Part shown: piece after piece, positions 1 to 64,000 of the stretch
Layout: every line of letters begins with the position of its first letter
Position numbering within the stretch: position 1 is the stretch's first letter
Source: an uncultured Oscillospiraceae bacterium
Lineage (GTDB): Bacteria > Bacillota > Clostridia > Oscillospirales > Oscillospiraceae
Length of the DNA: 64,000 nucleotides
NCBI GenBank assembly: GCA_905234855.1
Contig: CAJOIU010000008.1
Location: forward strand, 19,769 to 83,768
Reading direction: 5' to 3'
Translations under genes and position numbers: made by a program
The notes under the pieces: generated by a model
The model's input: only the letters and a program-made list of their open reading frames with translations
Database searches by the model: none
What the model was told of the DNA's origin: nothing

Positions 1-1
1 C

Positions 2-247
2 TACGGCGCCCGCTGCTGCGAGTTCCTGTTCGGCAAGGCTGCCAAGCCCGCCGCGCTGGTCTATAAGGTCGTCTTCTGCATCATCCTCATCATCGGCTCC
101 ACGCTGGGTCTCGATCTCGTGTGGACGATCGGCGACGCGCTGAACGGCCTCATGGCGATCCCGAACCTCATCGCGCTGCTGGCGCTCTCCGGCGTGGTCA
201 TCAAGATCACGAAGGATTATTTCTCCAACAAGAAAAATCTCGAATGA
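2..247 (+). CDS. Sodium:alanine symporter (AGCS) family protein, C-terminal fragment (5' end outside window)
   Basis: Open frame from base 2 to TGA at 245-247: ..YGARCCEFLFGKAAKPAALVYKVVFCIILIIGSTLGLDLVWTIGDALNGLMAIPNLIALLALSGVV.., typical AGCS C-terminus; followed by a hairpin terminator. Confidence 0.8.
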   Translation, partial: YGARCCEFLFGKAAKPAALVYKVVFCIILIIGSTLGLDLVWTIGDALNGLMAIPNLIALLALSGVVIKITKDYFSNKKNLE

Positions 248-301
248 GAAGGCGGCCGTCCTGCCTCCGGCCATGTCGGAGGCGGGGTGGCGGCGATGAT
301 C

Positions 302-330
302 GAAAACCGCGGCGCTTCGCCGCGGTTTTC
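302..330 (+). terminator. Rho-independent-like hairpin after the symporter gene
   Basis: gaaaaccgcggcg-ctt-cgccgcggttttc perfect inverted repeat. Confidence 0.65.
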
Positions 331-393
331 GCGTTGACTTGCGGGACGGATTTCTTTATACTGATGACATATATCACGGAGGGGGTGTACGCT

Positions 394-981
394 GTGCCGA
401 GAAAAAACGGCAGGAACACCAAAGCCCGCATCGTGGCGGCGGCGTGGAAGCTGTTCTACGAGCAGGGCTACGACGATACGACGGTGGAGGATATCATCTT
501 TGAATCCGAGACCTCGAAGGGCTCGTTCTATCACTATTTCGAGGGAAAGGACGCGCTGCTGGGCTCCCTTTCGATGCTGTTCGACGAGAAATACGACGCG
601 CTGCTGGTGACCATGGACACGGAAATGGATGCGGTGGAGGCGCTGCTGTATCTGAACCGGGAACTGTTTACCATGATCGACAACAGCGTATCGATGGAGC
701 TTCTGGCGCGGCTGCTGTCCACCCAGCTCGTGACCCGGGGCGAGCGTCATCTGCTGGATCGGAACCGAACGTATTTCAAGCTCCTGCATCGGATCGTGAA
801 GCAGGGACAGGAGCGGGGCGAGCTGCGCGCCGATATCACGACGAACGAGATTGTTTCCGGGTATGCTATGTTCGAGCGGGCGCTGATGTATGATTGGTGC
901 CTCACGAACGGAGCCTATGCACTTTCGAAGTATGCGGCGGATATGATGCCGATGCTGCTGGACGGATATCGCGTTAAATAA
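394..981 (+). CDS. TetR/AcrR family transcriptional regulator
   Basis: GTG start after ggaggggg RBS; VPRKNGRNTKARIVAAAWKLFYEQGYDDTTVEDIIFESETSKGSFYHYFEGKDALL is a TetR HTH. The ORF-track start at 121 is too far upstream. Confidence 0.85.
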   Translation: MPRKNGRNTKARIVAAAWKLFYEQGYDDTTVEDIIFESETSKGSFYHYFEGKDALLGSLSMLFDEKYDALLVTMDTEMDAVEALLYLNRELFTMIDNSVSMELLARLLSTQLVTRGERHLLDRNRTYFKLLHRIVKQGQERGELRADITTNEIVSGYAMFERALMYDWCLTNGAYALSKYAADMMPMLLDGYRVK

Positions 982-1186
982 TTAATTTATAATTCGTACT
1001 TTTGTTAGTTTAGGTAAACGTCTGGTAAAAAATGTAGTAAAACCAATAGATTAGCGTACGGTTATGATAACCGTGTATAGACTAAAGTCTATACACGGTT
1101 CTGTATTTACGTTCAGTTTCTTTTCTGCTATAATATCCTCAAATCCTCCCATGGGATAGAGAAGGGAGGAGAGAAAGGATTTCGTC

Positions 1187-2668
1187 ATGCGTATTTCTGA
1201 AGTTGTCGTATTCATCGTTTATCTGATTTTTATGATCGGCATAGGCGTCTATTTCTTCCTCCGCAGCAAGAACACCGGTGAGAAGGGCTATTTCCTCGGC
1301 GGCCGCGCCATGGGGCCTTGGGTCTCCGCGCTGTCGGCCGGTGCGTCCGATATGAGCGCGTGGGTGCTGATGGGGCTTCCCGCCTCGATCTATGCGCTGG
1401 GCATCGGGCAGATCTGGATCGCGGTCGGCCTTGCCATCGGCTATGCGTTGAGCTGGATCCTTGAGGCGCCGCGTCTTCGCCGCTTCTCCATCGTGGCAAA
1501 CGACTCCATCACGATCCCCCAGTATCTCACGAACCGCTTCCTGTCGAAGTCGAAGGCGGTGCAGATCATCTGTGCGGTCATCTTCCTGTTTGCCTATACG
1601 ATTTACGCCGCCTCCAGCATCAAGGCCTGCGGCACGCTTTTCAGCACCGTGATCGACGGCCTCAGCCCGAATGTGGCCATGTATATCGCCGGGCTCATCA
1701 TCATCAGCTATACGTTCCTCGGCGGCTTTTCCGCCGTCTGCTGGACGGACTTCTTCCAAGGTCTTCTGATGCTGGGTGCGCTGCTCATCGCGCCGATCTT
1801 CGCGGTGTTCATGCTCGATACCGCCGGGGCGTCCAGCGTGGCGCAGATCACCGCCGAGACGCAGAATTTCTGGAATCCCGTGGCGAGCTGGCAGGATATC
1901 GTTTCCGGCTTTGCTTGGGGCATAGGCTACTTCGGAATGCCCCATATCATCATCCGATTCATGTCGGTGGAGTCCCAGAAGTCGCTGAAGAAATCGGCTC
2001 GCATCGGCATCACATGGACTACCCTTATCCTCATCTTCGCGGTGATCGTAGGTGTTGTCGGCCGCATCTTCCTCGGCATGAACGAGGAGATCGCCGAAAA
2101 CTCCACGGTGTTCCTCACCATGGTTCGCCAGATCTTCCCGGGGGTCATTTCCGGCCTGCTGCTTTCCGCGATTCTCGCAGCGGCCATGTCCACCGCGGAC
2201 AGCCAGCTTCTGGCCGCTGCCTCCGCCTTTGCCAGCGATGTGTATAAGCCGGTGATCCGCAGGAATCAGGCCACCGATAAGGAAATGCTGTGGGCGGGAC
2301 GCTATGTGGTGCTCGTCATCGCGGTCATCGCGGTCATCATCGCCTCCAACCCGAACGCCGGTTCCATCATGAGCCTTGTCTCGAACGCATGGGGCGTCTT
2401 CGGCGCGGCTTTCGGCCCGGTCATCATGCTCAGCCTGTTCTGGAAGCGCTTCACCTTCTCCGGCGCGGTGGCGGGCATCGTCGTCGGCGCGGCGGTGGAT
2501 ATCCTGTGGCTGGCGTTCCTCTCTGGCACGGGGGTCTATGAGATCCTCCCCGGCGCGGTTGCAGGTCTCATCGCGGCGGTGATCACCTCCCTGTGCTCCA
2601 AAGCGCCGGGTGCGGAGGTCGAAGCCCTGTTTGACCAAGCAATGGCTTATGAGGAAGCGGAAGCTTGA
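1187..2668 (+). CDS. putP: Sodium/proline symporter (SSS family)
   Basis: 493 aa, SSS signature (GKGYFLGGRAMGPWVSALSAGASDMSAWVLMGLPASIYALG). Confidence 0.9.
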   Translation: MRISEVVVFIVYLIFMIGIGVYFFLRSKNTGEKGYFLGGRAMGPWVSALSAGASDMSAWVLMGLPASIYALGIGQIWIAVGLAIGYALSWILEAPRLRRFSIVANDSITIPQYLTNRFLSKSKAVQIICAVIFLFAYTIYAASSIKACGTLFSTVIDGLSPNVAMYIAGLIIISYTFLGGFSAVCWTDFFQGLLMLGALLIAPIFAVFMLDTAGASSVAQITAETQNFWNPVASWQDIVSGFAWGIGYFGMPHIIIRFMSVESQKSLKKSARIGITWTTLILIFAVIVGVVGRIFLGMNEEIAENSTVFLTMVRQIFPGVISGLLLSAILAAAMSTADSQLLAAASAFASDVYKPVIRRNQATDKEMLWAGRYVVLVIAVIAVIIASNPNAGSIMSLVSNAWGVFGAAFGPVIMLSLFWKRFTFSGAVAGIVVGAAVDILWLAFLSGTGVYEILPGAVAGLIAAVITSLCSKAPGAEVEALFDQAMAYEEAEA

Positions 2669-2683
2669 ACATAGCAAAACCAC

Positions 2684-2715
2684 AACGGCGCGGCGAAATT
2701 GCCGCGCCGTTTTTG
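2684..2715 (+). terminator. putP terminator
   Basis: aacggcgcggc-gaaatt-gccgcgccgttttt. Confidence 0.8.
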
Positions 2716-2810
2716 CGGTCGGACGGGAAATTCCCATAAAACCGATAGGTATTGTGGAAACTGCACAGATTTGCATTGGAAGTAACGGGAAAAAACCGAT
2801 AAACTGAAGG

Positions 2811-2840
2811 TTGACAAAGGGGAAAGCGAAGGACTATAAT
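2811..2840 (+). promoter_or_regulatory. Sigma-A promoter of the metNIQ leader
   Basis: TTGACA (2811-2816), 18-bp spacer, TATAAT (2835-2840). Confidence 0.8.
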
Positions 2841-2846
2841 AAACGC

Positions 2847-3137
2847 AACCTCCGCGGGGAGGGAAATTTCATATCACCAAAGGCTGTGAAGAGAAGAGTA
2901 GGCAAGAGGTTATGCCGCAGAGAGTCCCGGGAGCTGTGAAGGGATGCAGAGGGCTTGCCGAACATGGTCTCGGAGCCGTGCGGGCGATAGGTAGTCCGCA
3001 ACGGGCGCGCCCGTAACAGCGCAGGGGTTTGCTGGAACTCCGCAAGGCGCATGCCGCGAGGCATGGGCGAAGCAAGGTGGTACCACGGCGCGTGAAAGCG
3101 TTCGTCCTTGATGATGATTCATTGAGGGCGTTTTTTT
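2847..3137 (+). ncRNA. T-box leader, predicted Met specifier, upstream of metNIQ
   Basis: AGTA stem I motif; specifier-loop context GAAC-ATG-G (ATG at 2963-2965); T-box sequence aaggtggtaccacggcgc at ~3074-3091; terminator hairpin cgtccttgatga-tgat-tcattgagggcg followed by T7 (3103-3137). Confidence 0.9.
3103..3137 (+). terminator. T-box regulatory terminator
   Basis: 12-bp stem with G-U pairs, followed by ttttttt. Confidence 0.8.
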
Positions 3138-3155
3138 GTTTGCAGGGGAGGAAAC

Positions 3156-4172
3156 ATGGGAGAGAAGATCATAGAGCTCCAAGGGCTGTGCAAGACCTTC
3201 GGCACAGGCGACGGCGCGGTGGAGGCGCTCAAGGATATCCATATCGACATCGAAAAGGGCGATATCTTTGGCATCATCGGCCTGTCCGGCGCGGGGAAAA
3301 GTACCTTGGTTCGATGTATCAACCTTTTGGAGCGGCCGAGCAGCGGCCGCGTGATCGTGAACGGGCTGGACATGACCGCTCTTTCCGAGCGGGAGCTGCG
3401 GAAGGCGCGGCAGTCCATCAGCATGATCTTTCAGGGCTTCAACCTGCTGATGCAGCGCACGTCGCTGGAAAACATCTGTTTCCCGATGGAGCTGGCTGGG
3501 GTGAAGAAGGAGGAGGCGCGCAAAAAGGCGCGGGAGCTTCTGGAGATCGTGGATCTGCCTGATAAGGCGGACGCCTATCCCGTGCAGCTCTCCGGCGGGC
3601 AGAAGCAGCGCATCGCCATTGCCCGCGCGCTGGCGAGCGACCCGCAGGTGCTTCTGTGCGACGAGGCCACCAGCGCCCTTGATCCGAAAACGACTCAGTC
3701 CATACTGGAGCTGCTGAAGCGGCTCAACCGCGCGCTGGGCGTCACGGTGGTGGTCATCACCCATGAGATGCGCGTGGTGGAGCAGATCTGCAACCGGGTC
3801 GCTATCCTCGACGGTGGCGTGGTGCAGGAGACCGGCTTTGTGGCTGATGTGTTCTCGAATCCCAAAACGGAGGCCGGGCGCCGGCTTGTGCTGCCGGAGG
3901 GGGAAAAGATCCACGTCCTACCGCAGAATCGGCTGGTGCGTTTGGTGTTCAACGGCATGGCCGCCGATGAGCCGATCATATCCACCCTCGCCATCGAGCA
4001 GGGGATCCGTCTCAATATCATGAGCGCGGATACGCGCTCTATCGGGGAAAAGACCTTCGGCAATATGGTGCTTGGCCTGCCGGAGGATGAGACGGAGGCG
4101 GCAAGGGCGCTGATTTATCTCCGGGAGATTCCCGGCGTGACCGCGGAGGAGGTGACCGACTATGTTCAGTGA
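3156..4172 (+). CDS. metN: Methionine ABC transporter ATP-binding protein
   Basis: Walker A GLSGAGKST, signature LSGGQKQR, C-terminal NIL-like domain; downstream of Met T-box. Confidence 0.93.
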   Translation: MGEKIIELQGLCKTFGTGDGAVEALKDIHIDIEKGDIFGIIGLSGAGKSTLVRCINLLERPSSGRVIVNGLDMTALSERELRKARQSISMIFQGFNLLMQRTSLENICFPMELAGVKKEEARKKARELLEIVDLPDKADAYPVQLSGGQKQRIAIARALASDPQVLLCDEATSALDPKTTQSILELLKRLNRALGVTVVVITHEMRVVEQICNRVAILDGGVVQETGFVADVFSNPKTEAGRRLVLPEGEKIHVLPQNRLVRLVFNGMAADEPIISTLAIEQGIRLNIMSADTRSIGEKTFGNMVLGLPEDETEAARALIYLREIPGVTAEEVTDYVQ

Positions 4173-4851
4173 GGCGAATGTGGCCTTGCTGCAGAACATC
4201 GTCCGGGAGGATCTTCTGCATGCCATCTGGGAGACGCTGTATATGACCTTCGTGCCGACGGTGATCGCGTTTGTGATCGGCCTGCCGCTGGGCATCCTCC
4301 TCGTCACCGGCGAGGAGGGCGGCATCCGGCCGCTGCCGAAAGCGCTGATGAAGGCGCTGAATGTCGTCATCAATCTGCTGCGCTCCGTGCCGTTTCTGAT
4401 CCTGCTGGTGGTGGTGCTGCCGGTATCGAAATTCATCATGGGGACGACGGTGGGTTCGCCTGCCATGCTGGTGCCGCTGTCCATCGCGGCCTTTCCCTTT
4501 GTGGCGCGCATCGTGGAGACCTCGATCCGCGAGGTGGACAAGGGCGTGATCGAGGCGGCGCAGGCCATGGGCGCGAGTCCCTTCCAGATCGTATGGAAGG
4601 TGCTGATCCCGGAGGCAAAGCCTGCCCTCATCTCCAATTTTATGGTGGCGCTCATCACGATCTTCGGCTATGGCGCCATGGCGGGTATCGTCGGCGGCGG
4701 CGGCCTCGGCGCCATCGCGGTGAACTATGGCTATTACCGCCGCAGACAGCTTGTGCTGTTCTTCGCGGTGATCCTCATGATCATCATCGTGCAGGCGCTG
4801 CAAAGCGCGGGCAATACCGTTACCCGCAAATCGGATAAACGCATCCGATAG
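4162..4851 (+). CDS. metI: Methionine ABC transporter permease
   Basis: Permease with EAAQAMGASPFQIVWKVLIPEAKP motif; overlaps metN. Confidence 0.93.
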   Translation: MFSEANVALLQNIVREDLLHAIWETLYMTFVPTVIAFVIGLPLGILLVTGEEGGIRPLPKALMKALNVVINLLRSVPFLILLVVVLPVSKFIMGTTVGSPAMLVPLSIAAFPFVARIVETSIREVDKGVIEAAQAMGASPFQIVWKVLIPEAKPALISNFMVALITIFGYGAMAGIVGGGGLGAIAVNYGYYRRRQLVLFFAVILMIIIVQALQSAGNTVTRKSDKRIR

Positions 4852-4912
4852 CCTTTCTTTACGCGCAAATCCCTTACTATATAAAATTCAATCATCAAAA
4901 GGAGAAAAAGAC

Positions 4913-5725
4913 ATGAAAAAGACTCTTGCCCTCGTGCTGAGCGTCGTGCTGATCCTTGCGCTGGCCGTTGGCTGCGGCAGCAAGGCGGCAGAATCCAAGA
5001 CCATCAAGGTCGCCGCTTCCCCCACGCCCCACGCGGAGATCCTCGCCATTGCGAAGGATATCCTCGCCGAGCAGGGCTATGACCTTGAGATCATCGAGTA
5101 TACCGACTATGTCCAGCCCAATCTGGTGGTGGACAGCGGCGAGCTTGACGCTAACTATTTCCAGCACACCCCGTACATGAACCAGTTCAACGAGGAAAAC
5201 GGCACGGAGATCGTCTCCGCCGGCCTCATCCACTATGAGCCCTTCGGCATTTTCGCCGGCAAGACCGCTTCCATCGACGCGCTGCCCGATGGCGCGAAGA
5301 TCAGCATCCCCAACGACGCCACGAACGGGGCCCGCGCGCTGCTGCTGCTCCAGCAGGAGGGCGTCATCACGCTGGCGGACGGCGCGGGCATTGAGGCCAC
5401 CGTTTATGATATCGTCGATAATCCCAAGAATGTGGAGATCGTCGAGATGGAGGCCGCGCAGCTTCCTTTGTCCCTCGGCGATGTCGATCTTGCGGTCATC
5501 AACGGCAACTATGCCCTTGACGCGGGCCTGAACCCCGCCACCGACGCGCTCGCCATCGAGGACGCTTCCGGCGATGCGGCGCAGTATTTCGCGAACCTCA
5601 TCGGCGTCAAGGCCGGCAATGAGAACAGCGAGGCCATCAAGGCGCTCGTGGCTGCCTGCCAGTCCGACGCGGTGCGCGACTTCATCAACGAGACCTATAA
5701 CGGCGCCGTTGTGCCCATTTTCTGA
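4913..5725 (+). CDS. metQ: Methionine ABC transporter substrate-binding lipoprotein (NlpA family)
   Basis: Lipobox LAVGC; KVAASPTPHAEILAIAKDILAEQGYDLEIIEYTDYVQPN. Confidence 0.93.
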   Translation: MKKTLALVLSVVLILALAVGCGSKAAESKTIKVAASPTPHAEILAIAKDILAEQGYDLEIIEYTDYVQPNLVVDSGELDANYFQHTPYMNQFNEENGTEIVSAGLIHYEPFGIFAGKTASIDALPDGAKISIPNDATNGARALLLLQQEGVITLADGAGIEATVYDIVDNPKNVEIVEMEAAQLPLSLGDVDLAVINGNYALDAGLNPATDALAIEDASGDAAQYFANLIGVKAGNENSEAIKALVAACQSDAVRDFINETYNGAVVPIF

Positions 5726-5744
5726 GGTAAAACCCTGTAATGTT

Positions 5745-5776
5745 AACCCCCGTTGCTTGATTGCAACGGGGGTTTT
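5745..5776 (+). terminator. metNIQ terminator
   Basis: aacccccgttgc-ttgatt-gcaacgggggtttt. Confidence 0.8.
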
Positions 5777-5815
5777 GCGGTATAGTGTGGGCAGATCGAA
5801 GCGGAAGGAGCGACG

Positions 5816-6271
5816 ATGATGCTGAGCGAAAAGATTAAGGAGCTGCGCAAAGCGCAGGGAATGAGTCAGGAGGAGCTGGCTTCCCGGCTGCATGTGGTTC
5901 GGCAGACGGTATCGAAATGGGAGAAGGGTCTTTCCGTGCCGGATGCGGATATGCTCATAAGGCTCGCGGATGTGTTCGGCGTGAGCGTGACGCAGCTTTT
6001 GGGCGGCGTGGCCGGAACCGAGCCGCAGACCGCCTCGGCCGAGGAGCTGGACGCCGTGGCGCGGCAGCTTGCCGAGATCAACGAGCAGCTTGCCGTGAAA
6101 AACCGCCGCGCCCGCCGGATCTGGCGGACGGTCTGCATCGTGCTGGGCGTGATCGTGGCGGTGCAGATCCTTCTCATCGTGCTGGCTCTGACCTTCTCCG
6201 CCGTGCATGAGAGCGGCTCCGGCGCGGAACCCGTCACAGTCTATGAGGAGGTCGTTCAGCCGGAGGAATGA
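5816..6271 (+). CDS. XRE-family helix-turn-helix regulator with C-terminal TM segment
   Basis: LSEKIKELRKAQGMSQEELASRLHVVRQTVSKWEKGLSVPDADMLIRLADVF; hydrophobic C-terminal segment. Confidence 0.85.
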   Translation: MMLSEKIKELRKAQGMSQEELASRLHVVRQTVSKWEKGLSVPDADMLIRLADVFGVSVTQLLGGVAGTEPQTASAEELDAVARQLAEINEQLAVKNRRARRIWRTVCIVLGVIVAVQILLIVLALTFSAVHESGSGAEPVTVYEEVVQPEE

Positions 6272-6307
6272 TCGGCAAGATTTTTGCGCCATCGTCCAAA
6301 TTAATGC

Positions 6308-6336
6308 TTGACAAGGGACAGGTTCTGCGGTAGAAT
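6308..6336 (+). promoter_or_regulatory. tRNA promoter
   Basis: TTGACA (6308-6313), 17-bp spacer, TAGAAT (6331-6336). Confidence 0.7.
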
Positions 6337-6358
6337 ATCCCTTGCTTGAAAGAGCTAT

Positions 6359-6434
6359 GGACGATTGGCGCAGCTGGTAGCGCATCCGCTTGACGTGCGG
6401 GAGGTCACAAGTTCGAGTCTTGTATCGTCCACCA
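6359..6434 (+). tRNA. tRNA-Val (anticodon GAC), CCA encoded
   Basis: Acceptor GGACGAT/ATCGTCC, anticodon stem CCGC/GCGG with loop TTGACGT, T-loop GTTCGAGTC, 3' ACCA. Confidence 0.92.
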
Positions 6435-6437
6435 ACA

Positions 6438-6464
6438 AAACCACACCATATGGTGTGGTTTTTT
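6438..6464 (+). terminator. tRNA terminator
   Basis: aaaccacacc-ata-tggtgtggttttttg. Confidence 0.8.
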
Positions 6465-6644
6465 GTTTTTGCGAGTGTTTGAATACAATATCTAGTGCTT
6501 CGCTATCAAAAATGGAGTTGAATGACCCATATTGTTTTGGATCGTCTTGATATCATCGCCGTTTTCTTTTTCTTACAGTATGTGGTATCATAAAGCCATG
6601 CAAAACAGCAGGATTACTAAACACGAGGAACAGGAGGGATTTGC

Positions 6645-8312
6645 ATGAAGGAAGTGAAAACGATCCTGAAGCGGATAGCGTTCTATTATCTGCTGCTGGC
6701 GATCAATATCATTCCCTGCGCCAGCGTGATCCCGGATCGCTTCCCGATGCGCAACCTCTCCACGATCTACCTGCTGATACTGTCCGTGTGCCTCGTTTTA
6801 TACTACGCACACCGCGTGTCGCCGACTGGCGGTCTTTCTGTTACGATGAAGTCGATTTCGTGGATGGGCCTTCTTTTGATTCTGCTTCGAGGAATAAAAT
6901 ACAGCGCGTTTTCGGAAGTGGGCGTATTGGCGCGGCATACGTGGTATCTTTACTATGTCCCGCTGCTCCTGCTCCCCCTGTTCCTGTTCTATATCTCGCT
7001 TCTTGTTTCGCCGAAAGAGCATGTGCGCATTTCATGGGTGTGGCGCCTGACGCTGTCGCTGACGGTCGTTCTCATCCTTTTGGTCGTGACGAACGATCTT
7101 CATCAGCTGGCTTTTCGGTTCCGGCCGGATTTCAGGAATTGGGACCGCGAGTATACCCACGGCTGGCTGTTTTACGCCGCGACCTTCTGGCAATATGCGC
7201 TCTATATGGCAGCGATCCTCATTTTGGTGAACAAATGCCGCATCGGCAGTTCCAAAAAGAATGCGTGGATCATTCTGATCCCATTTGCGATCGGTATCGC
7301 GATGAATGTTCTTTTGTTCACCGAAAGAATGCCGAGGCTGAACGGATCTTATATCATCGAGTTTCCCGAGGCGCTTATCTGTATGACGGCGGCTGTGCTG
7401 GAATGCTGTATACAGTTGGGTCTGATCCCGACAAACACGAACTACGGCAGGCTGTTTCCCTTTTTTTCGATTTCCGCGCAGATCACGGATCAAAACGGAA
7501 CCCCCGTGTATGTCTCCCGTTCGGCGCTCCCATTGGCGCATGCGCAATTCGCCATGGAAAGCGGTGCGCGGATCGATGCGCACACGGTATTGCATAAGAT
7601 GCAGCTTCCCGGAGGCTTCGGCTTTTGGCAGGACGATATGACGGAGCTGGATCGGCTGAACGCGGCGCTAGCGGAGGCGAAGGAAGCTCTGGCGCAGGAG
7701 GCGGAGGTGATCCGCCTGCGCAATGAATTGAAGCAGCGGCAAACAAAGATCGAACAGCGAACGCTGGTGTATGACACGATCGCCAAGCGGACCCAAAGGC
7801 AATCGCAGACGATCTCCCAGCTTGCGAAAACCGCTCGCCTGTCGTCGGACTCAGCAGTGAAGGAGGACTGCCGCCATCAGATCACGCTGCTCGGAGCATA
7901 TATAAAACGCTATGCAAATCTGATGCTTCTGTCGCAGGAGCGCAGCGTCATAGAGGTCGGAGAGCTTGGACTGTCCGTCTCGGAGGTGCTGCGCTATCTG
8001 AATAATTGCGGCATTCCGGGCGAGTTCATAAGCCACGCGGACGGCACGGTGTCGGCCGCTGCGGCGCTCTCAGTATTTGAAGCCTTTGAAACGCTGCTGG
8101 AAACCAACCTTTCGTGCCTGCAGGGCGTATTCGTCAATCTTTCCGAGCAGGAAAACGTGACCTTCAAAATGACCTTTGAAAATCTTTCCGAGCCGCTTTC
8201 TGACGAGGGGACACAGTGGCTTTTGACCGCCGGCGTCCTGAGCGAGATTCAGCGCGAGGACGACGTGACCTACATCTGTCTGACCCTGCCGAAAGGGGGC
8301 GAGACCGCATGA
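6645..8312 (+). CDS. Multi-TM sensor protein resembling a 7TM histidine-kinase N-terminus; no obvious H-box or complete ATPase motifs
   Basis: RBS aggaggg; seven-plus hydrophobic segments followed by coiled-coil and degenerate kinase-like C-terminus (LVYDTIAKRTQRQSQTISQL...). Confidence 0.65.
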   Translation: MKEVKTILKRIAFYYLLLAINIIPCASVIPDRFPMRNLSTIYLLILSVCLVLYYAHRVSPTGGLSVTMKSISWMGLLLILLRGIKYSAFSEVGVLARHTWYLYYVPLLLLPLFLFYISLLVSPKEHVRISWVWRLTLSLTVVLILLVVTNDLHQLAFRFRPDFRNWDREYTHGWLFYAATFWQYALYMAAILILVNKCRIGSSKKNAWIILIPFAIGIAMNVLLFTERMPRLNGSYIIEFPEALICMTAAVLECCIQLGLIPTNTNYGRLFPFFSISAQITDQNGTPVYVSRSALPLAHAQFAMESGARIDAHTVLHKMQLPGGFGFWQDDMTELDRLNAALAEAKEALAQEAEVIRLRNELKQRQTKIEQRTLVYDTIAKRTQRQSQTISQLAKTARLSSDSAVKEDCRHQITLLGAYIKRYANLMLLSQERSVIEVGELGLSVSEVLRYLNNCGIPGEFISHADGTVSAAAALSVFEAFETLLETNLSCLQGVFVNLSEQENVTFKMTFENLSEPLSDEGTQWLLTAGVLSEIQREDDVTYICLTLPKGGETA

Positions 8313-9568
8313 GCGCCTTTTTCGCGCTTTCGGCGCCGGCGCGGGCGTTGTTCGCGCTCTGGGCTTTGCTTCTCTGCCTGACCGACATCGGCAGCGCAGT
8401 CCTCGCTGCTGTTAGAAGACGGTACCGCTTTACCGCATTTGCACTTATGCTGTTCGCGCCCGTTTATTTCATGTGGCAGGTGATTTTTGACCTGTCCCTG
8501 TTCGGAAGAACGGAAGACGCCGCCGAGATCAGTCTCACATTGGGCGGTTTTCCGTGGTTCTGTTGGCTTGCCGCTTTTCTGCTGGTGACGCTTGCGGCGG
8601 CGCTTCTTCTTGGCTACAACATCCGATATGACAGAACCTTCATCACCCCGGGTACCATTAAGCTTTTTTTGGACAAGATCCCCTGCGGGGCCTGCTGCTG
8701 GCGGGATAACGGAAGGGTGCTGTTCTCCAATATCTGCATGAACCGCCTGTGCGTTTCCCTGACGAACGGCCCGCTGCTGAACGGCAATCACTTCCGCGAC
8801 GCAGTGAAGGATGGGATACTGACCGCTGACGGCAGGGCGTGGCGTTTTTCCTGCCGCGAGCTGATCTTCGACGGTGAGATCCTGCACGAGATGATCGCCT
8901 CGGATATCACGGCAGAGTATGCCAAAATGCAGGCGCTAGAAAAGGACAAAGCAGAGCTCTCCGAACTGAACCGCGAGCTCCGGGAATACTACCTCAGCAT
9001 CGACGACATCATCCGCAGAAGGGAGATCCTGCAGGCAAGGGTAAACATACACGACGAAATGAACCGGCTTATGCTGTCTACCGCGACGGCAAACCGTGAG
9101 GATGCGGCGGCGATGGATCGTATTTTCTCGCTGTGGGAGCAAAACGCGCTGCTGCTGTGCATGGAGGCAGAGGAAACGACAGATGCGAAAGCGGTAAACA
9201 GCATGGAAAAGCTCGCCGCGGCGCTGAATATTCGTCTGGTCTGGCAGGGCGTTTTACCGGACTCATTATCCGAGTGGCAGCGCAGCCTGTTCTTCTCCGC
9301 CGCGCAGGAGGCGATTGCCAACGCCGTCAAGCATGCGGACGCTAAAACGATGACGCTCTCGTTTGCCGAGACGGGAGAATGCTTCTGCTGCCGCTTCACA
9401 AATGATGGGAAATTGCCGCATGACGCCGTGCGCTTTACCGGAGGGCTTGCCAACCTATCACTGCTGGCCGACAAACAGGGGGCGACCGTTTCGGCGCAAA
9501 TTGACAAAGCGTTCACTCTCTCTTTGTGCTTTCCGAAACAAACGGAATCGAATCAACCGATTGGCTGA
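8309..9568 (+). CDS. Sensor histidine kinase
   Basis: ATG overlaps upstream stop (ATGA); N-terminal TM segments; putative H-box RVNIHDEMNRLML and N-box AAQEAIANAVKHADAKTMTLSF. Confidence 0.75.
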   Translation: MSAFFALSAPARALFALWALLLCLTDIGSAVLAAVRRRYRFTAFALMLFAPVYFMWQVIFDLSLFGRTEDAAEISLTLGGFPWFCWLAAFLLVTLAAALLLGYNIRYDRTFITPGTIKLFLDKIPCGACCWRDNGRVLFSNICMNRLCVSLTNGPLLNGNHFRDAVKDGILTADGRAWRFSCRELIFDGEILHEMIASDITAEYAKMQALEKDKAELSELNRELREYYLSIDDIIRRREILQARVNIHDEMNRLMLSTATANREDAAAMDRIFSLWEQNALLLCMEAEETTDAKAVNSMEKLAAALNIRLVWQGVLPDSLSEWQRSLFFSAAQEAIANAVKHADAKTMTLSFAETGECFCCRFTNDGKLPHDAVRFTGGLANLSLLADKQGATVSAQIDKAFTLSLCFPKQTESNQPIG

Positions 9569-9596
9569 TGCGCGGCCGTGTATCGGAAGGTAAAAT
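9554..9596 (+). promoter_or_regulatory. Putative response-regulator operator plus promoter of the regulator gene
   Basis: Imperfect palindrome CAACCGATTGGCTG (9554-9567) then TAAAAT (9591-9596); same layout as 10334-10376. Confidence 0.6.
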
Positions 9597-9627
9597 GGAA
9601 CTTACGGCATGAAGGGAGGGTTTCCGT

Positions 9628-10266
9628 ATGACGTATAACGTTTTGATCGTGGAGGATCAGGATATCTCGCGGGAGCTGTTTGAGATATACCTTCGCTCCA
9701 GTGAGCATTTTCGCCATCTTCTTTCGATTTCCAACGCCTCGGCGGCGCTTTCCGTCTGTCAGAACAGCAAAGTGGATCTCATCCTGATGGATGTCATGAC
9801 CGAGCTTGACCACAGCGGACTGGACGCGGCGGAGGAGATCAAACGGCAGTTCCCGCGGATCAAGATCATTATCGTCACTTCCATGCCCGAGTATTCATGG
9901 CTGGCGCGGGCAAGAAAGATCGGGGTGGATTCCTTTTGGTATAAGGACGGCCACAAGGAAAGCATCTTGGACGTGATGGAACGAACGATGGCGGGGGAGC
10001 ATATCTTCCCCGATGAAACGCCGCTCATTCGCATCGGTCATGCCACAAACCGCGAGTTTACGGAGCGGGAGCTGGACGTGCTGAAGGAACTCACCACCGG
10101 GGATACCAATGCCGAGATTGCCGAGCGGCTCGGTATTTCCGTCGCCACGGTAAAAAGCCACCTCCTGCACTTGATGGAGAAAACCGGCTTCCGGACACGC
10201 ACCGAGCTGGTTTCCGAAGCCAGAGGACTTGGAATCGTCATCAAAAACAAACGCGAAGAATCATAG
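9628..10266 (+). CDS. NarL/LuxR-family response regulator
   Basis: Receiver (VLIVEDQDIS..LILMDVMTE) plus LuxR HTH (FTERELDVLKELTTGDTNAEIAERLGISVATVKSHLLHLMEKTGFRTRTEL). Confidence 0.9.
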   Translation: MTYNVLIVEDQDISRELFEIYLRSSEHFRHLLSISNASAALSVCQNSKVDLILMDVMTELDHSGLDAAEEIKRQFPRIKIIIVTSMPEYSWLARARKIGVDSFWYKDGHKESILDVMERTMAGEHIFPDETPLIRIGHATNREFTERELDVLKELTTGDTNAEIAERLGISVATVKSHLLHLMEKTGFRTRTELVSEARGLGIVIKNKREES

Positions 10267-10281
10267 AGTATAAAACGGCAG

Positions 10282-10314
10282 AACCGGACGTGCAGCCTAT
10301 ACGCCCGGTTTTTT
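10282..10314 (+). terminator. Terminator after response-regulator gene
   Basis: aaccggacg..cgcccggtttttt hairpin followed by T-run. Confidence 0.55.
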
Positions 10315-10333
10315 GTTTGGAACCATCAACAAT

Positions 10334-10376
10334 CAGCCGATCGGCTGATGCGGCGCGGAGCACATTTCACTATACT
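10334..10376 (+). promoter_or_regulatory. Putative response-regulator operator plus promoter of the DUF4428/lipoprotein operon
   Basis: Palindrome CAGCCGATCGGCTG (10334-10347; perfect ATCAGCCGATCGGCTGAT over 10332-10349) then TATACT (10371-10376). Confidence 0.6.
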
Positions 10377-10421
10377 GGTAAAAAGGTGGAGTATACCACG
10401 ACCGAAGAAAGGAGAGATACC

Positions 10422-11249
10422 ATGGGACTGTTCAAAAAAGAAGCCTGCGTCCTCTGCGGCGGAAAAACCGGCCTGCTGGACAAAAAGTGCCAGGACGGCA
10501 AGGTCTGCAAGGACTGCGCAAACAAAGTGTCACCTTGGTTTGACGACTGGAAGAGCACGAGCAAGCTCGTGCTGGAGAGCCATATCGCTATGCGCTCTGC
10601 CGACCGGACGTTAGCGGAGATGGGCAACTACAACAAGGTCTTCGGAGAATTCGGCGTCATCCTGATTGATGAAGCCGCGCGCAAATTCATTGCCTTCCCG
10701 GACACCAGCTCCGGCCTGTTCGGGAGCCAGAGAAAGGTAAAAAGCCTGCAGGACGTGATCGATCTGGGCCCGGATGTGATCAGCTTTGACGCGGTGGAGG
10801 ATCTCGAGATCGACATCACCGAGACCACCCGCGAGGAAAAGCGCACGGTGGACGGGCAGCAGGTCAGCTACGATCCGCCCCACATCCTCTACATGGAGAC
10901 CTTCACCCTCCGACTGAAGCTGGACTATCCCTTCTTTAAGACCATGAACATCCAGCTCAACGACGGAGCCGTGCAGATCCATAACATCGGCCGGCGTCTC
11001 TGGACCGATCCCGGACGCAAGCTGGCGGCGCATCTGCTTGGTCTTCCGGGCCTTGTAAAGGAGGATCAGGACGCGGTATTTGACAACGACTCGCTGCTCC
11101 GTGCATTTCTCCGAAGCGATTTTGAGATGCCGGACTACTCCTACGGCTTCAAATGCACTCTGCACAACTGGGACGAGATCAAAAAGTATCAGTATTATCT
11201 CGCCATGGCGCGGGAGATCCAAAACATTATCACAGGAAACGGAGAGTGA
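10422..11249 (+). CDS. DUF4428-like protein (N-terminal Cys zinc-ribbon-like motif)
   Basis: MGLFKKEACVLCGGKTGLLDKKCQDGKVCKDCANKVSPWF (CxxC...CxxC); RBS aaggaga. Confidence 0.65.
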   Translation: MGLFKKEACVLCGGKTGLLDKKCQDGKVCKDCANKVSPWFDDWKSTSKLVLESHIAMRSADRTLAEMGNYNKVFGEFGVILIDEAARKFIAFPDTSSGLFGSQRKVKSLQDVIDLGPDVISFDAVEDLEIDITETTREEKRTVDGQQVSYDPPHILYMETFTLRLKLDYPFFKTMNIQLNDGAVQIHNIGRRLWTDPGRKLAAHLLGLPGLVKEDQDAVFDNDSLLRAFLRSDFEMPDYSYGFKCTLHNWDEIKKYQYYLAMAREIQNIITGNGE

Positions 11250-11254
11250 AAAGC

Positions 11255-12820
11255 ATGAAAAAGATTCTGACCCTCGGGCTGGCTGTTATTATGGCGCTCG
11301 CGCTCTGCGCCTGCGGTTCCTCCGGCGCTTCCGACGAAAACCAGACCATGTACGGCACCTACATGCTGTACGCCATGGATTATGACGAGGAAACCGTTGT
11401 TTTCGCCGACGAGCTGTTCGAAGGCGAGAACTACATAACCCTGAAAAGCGGTGGGATCGCGGAGATGTGCCTGGAGGATGAATTGGCCGACGTAAAATGG
11501 AAGGCAGAGGGCGAAAAGCTTACCATTACCGCAGATGACGGCGATATGGAAGCGACCCTTTCGGACGGCATCATGGCTCTGCTGATTGACGGTCTGCATC
11601 TCTATTTTGTCGGGGAAAACGCTTCGACGGACAGCATTCACGCCGTGACCATAGACGAAATGCTTTTCGGTGCGGCAGAGGACGCGATCGACGAGGTTTT
11701 CGATGAGGACGCGATCGACGAGGTTTTCGATGAGCCCGCGATCGACGAGGCTTTCGATGAGCCCGCGATCGAAGAGATCGAAGCGGAAGCTCCCGCGGCG
11801 GCGGGAGAAACCGAGATCCAGAAAATGTGGAACGGCTGGTATTACGGCTGCATCGACATGGATGGCTGTACCGACGACTGGGCGTTTCTCAATGGCGCTA
11901 CCTATGACGCCGTGATGTATGTCGAGCTGGACAGAGACGGCGTCGGCCGCTTTGCCATTTACGATCCCTTCGGCGATCTGATTTCGAATGAACACAGCAA
12001 CCTGTATGTGCAGGCGGAGTGCCATGCCGACACGCAGTATCTCTACGGCGACAGCGGCGTTGCCTTCGACGACGATCTCAATCCCTCGGATTGGGTGATC
12101 GTCCATAATCTTGCTGTTCCGGAAAAGCTCAACGTGGGCAGCGAGTCTTGGGAGGATAGCGGCGCCAAGATCGGCTATGACTTCCAGTTCAAGCCATGGG
12201 GCGACCGTTGGGAAGGCGACAACTATACACAGTTTATCCCCTATTTCGATGCGTACATAGATGCGATCGACGCCGGCCTTGCATCTCCGTTCGGCGATAC
12301 GTTTACGGGCTTTGGAATTGCCGAGCCTTCCATCGGCGGCGGTGAGAGCCCGGAAACGGCCCCCGACTCCGGCGCCCCCGGGGAGCTTTCCGCTCTGCTC
12401 GGTGCGAACCCTGCCAAGCTGGATGTTAACGACAAGGGCGCAGTGTTTATCTATTATCCGGCGGAGCAGTTTTATTACGATCCCGACTACGGCAAGCTTA
12501 AAAACGACGATACCGGCGTAGGCATCCTGATCGACCCTATGCTCGGTTCAACGAATTTTGATGAGCTGAAGGCGTCCTACGAGGAAAACAACAGCGATGA
12601 AGAAGACTACTCTCTGACGGAGACGACGATAAACGGACACAAGGCGATGATCATGACCTATTCCGATTGGCTGGGCTCGACGATGCGCGTCGATATCGAT
12701 TTCGGCGGGGAGCACGACGGCTTTTACGGCATGAGCTTCGCGGTTTCGGGCGATTCCATCTGGGACTGCGACACGGATATCGTCTGGGCGATTATCGAAT
12801 CCATGGAAGTGGTAAAATAA
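11255..12820 (+). CDS. Predicted lipoprotein with acidic 9-aa tandem repeats
   Basis: Lipobox LALCACGSS; DAIDEVFDE/DAIDEVFDE/PAIDEAFDE/PAIEEIEAE repeats. Confidence 0.7.
   Translation: MKKILTLGLAVIMALALCACGSSGASDENQTMYGTYMLYAMDYDEETVVFADELFEGENYITLKSGGIAEMCLEDELADVKWKAEGEKLTITADDGDMEATLSDGIMALLIDGLHLYFVGENASTDSIHAVTIDEMLFGAAEDAIDEVFDEDAIDEVFDEPAIDEAFDEPAIEEIEAEAPAAAGETEIQKMWNGWYYGCIDMDGCTDDWAFLNGATYDAVMYVELDRDGVGRFAIYDPFGDLISNEHSNLYVQAECHADTQYLYGDSGVAFDDDLNPSDWVIVHNLAVPEKLNVGSESWEDSGAKIGYDFQFKPWGDRWEGDNYTQFIPYFDAYIDAIDAGLASPFGDTFTGFGIAEPSIGGGESPETAPDSGAPGELSALLGANPAKLDVNDKGAVFIYYPAEQFYYDPDYGKLKNDDTGVGILIDPMLGSTNFDELKASYEENNSDEEDYSLTETTINGHKAMIMTYSDWLGSTMRVDIDFGGEHDGFYGMSFAVSGDSIWDCDTDIVWAIIESMEVVK
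11681..11788 (+). repeat. 27-bp in-frame tandem repeat, about 3.5 units
   Basis: gacgcgatcgacgaggttttcgatgag repeated from 11681, 11708, 11735, 11762 (last unit diverged). Confidence 0.9.
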
Positions 12821-12829
12821 AGACGGAAT

Positions 12830-13333
12830 ATGAGACGATCACGGAGCATTCTGTTGGTGGGACTATGGATCATGGCGCTGATCTGCGGCTGCGGTCAATC
12901 GGATCCGGCAAAGACGATTACCAATAGGAACATTCCTGTCGAAGACGTCACGGATTTCTGCTACACTTATGAAAATATCAACTATGGCGCGTTCTATCAA
13001 AGGTACCGATTCTATGTAGAGAACGATCGCTATATGTTCCAGCACGAGACCCGCGAAAGGCCAAATGATTATGGTCCGGCAGCAGAAGAAGACATCACGG
13101 CCATCGGAACCTTCGAGCTGACGCCCCGGGAATGGCTGGAGGCAATGGGCCTCCTGAAAAGCGGGAAGGTGAGTGTCCGGAAGGAATCCGCAGAAAGCGG
13201 TTCTTCCGGTCCATGGACCTATATTTACTGGAAAAATGACAAGTCCCGGTATCAGCAGTTTACGTTTTCCGGTTATGAGGAAAGGAAAGCCTTCGAGGAC
13301 TATTGCGCAGACCTTGCTCAGAGCGGTCGGTAA
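12830..13333 (+). CDS. Small predicted lipoprotein
   Basis: MRRSRSILLVGLWIMALICGCGQSD signal/lipobox; follows the upstream lipoprotein gene directly. Confidence 0.65.
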   Translation: MRRSRSILLVGLWIMALICGCGQSDPAKTITNRNIPVEDVTDFCYTYENINYGAFYQRYRFYVENDRYMFQHETRERPNDYGPAAEEDITAIGTFELTPREWLEAMGLLKSGKVSVRKESAESGSSGPWTYIYWKNDKSRYQQFTFSGYEERKAFEDYCADLAQSGR

Positions 13334-13478
13334 ATGACAGCTTGGGCGCGCGGAAAACAGCATCAAATAACAAAAGCGTCAACTATCCGGAAAAAGGATG
13401 GTTGGCGCTCTTGTTACCAAAAAACGGCCATGCTCAGCACGGCCTTTCCTCTTTCCCCAGTCCCTGATTCGCCGCTGC

Positions 13479-13531
13479 AAAAATCAGAAATGAGCTCGTC
13501 GCCTCCGGCTCCTCCTTCATTTCTGATTTTT
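13479..13531. terminator. Bidirectional terminator-like inverted repeat
   Basis: aaaaatcagaaatga ... tcatttctgattttt, perfect 15-bp arms. Confidence 0.55.
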
Positions 13532-13624
13532 GTCACACATTATTGACAAACCCACAAATTTCTAATAACCAGCGGCGCATTCTGGCTTGCCCTATGGCCG
13601 GATTTGCGGTATCATATACAAGTT

Positions 13625-15421
13625 ATGAGAACATACGACGCTGGAAAATGTGATATCGCGGTCATCGGGGCGGGTCATGCCGGGATTGAGGCCGCGCTGG
13701 CCGCCGCGCGGCTGGGACTCGATACCGTATGCTTCACGGTGAGCCTTGACGCGGTGGGGAATATGCCCTGCAATCCTGCCATCGGCGGCACGGGGAAAGG
13801 CCATTTGGTGCGCGAATTGGACGCGCTGGGGGGCGAAATGGGGCGCGCGGCCGATCAGGCGTGCATCCAATATCGGATGCTCAACCGCGGCAAAGGCCCC
13901 GCGGTACACTCCCTGCGGGCGCAGGCCGACCGCCGCAGGTATCAGGAGGTCATGAAGCATACGCTGGAGCTTCAGGAGCATCTGCGGCTCAAGCAGGGCG
14001 AGGTGGTGTCCATCGGCGTGGAGAACGGGCATGTGACCTCCGTTACGACGGACAAGGGCGCGGTCTATGAAGTCGGCGCCGTGGTCATCGCCTCCGGCAC
14101 CTATCTCGGCGGGCGCGCCGTCACCGGCGAGGCCGTGCGGGATTCCGGGCCGGACGGCCTCGCCGCCGCGCTGCCGCTGACGGACTGCCTGTGCTCGCTG
14201 GGGCTGAGCCTGCGCCGCTTCAAAACCGGCACGCCGCCGCGGGTGAACGCCCGCACGGTGGATTTTTCCCAAATGCAGATCCAATACGGCGACGAGGACA
14301 TCGAGCCGTTTTCCTTCCTGACGGAGAAAATGCCGCGCAATCAGGCGGTGTGCTGGCTCACCTATACGAATGCCGAGACGCACCGCATCATCCGGGAAAA
14401 CCTCAACCGCAGCCCGCTGTATTCCGGCGTCATCCACGGCGTTGGGCCGCGGTACTGCCCCAGCATCGAGACGAAGATCGTCACCTTCCCGGATAAGGAG
14501 CGGCACCAGCTTTTCATCGAGCCGATGGGGCTCAATACCGAGGAGCTGTATATCCAAGGCTTCTCCTCGTCCCTGCCGGAGGATGTGCAGGTGGCGATGG
14601 TGCATACGCTTCCGGGGCTGGAGCAGGCCGAGATCACCCGCCCGGCCTATGCCATCGAATACGACTGCATCGACCCCACGGAGCTGTATGCGAGCCTTGA
14701 GACGAAAAAGATCGCCGGGCTGTTCGGCGCGGGGCAGTTCAACGGCTCCTCCGGCTACGAGGAGGCTGCCGCGCAGGGCTGGGTCGCGGGCGTGAACGCC
14801 GCCCGGCATGTGCGGGGGCAGGAGCCGGTGATCCTGAAGCGCTCGGACGGTTATATCGGCACGCTCATCGACGATCTTGTGACGAAGGGCACCGAGGAGC
14901 CGTACCGCATGATGACGAGCCGCTCCGAATACCGCCTCATCCATCGGCAGGACAATGCCGACGAGCGGCTGACGCGCATCGGCTACGAGGTCGGCCTTGT
15001 GAGCGAGGCGCGGTATCGGGCGGTGCAGGAGAAATACGCGGCGGTGGAGGCTGAGATCGCCCGCCTCAAGAAAAACCATGTTTACGAGCTTCTGAAGCGG
15101 CCGGAGAACACCTATGCCGCGCTGGCCGATTGCGACCCGGATCGGCCGAGCCTGCCCCGGGCGGTGATCCAAGAGGTGGAGATCGCCGTCAAATACGAGG
15201 GCTATATCCGCCGCCAGCTCAAGGAGGTGGAGGCATTTTCCAAGATGGAGAATCGCCGCATCCCGCCGGAGCTGGATTACGACGCGATCCCCGGCATCCG
15301 CACGGAGGCGAAGCAGAAGCTCTCTGCCATCCGCCCCGCGAGCTTCGGACAGGCCGGGCGCATCTCGGGCGTATCCCCGGCCGATCTCACGGCGCTAATG
15401 ATCTGGCTGGAAAAGATTTAG
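13625..15421 (+). CDS. mnmG: tRNA uridine-5-carboxymethylaminomethyl synthesis protein MnmG (GidA)
   Basis: [60 protein letters not shown]. Confidence 0.95.
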
Positions 15422-15434
15422 TTTACATAATACG

Positions 15435-15465
15435 GCGGGAGCGGTTCCGAGTGAACCGCTCCCGC
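15435..15465. terminator. Terminator between convergent genes
   Basis: gcgggagcggtt-ccgagtg-aaccgctcccgc. Confidence 0.6.
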
Positions 15466-15478
15466 TTGGTGTATGTAG

Positions 15479-17227
15479 TTAGCCGTGCAGGTCGAGGTTC
15501 TGCGCGCGCCATAGCTTGGCAAACGCGCCGTTTTTTGCGAGGAGATCTTCGCGCGTACCCATCTCGCAGATATGCTCGCCTTCCACCACGGCGATCACGT
15601 CGGCGTTCTGCACGGTGGAGAGCCGGTGGGCGATGATGATGCTCGTGCGACCCTTGGCCAGCTCGTCGAGGGAGGCTTGGATGCGCTGCTCGGTCACGCT
15701 GTCGAGGGCGCTCGTCGCCTCATCCAGAATGAGGACGGGTGGATTTTTCAAAAACACCCGGGCGATGGAGATGCGCTGCTTCTGCCCGCCGGAGAGCATC
15801 ACGCCCCGCTCGCCCACAAAGGTATCGTACCCGTTCGGAAGCTCCGTGATCTCGTCGTGGATCTCTGCGCGGATGGCGGCGGCGATGATCTCCTCATCCG
15901 TCGCATCCGGGCGACCGTAGCGGATGTTTTCGCGGATCGTGTCCGCAAAGACGAACACATCCTGCTGGATGACGCCGATGCTGCGGTGCAGGCTGTCCTG
16001 CGTCACGTCGCGCACATCGTGGCCGTCTATGGTCACCGCGCCGTCAGATACGTCGTAAAACCGGGGGAGAAGTTGACATAATGTTGTCTTCCCGCCGCCG
16101 GACGGGCCGACGACGGCGAGGCTCTGCCCATGTCCGAGGGTAAAGCTGACATGCTCCAGCACGGGAACGCCGTCGGTATAGGAGAAGGACACGTCCTTAT
16201 ACTCGATATCGCCCCGAACATCCTGCAGGGCAACAGCTTCCGGCTTATCCTTGATCGCCGGCTCCGTATTCATAAGGTCGCGGAAGCGCTTGAAGCCGGT
16301 GATGCCGTCGGTAAAGACCTCGATGAAATCCGCAAGCTGGATGATGGGGCGGCGCAGGGTGGACATATAAAGCGAGAAGGTTATGAGGTCGACATAATTC
16401 ATTCGATCCTTCATGATGAAGAACCCGCCCGCGGCGATTGTGACGACCTGCAGCATGCCCATGAAGAACTCGATGCCGGAGTGGTACACGCCCATGGTCT
16501 GATACCAATGGCTTTTGGAGCCTTTGTACGCCTCGTTGGAGGCGCGGAATTTCCGGTTTTCGGTGTCCTCGTTGGCAAAGGCCTTGGCGGTGCGGATACC
16601 GGAAATGCCGGATTCGATGGCGGCGTTTATGTCCGCGAGCTTCTTTTTCACATCGGCGCTGGCGTCGTCCATGCGGCCGTTCATGATCCATGTGAACAGG
16701 AAATACAGCGGCACGATGCAAAAGAGAATCAGCGCGAGCGGCCAGCAGATGGTGGCGAGAATGGCAAAGCCGCCCACGATGGAAATGGCGCTCGTCATGA
16801 GGATCTCCGGCCCGTGATGGCTCAGCTCCGTGACGGAAAACAGGTCGTTTGTGATCCGGCTCATCAGCACGCCCGTACGGTTTTTATCGAAGAAGGAAAA
16901 GCTCAACGTCTGGATATGCGTGAGGATATCGGTGCGCATATCGGCCTCGATGCGAACGCCCATCATATGGCCGTAATAGGTGACGACGTATTTGCAGGCG
17001 GCTTGGACGACGTAGGTGAGCGCCATGAGTCCCATGATGATAAAAAACATCCCGAACAGGCGGTTGGGCAGCATGGTATTGAGGGTATACCGCGTCGCGT
17101 AAGGGAAGATGAGGTCGGCGCCGGCGGCGATCAGCGCGCATACCATATCGAGCAGAAACAGCTTGATATGCGGCCGATAATAGGATGCGAAAATGCGCAG
17201 CGGCGGCGCATGGAAGTCTTTTTTCAT
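15479..17227 (-). CDS. ABC transporter, fused ATPase/permease (exporter type)
   Basis: TM domain plus VGPSGGGKTTLCQLLPRFYDV and LSGGQKQRISIARVFLKNPPVLILDEATSALD; internal start MKKDFHAPPLRIFASYYRPH. Confidence 0.9.
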   Translation of the reverse strand: MKKDFHAPPLRIFASYYRPHIKLFLLDMVCALIAAGADLIFPYATRYTLNTMLPNRLFGMFFIIMGLMALTYVVQAACKYVVTYYGHMMGVRIEADMRTDILTHIQTLSFSFFDKNRTGVLMSRITNDLFSVTELSHHGPEILMTSAISIVGGFAILATICWPLALILFCIVPLYFLFTWIMNGRMDDASADVKKKLADINAAIESGISGIRTAKAFANEDTENRKFRASNEAYKGSKSHWYQTMGVYHSGIEFFMGMLQVVTIAAGGFFIMKDRMNYVDLITFSLYMSTLRRPIIQLADFIEVFTDGITGFKRFRDLMNTEPAIKDKPEAVALQDVRGDIEYKDVSFSYTDGVPVLEHVSFTLGHGQSLAVVGPSGGGKTTLCQLLPRFYDVSDGAVTIDGHDVRDVTQDSLHRSIGVIQQDVFVFADTIRENIRYGRPDATDEEIIAAAIRAEIHDEITELPNGYDTFVGERGVMLSGGQKQRISIARVFLKNPPVLILDEATSALDSVTEQRIQASLDELAKGRTSIIIAHRLSTVQNADVIAVVEGEHICEMGTREDLLAKNGAFAKLWRAQNLDLHG

Positions 17228-17423
17228 TTTTATCTCTCGATTCTGTCGTTTGCAGATACCGGGCGCGGAGAACTCCACCTCCGCGCCCGGCGTTATATGG
17301 TGTTTTACAGTCCCTCTATTACCGAGGGTGGTTTCTTTACCGGGCATCCGAGCCGGATGCCGTTGAAGGCTGGGTGCGGCTCCAAAGTTCTTTTGGAAAC
17401 TTTTCTTTCAAGAAAAGTATCTC

Positions 17424-19754
17424 TCAGATGGCGGCGATCACGACGCTGCCGTCCACGGCGGCGACGGTGATGCTGCGCACCTGTCCCTTGTGCTTGTCGA
17501 TGATCTCGGCGGCGATGGCGTCCTCGATATCCTTCTGGATCTGGCGGCGCAGATTCCGCGCGCCGTAGGCGAGGGAGTAGCTCTTTTCCACGAGATAGTC
17601 GATCACGGAGCCGTCCCACTCGAAGGCGATCTTCCGCTCCTCCATGACGGCGCGCAGCTCACGCAGCATGAGATCGGCGATGGCGCGGAACGTCTCCTCC
17701 GACAGCGGGCGGAAGTATACGATCTCGTCCACGCGGTTGATAAATTCCGGGCGCAGAAACTCCTGCAGCGCCTTCATGGCCTTTTCCCGACCCATATCGC
17801 TGACGGACTGGCCGAAGCCGAGCCCGCCCACGCGCTTATCGGAGCCGGCGTTCGTCGTCATGATGATGACGGTGTTTTCAAAGTTCACGGTTCGTCCCTG
17901 CGCATCGGTGATGCGGCCGTCGTCGAGGATCTGCAAAAGGATGTTCATCACATCGGGATGCGCTTTTTCGATCTCATCGAACAGCACGACGGAATAGGGG
18001 CGGCGGCGGATCTTCTCCGTGAGCTGACCGGCCTCGTCATAGCCCACATAGCCCGGGGGCGAGCCGATGATGCGCGATACGGAGAATTTTTCCATAAATT
18101 CGGACATGTCGAGCCGAATGAGGCTCTCCGGGGCGGCGAAAAGATCCATGGCGAGCTGCTTGACGAGCTCGGTCTTGCCGATGCCGGTGCTGCCGACGAA
18201 AATGAAGCTGCAGGGCTTGCGCTTGGCCTGTAGGCCGACGCGGCTGCGCTTGATGGCGGCGCATACGGCGTCTACTGCCTCGTCCTGTCCGATGACGTGG
18301 GCTTTGAGGCGGGCGTTCAGGTCGCCGAGACGGGCAAATTCGTCCTCCGTGATGTTGGAGGCGGGGATCTTCGTCCAGAGCTCGATGATGCGGGCAAGGT
18401 TCGCCGCCGTGAGGGAGGGGCGCCCCTTGGCTTTCAGAATGGCCAGCTCATCGGCGATCTGCATCTGGCGGCTGCGGATCTTGGCAAGCCGCTCGAAGTT
18501 ATCCGATTCCAGCGTGAGCAGGTATTCCCGCTCCTTGTCGAGATCGGCATTCTCCTTTTCGAGGGCAAGGCGGTTCGCGGTGTCCTCGTTTTTGAGATCG
18601 ACGTCGGAGCAGGCCTCGTCCAGCAGGTCGATGGCCTTGTCGGGCAGATAGCGGTCGGTGATATACCGCTCCGAGAGCGTCACCGCGAGGCGGCACATCT
18701 CGTCGGAGATCGTGACCTCGTGGAAGTCCTCGTAATACTTGCGGATGCCCTTCAGGATCTCCACACTGTCGTCCAGCGACGGCTCCGCCACGGTGACCGG
18801 CTGGAAGCGGCGCTCCAGCGCGGCGTCCTTTTCGATGTGCTTGCGGTACTCGTTGAAGGTGGTCGCGCCGATCACTTGGATCTCGCCCCGGGAGAGAGCG
18901 GGCTTGAGGATATTGGCAGCGTTCATGCTGCCTTCAGCGTCACCCGCGCCGACGATGTTATGCACCTCGTCGATGACGAGGATGATATTGCCCTGCTTCT
19001 TGACCTCCTCGATGAGGCTTTTCATGCGGCTTTCAAACTGGCCGCGGAACTGCGTGCCTGCCACGAGGGCGGTCAGATCCACGAGATAGACCTCTTTATT
19101 GCGCAGCTTATAGGGTACGTCGTCCGCGGCGATACGTTGCGCCAGTCCCTCCGCGATGGCGGTTTTGCCGACGCCCGGCTCGCCGATGAGGCAGGGATTG
19201 TTTTTCTGGCGTCGGTTGAGGATCTGGATCACGCGCTCCAGCTCCTCCTCGCGGCCGATCATACGGTCGAGCTTACCGTCTCTTGCGCGCTGGGTGAGGG
19301 AAATGCAGTAGTTTTCCAGAAACTTCTTCTTGTTGCCGCGGCGGTCGCCGGGGGCGGCGTTGGGATTGCCGTTGTTGGGGCTGGGACCGGGGGAGGGCGG
19401 GTTCGTGCCGGCGTTGTCATTCCCGTGCCCCTGTGGGCCGCCGAAAAGGCGGTTGAGGAAGGGGAATGTGGCGGTCTTGCCCTGATCGTCGTCGTCCTCG
19501 TCGGAGGGCTCGATGCCCATCAGGCTCTCCAGCCCCTCGGCACCGCCGAGGACGTTCGTCATCTCGCCGGAGAGGTTATCGAGATCTTCATCGGACAGGC
19601 CCATGCGGGCGATGATATCGTCCACGGGCTTGATATGGAGCTCGCGGGCGCAGGATAGGCACAGTCCTTCGTTGCGGGACTGGTTGTTTTCGATTTTGGT
19701 GATGAATACCACTGCCATATTCTTATGGCAGCGGGCGCAAAGTGTAGGCTGCAT
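17424..19754 (-). CDS. Clp protease ATP-binding subunit (ClpE/ClpC-like, N-terminal zinc finger)
   Basis: N-terminal CARCHKN...CLSCAREL; two AAA+ modules ([28 protein letters not shown]). Confidence 0.9.
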
Positions 19755-19799
19755 GGTAAACTCCTTATAATCAAAAGGGGATCGGCTGCGGCGCGCGGA

Positions 19800-20543
19800 T
19801 CAAAGGGTGATGTAGGCAGCGAGCAGGTTCCGATCAAGGAAATAGCTGGCGATGGCGGTGCCGCGCAGGGAGGTTTCCGGGATCAGAAGGCCGGTGAACT
19901 GCAGCACCCAAGCGATGATGGCGCAGAAGAGAAAGCCGGTGAACACGCCGATGGCAGCGCCGCCGATGTCGTTCACGATGCCGATATACGGCAAGCGGAA
20001 GCTGAGGTTCGGGATGTTCACGATGACCGTCAGCGCGGCAAAAACGAGGATAAACGCGAGGAGGAAGCCCCCGTACCATGAGAGGGACTGACAGGTCACG
20101 GTCATGATGGCATTGGAAAGAGTCGTGCCGTTCTGATCGGCGTAGGTCACGGTCTTCTGGGCGAGCGATTCCGCCATATCCTCGTATACGCCGAGATCGT
20201 GAAATACCCACCGGCAGACCTCGATCCGGGAGGCGGGCTGGTTTTCCAGCATGTCGTCGACCGAATAGGGCGCGTCATACACGCCGTTTTCGTCGGCCTC
20301 ATAGCCAAAGAGCTCATAGGTGGTGGATTCCACGCGGCTGTCGAGAAATCCGCCCACAAAGGGCTTCATCACGGGGATGACCTCATAGGAGAAGGTGTCG
20401 CTGAGGAGCTGCGCGCCATATAAAGATAGTATTATCACGAGGACACCGATAATGCCCATGATGATACCTTTTTTGAAGCCCTGCCATGCGCAGATCACGA
20501 TGATGCCCAGCAGGACAAGACTGATGATGGAAGTGATAGCCAT
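19800..20543 (-). CDS. CvpA-family membrane protein
   Basis: Four hydrophobic segments in a CvpA-like pattern (IICAWQGFKKGIIMGIIGVLVIILSLYGAQLL; FLLAFILVFAALTVIVNI). Confidence 0.65.
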   Translation of the reverse strand: MAITSIISLVLLGIIVICAWQGFKKGIIMGIIGVLVIILSLYGAQLLSDTFSYEVIPVMKPFVGGFLDSRVESTTYELFGYEADENGVYDAPYSVDDMLENQPASRIEVCRWVFHDLGVYEDMAESLAQKTVTYADQNGTTLSNAIMTVTCQSLSWYGGFLLAFILVFAALTVIVNIPNLSFRLPYIGIVNDIGGAAIGVFTGFLFCAIIAWVLQFTGLLIPETSLRGTAIASYFLDRNLLAAYITL

Positions 20544-20581
20544 TGGATGCGGCCTCCTGCGAGAATGGAATGGATGGATGG

Positions 20582-22078
20582 TCAGAAGGTATAGACCTCC
20601 GCATAGTTGGAGGAAACGAGCAGTGCCTCTCCACGGCTGCGGAGCAGACCGTATTTGAAGCCGGACAGGCCGGAAAGCCGCCCTTTTTCCGTGAGCGAGC
20701 TGCTGTAAAGGATCGCGCCGTCAGGACACAGCACCAAAAGCTCGGTGCCGCTTGCCGTGAGGGAGACGATCTCGCTCTGCACGTCTGCCTCGCCCAGCTT
20801 TTTGCCCGCGGCGTCCAGCGAAACGAGGGTCGCCGTCGTTCCGGCGCGATAGGGGCTCAGCGCGAAGGTGATGCAGCCCTCGCCCGTATCGGTGCAGTCG
20901 GTGAGGTAACGGCCTTCAAAGCTGAAGGTGTTGTTCCACGATCCTTCGCTGTCGAAAAACAGCGCTTCCTCGGTGGAATAGGCGCAGAGCTGGTTCGCGG
21001 TGAACCAATGCACATTGAGGAGGATCGTATCGGACACCGAAAAGGCTGCCTGCTGCTCGGTTTTGTTGAGGGAGAAGAAGCGCACCTCGCTGCCGGAGGC
21101 GGTATAGGACAGGACCGCGAGAGAGCGGTTGTCCGGCGAGACGTTTGCGCTGATGACCCACGCGGAGGAGGAATACCATTGATAGACTGGCTCCAGCGTC
21201 GGCGCGTACACGGTGACGAGGCCGCGATAGCCGGTGCATTCGGTGGTGACGGCAAGGTAACCTCCCTCGGAAACGCTGGCGGAAAAGATCTTGCCCTCGG
21301 CGGTCAGCTCGGTCACGGCGCCGTCAAAGCGGGCGGCGGCGATGTTGGTGCCGCCTACGTCGTAAAACACGGCATAATCCCCGCAGGCGGCGATGGCCGG
21401 GGTCGTCATCTGCATGAGGTGACTGGCGGCGATCTGTCCGTCGGAGCCGATCAGCTCCAAGCCGCTTGTGGCGGCGGCGGCAAGGCCGTCTCCCGCTGCG
21501 GCGAATACCTGCCCGGAGCCGGTCTCGAAGATGTATTCCGCCTCGGGTGCGGCCACCTTCTCGGCGGAGAGGATGAGCATGTCGGGATGGAAGCTGTCCC
21601 GATACAGCCAGATGACGACGACGGCGGCCAGCAGGATCGCCGCGGCGATCAGCGTGATGACGGTCTTGCGCTTGTCGTTTCGGGAGAGCTTTTCCTCCGA
21701 CGTCGGTTCCTGCTTGAAATCGAAAGCTTTTCCCGTCGTTTTTGACGCCTTTTTGGGTGCTTTTTCATCCTTTTTGGCGTCTTTTTTTGTCTTTTCCGTC
21801 TTGGCTTCGGCCTTTTCCGCTTTTTTTTCGGTGTCTTTCCCGGCTTTTTCCGTCTTCTCCGCGGCGGCTTTGCTTTCTTTGTCCGCCTTTTTCGAAGTTG
21901 TTTTGCCATCCTTGACGGGTTTATCCGCGACTTTGGCGGGAGTGAATTTCTTCGTGGCGCCCGCGTCCTGCGCCTCGATCGCCTTGGGCTCTGCCGGGGC
22001 GGTCTTCGGCTCTTTTTTCGTGCCGGACGCCGTATTCGCTTTTTTCAAGTGCTTGCTCGACATCTCCGGCTCCTTCAC
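20582..22078 (-). CDS. Membrane-anchored beta-propeller-like protein (DUF5711-like) with Lys/Glu/Ala-rich N-terminus
   Basis: Low-complexity KKADKESKAAAEKTEKAGKDTEKKAEKAEAKTEKTKKD tract, single TM (VITLIAAAILLAAVVVIWLYRD), repeated beta-rich C-terminus. Confidence 0.6.
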   Translation of the reverse strand: MKEPEMSSKHLKKANTASGTKKEPKTAPAEPKAIEAQDAGATKKFTPAKVADKPVKDGKTTSKKADKESKAAAEKTEKAGKDTEKKAEKAEAKTEKTKKDAKKDEKAPKKASKTTGKAFDFKQEPTSEEKLSRNDKRKTVITLIAAAILLAAVVVIWLYRDSFHPDMLILSAEKVAAPEAEYIFETGSGQVFAAAGDGLAAAATSGLELIGSDGQIAASHLMQMTTPAIAACGDYAVFYDVGGTNIAAARFDGAVTELTAEGKIFSASVSEGGYLAVTTECTGYRGLVTVYAPTLEPVYQWYSSSAWVISANVSPDNRSLAVLSYTASGSEVRFFSLNKTEQQAAFSVSDTILLNVHWFTANQLCAYSTEEALFFDSEGSWNNTFSFEGRYLTDCTDTGEGCITFALSPYRAGTTATLVSLDAAGKKLGEADVQSEIVSLTASGTELLVLCPDGAILYSSSLTEKGRLSGLSGFKYGLLRSRGEALLVSSNYAEVYTF

Positions 22079-22118
22079 AATGCGCCATTATATCAACTAT
22101 AAAGTATATCACATACCG

Positions 22119-22901
22119 TCAAGATATGTCCAACGCCGCGTCCGTCATCATCCGGCCCACCGCGCCGTCGTACCATACTCTGTGCATATACAGCCCCTGC
22201 GGCGGCATGGTGGGGCCGGTGAGCCGCCGGTCACCCGCTTCGAGGAGCGCCGGGATATCCGCCGGATCCAGCTTGCCGTAGGAGGCATATACGAGGGTGC
22301 CGACAATGGCTCTCACCATGTTGTAGAGAAATCCGTTCGCGCAGACGGAGACGGTGATGTTATCCCCCTCGCGCTCGGCGCGGCACCAATGGACGGTGCG
22401 GACGGTGGTTTTTGTTTCCGTGCCGAGGCTGCGGACGGCGGCAAAGTCATGGGTGCCGACGAAGGCGGCTGCCGCCGCGGCCATGCGCCCGATATCGAGC
22501 GGCTGCGGATAGAAGCAGGCGCCGCGGTCGAGAAACGGATCCCGCAGACGGCTGTTGTGGATGCGGTAAATGTATTCCTTCTGGATGCAGGAACCGATGG
22601 CGTTGAAATCCTCCGGCGCCTCCACCGCGGCGGAAACGGCGATATCCTCCGGCAGTCGGCTGTTTACCGCCAGCGGCACGCGCTCGATGGGGATGGTGCC
22701 GTCTGTGCGGAAATTGGCACAATAGCGCAGGGCATGGACGCCGGCGTCCGTGCGTCCGCAGCCGGTGATGTGAACCGGATGCTTCACGATCTTGGCTACG
22801 GCCTGCTCCAGCGTTTCCTGTACGGTGACATCGTCTCGCTGGGTCTGCCAGCCGTGGTAATTCGTGCCGTCGTAAGACAGGCGGAGCGCGATATTTCTCA
22901 T
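22119..22901 (-). CDS. truA: tRNA pseudouridine(38-40) synthase
   Basis: RLSYDGTNYHGWQTQ, GCGRTDAGVHALRYCANF. Confidence 0.95.
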   Translation of the reverse strand: MRNIALRLSYDGTNYHGWQTQRDDVTVQETLEQAVAKIVKHPVHITGCGRTDAGVHALRYCANFRTDGTIPIERVPLAVNSRLPEDIAVSAAVEAPEDFNAIGSCIQKEYIYRIHNSRLRDPFLDRGACFYPQPLDIGRMAAAAAAFVGTHDFAAVRSLGTETKTTVRTVHWCRAEREGDNITVSVCANGFLYNMVRAIVGTLVYASYGKLDPADIPALLEAGDRRLTGPTMPPQGLYMHRVWYDGAVGRMMTDAALDIS

Positions 22902-23704
22902 AGCGATACGCGCCGCAGGAGGATGACGCCCGCCATCAGCGCAGCGCCGAGCAGGAAGGCGACGGCGTCGCCCCGATGCATCTTCAGCACCTTCATGCGG
23001 GTGCGCCCCTCGCCGCCGTTATAGCAGCGGCATTCCATGGCGGTGGCCAGCTCATCCGCCCGCCGGAAGGCGGAGACGAACAGGGGTATAAGCAGCGGCA
23101 GCAGCGCCTTTGCGCGGTCGATGAGAGTGCCGGATTCGAGATCGGCGCCGCGCGCCTTCTGCGCGGACATGATGCGGTCGGTCTCCTCGATGAGCGTGGG
23201 GATGAATCGTAGGGCGATGGACATCATGAGGCTCAGCTCATACACGGGTACCTTGAGCTTTTTGAGCGGGGAGAGGAGCATCTCCAAGCCGTCCGTGATG
23301 GCCAGCGGGGAGGTGGTGTAGGTCAGCAGAAACGTACCCGCCACCAGCAGCATCACCCGCAGCGCCATGGTAACGGCGTTATGCACGCCCGTATGGGTGA
23401 TCTTGATGAAACGCCAATGGAAGATGTAATCGTCCCCGGCGGTGAAAAACAGATTGAGGATCGCGGTGAAAACGATGATGAAGATCAGCGGCTTCAGACC
23501 CCGCAGCACGGCCTTGGGGCCGATGTGCGCAATGATCATCACGGCCGCCAGCGCCGCGAATACCAGCAGATAGCCAAACCAGTTGTTGGCGGTGAACAGC
23601 GCCGCGATATACACGACGGTGAGGATCAGCTTCGTGCGGGGATCGAGGCGGTGGACGGCGGTATCGCCCGGAAAATACTGACCGAGGGTGATATCCTTCA
23701 GCAT
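22898..23704 (-). CDS. ecfT: ECF transporter transmembrane component
   Basis: IALRFIPTLIEETDRIMSAQKARGADLES motif; overlaps truA. Confidence 0.92.
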   Translation of the reverse strand: MLKDITLGQYFPGDTAVHRLDPRTKLILTVVYIAALFTANNWFGYLLVFAALAAVMIIAHIGPKAVLRGLKPLIFIIVFTAILNLFFTAGDDYIFHWRFIKITHTGVHNAVTMALRVMLLVAGTFLLTYTTSPLAITDGLEMLLSPLKKLKVPVYELSLMMSIALRFIPTLIEETDRIMSAQKARGADLESGTLIDRAKALLPLLIPLFVSAFRRADELATAMECRCYNGGEGRTRMKVLKMHRGDAVAFLLGAALMAGVILLRRVSL

Positions 23705-24561
23705 GCCGCGCCTCCCTTCCGCCAGAGGGCGAGAAGCTCGTCCCGCAGGACATCCAGCGAATAGATGGAATCCGACAGCGGCAGTCCTTTTTTCCGCAGC
23801 AGCAGTGCGATGTGGGACGCGTCCGGCAGATCAAGGCCGAGGGACTGCAGCTCCTCCGCGTGCGAGAACACCTCGCCCGGCACGCCCTGCATGACGATAT
23901 GGCCGCCCGCCATCACGGCCAAGCGGTCGCATCGCGCGGCGATGCCCATATCGTGGGTAACAAGCAGGATCGCGGCCTCCCGCGCCTCCCGCCATGCAAA
24001 GATGTTCCGCAGCAGCTCCTCCCGTCCCGCGGGGTCGAGACCGGCTGTGGGCTCATCGAGGATGAGAAGCTCGGGATCCATGGCCAGCACGCCCGCGATG
24101 GCGACGCGCCGCTTCTGCCCGCCGGAGAGCTCGAGGGGCGACTGGTCAAGCAGCGATTCGTCGATCCCGACGAACTGCGCCGCGCCGCGGACGCGGATAT
24201 CGATCTGCTCCTGCGAGAGCTTTTGGTTCTTCGGGCCGAAGGCGATATCGGCATAGACCGTTTCCTCGAAAAGCTGATACTCCGGGTATTGGAACACCAA
24301 GCCGACCCGGAAGCGTGTTTTGCGCATGATCTCCTTTGAGGCGAAGATATCCTGCCCGTCGAAGACCACCGTGCCGGAGCTGGGCTTCAAAAGCGCGTTC
24401 AGATGCTGGATGAGGGTGGATTTCCCGCTGCCGGTATGGCCGATGAGGCCGACGGTGGTCTGGGGCTCGAGGGAGAAATCCACCGCGTCGAGGGCTTTTT
24501 TCTCAAAAGGGGTGCCGGCGCTGTAAATGTGGCTCAGTCCCCGTATTTCCATCAGCGGCAT
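23698..24561 (-). CDS. ecfA2: ECF transporter ATP-binding component A2
   Basis: GHTGSGKSTLIQHLNALLKP; LSGGQKRRVAIAGVLAMDPELLILDEPTAGLDP. Confidence 0.9.
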   Translation of the reverse strand: MPLMEIRGLSHIYSAGTPFEKKALDAVDFSLEPQTTVGLIGHTGSGKSTLIQHLNALLKPSSGTVVFDGQDIFASKEIMRKTRFRVGLVFQYPEYQLFEETVYADIAFGPKNQKLSQEQIDIRVRGAAQFVGIDESLLDQSPLELSGGQKRRVAIAGVLAMDPELLILDEPTAGLDPAGREELLRNIFAWREAREAAILLVTHDMGIAARCDRLAVMAGGHIVMQGVPGEVFSHAEELQSLGLDLPDASHIALLLRKKGLPLSDSIYSLDVLRDELLALWRKGGAAC

Positions 24562-25388
24562 AGCACACCTCCGATGACCTCCGCGCATTCCGCGGCGGTC
24601 AGGATATCTGCCGGAAGATCCATCCCAGCGGCGTTCAGCTGATGCACCAGCTCCGTTGCGTCCGGCACGGCAAGGCTCAGCGCCCGCAGCTCCTCCACAT
24701 GGGGGAATACCTCCCGCGGCGTGCCGTCTCTCACGAGCTTGCCGCGGTTCATGAGGATCACCCGATCTGCCCGGGCGGCCTCGTCCATGTGATGGGTGAT
24801 GAGGACGACGGTGATGCCCTGCTCACGGCAGAGGGCTTCCACGGTGTCCATCACCTCGCGGCGCCCGCGGGGATCGAGCATGGCGGTGGGCTCGTCAAGC
24901 ACCAGAACCTCTGGCTGCATGGCCAGCACGCCTGCAATGGCGATGCGCTGCTTCTGACCGCCGGAGAGCAGATGCGGCGCGTGCATGCGGAAATCGTACA
25001 TCCCCACGGCGCGCAGCGACTCGTCCACCCGGCGGCGGATCTCGCCGGGCTCGACGCCGAGGTTTTCCGGCGCGAAGGCCACATCGTCCTCTACGACGTT
25101 CGCGACGATCTGGTTATCCGGGTTCTGGAACACCATACCCACCCGGCGGCGGATGGGGATGAGGTTCTCCTCTTGAGCGGTGTCCATGCCCTTCACCAGC
25201 ACCTTGCCGGATTTCGGCAGCAGGATCGCGTTCAAGTGCTTTGCCAGCGTGGATTTCCCGCTGCCGTTTGAGCCGAGCACAGTCACGAAGCTGCCCGGGT
25301 AGATATCGAGCGTCACGCTGTCCAGCGCGGGTACGGCGGCGTCGCCATAGGCAAAGGTGATGTTTTGTATTTGAATGATAGGTTCCAT
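24552..25388 (-). CDS. ecfA1: ECF transporter ATP-binding component A1
   Basis: GSNGSGKSTLAKHLNAILLP; LSGGQKQRIAIAGVLAMQPEVLVLDEPTAMLDP. Confidence 0.9.
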   Translation of the reverse strand: MEPIIQIQNITFAYGDAAVPALDSVTLDIYPGSFVTVLGSNGSGKSTLAKHLNAILLPKSGKVLVKGMDTAQEENLIPIRRRVGMVFQNPDNQIVANVVEDDVAFAPENLGVEPGEIRRRVDESLRAVGMYDFRMHAPHLLSGGQKQRIAIAGVLAMQPEVLVLDEPTAMLDPRGRREVMDTVEALCREQGITVVLITHHMDEAARADRVILMNRGKLVRDGTPREVFPHVEELRALSLAVPDATELVHQLNAAGMDLPADILTAAECAEVIGGVLCR

Positions 25389-25405
25389 AATCGAACGACC
25401 TTACT

Positions 25406-26266
25406 TCATCTCTCCCAGCGGCAGGCGGCGCCGCAGGGGAGTATTAAGCCGGAATCCGATGCCCGCAGGCCAAGCTCCTGCGCGTCGCTGTGGCCGCCAA
25501 ATTTCCGGGTGAAAACACTTTCCGCGATATAGGTGAGAACGGAGGGGGACAGGCCGGTGGTGTAGGAATTGATGAGGACGAACAGCGGCTCGTCCGACAG
25601 AAGCTCGCATACCGTGGTGACAAGACCCCAGAGATTGTCCTCCAGCCGCCATACCTCGCCGCCCGGACCGCGCCCATAGGACGGGGGATCCATGATGACC
25701 GCGTCATAACGGCGGCCGCGGCGGATCTCGCGCTGACAGAATTTGAGGCAGTCGTCCACGATCCAGCGCACAGACCGATCTGCAACGCCGGAGCATAGGG
25801 CGTTTTCCTTCGCCCATGCCACCATACCCTTGGCGGCGTCCACATGGCAGACCTCCGCGCCCGCCGCGAGAGCGGCGCAGGTGGCCGCGCCCGTATAGGC
25901 GAAGAGGTTCAGCACCCGGATCGGCCGCCCGGCGGCGGGGATCTTCTCCATGACCCAGTCCCAGTTCGCGGCCTGCTCAGGGAAGATACCGGTATGCTTG
26001 AAGCTCATGGGCTTGACCTGAAAGGTGAGCTTCCCATAGCGGATGCTCCAGCTTGCGGGCAGGCGGTTTTTCTCCCACGCGCCGCCGCCGGAGGAGCTGC
26101 GACGATAGGCGGCGTCCGGCCGGTTCCAACGGGGATCGGTGCGCGGAGTGTCCCATATGGCCTGCGGATCGGGGCGGAGCAGGACGCGGTCGCCCCAGCG
26201 CTCCAGCTTCTCGCCGCGGGAGGCGTCGATCAGCTCATAGTCTGTCCATTTGTCCGATACCCACAT
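25406..26266 (-). CDS. Class I SAM-dependent methyltransferase (RlmI-like)
   Basis: VLNLFAYTGAATCAALAAGAEVCHVDAAKGMVAWAKEN; VIMDPPSYGRGPGGEVW. Confidence 0.85.
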   Translation of the reverse strand: MWVSDKWTDYELIDASRGEKLERWGDRVLLRPDPQAIWDTPRTDPRWNRPDAAYRRSSSGGGAWEKNRLPASWSIRYGKLTFQVKPMSFKHTGIFPEQAANWDWVMEKIPAAGRPIRVLNLFAYTGAATCAALAAGAEVCHVDAAKGMVAWAKENALCSGVADRSVRWIVDDCLKFCQREIRRGRRYDAVIMDPPSYGRGPGGEVWRLEDNLWGLVTTVCELLSDEPLFVLINSYTTGLSPSVLTYIAESVFTRKFGGHSDAQELGLRASDSGLILPCGAACRWER

Positions 26267-26458
26267 AGGAGCCTCCGTTCTTAACTATAAAATGGCATGT
26301 TATTATACCATCAAAAAATAAGTCGGTCAATGTCTGACCGCCGCATTTTTGCCATGGATTTCCGCCGGTTCGTCCGAAAACGGCGTAGGGCTTGCATGGG
26401 AGCCGAAAACGGTATAAAATACAGGAAACGACGTACCGATGCTTTCGGAGGAAGATAT

Positions 26459-27301
26459 ATGGAGAAAAAGACATCCGCGCTGGTATTTGTGGGGCTGTGC
26501 GTGGTTCTGGCCGCGGCGGTCGTGGTGCTGGCGCTTGTGATATGGGGTAGGGGGAGCGCGAGCCGAGAGGGAAACGCCGCGCCTGCCGTGACGGTGGATC
26601 CCGCCGCGCTGGAGGACGCCCCTGTGCATGACGTGATCCCTGCCGCCTCTACCGTCGCTCCGGCGGACGAAACAGCCTCGGCCGAGACCGACGCCGCCCC
26701 CGCCGCCACGCCGAACGACGATCCCGAGGTGCCGAAGCGTGCGCAGGCGCTGACCGCGGCGTATTTTGCCGACGCGGCGTTCGTGGGGAACGATGTCGTG
26801 ACTGCGCTGGGACTCTATGATTATGACGGGCTTCTCACCGAGGCGGACTTCTTTGAAACAGAGACCATCACCGACACGGGCTATCTCAAGGATATCAAGG
26901 CCGCCGACAAGGCCTACGGAAAAATCTACATCGGCCTCGGAGCGGACGAGCTTGCCTATAAGGACTCCCGCGTGCGGGAAAATCTGGAGACTGCTCTCGA
27001 TTCGCTGAAGCGGGATTACCCCGGCTGTATCCTCTATATCATGAGCGTCACGCCCATGAGCCAGTATAAGGAAAGCATCAGCACCGCCATTATCCAGCCC
27101 CGCGCCCTCTCCTATAACTCGATGCTCAAGGAAATCGCGGCGGACAAGGGCGCGTGGTATATCGACGTGTTTACCCCGCTGGGGGACGAGGACGGCTATA
27201 TCCCGTCGGAGGTGACGATGGACGGCATCCATTTCACCCCCGGCCATTACGCCGCGTGGTATGAGACGCTGGCGACGCATTACATAGGAGATCCCGCATG
27301 A
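26459..27301 (+). CDS. Membrane-anchored SGNH/GDSL-hydrolase-like protein
   Basis: Single N-terminal TM; FVGNDVVTALGLYDYDGLL and C-terminal DGIHFTPGHYAAW (Asp-x-x-His motif). Confidence 0.6.
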   Translation: MEKKTSALVFVGLCVVLAAAVVVLALVIWGRGSASREGNAAPAVTVDPAALEDAPVHDVIPAASTVAPADETASAETDAAPAATPNDDPEVPKRAQALTAAYFADAAFVGNDVVTALGLYDYDGLLTEADFFETETITDTGYLKDIKAADKAYGKIYIGLGADELAYKDSRVRENLETALDSLKRDYPGCILYIMSVTPMSQYKESISTAIIQPRALSYNSMLKEIAADKGAWYIDVFTPLGDEDGYIPSEVTMDGIHFTPGHYAAWYETLATHYIGDPA

Positions 27302-28086
27302 AAAGATTTCGCGCGGCGCTCAGCGCGCTGCTTTGCCTTTGGCTGCTGCTTCCGATGACCGCCTGCGGCGGAGAGAGCGGCTACCGCGTCGTCGATACCT
27401 ACAGCGCGGAGGGCAGCTATGCCATCGCCTTCCGCAAGGACGACCGCATCTGCGAGATCGTTACGGCGGCGATGCGGGAGCTGGCGAACAACGGAACGCT
27501 GCGTTCCGCTTCCGTGCGCTGGTTCGGGGAGAACCTCGTGAGCATCCGCGGCGAGGGCGGCGAGATGGACGAGCTGTGGGACGATGTGGAGGATCGCACC
27601 GTCACCGTGGGCGTGGATATCACCAATATGCCCATGAGCTATGAGACGGCGGAGGGCTACCTCGGCTTCGATGTGGACGTGGCAAACTATATCTGCGGCT
27701 ATCTCGGCTGGAGCATGGTGATCTATCCCATCGACCCCGCGGACGTGGCGGTGGAGCTGGCCAGCGGCAATATCGATATGGCCATGGGCGTGCCGGTCAG
27801 CGAGGAGACGGCGAGCTACAGCTATTCCCCGGCGTATCTCACGAGCCGGTATGTGCTGGTGGCGCGGGTATCCGGCCGGGTGCGGGATCGCTCCGCCCTC
27901 AAGGGCAAAACGCTGGGCGTGGCCATCGGCGACATCGATATCCTCCAGCAGGATCAGAAATTCGTCGATTCCCTCGGCGCGATCACCTACCAGACGAACA
28001 CGGACGGCCTGTTCCAAGCCCTCTTGAACGGCGAGGTGGACGGCATCCTCGTTTCCAGCGTCGTGGCGGCGTATTATATGAAATGA
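27298..28086 (+). CDS. Transporter substrate-binding-domain (SBP_bac_3-like) lipoprotein
   Basis: Lipobox PMTACGG; GYLGFDVDVANYICGYLGWSMVIYPID; overlaps upstream stop. Confidence 0.8.
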   Translation: MKRFRAALSALLCLWLLLPMTACGGESGYRVVDTYSAEGSYAIAFRKDDRICEIVTAAMRELANNGTLRSASVRWFGENLVSIRGEGGEMDELWDDVEDRTVTVGVDITNMPMSYETAEGYLGFDVDVANYICGYLGWSMVIYPIDPADVAVELASGNIDMAMGVPVSEETASYSYSPAYLTSRYVLVARVSGRVRDRSALKGKTLGVAIGDIDILQQDQKFVDSLGAITYQTNTDGLFQALLNGEVDGILVSSVVAAYYMK

Positions 28087-28100
28087 CTGAATACAAAGCG

Positions 28101-28140
28101 AGGCAGAGGACGTGATCCCACGGGATCGCATCCTCTGCCT
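28101..28140. terminator. Terminator between convergent genes
   Basis: aggcagagga cgtgatccca cgggatcgca tcctctgcct. Confidence 0.65.
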
Positions 28141-28155
28141 CTCCGTATATGCGGC

Positions 28156-28938
<783 letters not shown>

Positions 28939-28950
28939 GCTTCGCCCTCC

Positions 28951-29637
28951 TTATCGGAAATACCCGAGCTTTTTCTCAAGCCCGGTCAGCAGCACGGTGA
29001 GAACGCCGGTGAACACGAGATAATAGATCGCCGTGAAAAACAGCGGCCAGATCGCGCCGGAGATTCCCTGCGAGCCCTTGAGGAAGGACTGACCCGCCCA
29101 GATGATCTCCTGCAGGGCGATGATGCGGGCAAGGGAGGTATCCTTCACCAGCGTGATGATCTCGTTCGACATGGGCGGCACGATGCGCTTGATGACCTGC
29201 AGAAGCGTGACCCGGAAGAATATCTGCCCGCGTGTCATGCCGAGAACGAGCCCGGCCTCCTGCTGGCCGACCGGCACGCTCTGGATGCCGCCGCGGTATA
29301 TCTCGGAGAAATAGCAGGCATAGTTCACGATGAACGCAATGGCCGAAGCGAGGAAACGTCCGGCCTCGCCGCTGCCCCAGACGTTGTTTCCCAGCACGAG
29401 GCCGGGGAAATAAAAGATGATGAGAAGCTGGATCATGAGCGGCGTGCCGCGCACGACCCACACGATGAACCGCATCACCAGACTGAGGGGCTTGAAGCGG
29501 GACATAGAGCCGAAGGCGATCAGAAGACCGAGCGGTATCGCCCCGATCAGCGTTATGGCAAAAAGCCGGAGCGTTTGAAGAAAGCCGACGTTCAGCGAGT
29601 GGAGCACGATCGGCAGCTGTTGTTGGAACAGTTCCAT
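28951..29637 (-). CDS. Amino-acid ABC transporter permease
   Basis: VWVVRGTPLMIQLLIIFY; EIYRGGIQSVPVGQQEAGLVLGMTRGQIFFRVTLLQ. Confidence 0.92.
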   Translation of the reverse strand: MELFQQQLPIVLHSLNVGFLQTLRLFAITLIGAIPLGLLIAFGSMSRFKPLSLVMRFIVWVVRGTPLMIQLLIIFYFPGLVLGNNVWGSGEAGRFLASAIAFIVNYACYFSEIYRGGIQSVPVGQQEAGLVLGMTRGQIFFRVTLLQVIKRIVPPMSNEIITLVKDTSLARIIALQEIIWAGQSFLKGSQGISGAIWPLFFTAIYYLVFTGVLTVLLTGLEKKLGYFR

Positions 29638-29672
29638 GGAGAAGACCTGCTTTCTCTGGGATATCGGGAGAA

Positions 29673-29703
29673 AAGCAGAGAGCGGGCGGGCCGCTCTCTG
29701 CTT
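29673..29703 (-). terminator. Intra-operon hairpin between substrate-binding protein and permease genes
   Basis: aagcagagagcgg-gcggg-ccgctctctgctt, T-run on minus strand. Confidence 0.65.
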
Positions 29704-29720
29704 GGGTTATCGGGAAGCTG

Positions 29721-30512
29721 TTACTGCGCGATGACGGAACCGGCGAGACCGTAGGTCTCGGCCAGAGAATCCATCGTGCCGTCGGCATAGGCTGCGGCAA
29801 AGTAGCTGTTGAGCGCGTCGGTCAGATCGGAGCCCTGACGGAAGGCGACGCCGTATTCCTCTTCGTTGAGGCTGAAGGTGTAGGTCAGATCGGCATAGCC
29901 GGTGCCCTCGCCGGTCATGGCATAGGCCATCAGCAGGTCGATTACGGCGGCGTCGGAGGTGTCGGCGGCGACCTCCATGAGGGCGTTGGCCTGCGTGGAG
30001 ACGGGCGTCGCGGTATAGCCGAGCTCGGCCACGGCGGCCTCGCCGGCGCTGCCTGCTTCCACCGCGAAGGTCAGGCCGGACATGCTCTCCACATCCGCAT
30101 ACTGATCGGCGTCAGCGGCAGGGATCACGATGACCTGCGCGTTGCGCATATAGGGCTTCGAGCAGCTCGCGGCGGCGGTGACCTCGTCGGTCAGCGTCAT
30201 GCCGTTCCAGATGCAGTCGATGCTCTTGTTGTTGAGCTCGAGGATCTTATTGTCCCAGTCGATCTCAATGAACTCGACATCCACGCCGAGGCTCTCGGCA
30301 AAGAGAGCGGCCAGATCGGCGTCGAAGCCGACCCATTCGCCGTCGGCGTTCTGATAATCCATCGGCTCGAAATCGGTGATGCCGACGACGAGCTTGCCCG
30401 CGGCCTTGACCGCATCGAGATCGCCGGCCGGGGAAGACGAGTCGGAGCCGCCGCAGGCGCACAGGGCGAAAACCATCATCGCGGCAAGCAGAAGTGCAAG
30501 AATCTTTTTCAT
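29721..30512 (-). CDS. Amino-acid ABC transporter substrate-binding lipoprotein
   Basis: Lipobox FALCACGGSDSS; KLVVGITDFEPMDYQNADGEWVGFDADLAALFAE. Confidence 0.92.
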   Translation of the reverse strand: MKKILALLLAAMMVFALCACGGSDSSSPAGDLDAVKAAGKLVVGITDFEPMDYQNADGEWVGFDADLAALFAESLGVDVEFIEIDWDNKILELNNKSIDCIWNGMTLTDEVTAAASCSKPYMRNAQVIVIPAADADQYADVESMSGLTFAVEAGSAGEAAVAELGYTATPVSTQANALMEVAADTSDAAVIDLLMAYAMTGEGTGYADLTYTFSLNEEEYGVAFRQGSDLTDALNSYFAAAYADGTMDSLAETYGLAGSVIAQ

Positions 30513-30686
30513 GATTTCCTCCTAGAGTTACAGTTCAATAATACGGTAGCATAGTACCACATTAACACGCTAAAATAAAGCATATTTTTCCTCTTGGATG
30601 GCTTTTTTTACATTTTGTTCACCTATGATGGGAATCTGGGGGTATAATTAGTCCAGATTCAACAAGAGAGAGGAAGTCGGTTGTTT

Positions 30687-31376
30687 ATGGTAAAAAAGGC
30701 GCTTGTGATCGAGGACGACGGGAATATTGCCGAGCTTCTGCGGCTATATCTGGAAAAGGACGGCTTTGAAGTGGAGCACGCCGCCGACGGCGGCAAGGGC
30801 GTGGAGCTTGCAAAGAGCTTTGAGCCGGACGTGATCCTGCTGGATATCATGCTGCCGGTGAAGGACGGCTGGCAGGTATGCCGGGAGGTGCGCGCGTTCT
30901 CCAAAACACCCATCGTGATGCTCACTGCCAAGGGCGAGACGACGGATAAGGTCGCGGGTCTGGAGATGGGCGCGGACGATTATGTGACGAAGCCCTTCGA
31001 GGTGCGGGAGCTGCTGGCTCGCGTCCACGCGGTCATGCGCCGCACCGGCGGCGAGTCCGAGCCTGCGGCGAAACGGCTGGAGTTCGATAAGCTCGTCATC
31101 AATCTGGACTCCTATGAGCTGGTGGTAAACGGCGCGCGGATCGACACCCCCCCGAAGGAGATGGAGCTTTTGTATCATCTCGCCTCCACGCCCAACCGGG
31201 TGTATACCCGCAACCAGCTTCTGGACGAGGTTTGGGGCTTCGATTATTTCGGCGACTCCCGGACGGTAGACGTGCATATCAAGCGCCTGCGGGAGAAGCT
31301 GGAGGGTGTTTCGGATCAATGGCGTCTCAAGACTGTTTGGGGCGTTGGCTATAAGTTCGAGGTCGGAGAAGCGTAA
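30687..31376 (+). CDS. OmpR/PhoB-family response regulator
   Basis: ALVIEDDGNIAELLRLYLEKDGFEVEHA, DVILLDIMLPVKDGW, C-terminal winged helix (VDVHIKRLREKLEG). Confidence 0.93.
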   Translation: MVKKALVIEDDGNIAELLRLYLEKDGFEVEHAADGGKGVELAKSFEPDVILLDIMLPVKDGWQVCREVRAFSKTPIVMLTAKGETTDKVAGLEMGADDYVTKPFEVRELLARVHAVMRRTGGESEPAAKRLEFDKLVINLDSYELVVNGARIDTPPKEMELLYHLASTPNRVYTRNQLLDEVWGFDYFGDSRTVDVHIKRLREKLEGVSDQWRLKTVWGVGYKFEVGEA

Positions 31377-31378
31377 GG

Positions 31379-32815
31379 GTGAAGCGAGGTATTTTTTTCA
31401 AAAACTTCCTCGTAACGGCCTGCATGTTCGCCATATGCTTCATCGTGTTCGGCATGACGATGCTGCTCATGGGGCGCGCTTTCCTCATCCGGGATCGGCA
31501 GGATAACCTTTTCAGCACGGCGGACGAGGTATCGCTGCTGGCGGGCGCAGTGTATCAGCAGAACGAGCTGAACAGTCTCGAGCTGCGCATGAGCCTTGCC
31601 GCCATCGCCCAATGCACGGGCGAGCATATCTTCATCTGCGACGAGGACGGCGTCATCATTACCAGCTCCGACACCTACCGCGTATCGCCCTATATCGGGC
31701 TGCGCATCGCGGAGGACGTGACGGCGCAGGTGGCGGAAACCGGGGTGTATGAAGAGGTCGGAACGCTGGGCGGACTGTATGACGCGCCGTATTATATCGT
31801 GGCGGAACAGATCCGGGAGCTTGACCGGGGCGAAACGGTGGGATATCTATTCGTGACCTACCCGGCGGGCGGCCTGCTGGAGGTTTGGAGCGGCTTCGTA
31901 ACGGCCTTTGTGGTGATCGCGCTCGGCGTGCTGGGGCTTGCGATCTGTTTCCAGTTTTTCTATTCCCGCCGCATGGCAAAGCCCCTGCGGGAGATGGCGG
32001 AGGCGGCCAACCGCTTTGCCCGGGGAGACTATTCCGCCCGGATCAGCCCCTATGAGGAGGCGGACGAGATCGGCACGCTCACGGAGGCTTTCAACGGCAT
32101 GGCCGAGAGCTTGGAGCTGAACGATTCCCGCCGACGGGATTTTGTCGCGAACGTCTCCCATGAGCTGCGCACCCCGATGACGACCATCGCGGGGTTTGCC
32201 GACGGACTGCTGGACGGCACCATTCCCCGAACGGAGGAGCGGAAGTATCTCGAAAAGATCTCGTCCGAAACGAAACGGCTCAGCCGTCTCGTGCGGACGA
32301 TGCTGGATATGTCCCGCCTGAGCGCCGGCGAGGCGGCGCAGCGGATGACACGGTTCGATCTGCGGGAAATGGTCGTGCAGACGGTGCTGGGCTTTGAAAA
32401 GCGCGTGGATCAGAAGCGTCTGTCCATGGCGCTGGATATGCCGGAGGACGAGATTTTTGTCCGCGGGGATGTGGACGCGCTGACCCGCGTGGTGTATAAT
32501 CTCGTGGACAATGCGATAAAATTTTCCGATGAGGGAACGGAGCTTTCCGTCAGCCTCTGGAAGGAAAACGGCAAAGCCTATACCTGCGTGCAGGATCGGG
32601 GGGCGACGATCCCCCGTTCGGAGCTGCCGCTCATCTTTGACCGCTTCCACAAGTCGGATCGCTCCCGCAGCATGGATCGGGACGGCGTCGGTCTCGGCCT
32701 GTATATGGTGCGGGAGATCATTGCCGCCCATGAGCAGGATATCTTCGTAACGAGCGAAAACGGCGTCACGGCCTTCACCTTCACGCTGGCGCTGGCAGAT
32801 GGTGAGGAAAAATAA
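31379..32815 (+). CDS. Sensor histidine kinase (HAMP, HisKA, HATPase)
   Basis: GTG start; H-box NVSHELRTPMTTIAGFADGLLDG; DGVGLGLYMVREI. Confidence 0.93.
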   Translation: MKRGIFFKNFLVTACMFAICFIVFGMTMLLMGRAFLIRDRQDNLFSTADEVSLLAGAVYQQNELNSLELRMSLAAIAQCTGEHIFICDEDGVIITSSDTYRVSPYIGLRIAEDVTAQVAETGVYEEVGTLGGLYDAPYYIVAEQIRELDRGETVGYLFVTYPAGGLLEVWSGFVTAFVVIALGVLGLAICFQFFYSRRMAKPLREMAEAANRFARGDYSARISPYEEADEIGTLTEAFNGMAESLELNDSRRRDFVANVSHELRTPMTTIAGFADGLLDGTIPRTEERKYLEKISSETKRLSRLVRTMLDMSRLSAGEAAQRMTRFDLREMVVQTVLGFEKRVDQKRLSMALDMPEDEIFVRGDVDALTRVVYNLVDNAIKFSDEGTELSVSLWKENGKAYTCVQDRGATIPRSELPLIFDRFHKSDRSRSMDRDGVGLGLYMVREIIAAHEQDIFVTSENGVTAFTFTLALADGEEK

Positions 32816-32953
32816 TTACAGAGCATTAATAAATATGGGAAACAGCGCAAAATAGGCTGTAGAAATACAAACGATTCGTTAATATTCACATATTGTTTAC
32901 ATTTTCACATCGAGTTGGCGTTATACTCGATTTGACCGCAAGGAGGATTCGAT

Positions 32954-34342
32954 ATGCCGGAAAAGGAAATGCCTCGGCCGGAGGACTGGTACCCCAGAGG
33001 AGCTCCGGCTTTGAAGGACATGGATCAATGGTATGGAGGGTCGTCCGAAACGGTTGGCTCCGGGTCGGCGGATGCGGGTTGTTCCACACATAATCCTCCC
33101 CCCCGCGCCGCCGGCTTTTCGGAGACAACCGATAAAAAGAGACGGAGAACGAAGATCCTTTCGCTCTCCGTCTGCGCACTTGTTTTTATCTGCGCCGTTT
33201 TGATGGTGATCGGCAAGGCGGTGGATCGCCTGCGGGAGGAGTCTCTGTCCGATCGGGAGCCGTCGCCTCAGGTGACGGAACCCTCGTTGCCGGAAAGAGA
33301 GAACGACTATGAGGATTTCCGGGACTATTTCGCGGCGTATTACACGGAATCGGACGAGATCGAGATTCCGGCGGCGCCGGTGGGCGGCGGCCGGACGCTG
33401 ACGCTGTATCCGCAGGAGGGACAGCCGCTTTCGCTGCAGGAGATCTATGAGCGCGTCAGTCCGGCCATCGTGGGCATCACGGCATGGCGGGACGGAAAAA
33501 AGTATAGCTGGGGCACCGGCGTGGTTTTTACGCAGGACGGATATATCGTCACGAATACACATATCATCGCGGGAACGGATGCTGTGACCGTGACGTTCCC
33601 CGATCATGAGGAGCATACCGCGCTGCTGGTGGGCGCGGACAGCGCCAGCGACATTGCCGTGCTGAAAATGGATGGGGAGGGCTATCCCTTCGCCCGCTTC
33701 GGTGATTCGAGCGGTCTGCGGGTGGGAGACGCGGTGGCGGCCATTGGCAATCCCCTCGGCGAGGAATACGCCGGGACGATGACGAACGGCATCGTCTCCG
33801 CCATCAACCGCAGCGTGACGAACAACGGCCATGCCATGACGCTCCTGCAGACGAACGCCGCCCTCAACGAGGGCAACTCCGGCGGCCCCCTCGTCAATGA
33901 ATACGGGCAGGTGATCGGCATCACCAATATGAAGATCATGTCCGTATATTATTCCACGGTGGAGGGGATCGGCTTTGCGATCCCGTCGGTCGTCGTCAAG
34001 CAGATCGCCGACCAGCTCATGGAAAACGGCATAGTGCTCGGACTGCCCACCATCGGCATCGTGGCGGGCTCCGTCAGCAGCGAGGCCATGGAGAACTACG
34101 GCCTGCCGGCGGGACTGTATGTCTACAGCGTGAGCGAAGGCTCCGACGCCTTGAAGCAAGGACTTTCGGAGGGGGATATCATCCTGCGGGTGAACGGAAC
34201 GCCGGTGGAAACCGTTGCGGAGGTGAACGCCATCAAGGACGGTCTGTCCGTCGGCGATACGCTGACGCTGACTGTCTTCCGGGACGGCGAGTCCTTCGAG
34301 ATGGATATCATCCTCGTCGATAAGAGCGTGATACAGGACTGA
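32954..34342 (+). CDS. HtrA/DegP-like S1C serine protease with PDZ domain
   Basis: [60 protein letters not shown]. Confidence 0.92.
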
Positions 34343-34361
34343 AAAGGCCTCATAGAAAAGA

Positions 34362-34391
34362 AACAGGCGGAACCGATCGGTTCCGCCTGTT
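34362..34391. terminator. Terminator between convergent genes
   Basis: aacaggcggaacc-gatc-ggttccgcctgtt. Confidence 0.75.
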
Positions 34392-34412
34392 GTTTTCAAA
34401 GGGGGTAGGTTA

Positions 34413-35672
34413 TCAGCACTTCTCCCAGATCGTGGCAACGCCCATGCCGCCGCCGATGCAGAGGGTCGCAAGACCCTTCTTCGCCTCGGGACGCTTGAGC
34501 ATCTCGTGGATCAGGGTGACGATGATGCGGGCGCCGGAAGCGCCGACGGGGTGACCGATGGACAGCGCACCGCCGTTCACGTTCACCTTGCTCATATCAA
34601 AGCCGAGCTCGCGAGCCACGGCGATGGACTGAGCGGCAAAGGCCTCGTTGGCCTCGATGAGGTCGATATCGTCGATGGTGAGACCGGCCTTCGCCAGCGC
34701 GTTGCGGGAGGCGGGCACGGGGCCGACGCCCATGATCTTGGGATCAACGCCGCCCTGACCGTAGGAAACGAGCTTCGCCATGGGCTTGAGGCCGTACTTC
34801 TCGACCGCCTCGGCGCTGGCGAGGATGATGGCTGCCGCGCCGTCGTTGATGCCGGAAGCGTTGCCGGCGGTGACGCGCTGCTGGCCGAAATCCGCCTGCG
34901 GCTCCTTGCGGGCGTGAGCCTCGAAGGTGTCGACGATCTTATCGGCGCTGTTGTCGGAGCTGACGGGGAACGCGCCGCGCAGCTTGGCAAGGCTCTCGGC
35001 GGAGGTATCGTTCTTGGGGAACTCGTCGACCTTGAACTCGACCATCTGCTTTTTGACCTTCACCATGACGGGAACGATCTCGTCGTCGAAGCGGCCGGAG
35101 GCCTGCGCGGCGGCAGTCTTCTGCTGGCTGGAGAGAGCGAAAGCGTCCAGATCCTCGCGGGTGATGCCCCAAATATCGCAAATGTTCTCAGCGGTGGTGC
35201 CCATGTGGTAGTTGTTGAAAGCGTCCCACAGGCCGTCGTTTACCATGGTATCGACCATGGTGGTGTTGAACATGCGGGCGCCGCCACGGGCGGCGGGCAT
35301 GGCATAAGGAGCCATCGTCATGTTCTCAGCGCCGCCGGCCACAACGATGTTGGCGTCGCCGGAGGCAATGGCGCGAGCCGCCTCAATGACGGACTTCATG
35401 CCGGAGCCACAGACCATGCCCACCGTGTAGGCGGGAACGGAGAAGGGCAGACCGGCCTTGATGCCCACCTGACGGGCGGGGTTCTGGCCCTGATTCGCGG
35501 TGAGGATGCAGCCGAACATCAGCTCGTCCACCGCGTCGGCGGGGACATTGCCGCGCTTGAGTGCTTCCTTCACGACAACAGCGCCGAGATCGGAAGCGGG
35601 GGTGTTCGCGAGGGTACCCTGAAACTTGCCGACAGCGGTACGGCAGCAGGATACCAGATAGATATCTTTCAT
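34413..35672 (-). CDS. Acetyl-CoA C-acetyltransferase (thiolase)
   Basis: [56 protein letters not shown]. Confidence 0.93.
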
Positions 35673-35893
35673 GGGACGGTACCTCCTAAAAAATGATGGC
35701 TCCGCGCAGGAGCTGGATTCAATAAAACGCTAGTATAAGTATAGTACAATATATCGGGAAAAGCAAGGTTTTTTGCGGACGGACGCATGTCGAAAAACAG
35801 AAGCTTCGGTTGATGGATTCTGTGAGATGTTGTTGATTATAACGCGGGATTATGATATGATTTCGATAAGAAATGAATTGGGAGATCATCTGC

Positions 35894-36490
35894 ATGAAGC
35901 GAAGGATAGGAATGATATGGCTGCTGGCAGGAATGCTGGCGCTGGCTGCCTGCGGGAAGAGCGCCCCGGCGGAGGTGCCTGAGGCAACACCGCCGACGGC
36001 GCCGAACGTCATGTCCGCGGCGCAGGCCTCGGACGAGGCGGCAGTGAGAGCGAGCGGGGAAGCAGCCGGGGAGCCGGGCGAGAGAGCCACGGAGGAGCCG
36101 ACATCGGAAGCCGCGCCGCGTCCCACGCCTGTTCTGACCCCTACGCCTGTTCCGATCCCTACGCCCAGTCCGACGCCTGTTCCCACGCCGGAGCCTACCG
36201 CAACGCCCGTGCCGCTGATACCCGGCACCTATACCGGCTCGGACGGCAGCGTTCTGAAGATTTCAGCCGATGGGACATGCACCTATGAATCGCTGGTTTC
36301 CGGCACGGTGAACGGCAAGGCCATGAGCGGGCGGCTCACCTTCCACGGCACGGTGAGCGAGGGCGTTTTCACGTTTACGAAGGTCACCTATTTCGGCCTC
36401 GACCTCACCGAGATCGCCCTGTCCTCCGGCTATACGGCGGATTACTGGGAGATGGCCGCGGGGATCATTTATGCCGACGCGATCTCGTGA
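35894..36490 (+). CDS. Small predicted lipoprotein with Pro/Thr-rich linker
   Basis: Lipobox LALAACGKS; PTPVLTPTPVPIPTPSPTPVPTPEPTATPVP. Confidence 0.65.
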   Translation: MKRRIGMIWLLAGMLALAACGKSAPAEVPEATPPTAPNVMSAAQASDEAAVRASGEAAGEPGERATEEPTSEAAPRPTPVLTPTPVPIPTPSPTPVPTPEPTATPVPLIPGTYTGSDGSVLKISADGTCTYESLVSGTVNGKAMSGRLTFHGTVSEGVFTFTKVTYFGLDLTEIALSSGYTADYWEMAAGIIYADAIS

Positions 36491-36595
36491 ACTGAACGCA
36501 GAAAATTAAAAGAATAACATAGCACTGGCGTGTTGCATTCGATGCGGCAGGGTGTTATGATAGGAAAAATCTCTAAACACAGGAGCGGAAAAGCT

Positions 36596-37699
36596 ATGCG
36601 ATTCAAGGCTTTCCTAAAACGCAAGAATATCGAGATATCCGTGAAGCGCTATCTGGTGGACGCGCTCGGCGCGATGGCGCAGGGTCTGTTCTGCACGCTG
36701 CTGATCGGCACGATCCTCAATACCCTCGGCGCGCAATGCCATATCGGGTTTCTGACCGCCACGGTAGCGACGGTGAACGGCGCGGATTACACGATCGGTG
36801 GGCTGGCCTCGGCCATGGTCGGCCCAGCTATGGCCGTGGCCATCGGCTATGCCCTGCAGGCGCCTCCGCTGGTGCTGTTCTCGCTTATCCCCGTAGGCAT
36901 CGCCACGAATGCACTCGGAGGCGCGGGCGGCCCTCTCGCCGTGCTGGTGGTGGCCATCATCGCGGCGGAGTTCGGCAAAGCCGTGTCGAAGGAGACGAAG
37001 GTCGATATCCTCGTAACGCCTCTCGTCACGATCCTCATCGGCATCGGCGTGGCGTATCTCATCGCTGCGCCCATCGGCAAGGCCGCGAGCTGGTGCGGCA
37101 AGCTCATTATGCTGGCGACGGAGCTGCAGCCGTTCTGGATGGGCATACTCGTCTCCGTTATCGTCGGCATCTTGCTGACGCTGCCGGTGTCCTCTGCGGC
37201 GATTTGCGCGGCGCTGTCACTCACCGGCCTTGCGGGCGGCGCGGCTGTGGCTGGCTGCTGTGCGAATATGGTGGGCTTCGCGGTGATGTCCTTCCGTGAG
37301 AACCGTTGGGGCGGCCTCGTGAGTCAGGGGCTTGGCACGTCGATGCTCCAAATGGGCAATATCATCAAAAACCCGCGGATCTGGCTGCCTGCCATCGTGA
37401 CGAGCGCCATTACGGGGCCGATCGCCACCTGCGTGTTCCATCTGCAGATGAACGGCGCTGCGGTGAATTCCGGCATGGGTACCTGCGGTCTGTGCGGTCC
37501 CATCGGCGTATGGACGGGCTGGGTCACTCCCTCGGAGGCTGCCATTGCAAACGGCGCTTCCGCCATCGTACCCACGGCCTTCGACTGGATCGGCCTCGTG
37601 CTGGTATGCGTCGTGCTGCCCGCGGTCATCTGCTGGGCGCTCGGCCTCGTATGCCGGAAGCTCGGTTGGATCAAGGAAGGCGACCTTACGCTGGAGTGA
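36596..37699 (+). CDS. PTS_EIIC-like multi-TM membrane transporter
   Basis: ISVKRYLVDALGAMAQGLFCTLLIGTILNTLG; GTCGLCGPIGVWTGW; multiple TM helices. Confidence 0.7.
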   Translation: MRFKAFLKRKNIEISVKRYLVDALGAMAQGLFCTLLIGTILNTLGAQCHIGFLTATVATVNGADYTIGGLASAMVGPAMAVAIGYALQAPPLVLFSLIPVGIATNALGGAGGPLAVLVVAIIAAEFGKAVSKETKVDILVTPLVTILIGIGVAYLIAAPIGKAASWCGKLIMLATELQPFWMGILVSVIVGILLTLPVSSAAICAALSLTGLAGGAAVAGCCANMVGFAVMSFRENRWGGLVSQGLGTSMLQMGNIIKNPRIWLPAIVTSAITGPIATCVFHLQMNGAAVNSGMGTCGLCGPIGVWTGWVTPSEAAIANGASAIVPTAFDWIGLVLVCVVLPAVICWALGLVCRKLGWIKEGDLTLE

Positions 37700-37715
37700 T
37701 CGGAAAAAAAGGGAT

Positions 37716-37746
37716 CGAAGCCGGAGCGGATGCGTCTCCGGCTTCG
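37716..37746 (+). terminator. Hairpin after the PTS_EIIC-like gene
   Basis: cgaagccggag-cggatgcgt-ctccggcttcg. Confidence 0.5.
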
Positions 37747-37770
37747 GAATAACATAGAGGGAGATATCCG

Positions 37771-38691
37771 ATGGATTGGCTGGAAGTGTCCGTGGATGCC
37801 CACGGTGCCCCGGAGGCGCTTTGTGAGCGGCTCGCAGCGCTGGGGGCGGAGTCCTTCGTCATTGAGGACGAGCGCGATTTTCAAAGCTTTCTGGAAAACA
37901 ATACGCAATATTGGGATTTCGTTGACGACAAGCTGACGGCGGATTTCCAAGGCGCAAGCCGGGTGAAATTCTGGGTCGCGGATGATGCGGAAGGCCTTGC
38001 GGTCATTGCGCGGGTGCGGGAGGCCGGGCTCTGGCCGGAACTGAAGCGCGTGCGGGACGCCGACTGGGAGAACAACTGGCGGGAATATTATAAGCCCGTG
38101 GAGATCGGCCAAAGGCTCGTCATCGTTCCCGAATGGGAGGAATACGGCGGCGACCGTATCCCTGTTCGGCTCGATCCCGGGCTGCTATTCGGCACCGGCG
38201 ATCATCCCACGACGAAGATGTGCCTTGCCGCGGTGGAGGAATTTGCCGCGCCGGGCGGACGCGTCCTCGATATCGGCTGCGGCAGCGGTATCCTTGGCAT
38301 TGCCGCGGCGGTGCTGGGTTGCGCGGACGTCACCGCCGCTGATGTGGATGAAAAAGCGCCGGAGATCGTGGACGCGAACGCGGCGCTGAACGGCGTGGAG
38401 GACAAATTCACCGTGTTCGTTGGGGATGTGATCGCGGACGGCCGCCTGCGGAAAAAGCTTGGCGGGGGCTATGGCCTCGTTCTGGCGAATATCGTGGCGG
38501 ACGTCATCATTCCGCTGGCGCCGTATGTGTCCGAGTTTATGGCGGAGGACGGCTTATTCGTCTGCTCCGGCATCATCGACGGGCGTGAGGGCGACGTGGC
38601 AGCTGCGCTGGAGGCGGCGGGACTTCGCATCCTGCGGCATGAGCATATGGACGAATGGCATTGTTATATCTGTTCGGGGAGAGTAAAATGA
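37771..38691 (+). CDS. prmA: Ribosomal protein L11 methyltransferase
   Basis: LDPGLLFGTGDHPTTKMCLAAVEE; VLDIGCGSGILGIAAAVLG; LANIVADVIIPLAPYV. Confidence 0.95.
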   Translation: MDWLEVSVDAHGAPEALCERLAALGAESFVIEDERDFQSFLENNTQYWDFVDDKLTADFQGASRVKFWVADDAEGLAVIARVREAGLWPELKRVRDADWENNWREYYKPVEIGQRLVIVPEWEEYGGDRIPVRLDPGLLFGTGDHPTTKMCLAAVEEFAAPGGRVLDIGCGSGILGIAAAVLGCADVTAADVDEKAPEIVDANAALNGVEDKFTVFVGDVIADGRLRKKLGGGYGLVLANIVADVIIPLAPYVSEFMAEDGLFVCSGIIDGREGDVAAALEAAGLRILRHEHMDEWHCYICSGRVK

Positions 38692-38954
38692 AAATCAAGC
38701 CTGAATTCTTTATCTCCTACGACGAGGACGACATCTGCATCCTCCGCCGGGAAGCGGACGGCTCCGCGCGGGAGGTCTCGCCCATCAGCGCCTCGGCGGC
38801 GATGGCATGGGAGTGCATCGAGCGGGGCATGACCCGGGAGGCGATGATTGAGGCGATCATAACCGAATTCGGCGGCGCCGATCCTGAACAGGTGACAGCG
38901 GATCTCGACGCGCTGACCGCGCAGCTTCTCACCCTCGGTTACGCGGAGGAATAA
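38688..38954 (+). CDS. PqqD-family protein
   Basis: 88 aa; VSPISASAAMAWECIERGMTREAMIEAIITEFGGADPEQVTADLDALTAQLLTLGYAEE; overlaps prmA stop. Confidence 0.7.
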   Translation: MKIKPEFFISYDEDDICILRREADGSAREVSPISASAAMAWECIERGMTREAMIEAIITEFGGADPEQVTADLDALTAQLLTLGYAEE

Positions 38955-38956
38955 CT

Positions 38957-38998
38957 CCAAACGCGTCCGGCGGAGGTTCCTTCGCCGGACGCGTTTGG
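38957..38998 (+). terminator. Terminator after prmA-pqqD
   Basis: ccaaacgcgtccggcg ... cgccggacgcgtttgg. Confidence 0.7.
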
Positions 38999-39266
38999 AT
39001 TCGCTATTGAAAACCGCGGGAAAACGCGGTATACTTTCCTAAAAACCGCCGTCATGCGAAAGGAGCGGACTATGCTGATCAAATGCCTGCCTGTGGGAAT
39101 GATCGAGGCCAACTGCTATATCGTTACGGACGAGGACACGCTCGAATGCGCCGTGATCGATCCGGGAGACGAGTCGAATACCATATTGAATTACATCGAG
39201 TCCAATCACCTAAAGGTGAAATATATTTTCCTCACGCACGGCCATTTCGACCATGTGATGGCCTGC
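38997..39266 (+). repeat. Direct repeat copy A: upstream region plus first 65 codons of an MBL-fold hydrolase
   Basis: Aligns with 40411-40678; 190/195 coding nt identical from the ATG. Confidence 0.95.
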
Positions 39267-39305
39267 ACCGGCGATATCTGCGGCCGGGGGGCGTCGCCGG
39301 GATAG
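39072..39305 (+). pseudogene. Truncated 5' copy of MBL-fold hydrolase
   Basis: MLIKCLPVGMIEANCYIVTDEDTLECAVIDPGDESNTILNYIESNHLKVKYIFLTHGHFDHVMAC then unrelated sequence and stop; lacks the rest of the fold. Confidence 0.85.
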
Positions 39306-40003
39306 GGATAGAATTCCAGCCCGTAGAAATCCGGCAGCTTTACGGTGAATTCCGCGCTCTGTACGCCGGCCTGCAGCCCCCGAAGGTCAAGGGTGTAATC
39401 CGCGCGCACGTGGAAAACAAGGATGGACAGCGCGATCGCAAGCACCGCGAGGGGGAAGGCGAGCTGCCAAATATGCCATCGCCGCGGCGTGGGGACGGGG
39501 CGCGAGCGCTTCAGCCTGCGCCGCCGCATAAGATCGAACGCGAGCATGACGATGGCCGTGACGCCGTAGATCAGCCATCCCAGCTCCGGCGTGAGCAGAA
39601 AGTTTACGAAGGAGAACAAAAACGCCGTGGAGAGCGAGAGGGGAACCGTGCGCTTCATCGCCTGAAAGCTCGGCTCGTCGGTGTAGATGAGATACTCCTC
39701 CTCCGGCAGCGAGAGGTCGAGCGGCTTGCGGAAAACGTACCAGCACTCGCGGAACTGCGAGACGAATTCCCAGCCCTGCGCGGCATATTCCTCCCGATAG
39801 CGCCGAAAATCGTGAACGCTGAGGGAGCCTTGACAATCCAGCGCGTAGCGGTAAACGACCGAGTCGTCCCGCCGGAACTTCTGGTAAAGGCTGTGATATT
39901 CCGTGAGCTGCCAGCCCTCCTCGGACAGCACGTTGAGGCGGAACAGCTCCTCGTCGAAGGTGGCCGGGTCGAAGACATGCAGCGTGGTCTTTTTCGTCCT
40001 CAT
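39206..40003 (-). CDS. DUF2812-like membrane protein; C-terminal residues read antisense into copy A of the MBL gene
   Basis: VFDPATFDEELFRLNVLSEEGWQLTEYHSLYQKFRRDDSVVYRYALDCQG..; 4-nt overlap with PadR stop; tail ITWSKWPCVRKIYFTFR is antisense MBL sequence. Confidence 0.75.
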   Translation of the reverse strand: MRTKKTTLHVFDPATFDEELFRLNVLSEEGWQLTEYHSLYQKFRRDDSVVYRYALDCQGSLSVHDFRRYREEYAAQGWEFVSQFRECWYVFRKPLDLSLPEEEYLIYTDEPSFQAMKRTVPLSLSTAFLFSFVNFLLTPELGWLIYGVTAIVMLAFDLMRRRRLKRSRPVPTPRRWHIWQLAFPLAVLAIALSILVFHVRADYTLDLRGLQAGVQSAEFTVKLPDFYGLEFYPYPGDAPRPQISPVQAITWSKWPCVRKIYFTFR

Positions 40004-40329
40004 GTCGCGTCTCCCTCCATCACAAGCTCCGCCGCGCGGGAAAGCTGCCGCAGGCGCTCGATCTCGTCGAGCAGGATCGCCCGCCCCGCGTCGGTCAGGC
40101 GGTATTCGCGCCGCCGGGTAAAGCCGCCGTCGCCGGGGCATTCCTCGATCCAGCCCTTGCGCATCATGTTGCCCGTCGCGCCGTACATCGTGCCGGAGCC
40201 GATGCGCACCTTGCCGCCCGAGAGCGCCGCCGCGCGCTGCATGACGGCGTAGCCGTGGCGCGGCTCGTCGTACAGGCAGAGCAGGATATAAAAATAGCTC
40301 TCGGTCAGCGGCTCCTGCCGGTCGCTCAT
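40000..40329 (-). CDS. PadR-family transcriptional regulator
   Basis: TESYFYILLCLYDEPRHGYAVMQRAAALSGGKVRIGSGTMYGATGNMMRKGWIEECPGDGGFTRRREYRLTDAGRAIL. Confidence 0.92.
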   Translation of the reverse strand: MSDRQEPLTESYFYILLCLYDEPRHGYAVMQRAAALSGGKVRIGSGTMYGATGNMMRKGWIEECPGDGGFTRRREYRLTDAGRAILLDEIERLRQLSRAAELVMEGDAT

Positions 40330-40343
40330 GGACTTCGCCTCCT

Positions 40344-40401
40344 TATGTCGTCGCTCGACATATCACGGTTATATCGTAGCACGACATATATCGTCTGTCA
40401 A
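40344..40401 (-). promoter_or_regulatory. padR promoter with candidate autoregulatory operator palindromes
   Basis: Minus strand TTGACA-N17-TACGAT; palindrome tatgtcg-tcgct-cgacata (40344-40362) and imperfect atatcgt-agc-acgacat. Confidence 0.6.
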
Positions 40402-40410
40402 CCTATTTTC

Positions 40411-40678
40411 GGATCCGCTATTGAAAACGGCCGCAAAACGCGGTATACTCAATAAAAAAGTCATCATCGGAAAGGAGCCGGCCATGCTGATCAAATGCCT
40501 GCCCGTCGGAATGATCGAGGCCAACTGCTATATCGTTACGGATGAGGATACGCTCGAATGCGCCGTGATCGATCCGGGCGACGAGTCGAATACCATATTG
40601 AATTACATCGAGTCCAATCACCTAAAGGTGAAATATATTTTCCTCACGCACGGCCATTTCGACCATGTGATGGCCTGC
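40411..40678 (+). repeat. Direct repeat copy B of the MBL upstream/5' region
   Basis: Aligns with 38997-39266. Confidence 0.95.
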
Positions 40679-41094
40679 TGCACGAGGAGACCGGCGCGAC
40701 CGTATGCATGAACAAGCTCGATGCGGGCGCGGTCATCGAGAACGCTCCGTTCAAGTTCAATCCGCCGGCGGATACCGTGTGGTATAAGGAGGGCGACCGC
40801 TTCTCGGTGGGCAGCCTCACCTTCGAGGTGCTGGAGACGCCGGGGCATACGCCGGGCGGCGTCACGCTCCGCTGCGGCGAGGCGCTGTTTACCGGCGATA
40901 CGCTGTTCCGCGATTCCTGCGGCCGCACCGATCTGGAGGGCGGTGACATGAATGCGCTGATGCATAGCCTCAAGCGCCTGTCCGACCTTCCCGGGGAATT
41001 CGAGGTCTACCCCGGCCATATGGACAGCACCACCATGTCCCGCGAACGGATGTATAACTACTACATCCGCTACGCCCACGAGCTGTATTCGTGA
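40484..41094 (+). pseudogene. MBL-fold hydrolase (glyoxalase II-like) with frameshift near 40678
   Basis: N-terminal frame MLIKCLP..THGHFDHVMAC ends shortly after 40678; C-terminal part LHEETGATVCMNKLDAG..GHTPGGVTLRCGEALFTGDTLFRDSCGRTDLEGGD..YPGHMD continues in another frame. Confidence 0.8.
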
Positions 41095-41102
41095 ATAACA
41101 CC

Positions 41103-41134
41103 AAATCACCCGGAGCCGAGGCTCCGGGTGATTT
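41103..41134. terminator. Terminator between convergent MBL and bioY genes
   Basis: aatcacccggagcc-ga-ggctccgggtgattt. Confidence 0.7.
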
Positions 41135-41139
41135 TCCAT

Positions 41140-41700
41140 TCAGCGGGTCTGCATTTTTCGTATCGTGGGGATCAGCGCTTTGGCCAGAATGCCGGTGAGC
41201 AGGATCTTTACCGCATCATACGGCAGGAAAATGATCATCCCGCCCCAGAGAACATCCCACAGCCGCATCTCGCGCCCGAGATACAGGTTCACGATCAGCG
41301 CCATATACGGCAGTCCGATGAGATAAATGACCCCCAAGCCAGCGAGACATGACAGGACGATCCGCCCGAAGCCCGGCGCTTCCGTCCGGCTGCACAGCCA
41401 GCCCACCAAAGCCGCCGAGGGGATATAGCTCAGCAGAAAGCCAAAAGTGGGCTGCAAAACATACGCCGGCCCGCCGCCGCCCGTGAAGACCGGGATACCG
41501 ATGAGGCCAAGAGCCACATATACGAGCTGCGACAGCATCCCGTATTTCGGCCCCAGCAGCGCCCCAGCCAAGAATACAAAAAAGACCTGCAGCGTAAAGG
41601 CCGACCAGGGCGTTGGGATGCGAAGATACGCGCCAACGGTGGTGAGGGCGGCAAACAGTGCGGTGAGTACCAGCTCCCGCGCGGGAATGCGTTGTTTCAT
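41140..41700 (-). CDS. bioY: Biotin transporter BioY
   Basis: TVGAYLRIPTPWSAFTLQVFFVFLAGALLGPKYGMLSQLVYVALGLIGIPVFTGGGG. Confidence 0.92.
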   Translation of the reverse strand: MKQRIPARELVLTALFAALTTVGAYLRIPTPWSAFTLQVFFVFLAGALLGPKYGMLSQLVYVALGLIGIPVFTGGGGPAYVLQPTFGFLLSYIPSAALVGWLCSRTEAPGFGRIVLSCLAGLGVIYLIGLPYMALIVNLYLGREMRLWDVLWGGMIIFLPYDAVKILLTGILAKALIPTIRKMQTR

Positions 41701-41710
41701 GACGGCCGTA

Positions 41711-41741
41711 TTGTAAACCTTTCACTAAAATTGGTTGACAT
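41711..41741. promoter_or_regulatory. BirA operator 1
   Basis: TTGTAAACC-N13-GGTTGACAT. Confidence 0.8.
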
Positions 41742-41763
41742 TAGTATAGCATACAACGCAAAA

Positions 41764-41795
41764 ATGTCAACAGAAATCATTTTTTGGTTTACAAT
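41764..41795. promoter_or_regulatory. BirA operator 2 (overlaps birA -35)
   Basis: ATGTCAACA-N13-GGTTTACAAT; birA promoter TTTACA (41788-41793)-N17-TACACT (41811-41816). Confidence 0.8.
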
Positions 41796-41837
41796 ATGAG
41801 ATCGGTGCGATACACTGGATACAAAGGGGGCGATCCT

Positions 41838-42743
41838 ATGAAGGAACAGGTGCTGGCGCTGCTGACGGCGCAGGCGGGCGAATATCTGTCCGGCGAGGCC
41901 ATGAGCGAGCGGCTGGGGGTGAGCCGTGCGGCGGTTTGGAAGGCCATCGAGGCGCTGCGGGAGGACGGATGCGAGATCGGATCCGCACCTCGGCGGGGTT
42001 ATCGGCTGCTTTCCAGCGCCGATCGGCTGACGGCGGGGAGCATCCTGCCGTACATCCGCTCGGAGACGCAGCGGAGGAAGCTTATCTGTCTAGATTCGGT
42101 GGATTCGACGAATAACTACGCGAAAAAGCTGGCTATGACCGGCGTTGAGGACAGCACGGCCATCGCGGCGGACGAGCAAACGGGCGGCCGGGGACGTTTG
42201 GGGCGTACGTTCCTGTCTCCAAAGGGGAAGGGCATCTATCTGACGCTGCTGTACCGTCCGGCGATCCCGCCCGCGGCGGCGGTGAATCTCACGGCCTATG
42301 TGGCCGTCGCCGTGTGCGATGGGATCGAGGCGGTGACGGGCATACGTCCCGGGATCAAGTGGACGAACGATATCGTTCTCGGCTGCCGGAAGCTATGCGG
42401 CATCCTGACGGAAATGGCGGTGGAGGGCGAGACGGGCGCGCTGCAGTATATCATTACCGGCATCGGGATCAACGTCAACCACATGCCGGAGGACTTTCCG
42501 CCGGAGGTGCGCGGGATCGCGACGAGCCTTACGCAGGCGCTGGGGCATCCTGTGGAGCGCGGGCGGCTGTGCGCTGAGGTCATCAATGCTTTGGAGGATA
42601 TGTATGCCGCGTGGCTGCGCGGCGGCGGGGACTACTGGGAGCGTTACCGGGATGGGTGCCTCACGCTGGGAAAACCCGTGCGGCTGCTGCGCGGCGACCG
42701 GGCAGAGGAGGCGTTTGCCGAGGCGCTGGACCGGACGCCGTGA
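41838..42743 (+). CDS. birA: Bifunctional biotin--[acetyl-CoA-carboxylase] ligase/biotin operon repressor
   Basis: N-terminal HTH (LSGEAMSERLGVSRAAVWKAIEALREDGCEI) plus ligase domain (DEQTGGRGRLGRTFLSPKGKGIYLTLLYRP). Confidence 0.93.
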   Translation: MKEQVLALLTAQAGEYLSGEAMSERLGVSRAAVWKAIEALREDGCEIGSAPRRGYRLLSSADRLTAGSILPYIRSETQRRKLICLDSVDSTNNYAKKLAMTGVEDSTAIAADEQTGGRGRLGRTFLSPKGKGIYLTLLYRPAIPPAAAVNLTAYVAVAVCDGIEAVTGIRPGIKWTNDIVLGCRKLCGILTEMAVEGETGALQYIITGIGINVNHMPEDFPPEVRGIATSLTQALGHPVERGRLCAEVINALEDMYAAWLRGGGDYWERYRDGCLTLGKPVRLLRGDRAEEAFAEALDRTP

Positions 42744-42809
42744 GACGGTCACCGCCGGGGAGGTTTCGGTGCGAGGACTGTTTGGGTATAACGAATAAAG
42801 GGCAAAAAA

Positions 42810-42836
42810 ACGCCCGCAGCTTTTGCCTGCGGGCGT
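42810..42836. terminator. Terminator between convergent genes
   Basis: acgcccgcag-cttttgc-ctgcgggcgt. Confidence 0.65.
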
Positions 42837-42853
42837 CGTGTTATGCGGGGGTA

Positions 42854-45603
42854 TCAGTAGTTCACCACGGTGGTACCGGTGGGGATGTTTTCATAGATCC
42901 AGATGCAGCCTTCCATGGGGAGACGGATGCAGCCGTTGGAGCCGTGGGTGTTCCAATACTGCTGATTCTGCACGATGAAGGTATCGGGCCGGTACAGCAG
43001 GCTGTGGAAGAGATACATGAGGTCGCCCGTGGTATAGAAGGTCGTACCATAATAGCAGGTATACTTTTCGGTGCCGAAGGAGTAGGTGCGATACCCGGTG
43101 ATATCGAAGATACCCGTAGGCGTTGCGGTGTCGATATAGCCGCAGATGCAGTCCCAAAGGTGGATCATCGTCCAGTTGCCCTTGGAGCCGGTGAACACAC
43201 GTCGGTCATGACGAGGTAGCTGGTGGGGCTGCTGTAATACTGCGCGGTGCGTGTCATAGCCTCGCGAATGCTCATGGAGGCTTTGCCGTCACCGTCGATG
43301 GTATAGCCGTCGATCATGGTATTGCGGGCCAGCGTACCCTTCTTGCCGTCGGTGCCGTCATCGCCGGTATAGAAGTAGTAGTTGCTGCCGTTAAGCGCCT
43401 GCCAGCCGGTCAGCATCTGGCCGGTGGTGGCGTTGAAGAAGTAACGGTCGCTGCCGAAATCCCACCAGCCGGTAGCGGCGGCGCCGCTGTCGAGGAAGTA
43501 GTAGGTGTTGCCGTCCTCGGCGGTCTTCCAGCCGTGGATATAGTACCCGGTGTCAGGGTCGAAGTAGTAGTTGTAGCCATAAAGCTTCCACAGGCCGGTG
43601 AGCATCTTGCCGGTGGAATAGCCGAAGAAACGGACGCCGTTCTGGTCGCCTGCCCAGCCGTCATTGGCGGTGCCGTCGTTATTGAGCCAGTATACGGAGC
43701 CGTCCGAAGCGGTGTAAAGGCCGGCATGTCCGGTCAGCAGCGCGCCATCGTCTCCGAAGTAATAGGCGCCGTCGTTGAGCTGCCAGAAGCCCGTCAGCGC
43801 TTTCTTTGTGGAAGCGCCGAAGCAATAGGTCTTTCCGTCCGCGGTCACCCAGCCGGACTGGGGAACGCCGTAATCATCCAGCCAATAGCGCGTGCCGTCC
43901 TTGGCGGCGGCGATGCAGTCATGAAGCCGGATGCCGGTGGTTTCATCGAAGAAATAGGAGTAATATCCGATCTGCTTCAGGCCGGTGGCCGCCCGATAGG
44001 TCTCGGGATCGAAGTAGTAGGTATTGCCGTCCACGGTGATCCAGCCGGTAGCGGCGGCGCCGTTATCGTTGAGGTAGTAAACGCTGCCATCCTTGGCTGT
44101 ATGCAGGCCGTCATGGCACATGAGGTTGGTATCCTCGTCAAAGAAGTAGGTATAAATGCCTTCCTGTGTGAGGCCGGCAGCGAGACCGCCGGTCTCTACG
44201 CTGAGGTAGCCGACGCCGCCGTCGAGACCAAGCCAGCCGGTAGCGGCGGTGCCGTCATCAAACAGGAAGCAGCGGACGCCCTTGCCGGTAGTGTACCAGC
44301 CGGAGGACTGCATAGCGCCTGTGGCCTCGTCAAAGTAATAGAAGTGACTGCCGATCTGCTTGAGGCCGGTGTACATCTTGCCGTTGGAGGTGCTGTAGTA
44401 ATAGGTTTCCCCGTCCTCCTTGATCCAGCCGGTGCGAAGGGCGCCGTCGCCGCGGCGATAGATGCGGTCGCCATTGGCGGTGGTAAAGGGACCCTTGCCG
44501 CCAAGCAGGGCGCCGGTTTCGTCGTCAAAGTAGAACACATTGTCGTCCAGCTTGTGGAGGCCTTTATAGAGCGTGAAGTCTTCCCAATCGAAGAAGTAGA
44601 ACTTTCCGTCGTCCTCGAACCAGCAGGTCTGCGCGGCGCCGGTTTCGGGATCGAAATAATAGGTGTTTCCGCGATAGTCGATCCAGCCGGTCTTCATGGC
44701 GCCGGTCGTGGTATCGAAGAAATAGGCATATCCGTCCAGCACCTGAAGGCCGGTGACGGCCGCCTTGGTTTTGCTGCTGATGAAGTAGGTGCCGGTATCG
44801 TCCGAGAGCCAGCCCTCCTGCGGCACGCCGTTGTTCTGCAGGTAATACCGGGAGCCGTCGTGGGCGGTATGCCAGCCCGTGTGGTGCATGATGCCGGTGT
44901 CTTCATCGAAGAAATAGTAATAGCCCCAAAGCTCATGAAGTCCGGTAAGCTGCTGAGCTGTCGATTCGTCGAGATACCAGACATTCCAGTTTTCGTCGCA
45001 CACCCAGCCGGTTCGGGCGGCGCCGGTTTCGGGATCGAAGTAGTAGGAACTGTTGCCGAAGGTCTGCCAGCCGGTCTGGCGGATGCCGGTATCGGGATCG
45101 AAATAATACTGTTCGCCGCCCAGCTCCCACAGGCCGGTGAGCATCTTATAGGAGGCGGCGCCGAAATAGCGCACATTCCCATCGCTGTCAGTCTGCCAGC
45201 CGGTGAGAACGACGCCGCGGTCGTCGAGAAGATACCGGCTCCCGTCGTGGGCGGTGGCGATGCAGTCATGCTGCATGATGCCGGTGTCTTCGTCGAAGAA
45301 ATAGTGGTAACCGCCCAGTTCCCACAGGCCGGTGAGCATCTTGTAAGAGGAAGCGCCGAAATAGCGGACATTCCAGTTGTCATCCAAGATCCAGCCGGTG
45401 ATATAGTCGCCGGTGTCGGGATCAATGCAGTATGTATTCCCATCGATGACGGTAAAGCGGCTGTCCGAAGCGCCGTCGGTCGCGGCCTCGGAAAGCGTCC
45501 CGTCGTCCGCCTCGTCTGCCAGCGCGAAGATGCTCGTGCAGCTCAGCAGAAGCACGACGATGCTTAGGATCAGAATGGATTTCAAAATAGAGCGTTTTTT
45601 CAT
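42854..45603 (-). pseudogene. Cell-wall-binding-repeat L,D-transpeptidase split by a frameshift near 43195-43205
   Basis: 45603-43165: signal peptide (MKKRSILKSILILSIVVLLLSCTSIFALA) plus many YYFDxxTG repeats; 43198-42854: YkuD catalytic part FTGSKGNWTMIHLW..HGSNGCIRLPMEGCIWIYENIPTGTTVV in another frame. Confidence 0.85.
43340..45430 (-). repeat. Cell-wall/choline-binding-type repeats
   Basis: Eleven copies of a TGLWELGGYYYFFDEDTG-like motif alternating with GWxTxxDGxxYYL-like half repeats. Confidence 0.9.
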
Positions 45604-45759
45604 AGAGTCCTTCCTATTGAAAGATTTCACGGTTTGCCGCGGAACGCCGGGGCGTATCGCGCAGCATAAATTGCCATACTTACCTAGATTAAAAATATAA
45701 TAGTACAAATGAGGATAAAAGAAATTACAAAATGGTTACAGATAGGAAGGCCAAATAAA

Positions 45760-45790
45760 AAGCACCCCGCATCGAAGATGCGGGGCGCTT
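45760..45790 (-). terminator. Terminator of the 45806-48406 operon
   Basis: aagcaccccgcatc-gaa-gatgcggggcgctt with T-run on the minus strand. Confidence 0.75.
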
Positions 45791-45805
45791 GACTTCAGCA
45801 GATAA

Positions 45806-46243
45806 TCATTCCTCCGAGGAACCGCCTCTGCGGCGGCGGCGACGGCCTTCGCCTGCGGCAGCTGCGCCGGCGGGAGCGACATTCTCCCAGCAGATGCCGT
45901 GCATGCACTTTTTGCGGCGGTGACCCATCCAGTCCATGGTGTTGTTGTCGAGGCTCCACAGGATGCTGGCGGCTGCCTCGCTGGAATGCTCGCAGCCGGG
46001 CGTGGTGGTGATGACGCCGCAGATCTCGCGGATCAACTCAAGATCGTCATCCTCGGCGTTGCCGGTGGTGAGATCGGAGAGGATCTGAGCTAGCTGGGTC
46101 ATGCCGTCGCGGCCCATGACGTTCTTGCCGTCGCTGGCTTCGCGGGCAGCCTTCGCAACGCCCAGCGCCCACTGCACGGGACACATATCCGTGGTGAACG
46201 ACTCACGGGAGGGGATTTCAGCGGTATAGACTTCGTGTTCCAT
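45806..46243 (-). CDS. Small Cys-containing protein resembling the NuoF C-terminal 4Fe-4S helical domain, Arg-rich tail
   Basis: CPVQWALGVAKAAREASDGKNVMGRDGMTQLAQILSDLTTGNAEDDDLELIREICGVITTTPGCEHSSEAAASILWSL...GRRRRRRGGSSEE. Confidence 0.45.
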   Translation of the reverse strand: MEHEVYTAEIPSRESFTTDMCPVQWALGVAKAAREASDGKNVMGRDGMTQLAQILSDLTTGNAEDDDLELIREICGVITTTPGCEHSSEAAASILWSLDNNTMDWMGHRRKKCMHGICWENVAPAGAAAAGEGRRRRRRGGSSEE

Positions 46244-46255
46244 GACCTGTCCTCC

Positions 46256-48406
46256 TTACTTGATCGAGTATTCCGTCCACAGACGGGTCTTGGCGATATC
46301 CTTGCGGAGGTCGCACTGGAGGCAGCGCGTAGCCTCGCACTTGGCTTCATCGCAGGTGTAGGTGGTGTAGACCGACTTCCAAGGATCAGCCAGACGCTCC
46401 TCCGGCGTCATGAGCGGCATCTCGACCCGCGGCAACATGCCGAAGCCCTCGATCTCGCCGATCTCGGGATTGCGCTCGCGCTCGACGAGCGTTTCGTCGA
46501 TCACGCCGTCGCCGCCGAGATACTTATCAACGATGGGGACGACCTCGCGGCCCTGCGCGATGGCCTTGATGACGAAGCTGATGCCGGTGATGACGTCTCC
46601 CGCGGCGAAAACGCCGTCCATGCTGGTGACATGCTCAGGCTTGCCGTTGGCGGGATTGATGGGGAAGCCGCGGCTCAGCTCGATGCCGAAGTTCTCGAAA
46701 TCGTCGAGACCCGGACGCTGGCCGGTGGCGAAGATAACGGAATCGCAGGGGATCACCATCTGGCTGCCTTCCTCGGCGACCTCGGTGACGCGGCCGGTGG
46801 CCTTGTCGTAGGTGGAGGAGAGAACGGTATGTACCCGCAGGCCGGTGACCTGCTCGGGCGTGCCCTCGATAGCCTCGAAGGAGCGGCCGGGATAGGAAAT
46901 GATGCCCTCCTCGCGACCCTGATCCTGATCTTCCTTGTCGGCGAGGATCTTGTCGCCCTTCTCAAGGCAGGCGAGGTTCACCGTGACGCCCATGCGGACA
47001 AGGGTACGGGCGCAGTCATAGCCGACGGCGCCGGCGCCGATGATGCAGACGGTCTTGCCGAGCTTTTCCATGCTCTGGCCGGCGTGGACCTCGGCGAGGA
47101 TGTCGATGGCGGTGTAGACCTGTTTGAAGTCGGAGCCGGGGATCGGGAGCTTCTTGCCCTTCGATACGCCCGCGCAGATGACGACGGCGTCGTTCTCCGC
47201 CTTGAGGGCGGCAACATCGGAGATCTCGCGATTGAGCTCGTACTTTACGCCGGAGTCGACGATGAACTGCAGCTCCTCCTCGACATACTTCAGCGGCAGA
47301 CGGTAGGCAGGCATACCACTCGTCATGGGGCCGCCGAGCTGGGGACGCTTCTCATAAACGGTAACATCGTGGCCGAGCTTGTTGAGGTAGTAGGCGGTGG
47401 TCATGCCGCACGGACCGGAGCCGATGACGGCGACGCGCTTGCCGGTGCGGGGCTTCATGAAGCCCTTGTCCTTCCAAGACTGCTCCTTGTCGTTTTCCAC
47501 CGCGAAACGCTTGAGGTCGCGGATGGAGAGCGCAGGGCCTTCCTCGGACTGCGGGCCGACGGCCTTATGCTTGCAGCCGGTCTGGCAGAGGTGGTTGCAG
47601 ATATAGCCGAGGGTATGGGGGAAGGTGACCTTCTCGCGAATGATGCCGACGGCGTCGGAGTACCGGCCTTCCTTCACGGCGCGGATATAGGCGGGGATGT
47701 CGATATGCGCGGGGCACTCGACCTGGCAGGGAACGAGCGCCTCGTCCGCCGGGATGTCCTGACGGAAGATGCCCTCCATGTCGGTGAGGGCACCGGTGGG
47801 GCAGACGGCGACGCAGGCGGAGCAGAAGCGGCAGCCGGCGTCCAGCAGGGGCAGGTCGCCCTTCGTGCCGATGTAGGTCTCGCCGTTTTTCTTGTTGTAC
47901 TGCAGAACACCGGCCTTGCGCAGGTCTTGGCAGGCGCGCACGCAGCGGCCGCACTGGATGCAGCGTTCCATCTCGCGGCTGATGACGGGGTTCACGGTGT
48001 TGATGTTGTTGCAGTTTTTGATGACGTGATGCATGCGGGCATGAACCACGGACAAATACTGCATCAAGGTCTGCAGCTCGCACTTGCCGAAGCGCTTGCA
48101 GCCGGTGCAGTCGTGGGGATGACCGGCCAGCATCAGCTCCATGGACATACGGCGACGATGCATCAGATCCTCGCTCTTGGTGGTGACGCGCATGCCCTCG
48201 CGGACTTTGACCTCGCAGGAGCACTGCACGCCGGGTTCACCCTCGATGTTCACGACGCAGAGCTTGCAGTTCGACTGAACAGGGAGGTCAGGGTGGGAAC
48301 ACAGATGGGGAATATAGATATCGGCGGCGAGGGCGGCGTCCAGCACGGACTGACCCTCGACGGCCTCTATTTCCCGTCCGTCGATGTAGAGTTTCACCAT
48401 ATTCAT
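46256..48406 (-). CDS. Multidomain FAD-dependent oxidoreductase: 2Fe-2S/NuoG-like N-terminus, 4Fe-4S motifs, GltD-like NAD(P)-binding oxidoreductase
   Basis: CSHPDLPVQSNCKLCVVNIEG, CTGCKRFGKCELQ, CIQCGRCVRAC, CRFCSACVAVCPTGAL, VAVIGSGPCGMTTAYYLNKLGHDVTVYEK. Confidence 0.88.
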   Translation of the reverse strand: MNMVKLYIDGREIEAVEGQSVLDAALAADIYIPHLCSHPDLPVQSNCKLCVVNIEGEPGVQCSCEVKVREGMRVTTKSEDLMHRRRMSMELMLAGHPHDCTGCKRFGKCELQTLMQYLSVVHARMHHVIKNCNNINTVNPVISREMERCIQCGRCVRACQDLRKAGVLQYNKKNGETYIGTKGDLPLLDAGCRFCSACVAVCPTGALTDMEGIFRQDIPADEALVPCQVECPAHIDIPAYIRAVKEGRYSDAVGIIREKVTFPHTLGYICNHLCQTGCKHKAVGPQSEEGPALSIRDLKRFAVENDKEQSWKDKGFMKPRTGKRVAVIGSGPCGMTTAYYLNKLGHDVTVYEKRPQLGGPMTSGMPAYRLPLKYVEEELQFIVDSGVKYELNREISDVAALKAENDAVVICAGVSKGKKLPIPGSDFKQVYTAIDILAEVHAGQSMEKLGKTVCIIGAGAVGYDCARTLVRMGVTVNLACLEKGDKILADKEDQDQGREEGIISYPGRSFEAIEGTPEQVTGLRVHTVLSSTYDKATGRVTEVAEEGSQMVIPCDSVIFATGQRPGLDDFENFGIELSRGFPINPANGKPEHVTSMDGVFAAGDVITGISFVIKAIAQGREVVPIVDKYLGGDGVIDETLVERERNPEIGEIEGFGMLPRVEMPLMTPEERLADPWKSVYTTYTCDEAKCEATRCLQCDLRKDIAKTRLWTEYSIK

Positions 48407-48600
48407 GACACCTCATGCTTATATTTCTGACGATTCATTTTACCACATAAAACGCCATAATGGTAGTCTTATTTTCAGATTTTTTTTCGCGCCGCAAAGA
48501 GACTGCCCGCCGCCTCGGTTGACATGCCCCTTCAAGGAGTGCTATACTGACCCTGTCGGCAGTCTGACAGGAAAATCACAGACTGGTCAAGGGAGGATAT

Positions 48601-49626
48601 ATGAGCAAAAAACAGTGGATTTGGCTCATTGTCGCGGCGGTGGTCTTTGCCGCTGTCGGCGTATCGAGCGTCGTAACGAACACGTGGTCCGCCCGATCCA
48701 TGGCAGACTCGGTGCAGATCTTCAAGGACGCCTTCTATGGCGGCGTATATGCCGGTACGGCCGAAGGGGATTTCTATTTCCCGGAGGAGAGCTTCCTCGC
48801 GGAGATCGACATCGAGGGCACCATCGTCAGCAGCGGCAGCGCGGTGGGCTTTTCCGCGGCGGGATTCGATGAGGAGTATATCCTCGATTACATCGACCGG
48901 CTCATGGACTGCGAGTCGAATATCGGCATCGTGCTGTATATCGATTCCGGCGGCGGCGAGATGAACGCTTCGGACGAAATCTATCTGAAGCTCATGGATT
49001 ATAAAGAGGCCACCGGCCGTCCGATCTACGCCTATTTCGACGGCACGGCCTGCTCCGGGGCGTATTACATCGCCATGGCGGCGGATCAGATCTGGGCCAA
49101 CCGCAACTGCATCTGCGTGAACATCGGCGTGTATATCGAAACCTATAACCTCAGCGGGCTGTTTGAGAAATACGGCGTTGAGGAGATCATGATAAAATCC
49201 AGTGAGAACAAGGGCATCGGAGCCATGGGTCAGCCTTGGACGGAGGAGCAGCTCGCGATCTATCAGTCCATTGTCGACCTGTATTACGCGCAGTTTCTGG
49301 ACGTCGTCGCCGCCGGGCGGCATATGACCACGGAGCAGGTGCGGGCGCTGGACGACGGCCGGGAGATGCTGGCTGCGCAGGCGTTGGAAGCCGGCTTTAT
49401 CGACGGCATCTGCCGCTGGGAGCAGTTCAAGGATTCGCTGCTCAGCTATTACGGCGAGGATGTGAGCATATATACCGAGGAGCCCTCCGAGACGGATATG
49501 TTCCTCGATTTGCTGGATAATCTCTATGGCAAGCTGGCGGCGCTCTCCCCCGTGTCGGACGGCGAGCTTCTGCGGCAGTTCGTCGAGTCGAAGGACGGGA
49601 TCGTGGTGATGGCCTATGCTGGATAA
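48601..49626 (+). CDS. S49-family/SppA-like membrane serine peptidase
   Basis: N-terminal TM; GIVLYIDSGGGEMNASDEIYLKLMDYK; YFDGTACSGAYYIAMAADQIWAN. Confidence 0.85.
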   Translation: MSKKQWIWLIVAAVVFAAVGVSSVVTNTWSARSMADSVQIFKDAFYGGVYAGTAEGDFYFPEESFLAEIDIEGTIVSSGSAVGFSAAGFDEEYILDYIDRLMDCESNIGIVLYIDSGGGEMNASDEIYLKLMDYKEATGRPIYAYFDGTACSGAYYIAMAADQIWANRNCICVNIGVYIETYNLSGLFEKYGVEEIMIKSSENKGIGAMGQPWTEEQLAIYQSIVDLYYAQFLDVVAAGRHMTTEQVRALDDGREMLAAQALEAGFIDGICRWEQFKDSLLSYYGEDVSIYTEEPSETDMFLDLLDNLYGKLAALSPVSDGELLRQFVESKDGIVVMAYAG

Positions 49627-50233
49627 TGCGGAGATCACCCGCGCCGGGTTCGGCGCGCGTGCCGGGGCGTTCATCATCGACCGGGCGCTGCTGCTGATCG
49701 CGCTGTGCGCTGTGCGCGTTCCGGCGATGATCGCGGCGATGTTCGGGTCGACGGCGTTCACGGCCAAGAGCTTTCTGTTCGACCACAGCGCGCTGGACGT
49801 CGTCTGCTGGCTGCTGTCGGCGGCGTATTTCGTCCTGCTGACCTATTTCACCGGCAGCACGCTGGGCAAAAAGGTCATGCATCTGCGGGTGGAACGCGCC
49901 GACGGGGAAGCGCTGCGGTTTATCGACGTGCTGTACCGCGAAACGGTGGGACGCTTCCTGAGCGGCATCCTGTACCTCGGCTATCTGATGGTGCTGGTGG
50001 ATAAGCAGAAGCGCGCATTCCATGACTGGCTGTGCGATACCTGCGTCGTGTATGAGGACGTGCGTTTCCGCGTGCGGGAAAAGAACGCGCCGGAGGCCAA
50101 AAATTACGGCTATTCCCTGCCGGATGCGTCCGCAGACGCGCCGGCGGAAGCGCCCCGGATGACGGATTACGGCTATTCCCTGCAGACGCAGCCGGAGGAC
50201 GGACGGACGGAGACAGATACAGAGAAAGAGTGA
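49616..50233 (+). CDS. RDD-family membrane protein
   Basis: AGFGARAGAFIIDRALLL..TYFTGSTLGKKVMHLRV..RETVGRFLSGILYLGYL. Confidence 0.85.
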   Translation: MLDNAEITRAGFGARAGAFIIDRALLLIALCAVRVPAMIAAMFGSTAFTAKSFLFDHSALDVVCWLLSAAYFVLLTYFTGSTLGKKVMHLRVERADGEALRFIDVLYRETVGRFLSGILYLGYLMVLVDKQKRAFHDWLCDTCVVYEDVRFRVREKNAPEAKNYGYSLPDASADAPAEAPRMTDYGYSLQTQPEDGRTETDTEKE

Positions 50234-50239
50234 TCGGGA

Positions 50240-51094
50240 TTGTTTATCCGAAGAAACGATGGGCTGGGAACCGTATTCCTGCCGTTTGACGTCGCCGCGC
50301 TGCTGCTGGCGATCTGGTGTACGCTTTGGAGCGGTGTTCACGGCGCGTGGGTCGTGCCGATGATGATCGGCTCATGGCTGGGCTGGTTCATAGCGCTGCT
50401 GCTGCTGTATTATTTCGTCGTATGGCTCATTTCGCTGACGGTGGATACCAAAGCCCCGCCCCCCGCGGAGGATCATCCGGCTTATCGCCGCATCGTGGAG
50501 GACGTGATCGGGATGCTCTGCCGGTTCGCCCGCGTCCGCATCCATTTCACGGGTGTGGAAAAGCTGCCGGAGGGGCGGTATCTGATCGTTTCGAACCACC
50601 GCTCCGGCTATGATCCCATCACCACGGTGTGGGCGCTGCGGGGTCGCCGCGTGGCCTTTATCACGAAGCCAGAAAACCATAAGATCCCCATCGCGGGGCC
50701 GATGATCTATAAGGCGAACTATCTGCCCATCGACCGGGAAGATCCCCGCAAGGCCATGGAAACGATCCGCGCCGCGGCGGCGCTGCTCAAAAACGACGTG
50801 GTATCCGTCGGCGTATATCCCGAAGGGACGCGCAGCCGCAGCGGTGAAATGCTGCCCTTCCATAACGGCGTATTCAAGATCGCCCAGAAGGCGAACGTGC
50901 CGCTGGCGGTGGCGTCCATCCGGGGAACGGAAAAGATCAAGGCGAACTTCCCGTGGCATATCACGGATGTGTATCTGCACATCTGCGAGGTGCTCCCGCC
51001 GGAGGCTATCCAAGGCGCCACGTCCGCCGTCAGCGACCGCGTCCGGGAGATCATCGAGCGTGATCTGGCGAAGGCGGAGCTTGTGTTGACATAA
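50240..51094 (+). CDS. 1-acyl-sn-glycerol-3-phosphate acyltransferase (PlsC-like)
   Basis: VSNHRSGYDPI (NHxxxxD variant), VGVYPEGTRSRSGEMLPFHNGVFKIA. Confidence 0.88.
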   Translation: MFIRRNDGLGTVFLPFDVAALLLAIWCTLWSGVHGAWVVPMMIGSWLGWFIALLLLYYFVVWLISLTVDTKAPPPAEDHPAYRRIVEDVIGMLCRFARVRIHFTGVEKLPEGRYLIVSNHRSGYDPITTVWALRGRRVAFITKPENHKIPIAGPMIYKANYLPIDREDPRKAMETIRAAAALLKNDVVSVGVYPEGTRSRSGEMLPFHNGVFKIAQKANVPLAVASIRGTEKIKANFPWHITDVYLHICEVLPPEAIQGATSAVSDRVREIIERDLAKAELVLT

Positions 51095-51102
51095 TAAATT
51101 TC

Positions 51103-51144
51103 TTTCCCGGATGAGACAAAATGTTGTTTTCATCCGGGAAAAAA
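51103..51144 (+). terminator. Hairpin after plsC-like gene
   Basis: tttcccggatga ... tcatccgggaaaaaa. Confidence 0.65.
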
Positions 51145-51198
51145 TATGATATGATGCAGGGAGAAACGGATCGCTTTTTTTCGGAAGGAGGGACGGTC

Positions 51199-51843
51199 GT
51201 GAACAAGAAAGTCGCCGCAGGCGTGGCGGTCACAGTAGCGGTGGCCAGCATTGCGACGAATCTGGCGTTCCAGCCGGATGAGCTGCTGCATGATGCGGCC
51301 TACCTCGACGCCCATACCCGCTATATGCAGACGGACGAGCTGGGCGAGCTTTCGATCGAATACTCCGAGCCGGAAGAGCTGGGAAAGAAGGATGCGCTTC
51401 GCACATGGCTCCTGAAGCTGCCGGTTCCCATCAAGGCGCTGTTTCTGATGCCGCTGTGGCTTCTCGGCGCGATCCCCGTCGCCATCGGCACCGGCGCGCT
51501 CTCCGCGCTGGGTCCCGTTTGGGCGCGGGTGCTTGGCTTCGTTCTGCAGGCTGGCGTGCTGCTTGGCGTTTTTTGCGCGGTGTATAAACTGATCTTCCCC
51601 GACCGAAAGCTCAAGGAGCTTTTTACGAAGAAAAACCGGCGCTGGCTGCTGCTTGGTGCCGTAGCGGTAACGGCGGCGGATCTGCTGCTGGCGCAGTTCT
51701 GGAGCGGCTGGTCGATCCTCCGGGTGGTGCTGTTCACCGGCGGCGGTTTCGGCGTCCTGTGCCTGCTCTGGAAGCGCATCTGCGGCAAGCTGAAGCCCCC
51801 CGAGCCGGGCATCATCCATAATAAGCTGAAGCTCGAATACTGA
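51199..51843 (+). CDS. Hypothetical membrane protein
   Basis: GTG start after ggaggga; N-terminal hydrophobic segment plus internal TM helices. Confidence 0.65.
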   Translation: MNKKVAAGVAVTVAVASIATNLAFQPDELLHDAAYLDAHTRYMQTDELGELSIEYSEPEELGKKDALRTWLLKLPVPIKALFLMPLWLLGAIPVAIGTGALSALGPVWARVLGFVLQAGVLLGVFCAVYKLIFPDRKLKELFTKKNRRWLLLGAVAVTAADLLLAQFWSGWSILRVVLFTGGGFGVLCLLWKRICGKLKPPEPGIIHNKLKLEY

Positions 51844-51855
51844 TACTGAGATTAA

Positions 51856-51899
51856 AACAGCGGATTTCCCGTTTGCGTGGGAAATCCGCTGCTGTTTTT
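51856..51899. terminator. Terminator between convergent genes
   Basis: agcggatttccc-gtttgcgt-gggaaatccgct then gctgttttt. Confidence 0.7.
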
Positions 51900-51903
51900 G
51901 CGC

Positions 51904-52350
51904 TTATAACGTGTCCGTGTCGAGCAGGATGGTGACGGGACCGTCGTTTTGGCTGCGCACCTGCATATCCGCGCCGAAGACGCCGGTCTCCACATGGAAG
52001 CCCCGTTCGCGGCAAAGGCGGATGACAGCCTCATACAGCGGCACGGCGGTATCAGGCCGGGCGGCGTCCGTGAAGCCGGGGCGGCGGCTGCGACAGTCCG
52101 CAAACAGGGTGAACTGGCTGATGATCAGAAGATTGGCGGCGTTCGCGCTGGCGGGATTGAGGTTCATTTTTCCGGCCTCGTCCTCGAAGACGCGAAGGCC
52201 GCATATTTTATCGGCGATCTTCTCGGCCTGCGCCATGGTGTCGTTCACATGGACGCCCAGCAGAACGAGAAAGCCCGTTTCGATTTGACCATGGATAGCG
52301 CCGTCTATCTCGACGGAGGCGTTTTTCACGCGGGTTACGACTGCTCTCAT
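51904..52350 (-). CDS. dtd: D-aminoacyl-tRNA deacylase
   Basis: MRAVVTRVKNASVEIDG..ISQFTLFADCRSRRPGFTDAARP..VETGVFGADMQVRSQNDGPVTILLDT. Confidence 0.95.
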   Translation of the reverse strand: MRAVVTRVKNASVEIDGAIHGQIETGFLVLLGVHVNDTMAQAEKIADKICGLRVFEDEAGKMNLNPASANAANLLIISQFTLFADCRSRRPGFTDAARPDTAVPLYEAVIRLCRERGFHVETGVFGADMQVRSQNDGPVTILLDTDTL

Positions 52351-52360
52351 AGTTCTCCTC

Positions 52361-54556
52361 TCAGGCGGTCCCGCTTCGGATGATCTCCCGCAGGCCGCGG
52401 ATCGATTGAAGGCGGTTTATGATATTCTGCAGCTCGTCGCGGTCATGCACGTCGAGCTGGACGATGGCGGTGGAGGTGCCCTTGCCGGTGTCCCGGGCGG
52501 ACAGGCCGCGCACCTTGGCGTTCATGGCGTTGAGGATCGTGGCGATGTCCATGACGAAGCCGCTGCGCTCATCGGAGGTGAGGCGGATCTCGGCGGGATA
52601 GGAATCGTTCGTCTGATCGGCCCACGATACATCGATCCAGCGTCCCGTCTCGCTGTCCCGGGTATGGTTCACGCAGTCGCTGCGATGGATGGAAACGCCG
52701 AGGCCGCGGGTGATATAGCCCACGATGGGGTCGCCGGGGACGGGCGTGCAGCAGCGGGAAAATTTGATGAGACAGTTGTCGAGACCCTCCACCAGCACGC
52801 CTTGGACGGATTTCTCCTGCCGCTGGCTTTGCCGCCGCTCGGCACGCTCCTGCATTTTCTCGAGCTCGTTTTTGCGGGAGGGAGCGCGGGTGCGGATGAT
52901 TTCGTCCCGAATGCGGCCGACGGCGTGGGCGGCGGTCATGCCGCCGTAGCCGATGGAAGCGAATACGTCGTCCAGTTCCGTGACGGCCATGCGCCTGAGG
53001 ATGTTCGGCAGCACCTCAGGATCGGTCACGTCGGACATGGCGAGACCCTGCCGCTTGGCCTCCGCCTCGAACATGGCGATGCCGTGCTGGATGTTCTCCT
53101 CCCGCTTTTCCTTCTTGAACCATTGCTTGATCTTCGAACGCGCCTCGCCGGATTTGGCGATGGCGAGCCAGTCGCGGCTGGGGCCGGAGGAGGCGTTGGA
53201 GGTGATGATATCGACGATATCGCCGTTCTGCAGCGGATAGGAGATAGGTACGATGCGGCCATTCACTTTCGCGCCGGTCATGCGGTTGCCGACGGCAGAA
53301 TGGATGGCATAGGCAAAGTCGATGGGCGTCGCTCCGGCGGGCAGGCTCTTCACGTCGCCGTTCGGCGTGAAGACGAACACCTCGTCGCTGAACATATCGA
53401 CCTTCAGGTCATGATAGAAGTCCTGTGCCTCGGAATCCTGCTGCTTTTCGAGAAGCTGCCGTATCCACGCGAATTTTTCCTCGTCTCCGGCCTTGTTGCC
53501 GGAGCTGCCGGTCTTGTATTTCCAATGCGCTGCCACGCCGTATTCGGCGGTCATGTGCATCTGCCAGGTACGGATCTGCACCTCGAAGGGGATGCCCTCC
53601 GAGCCGATGACGGTGGTATGCAGGCTTTGGTAGCCATTGGGCTTCGGGGTGGAGATATAGTCCTTGAAGCGCCCGGGGACGGGGCGGAACATCTCGTGGA
53701 TGATGCCGAGGACGTTGTAGCAGTCGGCAAGACTGTCCACGATCACCCGGAAGGCGCAGAGATCGAAGATCTCCTCCATGCCGAGGTTCTGGGCATACAT
53801 CTTGCGATAGATGCTGTAGATATGCTTGAGGCGGCCATATACCTTGCAGGTGATGCCCTCGGACGCCATGCGCTGCTCGATGCGCGCTTCCATATCAACA
53901 ATGAAACGCTCCATGATCTCTCGGCGCTTATCGAGGGTGCTGGTGATCTCCTTGTACCCCACGGGATCGAGATACAGGAGCGATAGATCCTCCAGCTCGT
54001 TTTTGACATGCTCCACCCCCAGCCTGTGGGCGATGGGGGAATAGATGTCCATGGTCTCCCGGGATTTCGAGAGCTGCTTTTCCGGGCTTTGAAATTCCAT
54101 CGTGCGCATATTGTGCAGCCGGTCGGCGAGCTTTATGAGGATCACGCGGATATCCTTGGCCATGGCCATCAGCATCTTGCGGAGGTTTTCCATCTGGTTT
54201 TCCTCCACGGTGCTGTATTGCACGCGGGTCAGCTTGGTGACGCCCTCGACAAGATCGGCCACGTCCTTGCCGAAGCGCTGCTCCAGCTCCTCATAGGTGA
54301 CGCTGGTATCCTCCAGAACATCATGCAGCAGCGCGGCGATGATCGCCTCGTCGTCCAGACCCATCTCCGCCGTGATGGTGGCGGCGGCAATGGCATGGGT
54401 CACATAGGGCGAGCCGTCCCTGCGCTTCTGTCCCTCGTGGGCGGCCACGGCGTAATCAAAGGCGCCGCGAATGCGCTGCATATCCGCGTGGGGGGAGTTT
54501 TCCTCCACGACGGCGGCAAATTCGTTATAGGCATTTTCCGGGGAAAACTCAGTCAT
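52361..54556 (-). CDS. relA: Bifunctional (p)ppGpp synthetase/hydrolase (RelA/SpoT)
   Basis: HD domain HAIAAATITAEMGLDDEAIIAALLHDVLEDTSV, synthetase, TGS and C-terminal ACT domains. Confidence 0.94.
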   Translation of the reverse strand: MTEFSPENAYNEFAAVVEENSPHADMQRIRGAFDYAVAAHEGQKRRDGSPYVTHAIAAATITAEMGLDDEAIIAALLHDVLEDTSVTYEELEQRFGKDVADLVEGVTKLTRVQYSTVEENQMENLRKMLMAMAKDIRVILIKLADRLHNMRTMEFQSPEKQLSKSRETMDIYSPIAHRLGVEHVKNELEDLSLLYLDPVGYKEITSTLDKRREIMERFIVDMEARIEQRMASEGITCKVYGRLKHIYSIYRKMYAQNLGMEEIFDLCAFRVIVDSLADCYNVLGIIHEMFRPVPGRFKDYISTPKPNGYQSLHTTVIGSEGIPFEVQIRTWQMHMTAEYGVAAHWKYKTGSSGNKAGDEEKFAWIRQLLEKQQDSEAQDFYHDLKVDMFSDEVFVFTPNGDVKSLPAGATPIDFAYAIHSAVGNRMTGAKVNGRIVPISYPLQNGDIVDIITSNASSGPSRDWLAIAKSGEARSKIKQWFKKEKREENIQHGIAMFEAEAKRQGLAMSDVTDPEVLPNILRRMAVTELDDVFASIGYGGMTAAHAVGRIRDEIIRTRAPSRKNELEKMQERAERRQSQRQEKSVQGVLVEGLDNCLIKFSRCCTPVPGDPIVGYITRGLGVSIHRSDCVNHTRDSETGRWIDVSWADQTNDSYPAEIRLTSDERSGFVMDIATILNAMNAKVRGLSARDTGKGTSTAIVQLDVHDRDELQNIINRLQSIRGLREIIRSGTA

Positions 54557-54566
54557 GGCAATTCTC

Positions 54567-56549
54567 CTACCCGTGATATCGGCGCCATGCGGCGGACTGG
54601 GTCAGATCGGCCTTACCGTCGCGATGAGTTAACATAATTCTAATATCCTCATCCTCATAGGAAATCTCCGCGAGGGACAGCTCCCGCAGCACCCGCAGGC
54701 CGAGGGCAATCTTGGCCGGATGCAGGCGCGGCTCGATGCTGCCCAGCTCACGCAGGGCGGTCTTTATCGGACAGAGCTGTTCGAGGGAGCGCCAGATGCG
54801 CACCAGCTCGCCCCGGTTGAGATACAGCCGCTCGACGCTGCCGCCTTCGAGAAGCTGCCGGCAGAGGTCGGAATTGTCCGTCCGGCGCAGCGCCTGCATC
54901 AGGAGTTGAACGCTCCGCCGCCCGCGAAATTCGCTGATCTGCGGGAAAAAAACGGCATCGACCCGGTCGCCCACGGCGGCGCACAGATCGGCGGCGCGCT
55001 TCCCGAACCATACGCAGTCAAAGGTCTGTCCGAATTTTTCCAGATGCAGCGCCGTATGCTTTCCGCCGCCGATGGGAACGGAGGAGGTGAGCTGCGCGTC
55101 AGTCAGGCAGAAGCTGGGGCGGGGATTGCCGCTGCCGCAGGGCTCCAAAAGCTCCAGCGATTCCACGCAGGGAAGGGTGAGCAGCTCTTCGGAGCCGATC
55201 CGCACTTCCGGGGAAACGCCGGTCTCCTCGTTAGGCGGATGGTTAACATAATATTCATTCAGCGCCTTGCGGAAGGCGTCAATGTTTTCCCGGCGGATAT
55301 TTAGTCCGGCGGCCAGCGCGTGACCGCCGAAGGCCTCCAGCAGATCGCCGCAGGAGGCGAGAGCGTCGAAGAGGTTGAAGCCGCCGTAGCTGCGGCAGGA
55401 GCCCTTGCCCCGGTCGCCGTCCAGCGAGATCATGACGGCGGGGACGGCGTAGGTCTCCGAGAGGCGGGAGGCGGCAATGCCGATCACGCCCTGATGCCAG
55501 CCGTCCGCGGCCAGAACGATGGGTCCATTCGGCGCGGCGCCGGAGAGCATGGCCTCCGCCTGTGTCCAGATATCCGCTTCGAGCTGCTGGCGCTCGCGGT
55601 TCATGTCGCATAGCTCCGCGGCCAGCTTGGCGGCGGAGGAGGGATCGTCGGCGAGCATCAGCTCCGCGGCGCGGCGTACCCGGCCGAGGCGGCCTGCGGC
55701 GTTGATGCGCGGCGCAAGCGTGAAGCCGACGGATATGGCGTTTAGGCGTTTTTTCTGCACGCCCGCCTCCTCGATCAGCGCCGCCAGACCGGGGCGGGGA
55801 TCGTCCTTCAGCTTTTCGAGGCCGATTTTCACGATATAGCGGTTTTCGCCCGTGAGGGGCATGACATCCGCGATGGTGCCGACGGCGATGAGATCGGAAT
55901 AGCGCCGCAGGATGGCCTCCGCGTCGCCGTGGAGGGCGCAGACGAGCTTGAAGGCCACGCCGACGCCGGCTAGCTCCCGGTTGGGATACGCGCTGTCCGG
56001 CCGCTTGGGATTGACGACGGCCACGGCGGCGGGAAGCGCGGCCTGGCATTCGTGGTGGTCGGTGATGATCGTATCCATGCCGAGACCGGCGGCAAAGTCG
56101 GTTTCCTCCACGGCGGTCACGCCGCAGTCCACCGTGATGATGAGGGATACGTTTTTTCGATGCAGGCGCTCGATGGCGCCGGTATTGAGGCCGTAGCCCT
56201 CCTCAAGGCGATCGGGGATATAAATCTCGGCGGCCATGCCAATGTCCCGCAGATACTCGGCCAGCAGGCAGGCGGAGGTGATGCCGTCCACGTCGTAATC
56301 GCCGTAGACCGCAACAGTCTCATGCCGCTGGCGGGCGCGTTCGATCCGGCTGACGGCCTTTTGCATATCCGTCAGCAGAAAGGGATCCTCCAGCGTGTCG
56401 CTGCTGCTGTTGAGAAAGGCGGCGGCAGCCTCCGGCGTCCGAATGCCTCTCGCGGCCAAAACAGCCGCGAGCAGCGGAGTATACCCTGCCCGTGTAAGCT
56501 CTGCGGGTATGGAAGCCGCGGGGGGAATGTTCCATACCGTGTGTTTCAT
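54567..56549 (-). CDS. recJ: Single-stranded-DNA-specific exonuclease
   Basis: VAVYGDYDVDGITSACLLAEYL, ITDHHECQ, GFTLAPRINAAGRLGR, GGHALAAGLNI. Confidence 0.93.
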   Translation of the reverse strand: MKHTVWNIPPAASIPAELTRAGYTPLLAAVLAARGIRTPEAAAAFLNSSSDTLEDPFLLTDMQKAVSRIERARQRHETVAVYGDYDVDGITSACLLAEYLRDIGMAAEIYIPDRLEEGYGLNTGAIERLHRKNVSLIITVDCGVTAVEETDFAAGLGMDTIITDHHECQAALPAAVAVVNPKRPDSAYPNRELAGVGVAFKLVCALHGDAEAILRRYSDLIAVGTIADVMPLTGENRYIVKIGLEKLKDDPRPGLAALIEEAGVQKKRLNAISVGFTLAPRINAAGRLGRVRRAAELMLADDPSSAAKLAAELCDMNRERQQLEADIWTQAEAMLSGAAPNGPIVLAADGWHQGVIGIAASRLSETYAVPAVMISLDGDRGKGSCRSYGGFNLFDALASCGDLLEAFGGHALAAGLNIRRENIDAFRKALNEYYVNHPPNEETGVSPEVRIGSEELLTLPCVESLELLEPCGSGNPRPSFCLTDAQLTSSVPIGGGKHTALHLEKFGQTFDCVWFGKRAADLCAAVGDRVDAVFFPQISEFRGRRSVQLLMQALRRTDNSDLCRQLLEGGSVERLYLNRGELVRIWRSLEQLCPIKTALRELGSIEPRLHPAKIALGLRVLRELSLAEISYEDEDIRIMLTHRDGKADLTQSAAWRRYHG

Positions 56550-56660
56550 TGTTCCGATGCATACCTCAAATAATTAATCATTAACCCTCATTATACGCCA
56601 TCGTCGGCAGGTTTGCAAACACTACGGGGCGGAAAAAGAAGGAAAAACGGAATAAAGAAG

Positions 56661-56687
56661 CAGCCGCGCCGAAAAACAGCGCGGCTG
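56661..56687 (-). terminator. Terminator of metallophosphoesterase gene
   Basis: cagccgcgc-cgaaaaaca-gcgcggctg. Confidence 0.6.
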
Positions 56688-56701
56688 TATGGCCGGGAGG
56701 A

Positions 56702-57763
56702 TCACACCTCAGCCATGAAATTGGGGTCGTCGCCGAAGCCGCTCATAGCCTGCATCTCGGCGTAATCGGTGGCGGTGCCCTCGGTGATCTCCGCCGAGAC
56801 GGCTCCATCGGGCGAGACGGTTACGACGGCGCTCTGCTTCGTCTCCATGGGAATGTTCGTATCCACATAGTACATCCTAACGCTCACGCCCGCGCTGCTG
56901 CGGTCTACCTCCGCGATGAGGCCGTAGGTGTCGCCGCGGCAGAAGCTGCCTATATTGGTATAGGTGAAGTTGATGGCCTTTTTGTCGGTGGGGTTCGCAA
57001 TGGTGTAGGTAAATTTCGCTCCGGCGGGACGGATGGTGCCGTAGCGCGGATCGCGGAAGGTGTGGTTATGCCCCCAGAGGAAGATGACGTTCGGATGGGC
57101 GTTCAGCACGTCCATGAGCTTCGCGTTTCCGACGGCTTCCCGGTAGCCGCCGGGGATATCGTGGGTGGCGGTCGGAACGGACAGATGCAGGGGGAAATGG
57201 CTCACGACGAACACCGGGATGCTTGCGGGCGTATCGTTCAGATACGCGGCGAGGGCGTCGATATCGCCGTCGGGGAAATTCATGGCCTCCTGCGCCGCGC
57301 CGAGATGGAAGACGGCGTAATCCTCGGTGCGGGCGGCCTCGCCCATGCGGGTGAAGCCCGGGCCAAGCGTGTCCCACACGGGCGCGCCGGGCTTGTTTTC
57401 CTGATTGCCGGTGGTGACGCTGTATTTGCCGGGCAGCAGCGTGTCGAGCACGGCCTTGAAGCCGTCGAAGACCTCCGGGACCCATGCCTTGTCGCAGATA
57501 TCGCCTCCGAAGCTCAGATGATCGATGCTGCCGTATGCGGCAAGCTGATCCTTGACCCATGCCTCGAAGCCCGGAGTCTCCGCGTGCTGATCGCTGGCAA
57601 AGGCGAGGACGGAATGACGCGCTTCCTCTGCGCTCGCGGCGGCGCTTCCGCCCCCGGCAGAGTCGGACGCGCAGCCGCCGAAGAGGCTGATAGCCGCCAC
57701 GCCCGCCGCCATCGCGCCCGCTCCCTTGAGGAACTCTCTGCGGGAAATGCTACGGTTTTTCAT
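56702..57763 (-). CDS. Tat-exported calcineurin-like metallophosphoesterase
   Basis: Twin-arginine SRREFLKGAGAMAAGVAAISLFGGC; FASDQH, FGGDICD, TGNQEN, WGHNHTF motifs. Confidence 0.85.
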   Translation of the reverse strand: MKNRSISRREFLKGAGAMAAGVAAISLFGGCASDSAGGGSAAASAEEARHSVLAFASDQHAETPGFEAWVKDQLAAYGSIDHLSFGGDICDKAWVPEVFDGFKAVLDTLLPGKYSVTTGNQENKPGAPVWDTLGPGFTRMGEAARTEDYAVFHLGAAQEAMNFPDGDIDALAAYLNDTPASIPVFVVSHFPLHLSVPTATHDIPGGYREAVGNAKLMDVLNAHPNVIFLWGHNHTFRDPRYGTIRPAGAKFTYTIANPTDKKAINFTYTNIGSFCRGDTYGLIAEVDRSSAGVSVRMYYVDTNIPMETKQSAVVTVSPDGAVSAEITEGTATDYAEMQAMSGFGDDPNFMAEV

Positions 57764-57920
57764 GCTCTTTCTCCTCCGTTTTTATGCTGGATGAGGCTAT
57801 CATAGCACATTTTGCCCCGGTCGTAAATCATTTGTCGATATCCGCCGCACTTGACAGGCGGATCGGGCTTCGCTAAGATAAAACCGATTGGAATGCCGAT
57901 GCGAAGGGGACGAGGGATAA

Positions 57921-59615
57921 ATGGCACAGGCACAGAAAAAAACGCACCCCGCCGAGGTTTCTCCGCGGCCGATGCAGATACTGATGATCGCCGCGCCGTT
58001 TCTGCTGGGCGGTTATTATGAATGGGCGGCCTGTCTTCTGGGGCTGTATCTTGTGGGCTGTCTGCTGTATTGCCGGGGGAGGCGGGGCTTTTTGCTGATC
58101 CCCCGCAGCCCGACGCTGCTGGCGGCGGCGGTGCTGGCGGCGTTTTATGGCTTATCCGCGATCTGGGGCGTGGATCACGGCATGGCGCTCTTCGGCTTCG
58201 TGAAATTCCTGCCGCTGCCGCTTTTCGTCCTCGCCGCGGCGCAGCTCGGCGAGGACGGACGCCGGTCACTCCTTGCGCCGCTGCCGTTCACGGGCGCGGC
58301 CATGACGGTGCTGTCGCTGCTCCTTGCGCGCGTCCCGGTGCTTTCGGAGTATCTCGCGGTAAACGGGCGTCTGGGGGGCTTTTTCCAGTATCCGAATACC
58401 TTCTCGCTGTTTCTGCTGGCCGGAGCGGTCATGATCCTTTTCCGGGAGAAGCTCACTTGGAAGGAGCTGGTATGCCTGCCGATCCTGTTTTTCGGCGTGG
58501 CGATGACCGGCAGCCGCACCACGTTCCTCCTGCTGATCGCCGTTGTGATCGGCTACGGGATCTGGCAGAAGGACAAGCGCTATCGCCTTGCGGTGATCGG
58601 CCTTGCGGGACTTCTGATCGCCGCGACGGCGGTCTACGCGGTCGTGAGCGGGAATCTCGCGTCCGTGGGACGGTATCTCACAACGTCCCTGTCGTCTACC
58701 ACGTTTTTGGGGCGTATGCTCTATTATCAGGACGCGATCCCCGTGATCGCAAAACACCCTTTCGGCCTCGGGTATATGGGATATGTGTATACGCAGGGCG
58801 CCTTCAAGACCGGCGTATATCATATCATGCACGTCCATAACGATCTTCTTCAGATCATGCTGGACGTGGGCTGGATCCCGGCGGGCTTCTTCGTATGGGC
58901 GGTCGTGAAAAGCCTTCTGCCGGGACGGAACACCGCCGCCGGCCGCGCCGTGATCGCGGTGATCTGCGTCCATTGCATGCTGGACTTCGATATGCAGTAT
59001 CTTGCCATGGATTTCATCCTGCTGGCGGCGATGGGGACAGAGGCGGAACCGACAGAGCGGCTGAGTCGTCCGACGGCGTTGCAGGTATGCGGGGGTCTGC
59101 TGGGGATATTGTTTCTCTATGCCGGAGCGGCGTCCGGGATGTATTATCTCAAGGACTATGCGGACGCGGCGCGGCTGTATCCCGGCTATACCAGCGCATG
59201 GCAGCAGCTTCTGTCCGAGGCGGAAACCGCCGGGGAGATGGAGGATATCGCCGAGAGGATCTTCCGAATGAGCGACAGCGTCTCGGTGGCATGGAGCGCC
59301 CGGGCGCGGGCGGCCTTTTCCCGGGGTGATTTCGGAACGATGATCGAATGCAAGCGCCGATGCATCGCCCTGCAGCGCTACGCGCTGGATGAGTACCTCG
59401 ATTATTTTGATATGCTGGAGGTGGGTGTGACCCTCTATCGACAGGCGGGGGACGCGCAGAGCGCGGCCTATTGTCTGCAATGTCTGCGGGAGATCCCCGC
59501 CATGCTGGAGCAGGTGCGGGAGGAGACCTCCGCCCTCGGCTGGAGGATACAAAACCAGCCCATCACGACGCTGCCCGACCGCTATCTTGTGCGACTGGCG
59601 GCGCTGACCGGCTGA
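57921..59615 (+). CDS. O-antigen ligase/polymerase-family membrane protein
   Basis: Polytopic; GYVYTQGAFKTGVYHIMHVHNDLLQIMLDVGWI (HVHNDLLQ motif); C-terminal TPR-like helices. Confidence 0.8.
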   Translation: MAQAQKKTHPAEVSPRPMQILMIAAPFLLGGYYEWAACLLGLYLVGCLLYCRGRRGFLLIPRSPTLLAAAVLAAFYGLSAIWGVDHGMALFGFVKFLPLPLFVLAAAQLGEDGRRSLLAPLPFTGAAMTVLSLLLARVPVLSEYLAVNGRLGGFFQYPNTFSLFLLAGAVMILFREKLTWKELVCLPILFFGVAMTGSRTTFLLLIAVVIGYGIWQKDKRYRLAVIGLAGLLIAATAVYAVVSGNLASVGRYLTTSLSSTTFLGRMLYYQDAIPVIAKHPFGLGYMGYVYTQGAFKTGVYHIMHVHNDLLQIMLDVGWIPAGFFVWAVVKSLLPGRNTAAGRAVIAVICVHCMLDFDMQYLAMDFILLAAMGTEAEPTERLSRPTALQVCGGLLGILFLYAGAASGMYYLKDYADAARLYPGYTSAWQQLLSEAETAGEMEDIAERIFRMSDSVSVAWSARARAAFSRGDFGTMIECKRRCIALQRYALDEYLDYFDMLEVGVTLYRQAGDAQSAAYCLQCLREIPAMLEQVREETSALGWRIQNQPITTLPDRYLVRLAALTG

Positions 59616-59630
59616 AAAGAGACAAAACAA

Positions 59631-59657
59631 ATCCGGCGGCTCGCGTGAGCCGCCGGA
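59631..59657. terminator. Terminator between convergent genes
   Basis: atccggcggctc-gcg-tgagccgccggat. Confidence 0.6.
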
Positions 59658-59675
59658 TGCTTTATGGGCGGAGGA

Positions 59676-60347
59676 TCAGTCCGCGAACTGACCGTTGTAG
59701 GTGACGAGGGAGGCGTTCTGCACGCCGTCGAGCTCAAACAGGCTCGTGACGAACACGGTATCGTCGCCCTTGAGGGAAACCTCGATGGAAAGCTCGATGC
59801 CGTTGGGCGTAACGGTTTTGGCCTTGACCTGACTGCGGGAAACGCTGGCGCGGAGCTTGGCGAGCACCGCGGCCTCCGCCGCGCCGTCGTCGCAGGTGAT
59901 GACGAGGATGTAGGGGTGGACGCCGATCTTCCGGCGGGCAAAGACGATAAGAATGACGCCGATGATGATGCTGCCGACCACGGCCAGCAGGAACATGCCC
60001 GCGCCGATGACGATGCCGACGGCCAGTGCCCAGAACAGGAATACGATCTCAAACGGCTCCTTGATGGCGGCGCGGAAGCGCACGATGGAGAGCGCGCCGA
60101 CCATGCCGAGGGAGAGGACGACGTTCGAGGTCACGGCGAGGATCACGAGAGTGGTGACCATGGTGAGACCCACCAGCGTGATGCCGAAGCCCGAGGAGAA
60201 CATGACGCCTTGGAAGGTCTTTTTATAGATGAAGTAGATGAAGGCGCCCAGCACACAAGCAAAGACCATGGCGAGGATCACATCGGCGAAGGAAAACTCG
60301 GTCACGTTTTCAAGAAAGCTGGATTTGAATACGTCGTTGAAGCTCAT
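59676..60347 (-). CDS. DUF4956-family membrane protein
   Basis: VVLSLGMVGALSIVRFRAAIKEPFEIVFLFWALAVGIVIGAG. Confidence 0.88.
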   Translation of the reverse strand: MSFNDVFKSSFLENVTEFSFADVILAMVFACVLGAFIYFIYKKTFQGVMFSSGFGITLVGLTMVTTLVILAVTSNVVLSLGMVGALSIVRFRAAIKEPFEIVFLFWALAVGIVIGAGMFLLAVVGSIIIGVILIVFARRKIGVHPYILVITCDDGAAEAAVLAKLRASVSRSQVKAKTVTPNGIELSIEVSLKGDDTVFVTSLFELDGVQNASLVTYNGQFAD

Positions 60348-60375
60348 GATTCTATCTCCTATTCTTTAATGAAGC

Positions 60376-61074
60376 TCAGATGTCATACTGCCGGCAGGCG
60401 GCATATTTCGAAAACGCCTGTACCCGGGGCGTTCCTTCCTGCACGATCATGCGGATGATATCGGGCAGGAAAGCGTCGTATTTCACCTCGAGGATGACGC
60501 GGTCGGGGCTGACCGGGACGAGCAGGGCGTTGCCGGAGATCATATCCGGGTTGCAGATGCCGCTGCGGATGTCATAGTCGAAGGTGACGCGAACGTTGCC
60601 GGGGGCGTAGATATAGGGCTCGCGGCGGTAGGAAACGATGGTTTTGGGACGGACAAGGTCGTTTTTCATCCGGCAATATAGCTCCTGCATCAGCGGATAG
60701 CCGGTATCCATCATCCAGCTCAGATCGCCGTCCAGCATGGCGCGGAGCTGCTCGGCATTCATAGGGCAGGAATACTTTTTTCCAAGGCCGCCGTATTTGA
60801 CCTTTTTCTCCAGATGAAGGGTGCTTACGTTTCCGTTATAAAAACGGATGCGGAATTTCTCCCGGCGGGATACGCCGCTGTAGTTCTGCATGAGGGCGGA
60901 ATCGGCCAGATCGTCGAAGTAGAGGCTGGTGATGTCATAGTAGCCGCTGGGGCCGACGTGGGGATCGAGGTGCATCACGGCACCGCAGCGCTGACGGATC
61001 GCGGCGTATTCTGCGCGGCCGAGAGAGTATTTCAGCTCCTGCCGGAGCATATCGCTGCTGTTGGAAGTTTTCAT
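60376..61074 (-). CDS. VTC-domain (polyphosphate polymerase-like) protein
   Basis: RQELKYSLGRAEYAAIRQRCGAVMHLDPHVGPSGYYDITSLYFDDLAD..REKFRIRFYNG..LEKKVK. Confidence 0.88.
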   Translation of the reverse strand: MKTSNSSDMLRQELKYSLGRAEYAAIRQRCGAVMHLDPHVGPSGYYDITSLYFDDLADSALMQNYSGVSRREKFRIRFYNGNVSTLHLEKKVKYGGLGKKYSCPMNAEQLRAMLDGDLSWMMDTGYPLMQELYCRMKNDLVRPKTIVSYRREPYIYAPGNVRVTFDYDIRSGICNPDMISGNALLVPVSPDRVILEVKYDAFLPDIIRMIVQEGTPRVQAFSKYAACRQYDI

Positions 61075-61285
61075 AAATCGTCAATTCCCATTTCCATTTT
61101 GTGATTTCTGTGGTATACTGGCGAAAACCGCAAAAGGATTAATAACTTTTAATGACAAAGTGTATCATATCACATCTTACGAAAAATTTGAATTGCATTC
61201 GCGCGAAAAAAGAAAATTGTACATGAATTACAAATTTTACATATCTTTGATGTAATTTTTGCATAAAAAGGACAAGGGGGACGCC

Positions 61286-62947
61286 ATGAAGAAGGTATTG
61301 ACGACGGTATTGCTTTTCGCAGTCGTATTGGCTGCGCTGCTGGGCATAGCGGCTCTGGTGGAGCGTCTTCGCCCGGCGGAGATGCCGGCGGAGCCGGAGG
61401 AAACGGCGGCGGTGGAGGAAAAAACCGTCCGCAATGAAATGAACGCGGAAGGCGCGGCGGTCATCACCTTCTCGGAGGGCAAAGCCCATGTGGACGGGCT
61501 GGGCGCGAACGCGGTCGGCAGCGTCGTGACCGTCGGCTATCCCGGCACCTATCGGGTGGAGGGAACCATCGATGACGGTCAGATCATCGTGGATCTGGGG
61601 GACTTTGACGGCGCGGCGTATCTCATTCTGAACGGCGCGTCGATCGCCTGCTCCGACGGCCCCGCGATCCATGTGAAGCAGGCGGATCTCGCGCTCATCC
61701 ATCTGGCGGCGGGGACGCAGAACGTCCTCTCGGACGGCGCGGAATATACTGTGCAGGAGGGGCCGGAATACAGGACCGGCGCGGGCATCTACAGTGCTGA
61801 CGATCTCGTGATCGAGGGCGAGGGCGCCCTCACCGTATACGGCAGCGCCGCCGACGGCATCCGCTCGAAGGACGCGCTGACCGTCACCGGCGGCAGTATT
61901 GCCGTTTACAGCGCGGACGACGGCCTGCAGGCCAGCGATTATCTCTCCGTGACCGGCGGCAGCATCACGGTGGGCGCGTATGGCGACGGCATCAAGACCA
62001 CCGACGGCTATATCGAGATCACCGGAAGCTCGATCTCCGTTTCCAGCGCGGGCGACGGCGTCGCCGCCGTCACGGAGCTGACCGTGACCGACAGCAGCTT
62101 GGATATCCAGACCCACGGCGGCGCGGAGGCCTATGCCGATATCGTGCTGGACGACCTCAGCGCTAAGGGCATCAAGGGCGACACGGTGACGGTGAGCGGC
62201 GGCACGCTGACCTTCGACACGGCGGACGACGCGATCCATGCCGTGCGGGATATCACTCTCTCCGGCGGCAGCTATGTCATCCGCTCCGGCGACGACGCCG
62301 TTCACGCGGCGAATCTGGTGGAAGTCTCCGCGGCGGATATGGAGATCGCCTCCTGCTATGAGGGGTTGGAGGCGGCCTCTGTCCGGCTCTCCGGCGGACG
62401 CATCGGGATCACGGCGGAAAATAACGGCGTGGACGCGGGGGAGGACGGCTTCGTGATGACGGACGGGGAGCTTGTGATCGAAGCACCGCGGGGCATCGGC
62501 TCGGACGGCGTCCTGTCCGTGGAGAGCGGCAGCGTCACGATCCTGAGCGACGGCTTGGAAAGCCCGCTGAAATTCGTGCAGAGCGGCGTCATTGGCGGCA
62601 CCGTGGCGGCATGGTGTGGCAGCGGCACGGCTGACGTGATCTTGGAAAAGGGCGAGCTTCCGGCTTCGCTTCTGTTCGTTCTGCATGGGACGGCGGCGGA
62701 GGAGGCGACCCCGGTCGTATTGACCGACGCCTCCGGCACGGTGCTGTACGAGACCGAAACCGCTACCGGCAGCGGCGAGCTCCTGTATGCCAGCGGACGG
62801 CTCCGCATGGGCGAGACCTACACGCTCACCGCGGGGGATACCGTGCTGGAGGCCGTCCTCGGCGAGGGCTGCGCCATCGTGGAGCAGGAACTGCCGCGGA
62901 GCAGCGGCGGCTGGGGCGGCTTCCCCGGCCCCGGCATGCGGAGATAA
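61286..62947 (+). CDS. Cthe_2159/DUF4353-like carbohydrate-binding domain protein
   Basis: Signal/TM; beta-helix-like repeats GADGIRSKDALTVTGGSIAVYSADDGLQASDYLSVTGGSITVGAYGDGIKTTDG. Confidence 0.85.
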   Translation: MKKVLTTVLLFAVVLAALLGIAALVERLRPAEMPAEPEETAAVEEKTVRNEMNAEGAAVITFSEGKAHVDGLGANAVGSVVTVGYPGTYRVEGTIDDGQIIVDLGDFDGAAYLILNGASIACSDGPAIHVKQADLALIHLAAGTQNVLSDGAEYTVQEGPEYRTGAGIYSADDLVIEGEGALTVYGSAADGIRSKDALTVTGGSIAVYSADDGLQASDYLSVTGGSITVGAYGDGIKTTDGYIEITGSSISVSSAGDGVAAVTELTVTDSSLDIQTHGGAEAYADIVLDDLSAKGIKGDTVTVSGGTLTFDTADDAIHAVRDITLSGGSYVIRSGDDAVHAANLVEVSAADMEIASCYEGLEAASVRLSGGRIGITAENNGVDAGEDGFVMTDGELVIEAPRGIGSDGVLSVESGSVTILSDGLESPLKFVQSGVIGGTVAAWCGSGTADVILEKGELPASLLFVLHGTAAEEATPVVLTDASGTVLYETETATGSGELLYASGRLRMGETYTLTAGDTVLEAVLGEGCAIVEQELPRSSGGWGGFPGPGMRR

Positions 62948-63039
62948 ATCGTCTCTATAACAAAAACTGCTCGGCGATCCCCGCACCTATCATAGGGAAT
63001 CTTTCTGAACAGTCAAATTGAATAGTGATTTGTTTCCCT

Positions 63040-63070
63040 GCGGGGCTGTGCTGTTTGGCACAGCCCCGCG
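63040..63070 (+). repeat. Hairpin
   Basis: cggggctgtgc-tgttt-ggcacagccccg. Confidence 0.5.
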
Positions 63071-63084
63071 TTCCTTTCAAACGC

Positions 63085-63564
63085 CACATGGAGCTGGCCG
63101 CGTCTATCGCGGGTCTAACGGAGGAGATCGAAGAACTGCGCTCGGAGAAAAAGCATATTCTCGCCTGCGCCAAGTGTGATGATGACGAGGGCATGAAGAC
63201 ATTTATCCTCAATCCTGAGCAGGCCAAGCGGAACTACAACGACCTCATTGAGCGCAAGACCGCCCTGACCGTAGAACGGCATTACGCAGTATGAGGATGT
63301 GTATGAGCGCATTCAGCCGGGTGATGAAGATGCCGTTAAGACCGAGCGCCAGCGGCTCGGCGCCGAGAGTGAAAGCCGGATTTCGGAAAGAGTTTCCAAA
63401 ATCTACGGAGAACGATTCGATCCAGAGCGCCTGTCTGGTGCCACAAAGGAAACCGACCTCGATATGGCTTTTGATCGGAGGGCTGCAGTACATCGAGATC
63501 GGCTTCATACCCTCAATAGAAACACTTATCGGAGTCAGCATACGAAAGAGGATTCGGTATTGTA
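63085..63564 (+). pseudogene. Frameshifted remnant resembling the coiled-coil C-terminus of a relaxase/mobilization protein
   Basis: MELAASIAGLTEEIEELRSEKKHILACAKCDDDEGMKTF..ERKTALTVERHYA then, in another frame, YEDVYERIQPGDEDAVKTERQRLGAESESRISERVSKIYGERFDPERLSGATKETD. Confidence 0.45.
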
Positions 63565-63589
63565 ATCCCAGCCCATTGTGTAAGAGCAA

Positions 63590-63626
63590 GAACCCTGCCA
63601 CATTCATTGTTGAATAGACAGGGTTC
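63590..63626. repeat. Inverted repeat, terminator-like
   Basis: gaaccctg ... cagggttc. Confidence 0.4.
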
Positions 63627-63730
63627 TATGCAATATCTTGATTTTTCATCACTTGTATCTCATGGCGCTTAGAGTCATAGATGTTTGTCATAATCAGCGG
63701 CGCACAAGGCAATCGGAGATAGCAATATAG

Positions 63731-63771
63731 AATGCCATGCCCTTCCTCAAACGGGAGAGCATGGCATTTTT
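63731..63771 (+). terminator. Terminator-like hairpin
   Basis: aatgccatgc ... gcatggcattttt. Confidence 0.55.
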
Positions 63772-63885
63772 GTGTTTCGTCGATAGTTCCATTTGACAAT
63801 ATGTCTCTGAGTATGGACATCGCCGAAGAGGTGCTCGTCAGGGGGGATATAGATCAACAACGATTATTGATGGCTTCTTGGGGCA

Positions 63886-64000
63886 TCAGTTTTCTTCCGC
63901 GGTTGGGCTTTCTTCTTTCTTTGGGATAAGGGAGAAGATGAAATCCAGAACCTTCTGAAGATTCTCCAGCCCCTCCGGCGTGGACTCCATATTCAGCAGA
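63886..64000 (-). CDS. C-terminal fragment of an unidentified CDS running off the window
   Basis: Minus-strand open frame ..LLNMESTPEGLENLQKVLDFIFSLIPKKEESPTAEEN*, stop at 63886-63888. Confidence 0.4.
   Translation of the reverse strand, partial: LLNMESTPEGLENLQKVLDFIFSLIPKKEESPTAEEN

Follow-up and report, generated by a model that had tools for sequence, protein, structure and literature searches.

Activators bound near position -41.5 of a promoter commonly replace the -35 contact, a mode known as class II activation. Several well described response regulators combine a receiver domain with a GerE-type DNA-binding domain, among them NarL and NarP of E. coli, which bind as dimers to an inverted repeat, and ComA of B. 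subtilis, likewise a NarL-type regulator, whose box (TTGCGG-N4-CCGCAA) is an inverted repeat with a 4-nt spacer and for which class II sites exist. At the class II position ComA depends on a direct repeat, and an inverted repeat there cuts activity more than tenfold (PMC4797271). LiaR, CesR and VraR, known from B. subtilis, streptococci, lactococci and S. aureus, are response regulators of cell-envelope stress. The published motif of LiaR is T-N4-C-N4-G-N4-A (PMC7191749), and LiaR sites carry a flanking A-stretch (PMC4447274); in B. subtilis the protein binds at a promoter with a marked -35, between -76 and -52. The motif reported for CesR, TCAGHCTnnAGDCTGA, is similar in form to the sites described below.

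The window, i.e. the whole 64,000-nt stretch of DNA analysed here, comes from an uncultured Oscillospiraceae bacterium and contains a two-component locus with two closely similar palindromes, one before the regulator gene and the other before an operon encoding a DUF4428 protein and lipoprotein-like proteins (Table 1). We propose, with a probability of roughly 80%, that the NarL/LiaR-type regulator of this locus binds both palindromes, regulates its own gene, and, from a class II-like site, activates genes for envelope proteins. Both domains of the regulator score above the Pfam cut-offs (Response_reg 60.6 bits, GerE 57.6 bits), and the cognate kinase gene is adjacent, the order HKa-HKb-regulator being found in nearly all loci with enough flanking sequence. 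HKb has no Pfam match. The tyrosine of HKa, together with the invariant H and N boxes of HKb, indicates that HKb is probably the kinase and HKa a sensor that lacks kinase activity, which possibly acts as a pseudokinase sensor through its partner; the tyrosine was matched to the H-box position by eye, as HKa and HKb do not align by BLASTP. The first transcript probably ends at the hairpin with a T-run that follows the regulator gene. This hairpin is absent from the list of a simple promoter and terminator scan, which also listed neither of the two window promoters. Within the larger lipoprotein-like gene, positions 11700-11785 hold short in-frame repeats, similar to GCGATCGACGAGGTTTTCGATGA, that encode AIDEVFDE/P.

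Table 1. Features of the two-component locus and its putative target operon (positions within the window)
Feature	Position	Strand	Evidence
HKa, 7TM sensor, tyrosine at the expected phospho-histidine	6645..8312	+	Pfam HisKA_7TM; Y in 68/69 orthologs
HKb, partner histidine kinase, H-box IHDEMN and N-box	8309..9568	+	H and N invariant in 74/74 orthologs
Operator 1 (candidate), ATCAACCGATTGGCTGAT, before regulator gene	9552..9569	+	upstream site conserved in 54/81 loci
-10 hexamer TAAAAT, putative regulator promoter	9591..9596	+	21 nt after operator 1; 21-22 nt in 50/54 upstream sites
Response regulator, receiver and GerE (LuxR-type) DNA-binding domains	9628..10266	+	Pfam; nearest solved structures VraR
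Hairpin and T-run after regulator gene, probable terminator between the two transcripts	10268..10322	+	fold -17.2 kcal/mol, z -1.8
Operator 2 (candidate), ATCAGCCGATCGGCTGAT, perfect 18-bp palindrome, before DUF4428/lipoprotein operon	10332..10349	+	downstream site in 47/81 loci
-10 hexamer TATACT, putative target operon promoter	10371..10376	+	21 nt after operator 2; 21-22 nt in 40/47 downstream sites
Target gene 1, DUF4428 protein	10422..11249	+	Pfam; in L028 a DUF4428 gene also lies directly after the operator
Target gene 2, lipoprotein-like secreted protein, N-terminus MKKILTLGLAVIMALALCACGSSG	11255..12820	+	L022 homolog with its own operator
Target gene 3, small lipoprotein-like protein, probably ending the operon	12830..13333	+	no family match (Pfam, NCBIfam)

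An earlier note on this DNA had drawn attention to the palindromes, and its coordinates, sequences, two-base difference, 18-bp palindrome and -10-like hexamers all proved exact. Its observation that the hexamer follows the start of the 14-bp core at an identical distance of 37 nt was confirmed at both sites (9554 to 9591 and 10334 to 10371), and both hexamers start 21 nt past the end of the 18-mer. When the window was scanned with up to three mismatches, four strand-hits were obtained, all from operators 1 and 2, compared with 0.38 expected, and none of 100 shuffles of the window reached four. A scan of the full genome, which the note had proposed, found one further match to the palindrome, with three mismatches, in the 1.79-Mb assembly (82.6% complete, so that a third site may have been missed); with the -10 included in the pattern, these two sites are the only matches at zero to two mismatches. 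Operator 1 sits in the 3' end of the kinase gene HKb, and its TGA (9566-9568) is the HKb stop codon, an arrangement that is shared by 28 of the 52 loci examined.

For the comparison across relatives, 85,462 species genomes were searched for the regulator and the best 80 of 128 loci (64-89% identity) were taken, mostly from metagenome-assembled genomes of rumen and gut Clostridia, giving 81 loci with the window included. The earlier note had made its reading depend on conservation at orthologous loci, and this conservation is strong: the palindrome is present upstream of the regulator gene in 54 loci, beyond it in 47, and at both places in 39, and a refined matrix gave 109 forward matches versus none in the reversed sequence (818 kb, same threshold). 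Within the relatives, 99 of 107 matrix matches lie between -260 and +1300 of the regulator gene, a zone making up one fifth of the sequence; because the matrix was trained on those near-regulator zones, cleaner evidence comes from the reversed control and from the -10 spacing, which did not enter the matrix. Of 101 sites, 73 have a best TATAAT-like hexamer that begins 21 nt past the palindrome, and in 17 more the distance is 22 nt (90/101); the consensus reads AAA-ATCA(G/T)(C/A/T)C-N4-GGCTGAT-G(T/C)G. Coding constraint on HKb was considered as a cause of the conservation of operator 1 and was rejected, since the motif is also kept in the downstream sites, which are non-coding, and in L042 with its divergent kinase genes.

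A palindrome with the fixed spacing stands beside the regulator in about 65 of 70 loci with S, T or I after TVK in the recognition helix. No site was found near the regulator gene in four loci with the TVKS helix, namely L005, L015, L069, and L034, the last of which has only 28 nt of upstream sequence. In L069, which is without an operator, a unit resembling gtctgtccagggagtgaaaaagtag is repeated after the regulator gene, downstream of 6624. The site of L071 is found 576 nt upstream of the regulator gene, with an insert of several hundred bases between 5443 and 6000 separating the two, and in L041 a gene for a 23S_rRNA_IVP protein (four-helix bundle; 5511-5861) lies between operator and regulator gene. 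Many downstream promoters also carry a sequence similar to GGATAACT in the presumed start region, about 7-15 nt past the -10 (L004, L013, L021, L024, L030 and L039).

Presence of the motif also follows that of the regulator at the level of whole genomes. Of 41 whole genomes encoding the regulator, 37 contain the motif with its -10, and the control gave one match in total. A search of 34 congeners of the window genome found the regulator in none, and these congeners essentially lack the motif as well, the two one-mismatch matches looking like chance. The kinase genes of L042 are divergent, yet the site is still found next to the regulator gene, 65 nt upstream of it. The proposal that the palindromes form the operator of the adjacent LuxR-type regulator is thus supported both by their conservation beside the orthologous regulator and by their staying with it in L042. 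Among distant orthologs with TVKY, TVKR or TVKN instead of TVKS, most keep the GCC-N4-GGC core and the spacing, and the outer arms differ, being ACTA/GGGG or CCCC/GGGG with TVKY, ATGT/ACAT with TVKR, and TAGT/AC-- with TVKN. This apparent covariation of recognition helix and palindrome arms is suggestive and not proof, because a receiver-domain tree resolves the arm changes into about one or two evolutionary events and offers a single independent pair. Some of the still more distant relatives (L151, L155, L157, L161) carry palindromes of unrelated sequence, placed about 20-21 nt ahead of a -10-like hexamer, e.g. TTCCCCAATATTGGGGAA in L161 and ACTACCCAATCGGGTAGT in L157, hinting that the geometry of the operator may outlast its sequence; in most of the even more distant relatives nothing clear was seen.

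Setting the -10 at -12 to -7 puts the dyad, as judged from sequence, near -42.5 in most of the 101 sites, in agreement with the centre near -42 that had been suggested for the window. The palindrome ends in AT and is followed by a conserved G, and the resulting ATG, present in 93 of the 101 sites, coincides with the expected start of a -35 hexamer at 17-bp spacing; operator and a degenerate -35 (ATGnnn) therefore overlap. With this spacer the match to TTGACA is 2.3 of 6 bases on average. The earlier description of promoters with no recognisable -35 holds in that there is no good one, but it has to be amended by the degenerate hexamer that overlaps the operator at a 17-bp spacer. Conservation is higher in the promoter-proximal half-site (12.5 bits) than in the distal half-site (10.5 bits). 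A site near -41.5 over a poor -35 is what characterizes class II promoters, and by sequence only this is the arrangement found here; the position of the dyad and the lack of a good -35 would fit a class II activator site.

From the sites, their spacing and conservation, and their association with the regulator and with secreted targets, we infer binding, phosphorylation, activation and a signal in the following way. A membrane signal would be sensed by the HKa/HKb pair, HKb would phosphorylate the regulator, and a dimer of the regulator would occupy the inverted repeat (TCAGCC-N4-GGCTGA core) with one subunit per half-site. The bound dimer would then recruit sigma-A RNA polymerase in class II fashion, at promoters that combine a dyad near -42.5, a degenerate -35, 17-bp spacing and a good -10. 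In doing so, the regulator would raise its own expression (positive autoregulation) and switch on the envelope-protein operon, which in the window comprises the DUF4428 and lipoprotein genes.

The same regulator on the same operator might instead act as a repressor, which, bound over the -35 region, would block RNA polymerase until a change in phosphorylation released it. Repression by NarL-family regulators is possible, as in S. mutans, where LiaR represses hrcA (PMC4447274), and the operators described here overlap the -35 position by two bases, such that bound protein could exclude sigma region 4. However, promoters with so poor a match to TTGACA should be weak when bare, leaving little to repress, and the near-invariant phasing with the -10 is needed by an activator that touches polymerase but not by a repressor, which makes repression an unlikely reading, if the most credible of the alternatives. 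It could also be argued, given that adjacency alone is no proof of binding, that another transcription factor occupies the palindromes. We consider this very improbable, as presence of the motif tracks the regulator across genomes, the site has remained with the regulator gene in L042, a different recognition helix goes with different arms, and the regulator is related to LiaR, whose motif the sites fit.

If the palindromes worked at the RNA level, as an attenuator or processing hairpin, and not as operators in DNA, support would come from the fold of site 2, a 7-bp hairpin with a tetraloop at -10.9 kcal/mol (z -2.3), but the fold of site 1 is no better than that of shuffles (z -0.2). Among the 54 upstream sites, arm position 5 can form a Watson-Crick pair in only 28 and position 6 in 43; among the 47 downstream sites the counts are 16 and 25, and pairing is therefore not maintained. 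Moreover, no T-run accompanies the sites, which are followed downstream by a phased -10, and an Rfam search found only a tRNA and nothing at the palindromes. The hairpin reading, which we hold to be barely credible, was rejected for its failure of pairing at two arm positions and for the position of the sites relative to the -10.

Activation by the regulator would, in the relatives, mainly concern the cell surface. Signal peptides were predicted with a simple hydrophobicity rule for 64 of the 71 non-regulator genes that follow the sites, a count in which two positives are not real targets (the minus strand of L016 and HKa of L042) and several of the remaining negative calls are wrong-strand palindrome readings or miscalled ORFs. 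Domains identified in the targets include LRR_5 (BspA type), SLH, Big_2, dockerin and Ig-like, and several large targets have no Pfam family match. Some genomes (G092, G095) harbor several sites each, every one before a paralogous BspA-like gene. Targets in the relatives thus appear to be mostly large surface proteins with signal peptides, the window having a DUF4428 and lipoprotein-like operon in their place. The gene that follows the system, mnmG, is native, with 76-82% identity in congeners; the region before it matches no congener examined, and no clean insertion boundary was found. The patchy distribution of the system (6359-13603 in the window) is suggestive of its horizontal acquisition close to a tRNA gene.

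Open-licence papers on DUF4428 and on 7TM/BspA two-component systems contained no description of this system that we could find, and a literature search with the sequence returned unrelated papers only. A broader and more tentative view, to which we give somewhat less than even odds, is that the operon represents an undescribed, patchily inherited module of gut Clostridia, consisting of the degenerate 7TM sensor HKa, the partner kinase HKb, and a regulator with a portable class II box that has spread to the surface-protein genes of each species, up to several BspA-like paralogs per genome. The regulator would be conserved while its targets turn over, and specificity would have shifted in sublineages by matched changes of helix and arms. 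Beyond what had been noted before, the analysis adds the degenerate -35, the surface-protein targets in relatives, and the fit to the LiaR/CesR motif, and its value lies in how large and clear the regulon signature is and in the link from that signature to surface proteins. The regulon definition, AAA-ATCAkyC-N4-GGCTGAT-G followed after 21 nt by TATAAT, is usable in many uncultured rumen and gut Clostridia; it connects a two-component system with large surface proteins that may mediate attachment, and it provides a natural series for studying the joint change of NarL-type recognition helices and their operators.

Compared with NarL and NarP, the window regulator has the same receiver and GerE architecture, but operator and arrangement differ, and against the NarL and NarP equivalog models it shows remote similarity only, far below the cut-offs. 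The ComA box resembles these sites in being an inverted repeat with a 4-nt spacer but has a different half-site, and the poor activation that ComA achieves from an inverted repeat at the class II position counts against a class II reading of the present sites (PMC4797271). The closest likeness is to the LiaR group: the consensus matches the CesR motif except at the two inner T/A positions of CesR, the LiaR motif fits 99 of the 101 sites, the flanking A-stretch is common to LiaR sites and those described here, autoregulation has also been proposed for LiaR, and VraR is the nearest solved relative of the regulator. LiaR and VraR systems differ from this one in the sensor, which here is the 7TM protein HKa together with HKb, and in the targets, which here are mostly large surface proteins; none of the neighbouring genes matched LiaF or LiaS (Pfam, NCBIfam), the upstream gene encoding the HisKA_7TM protein. 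Because the B. subtilis LiaR site lies farther upstream than the dyad near -42.5 of these promoters, and no LiaF- or LiaS-like gene was identified, we do not class the system as LiaR, although its operator is, as read from the motif, of the LiaR type and at a putative class II position. The result would be a simple class II architecture built on an inverted repeat, in contrast to both ComA and LiaR.
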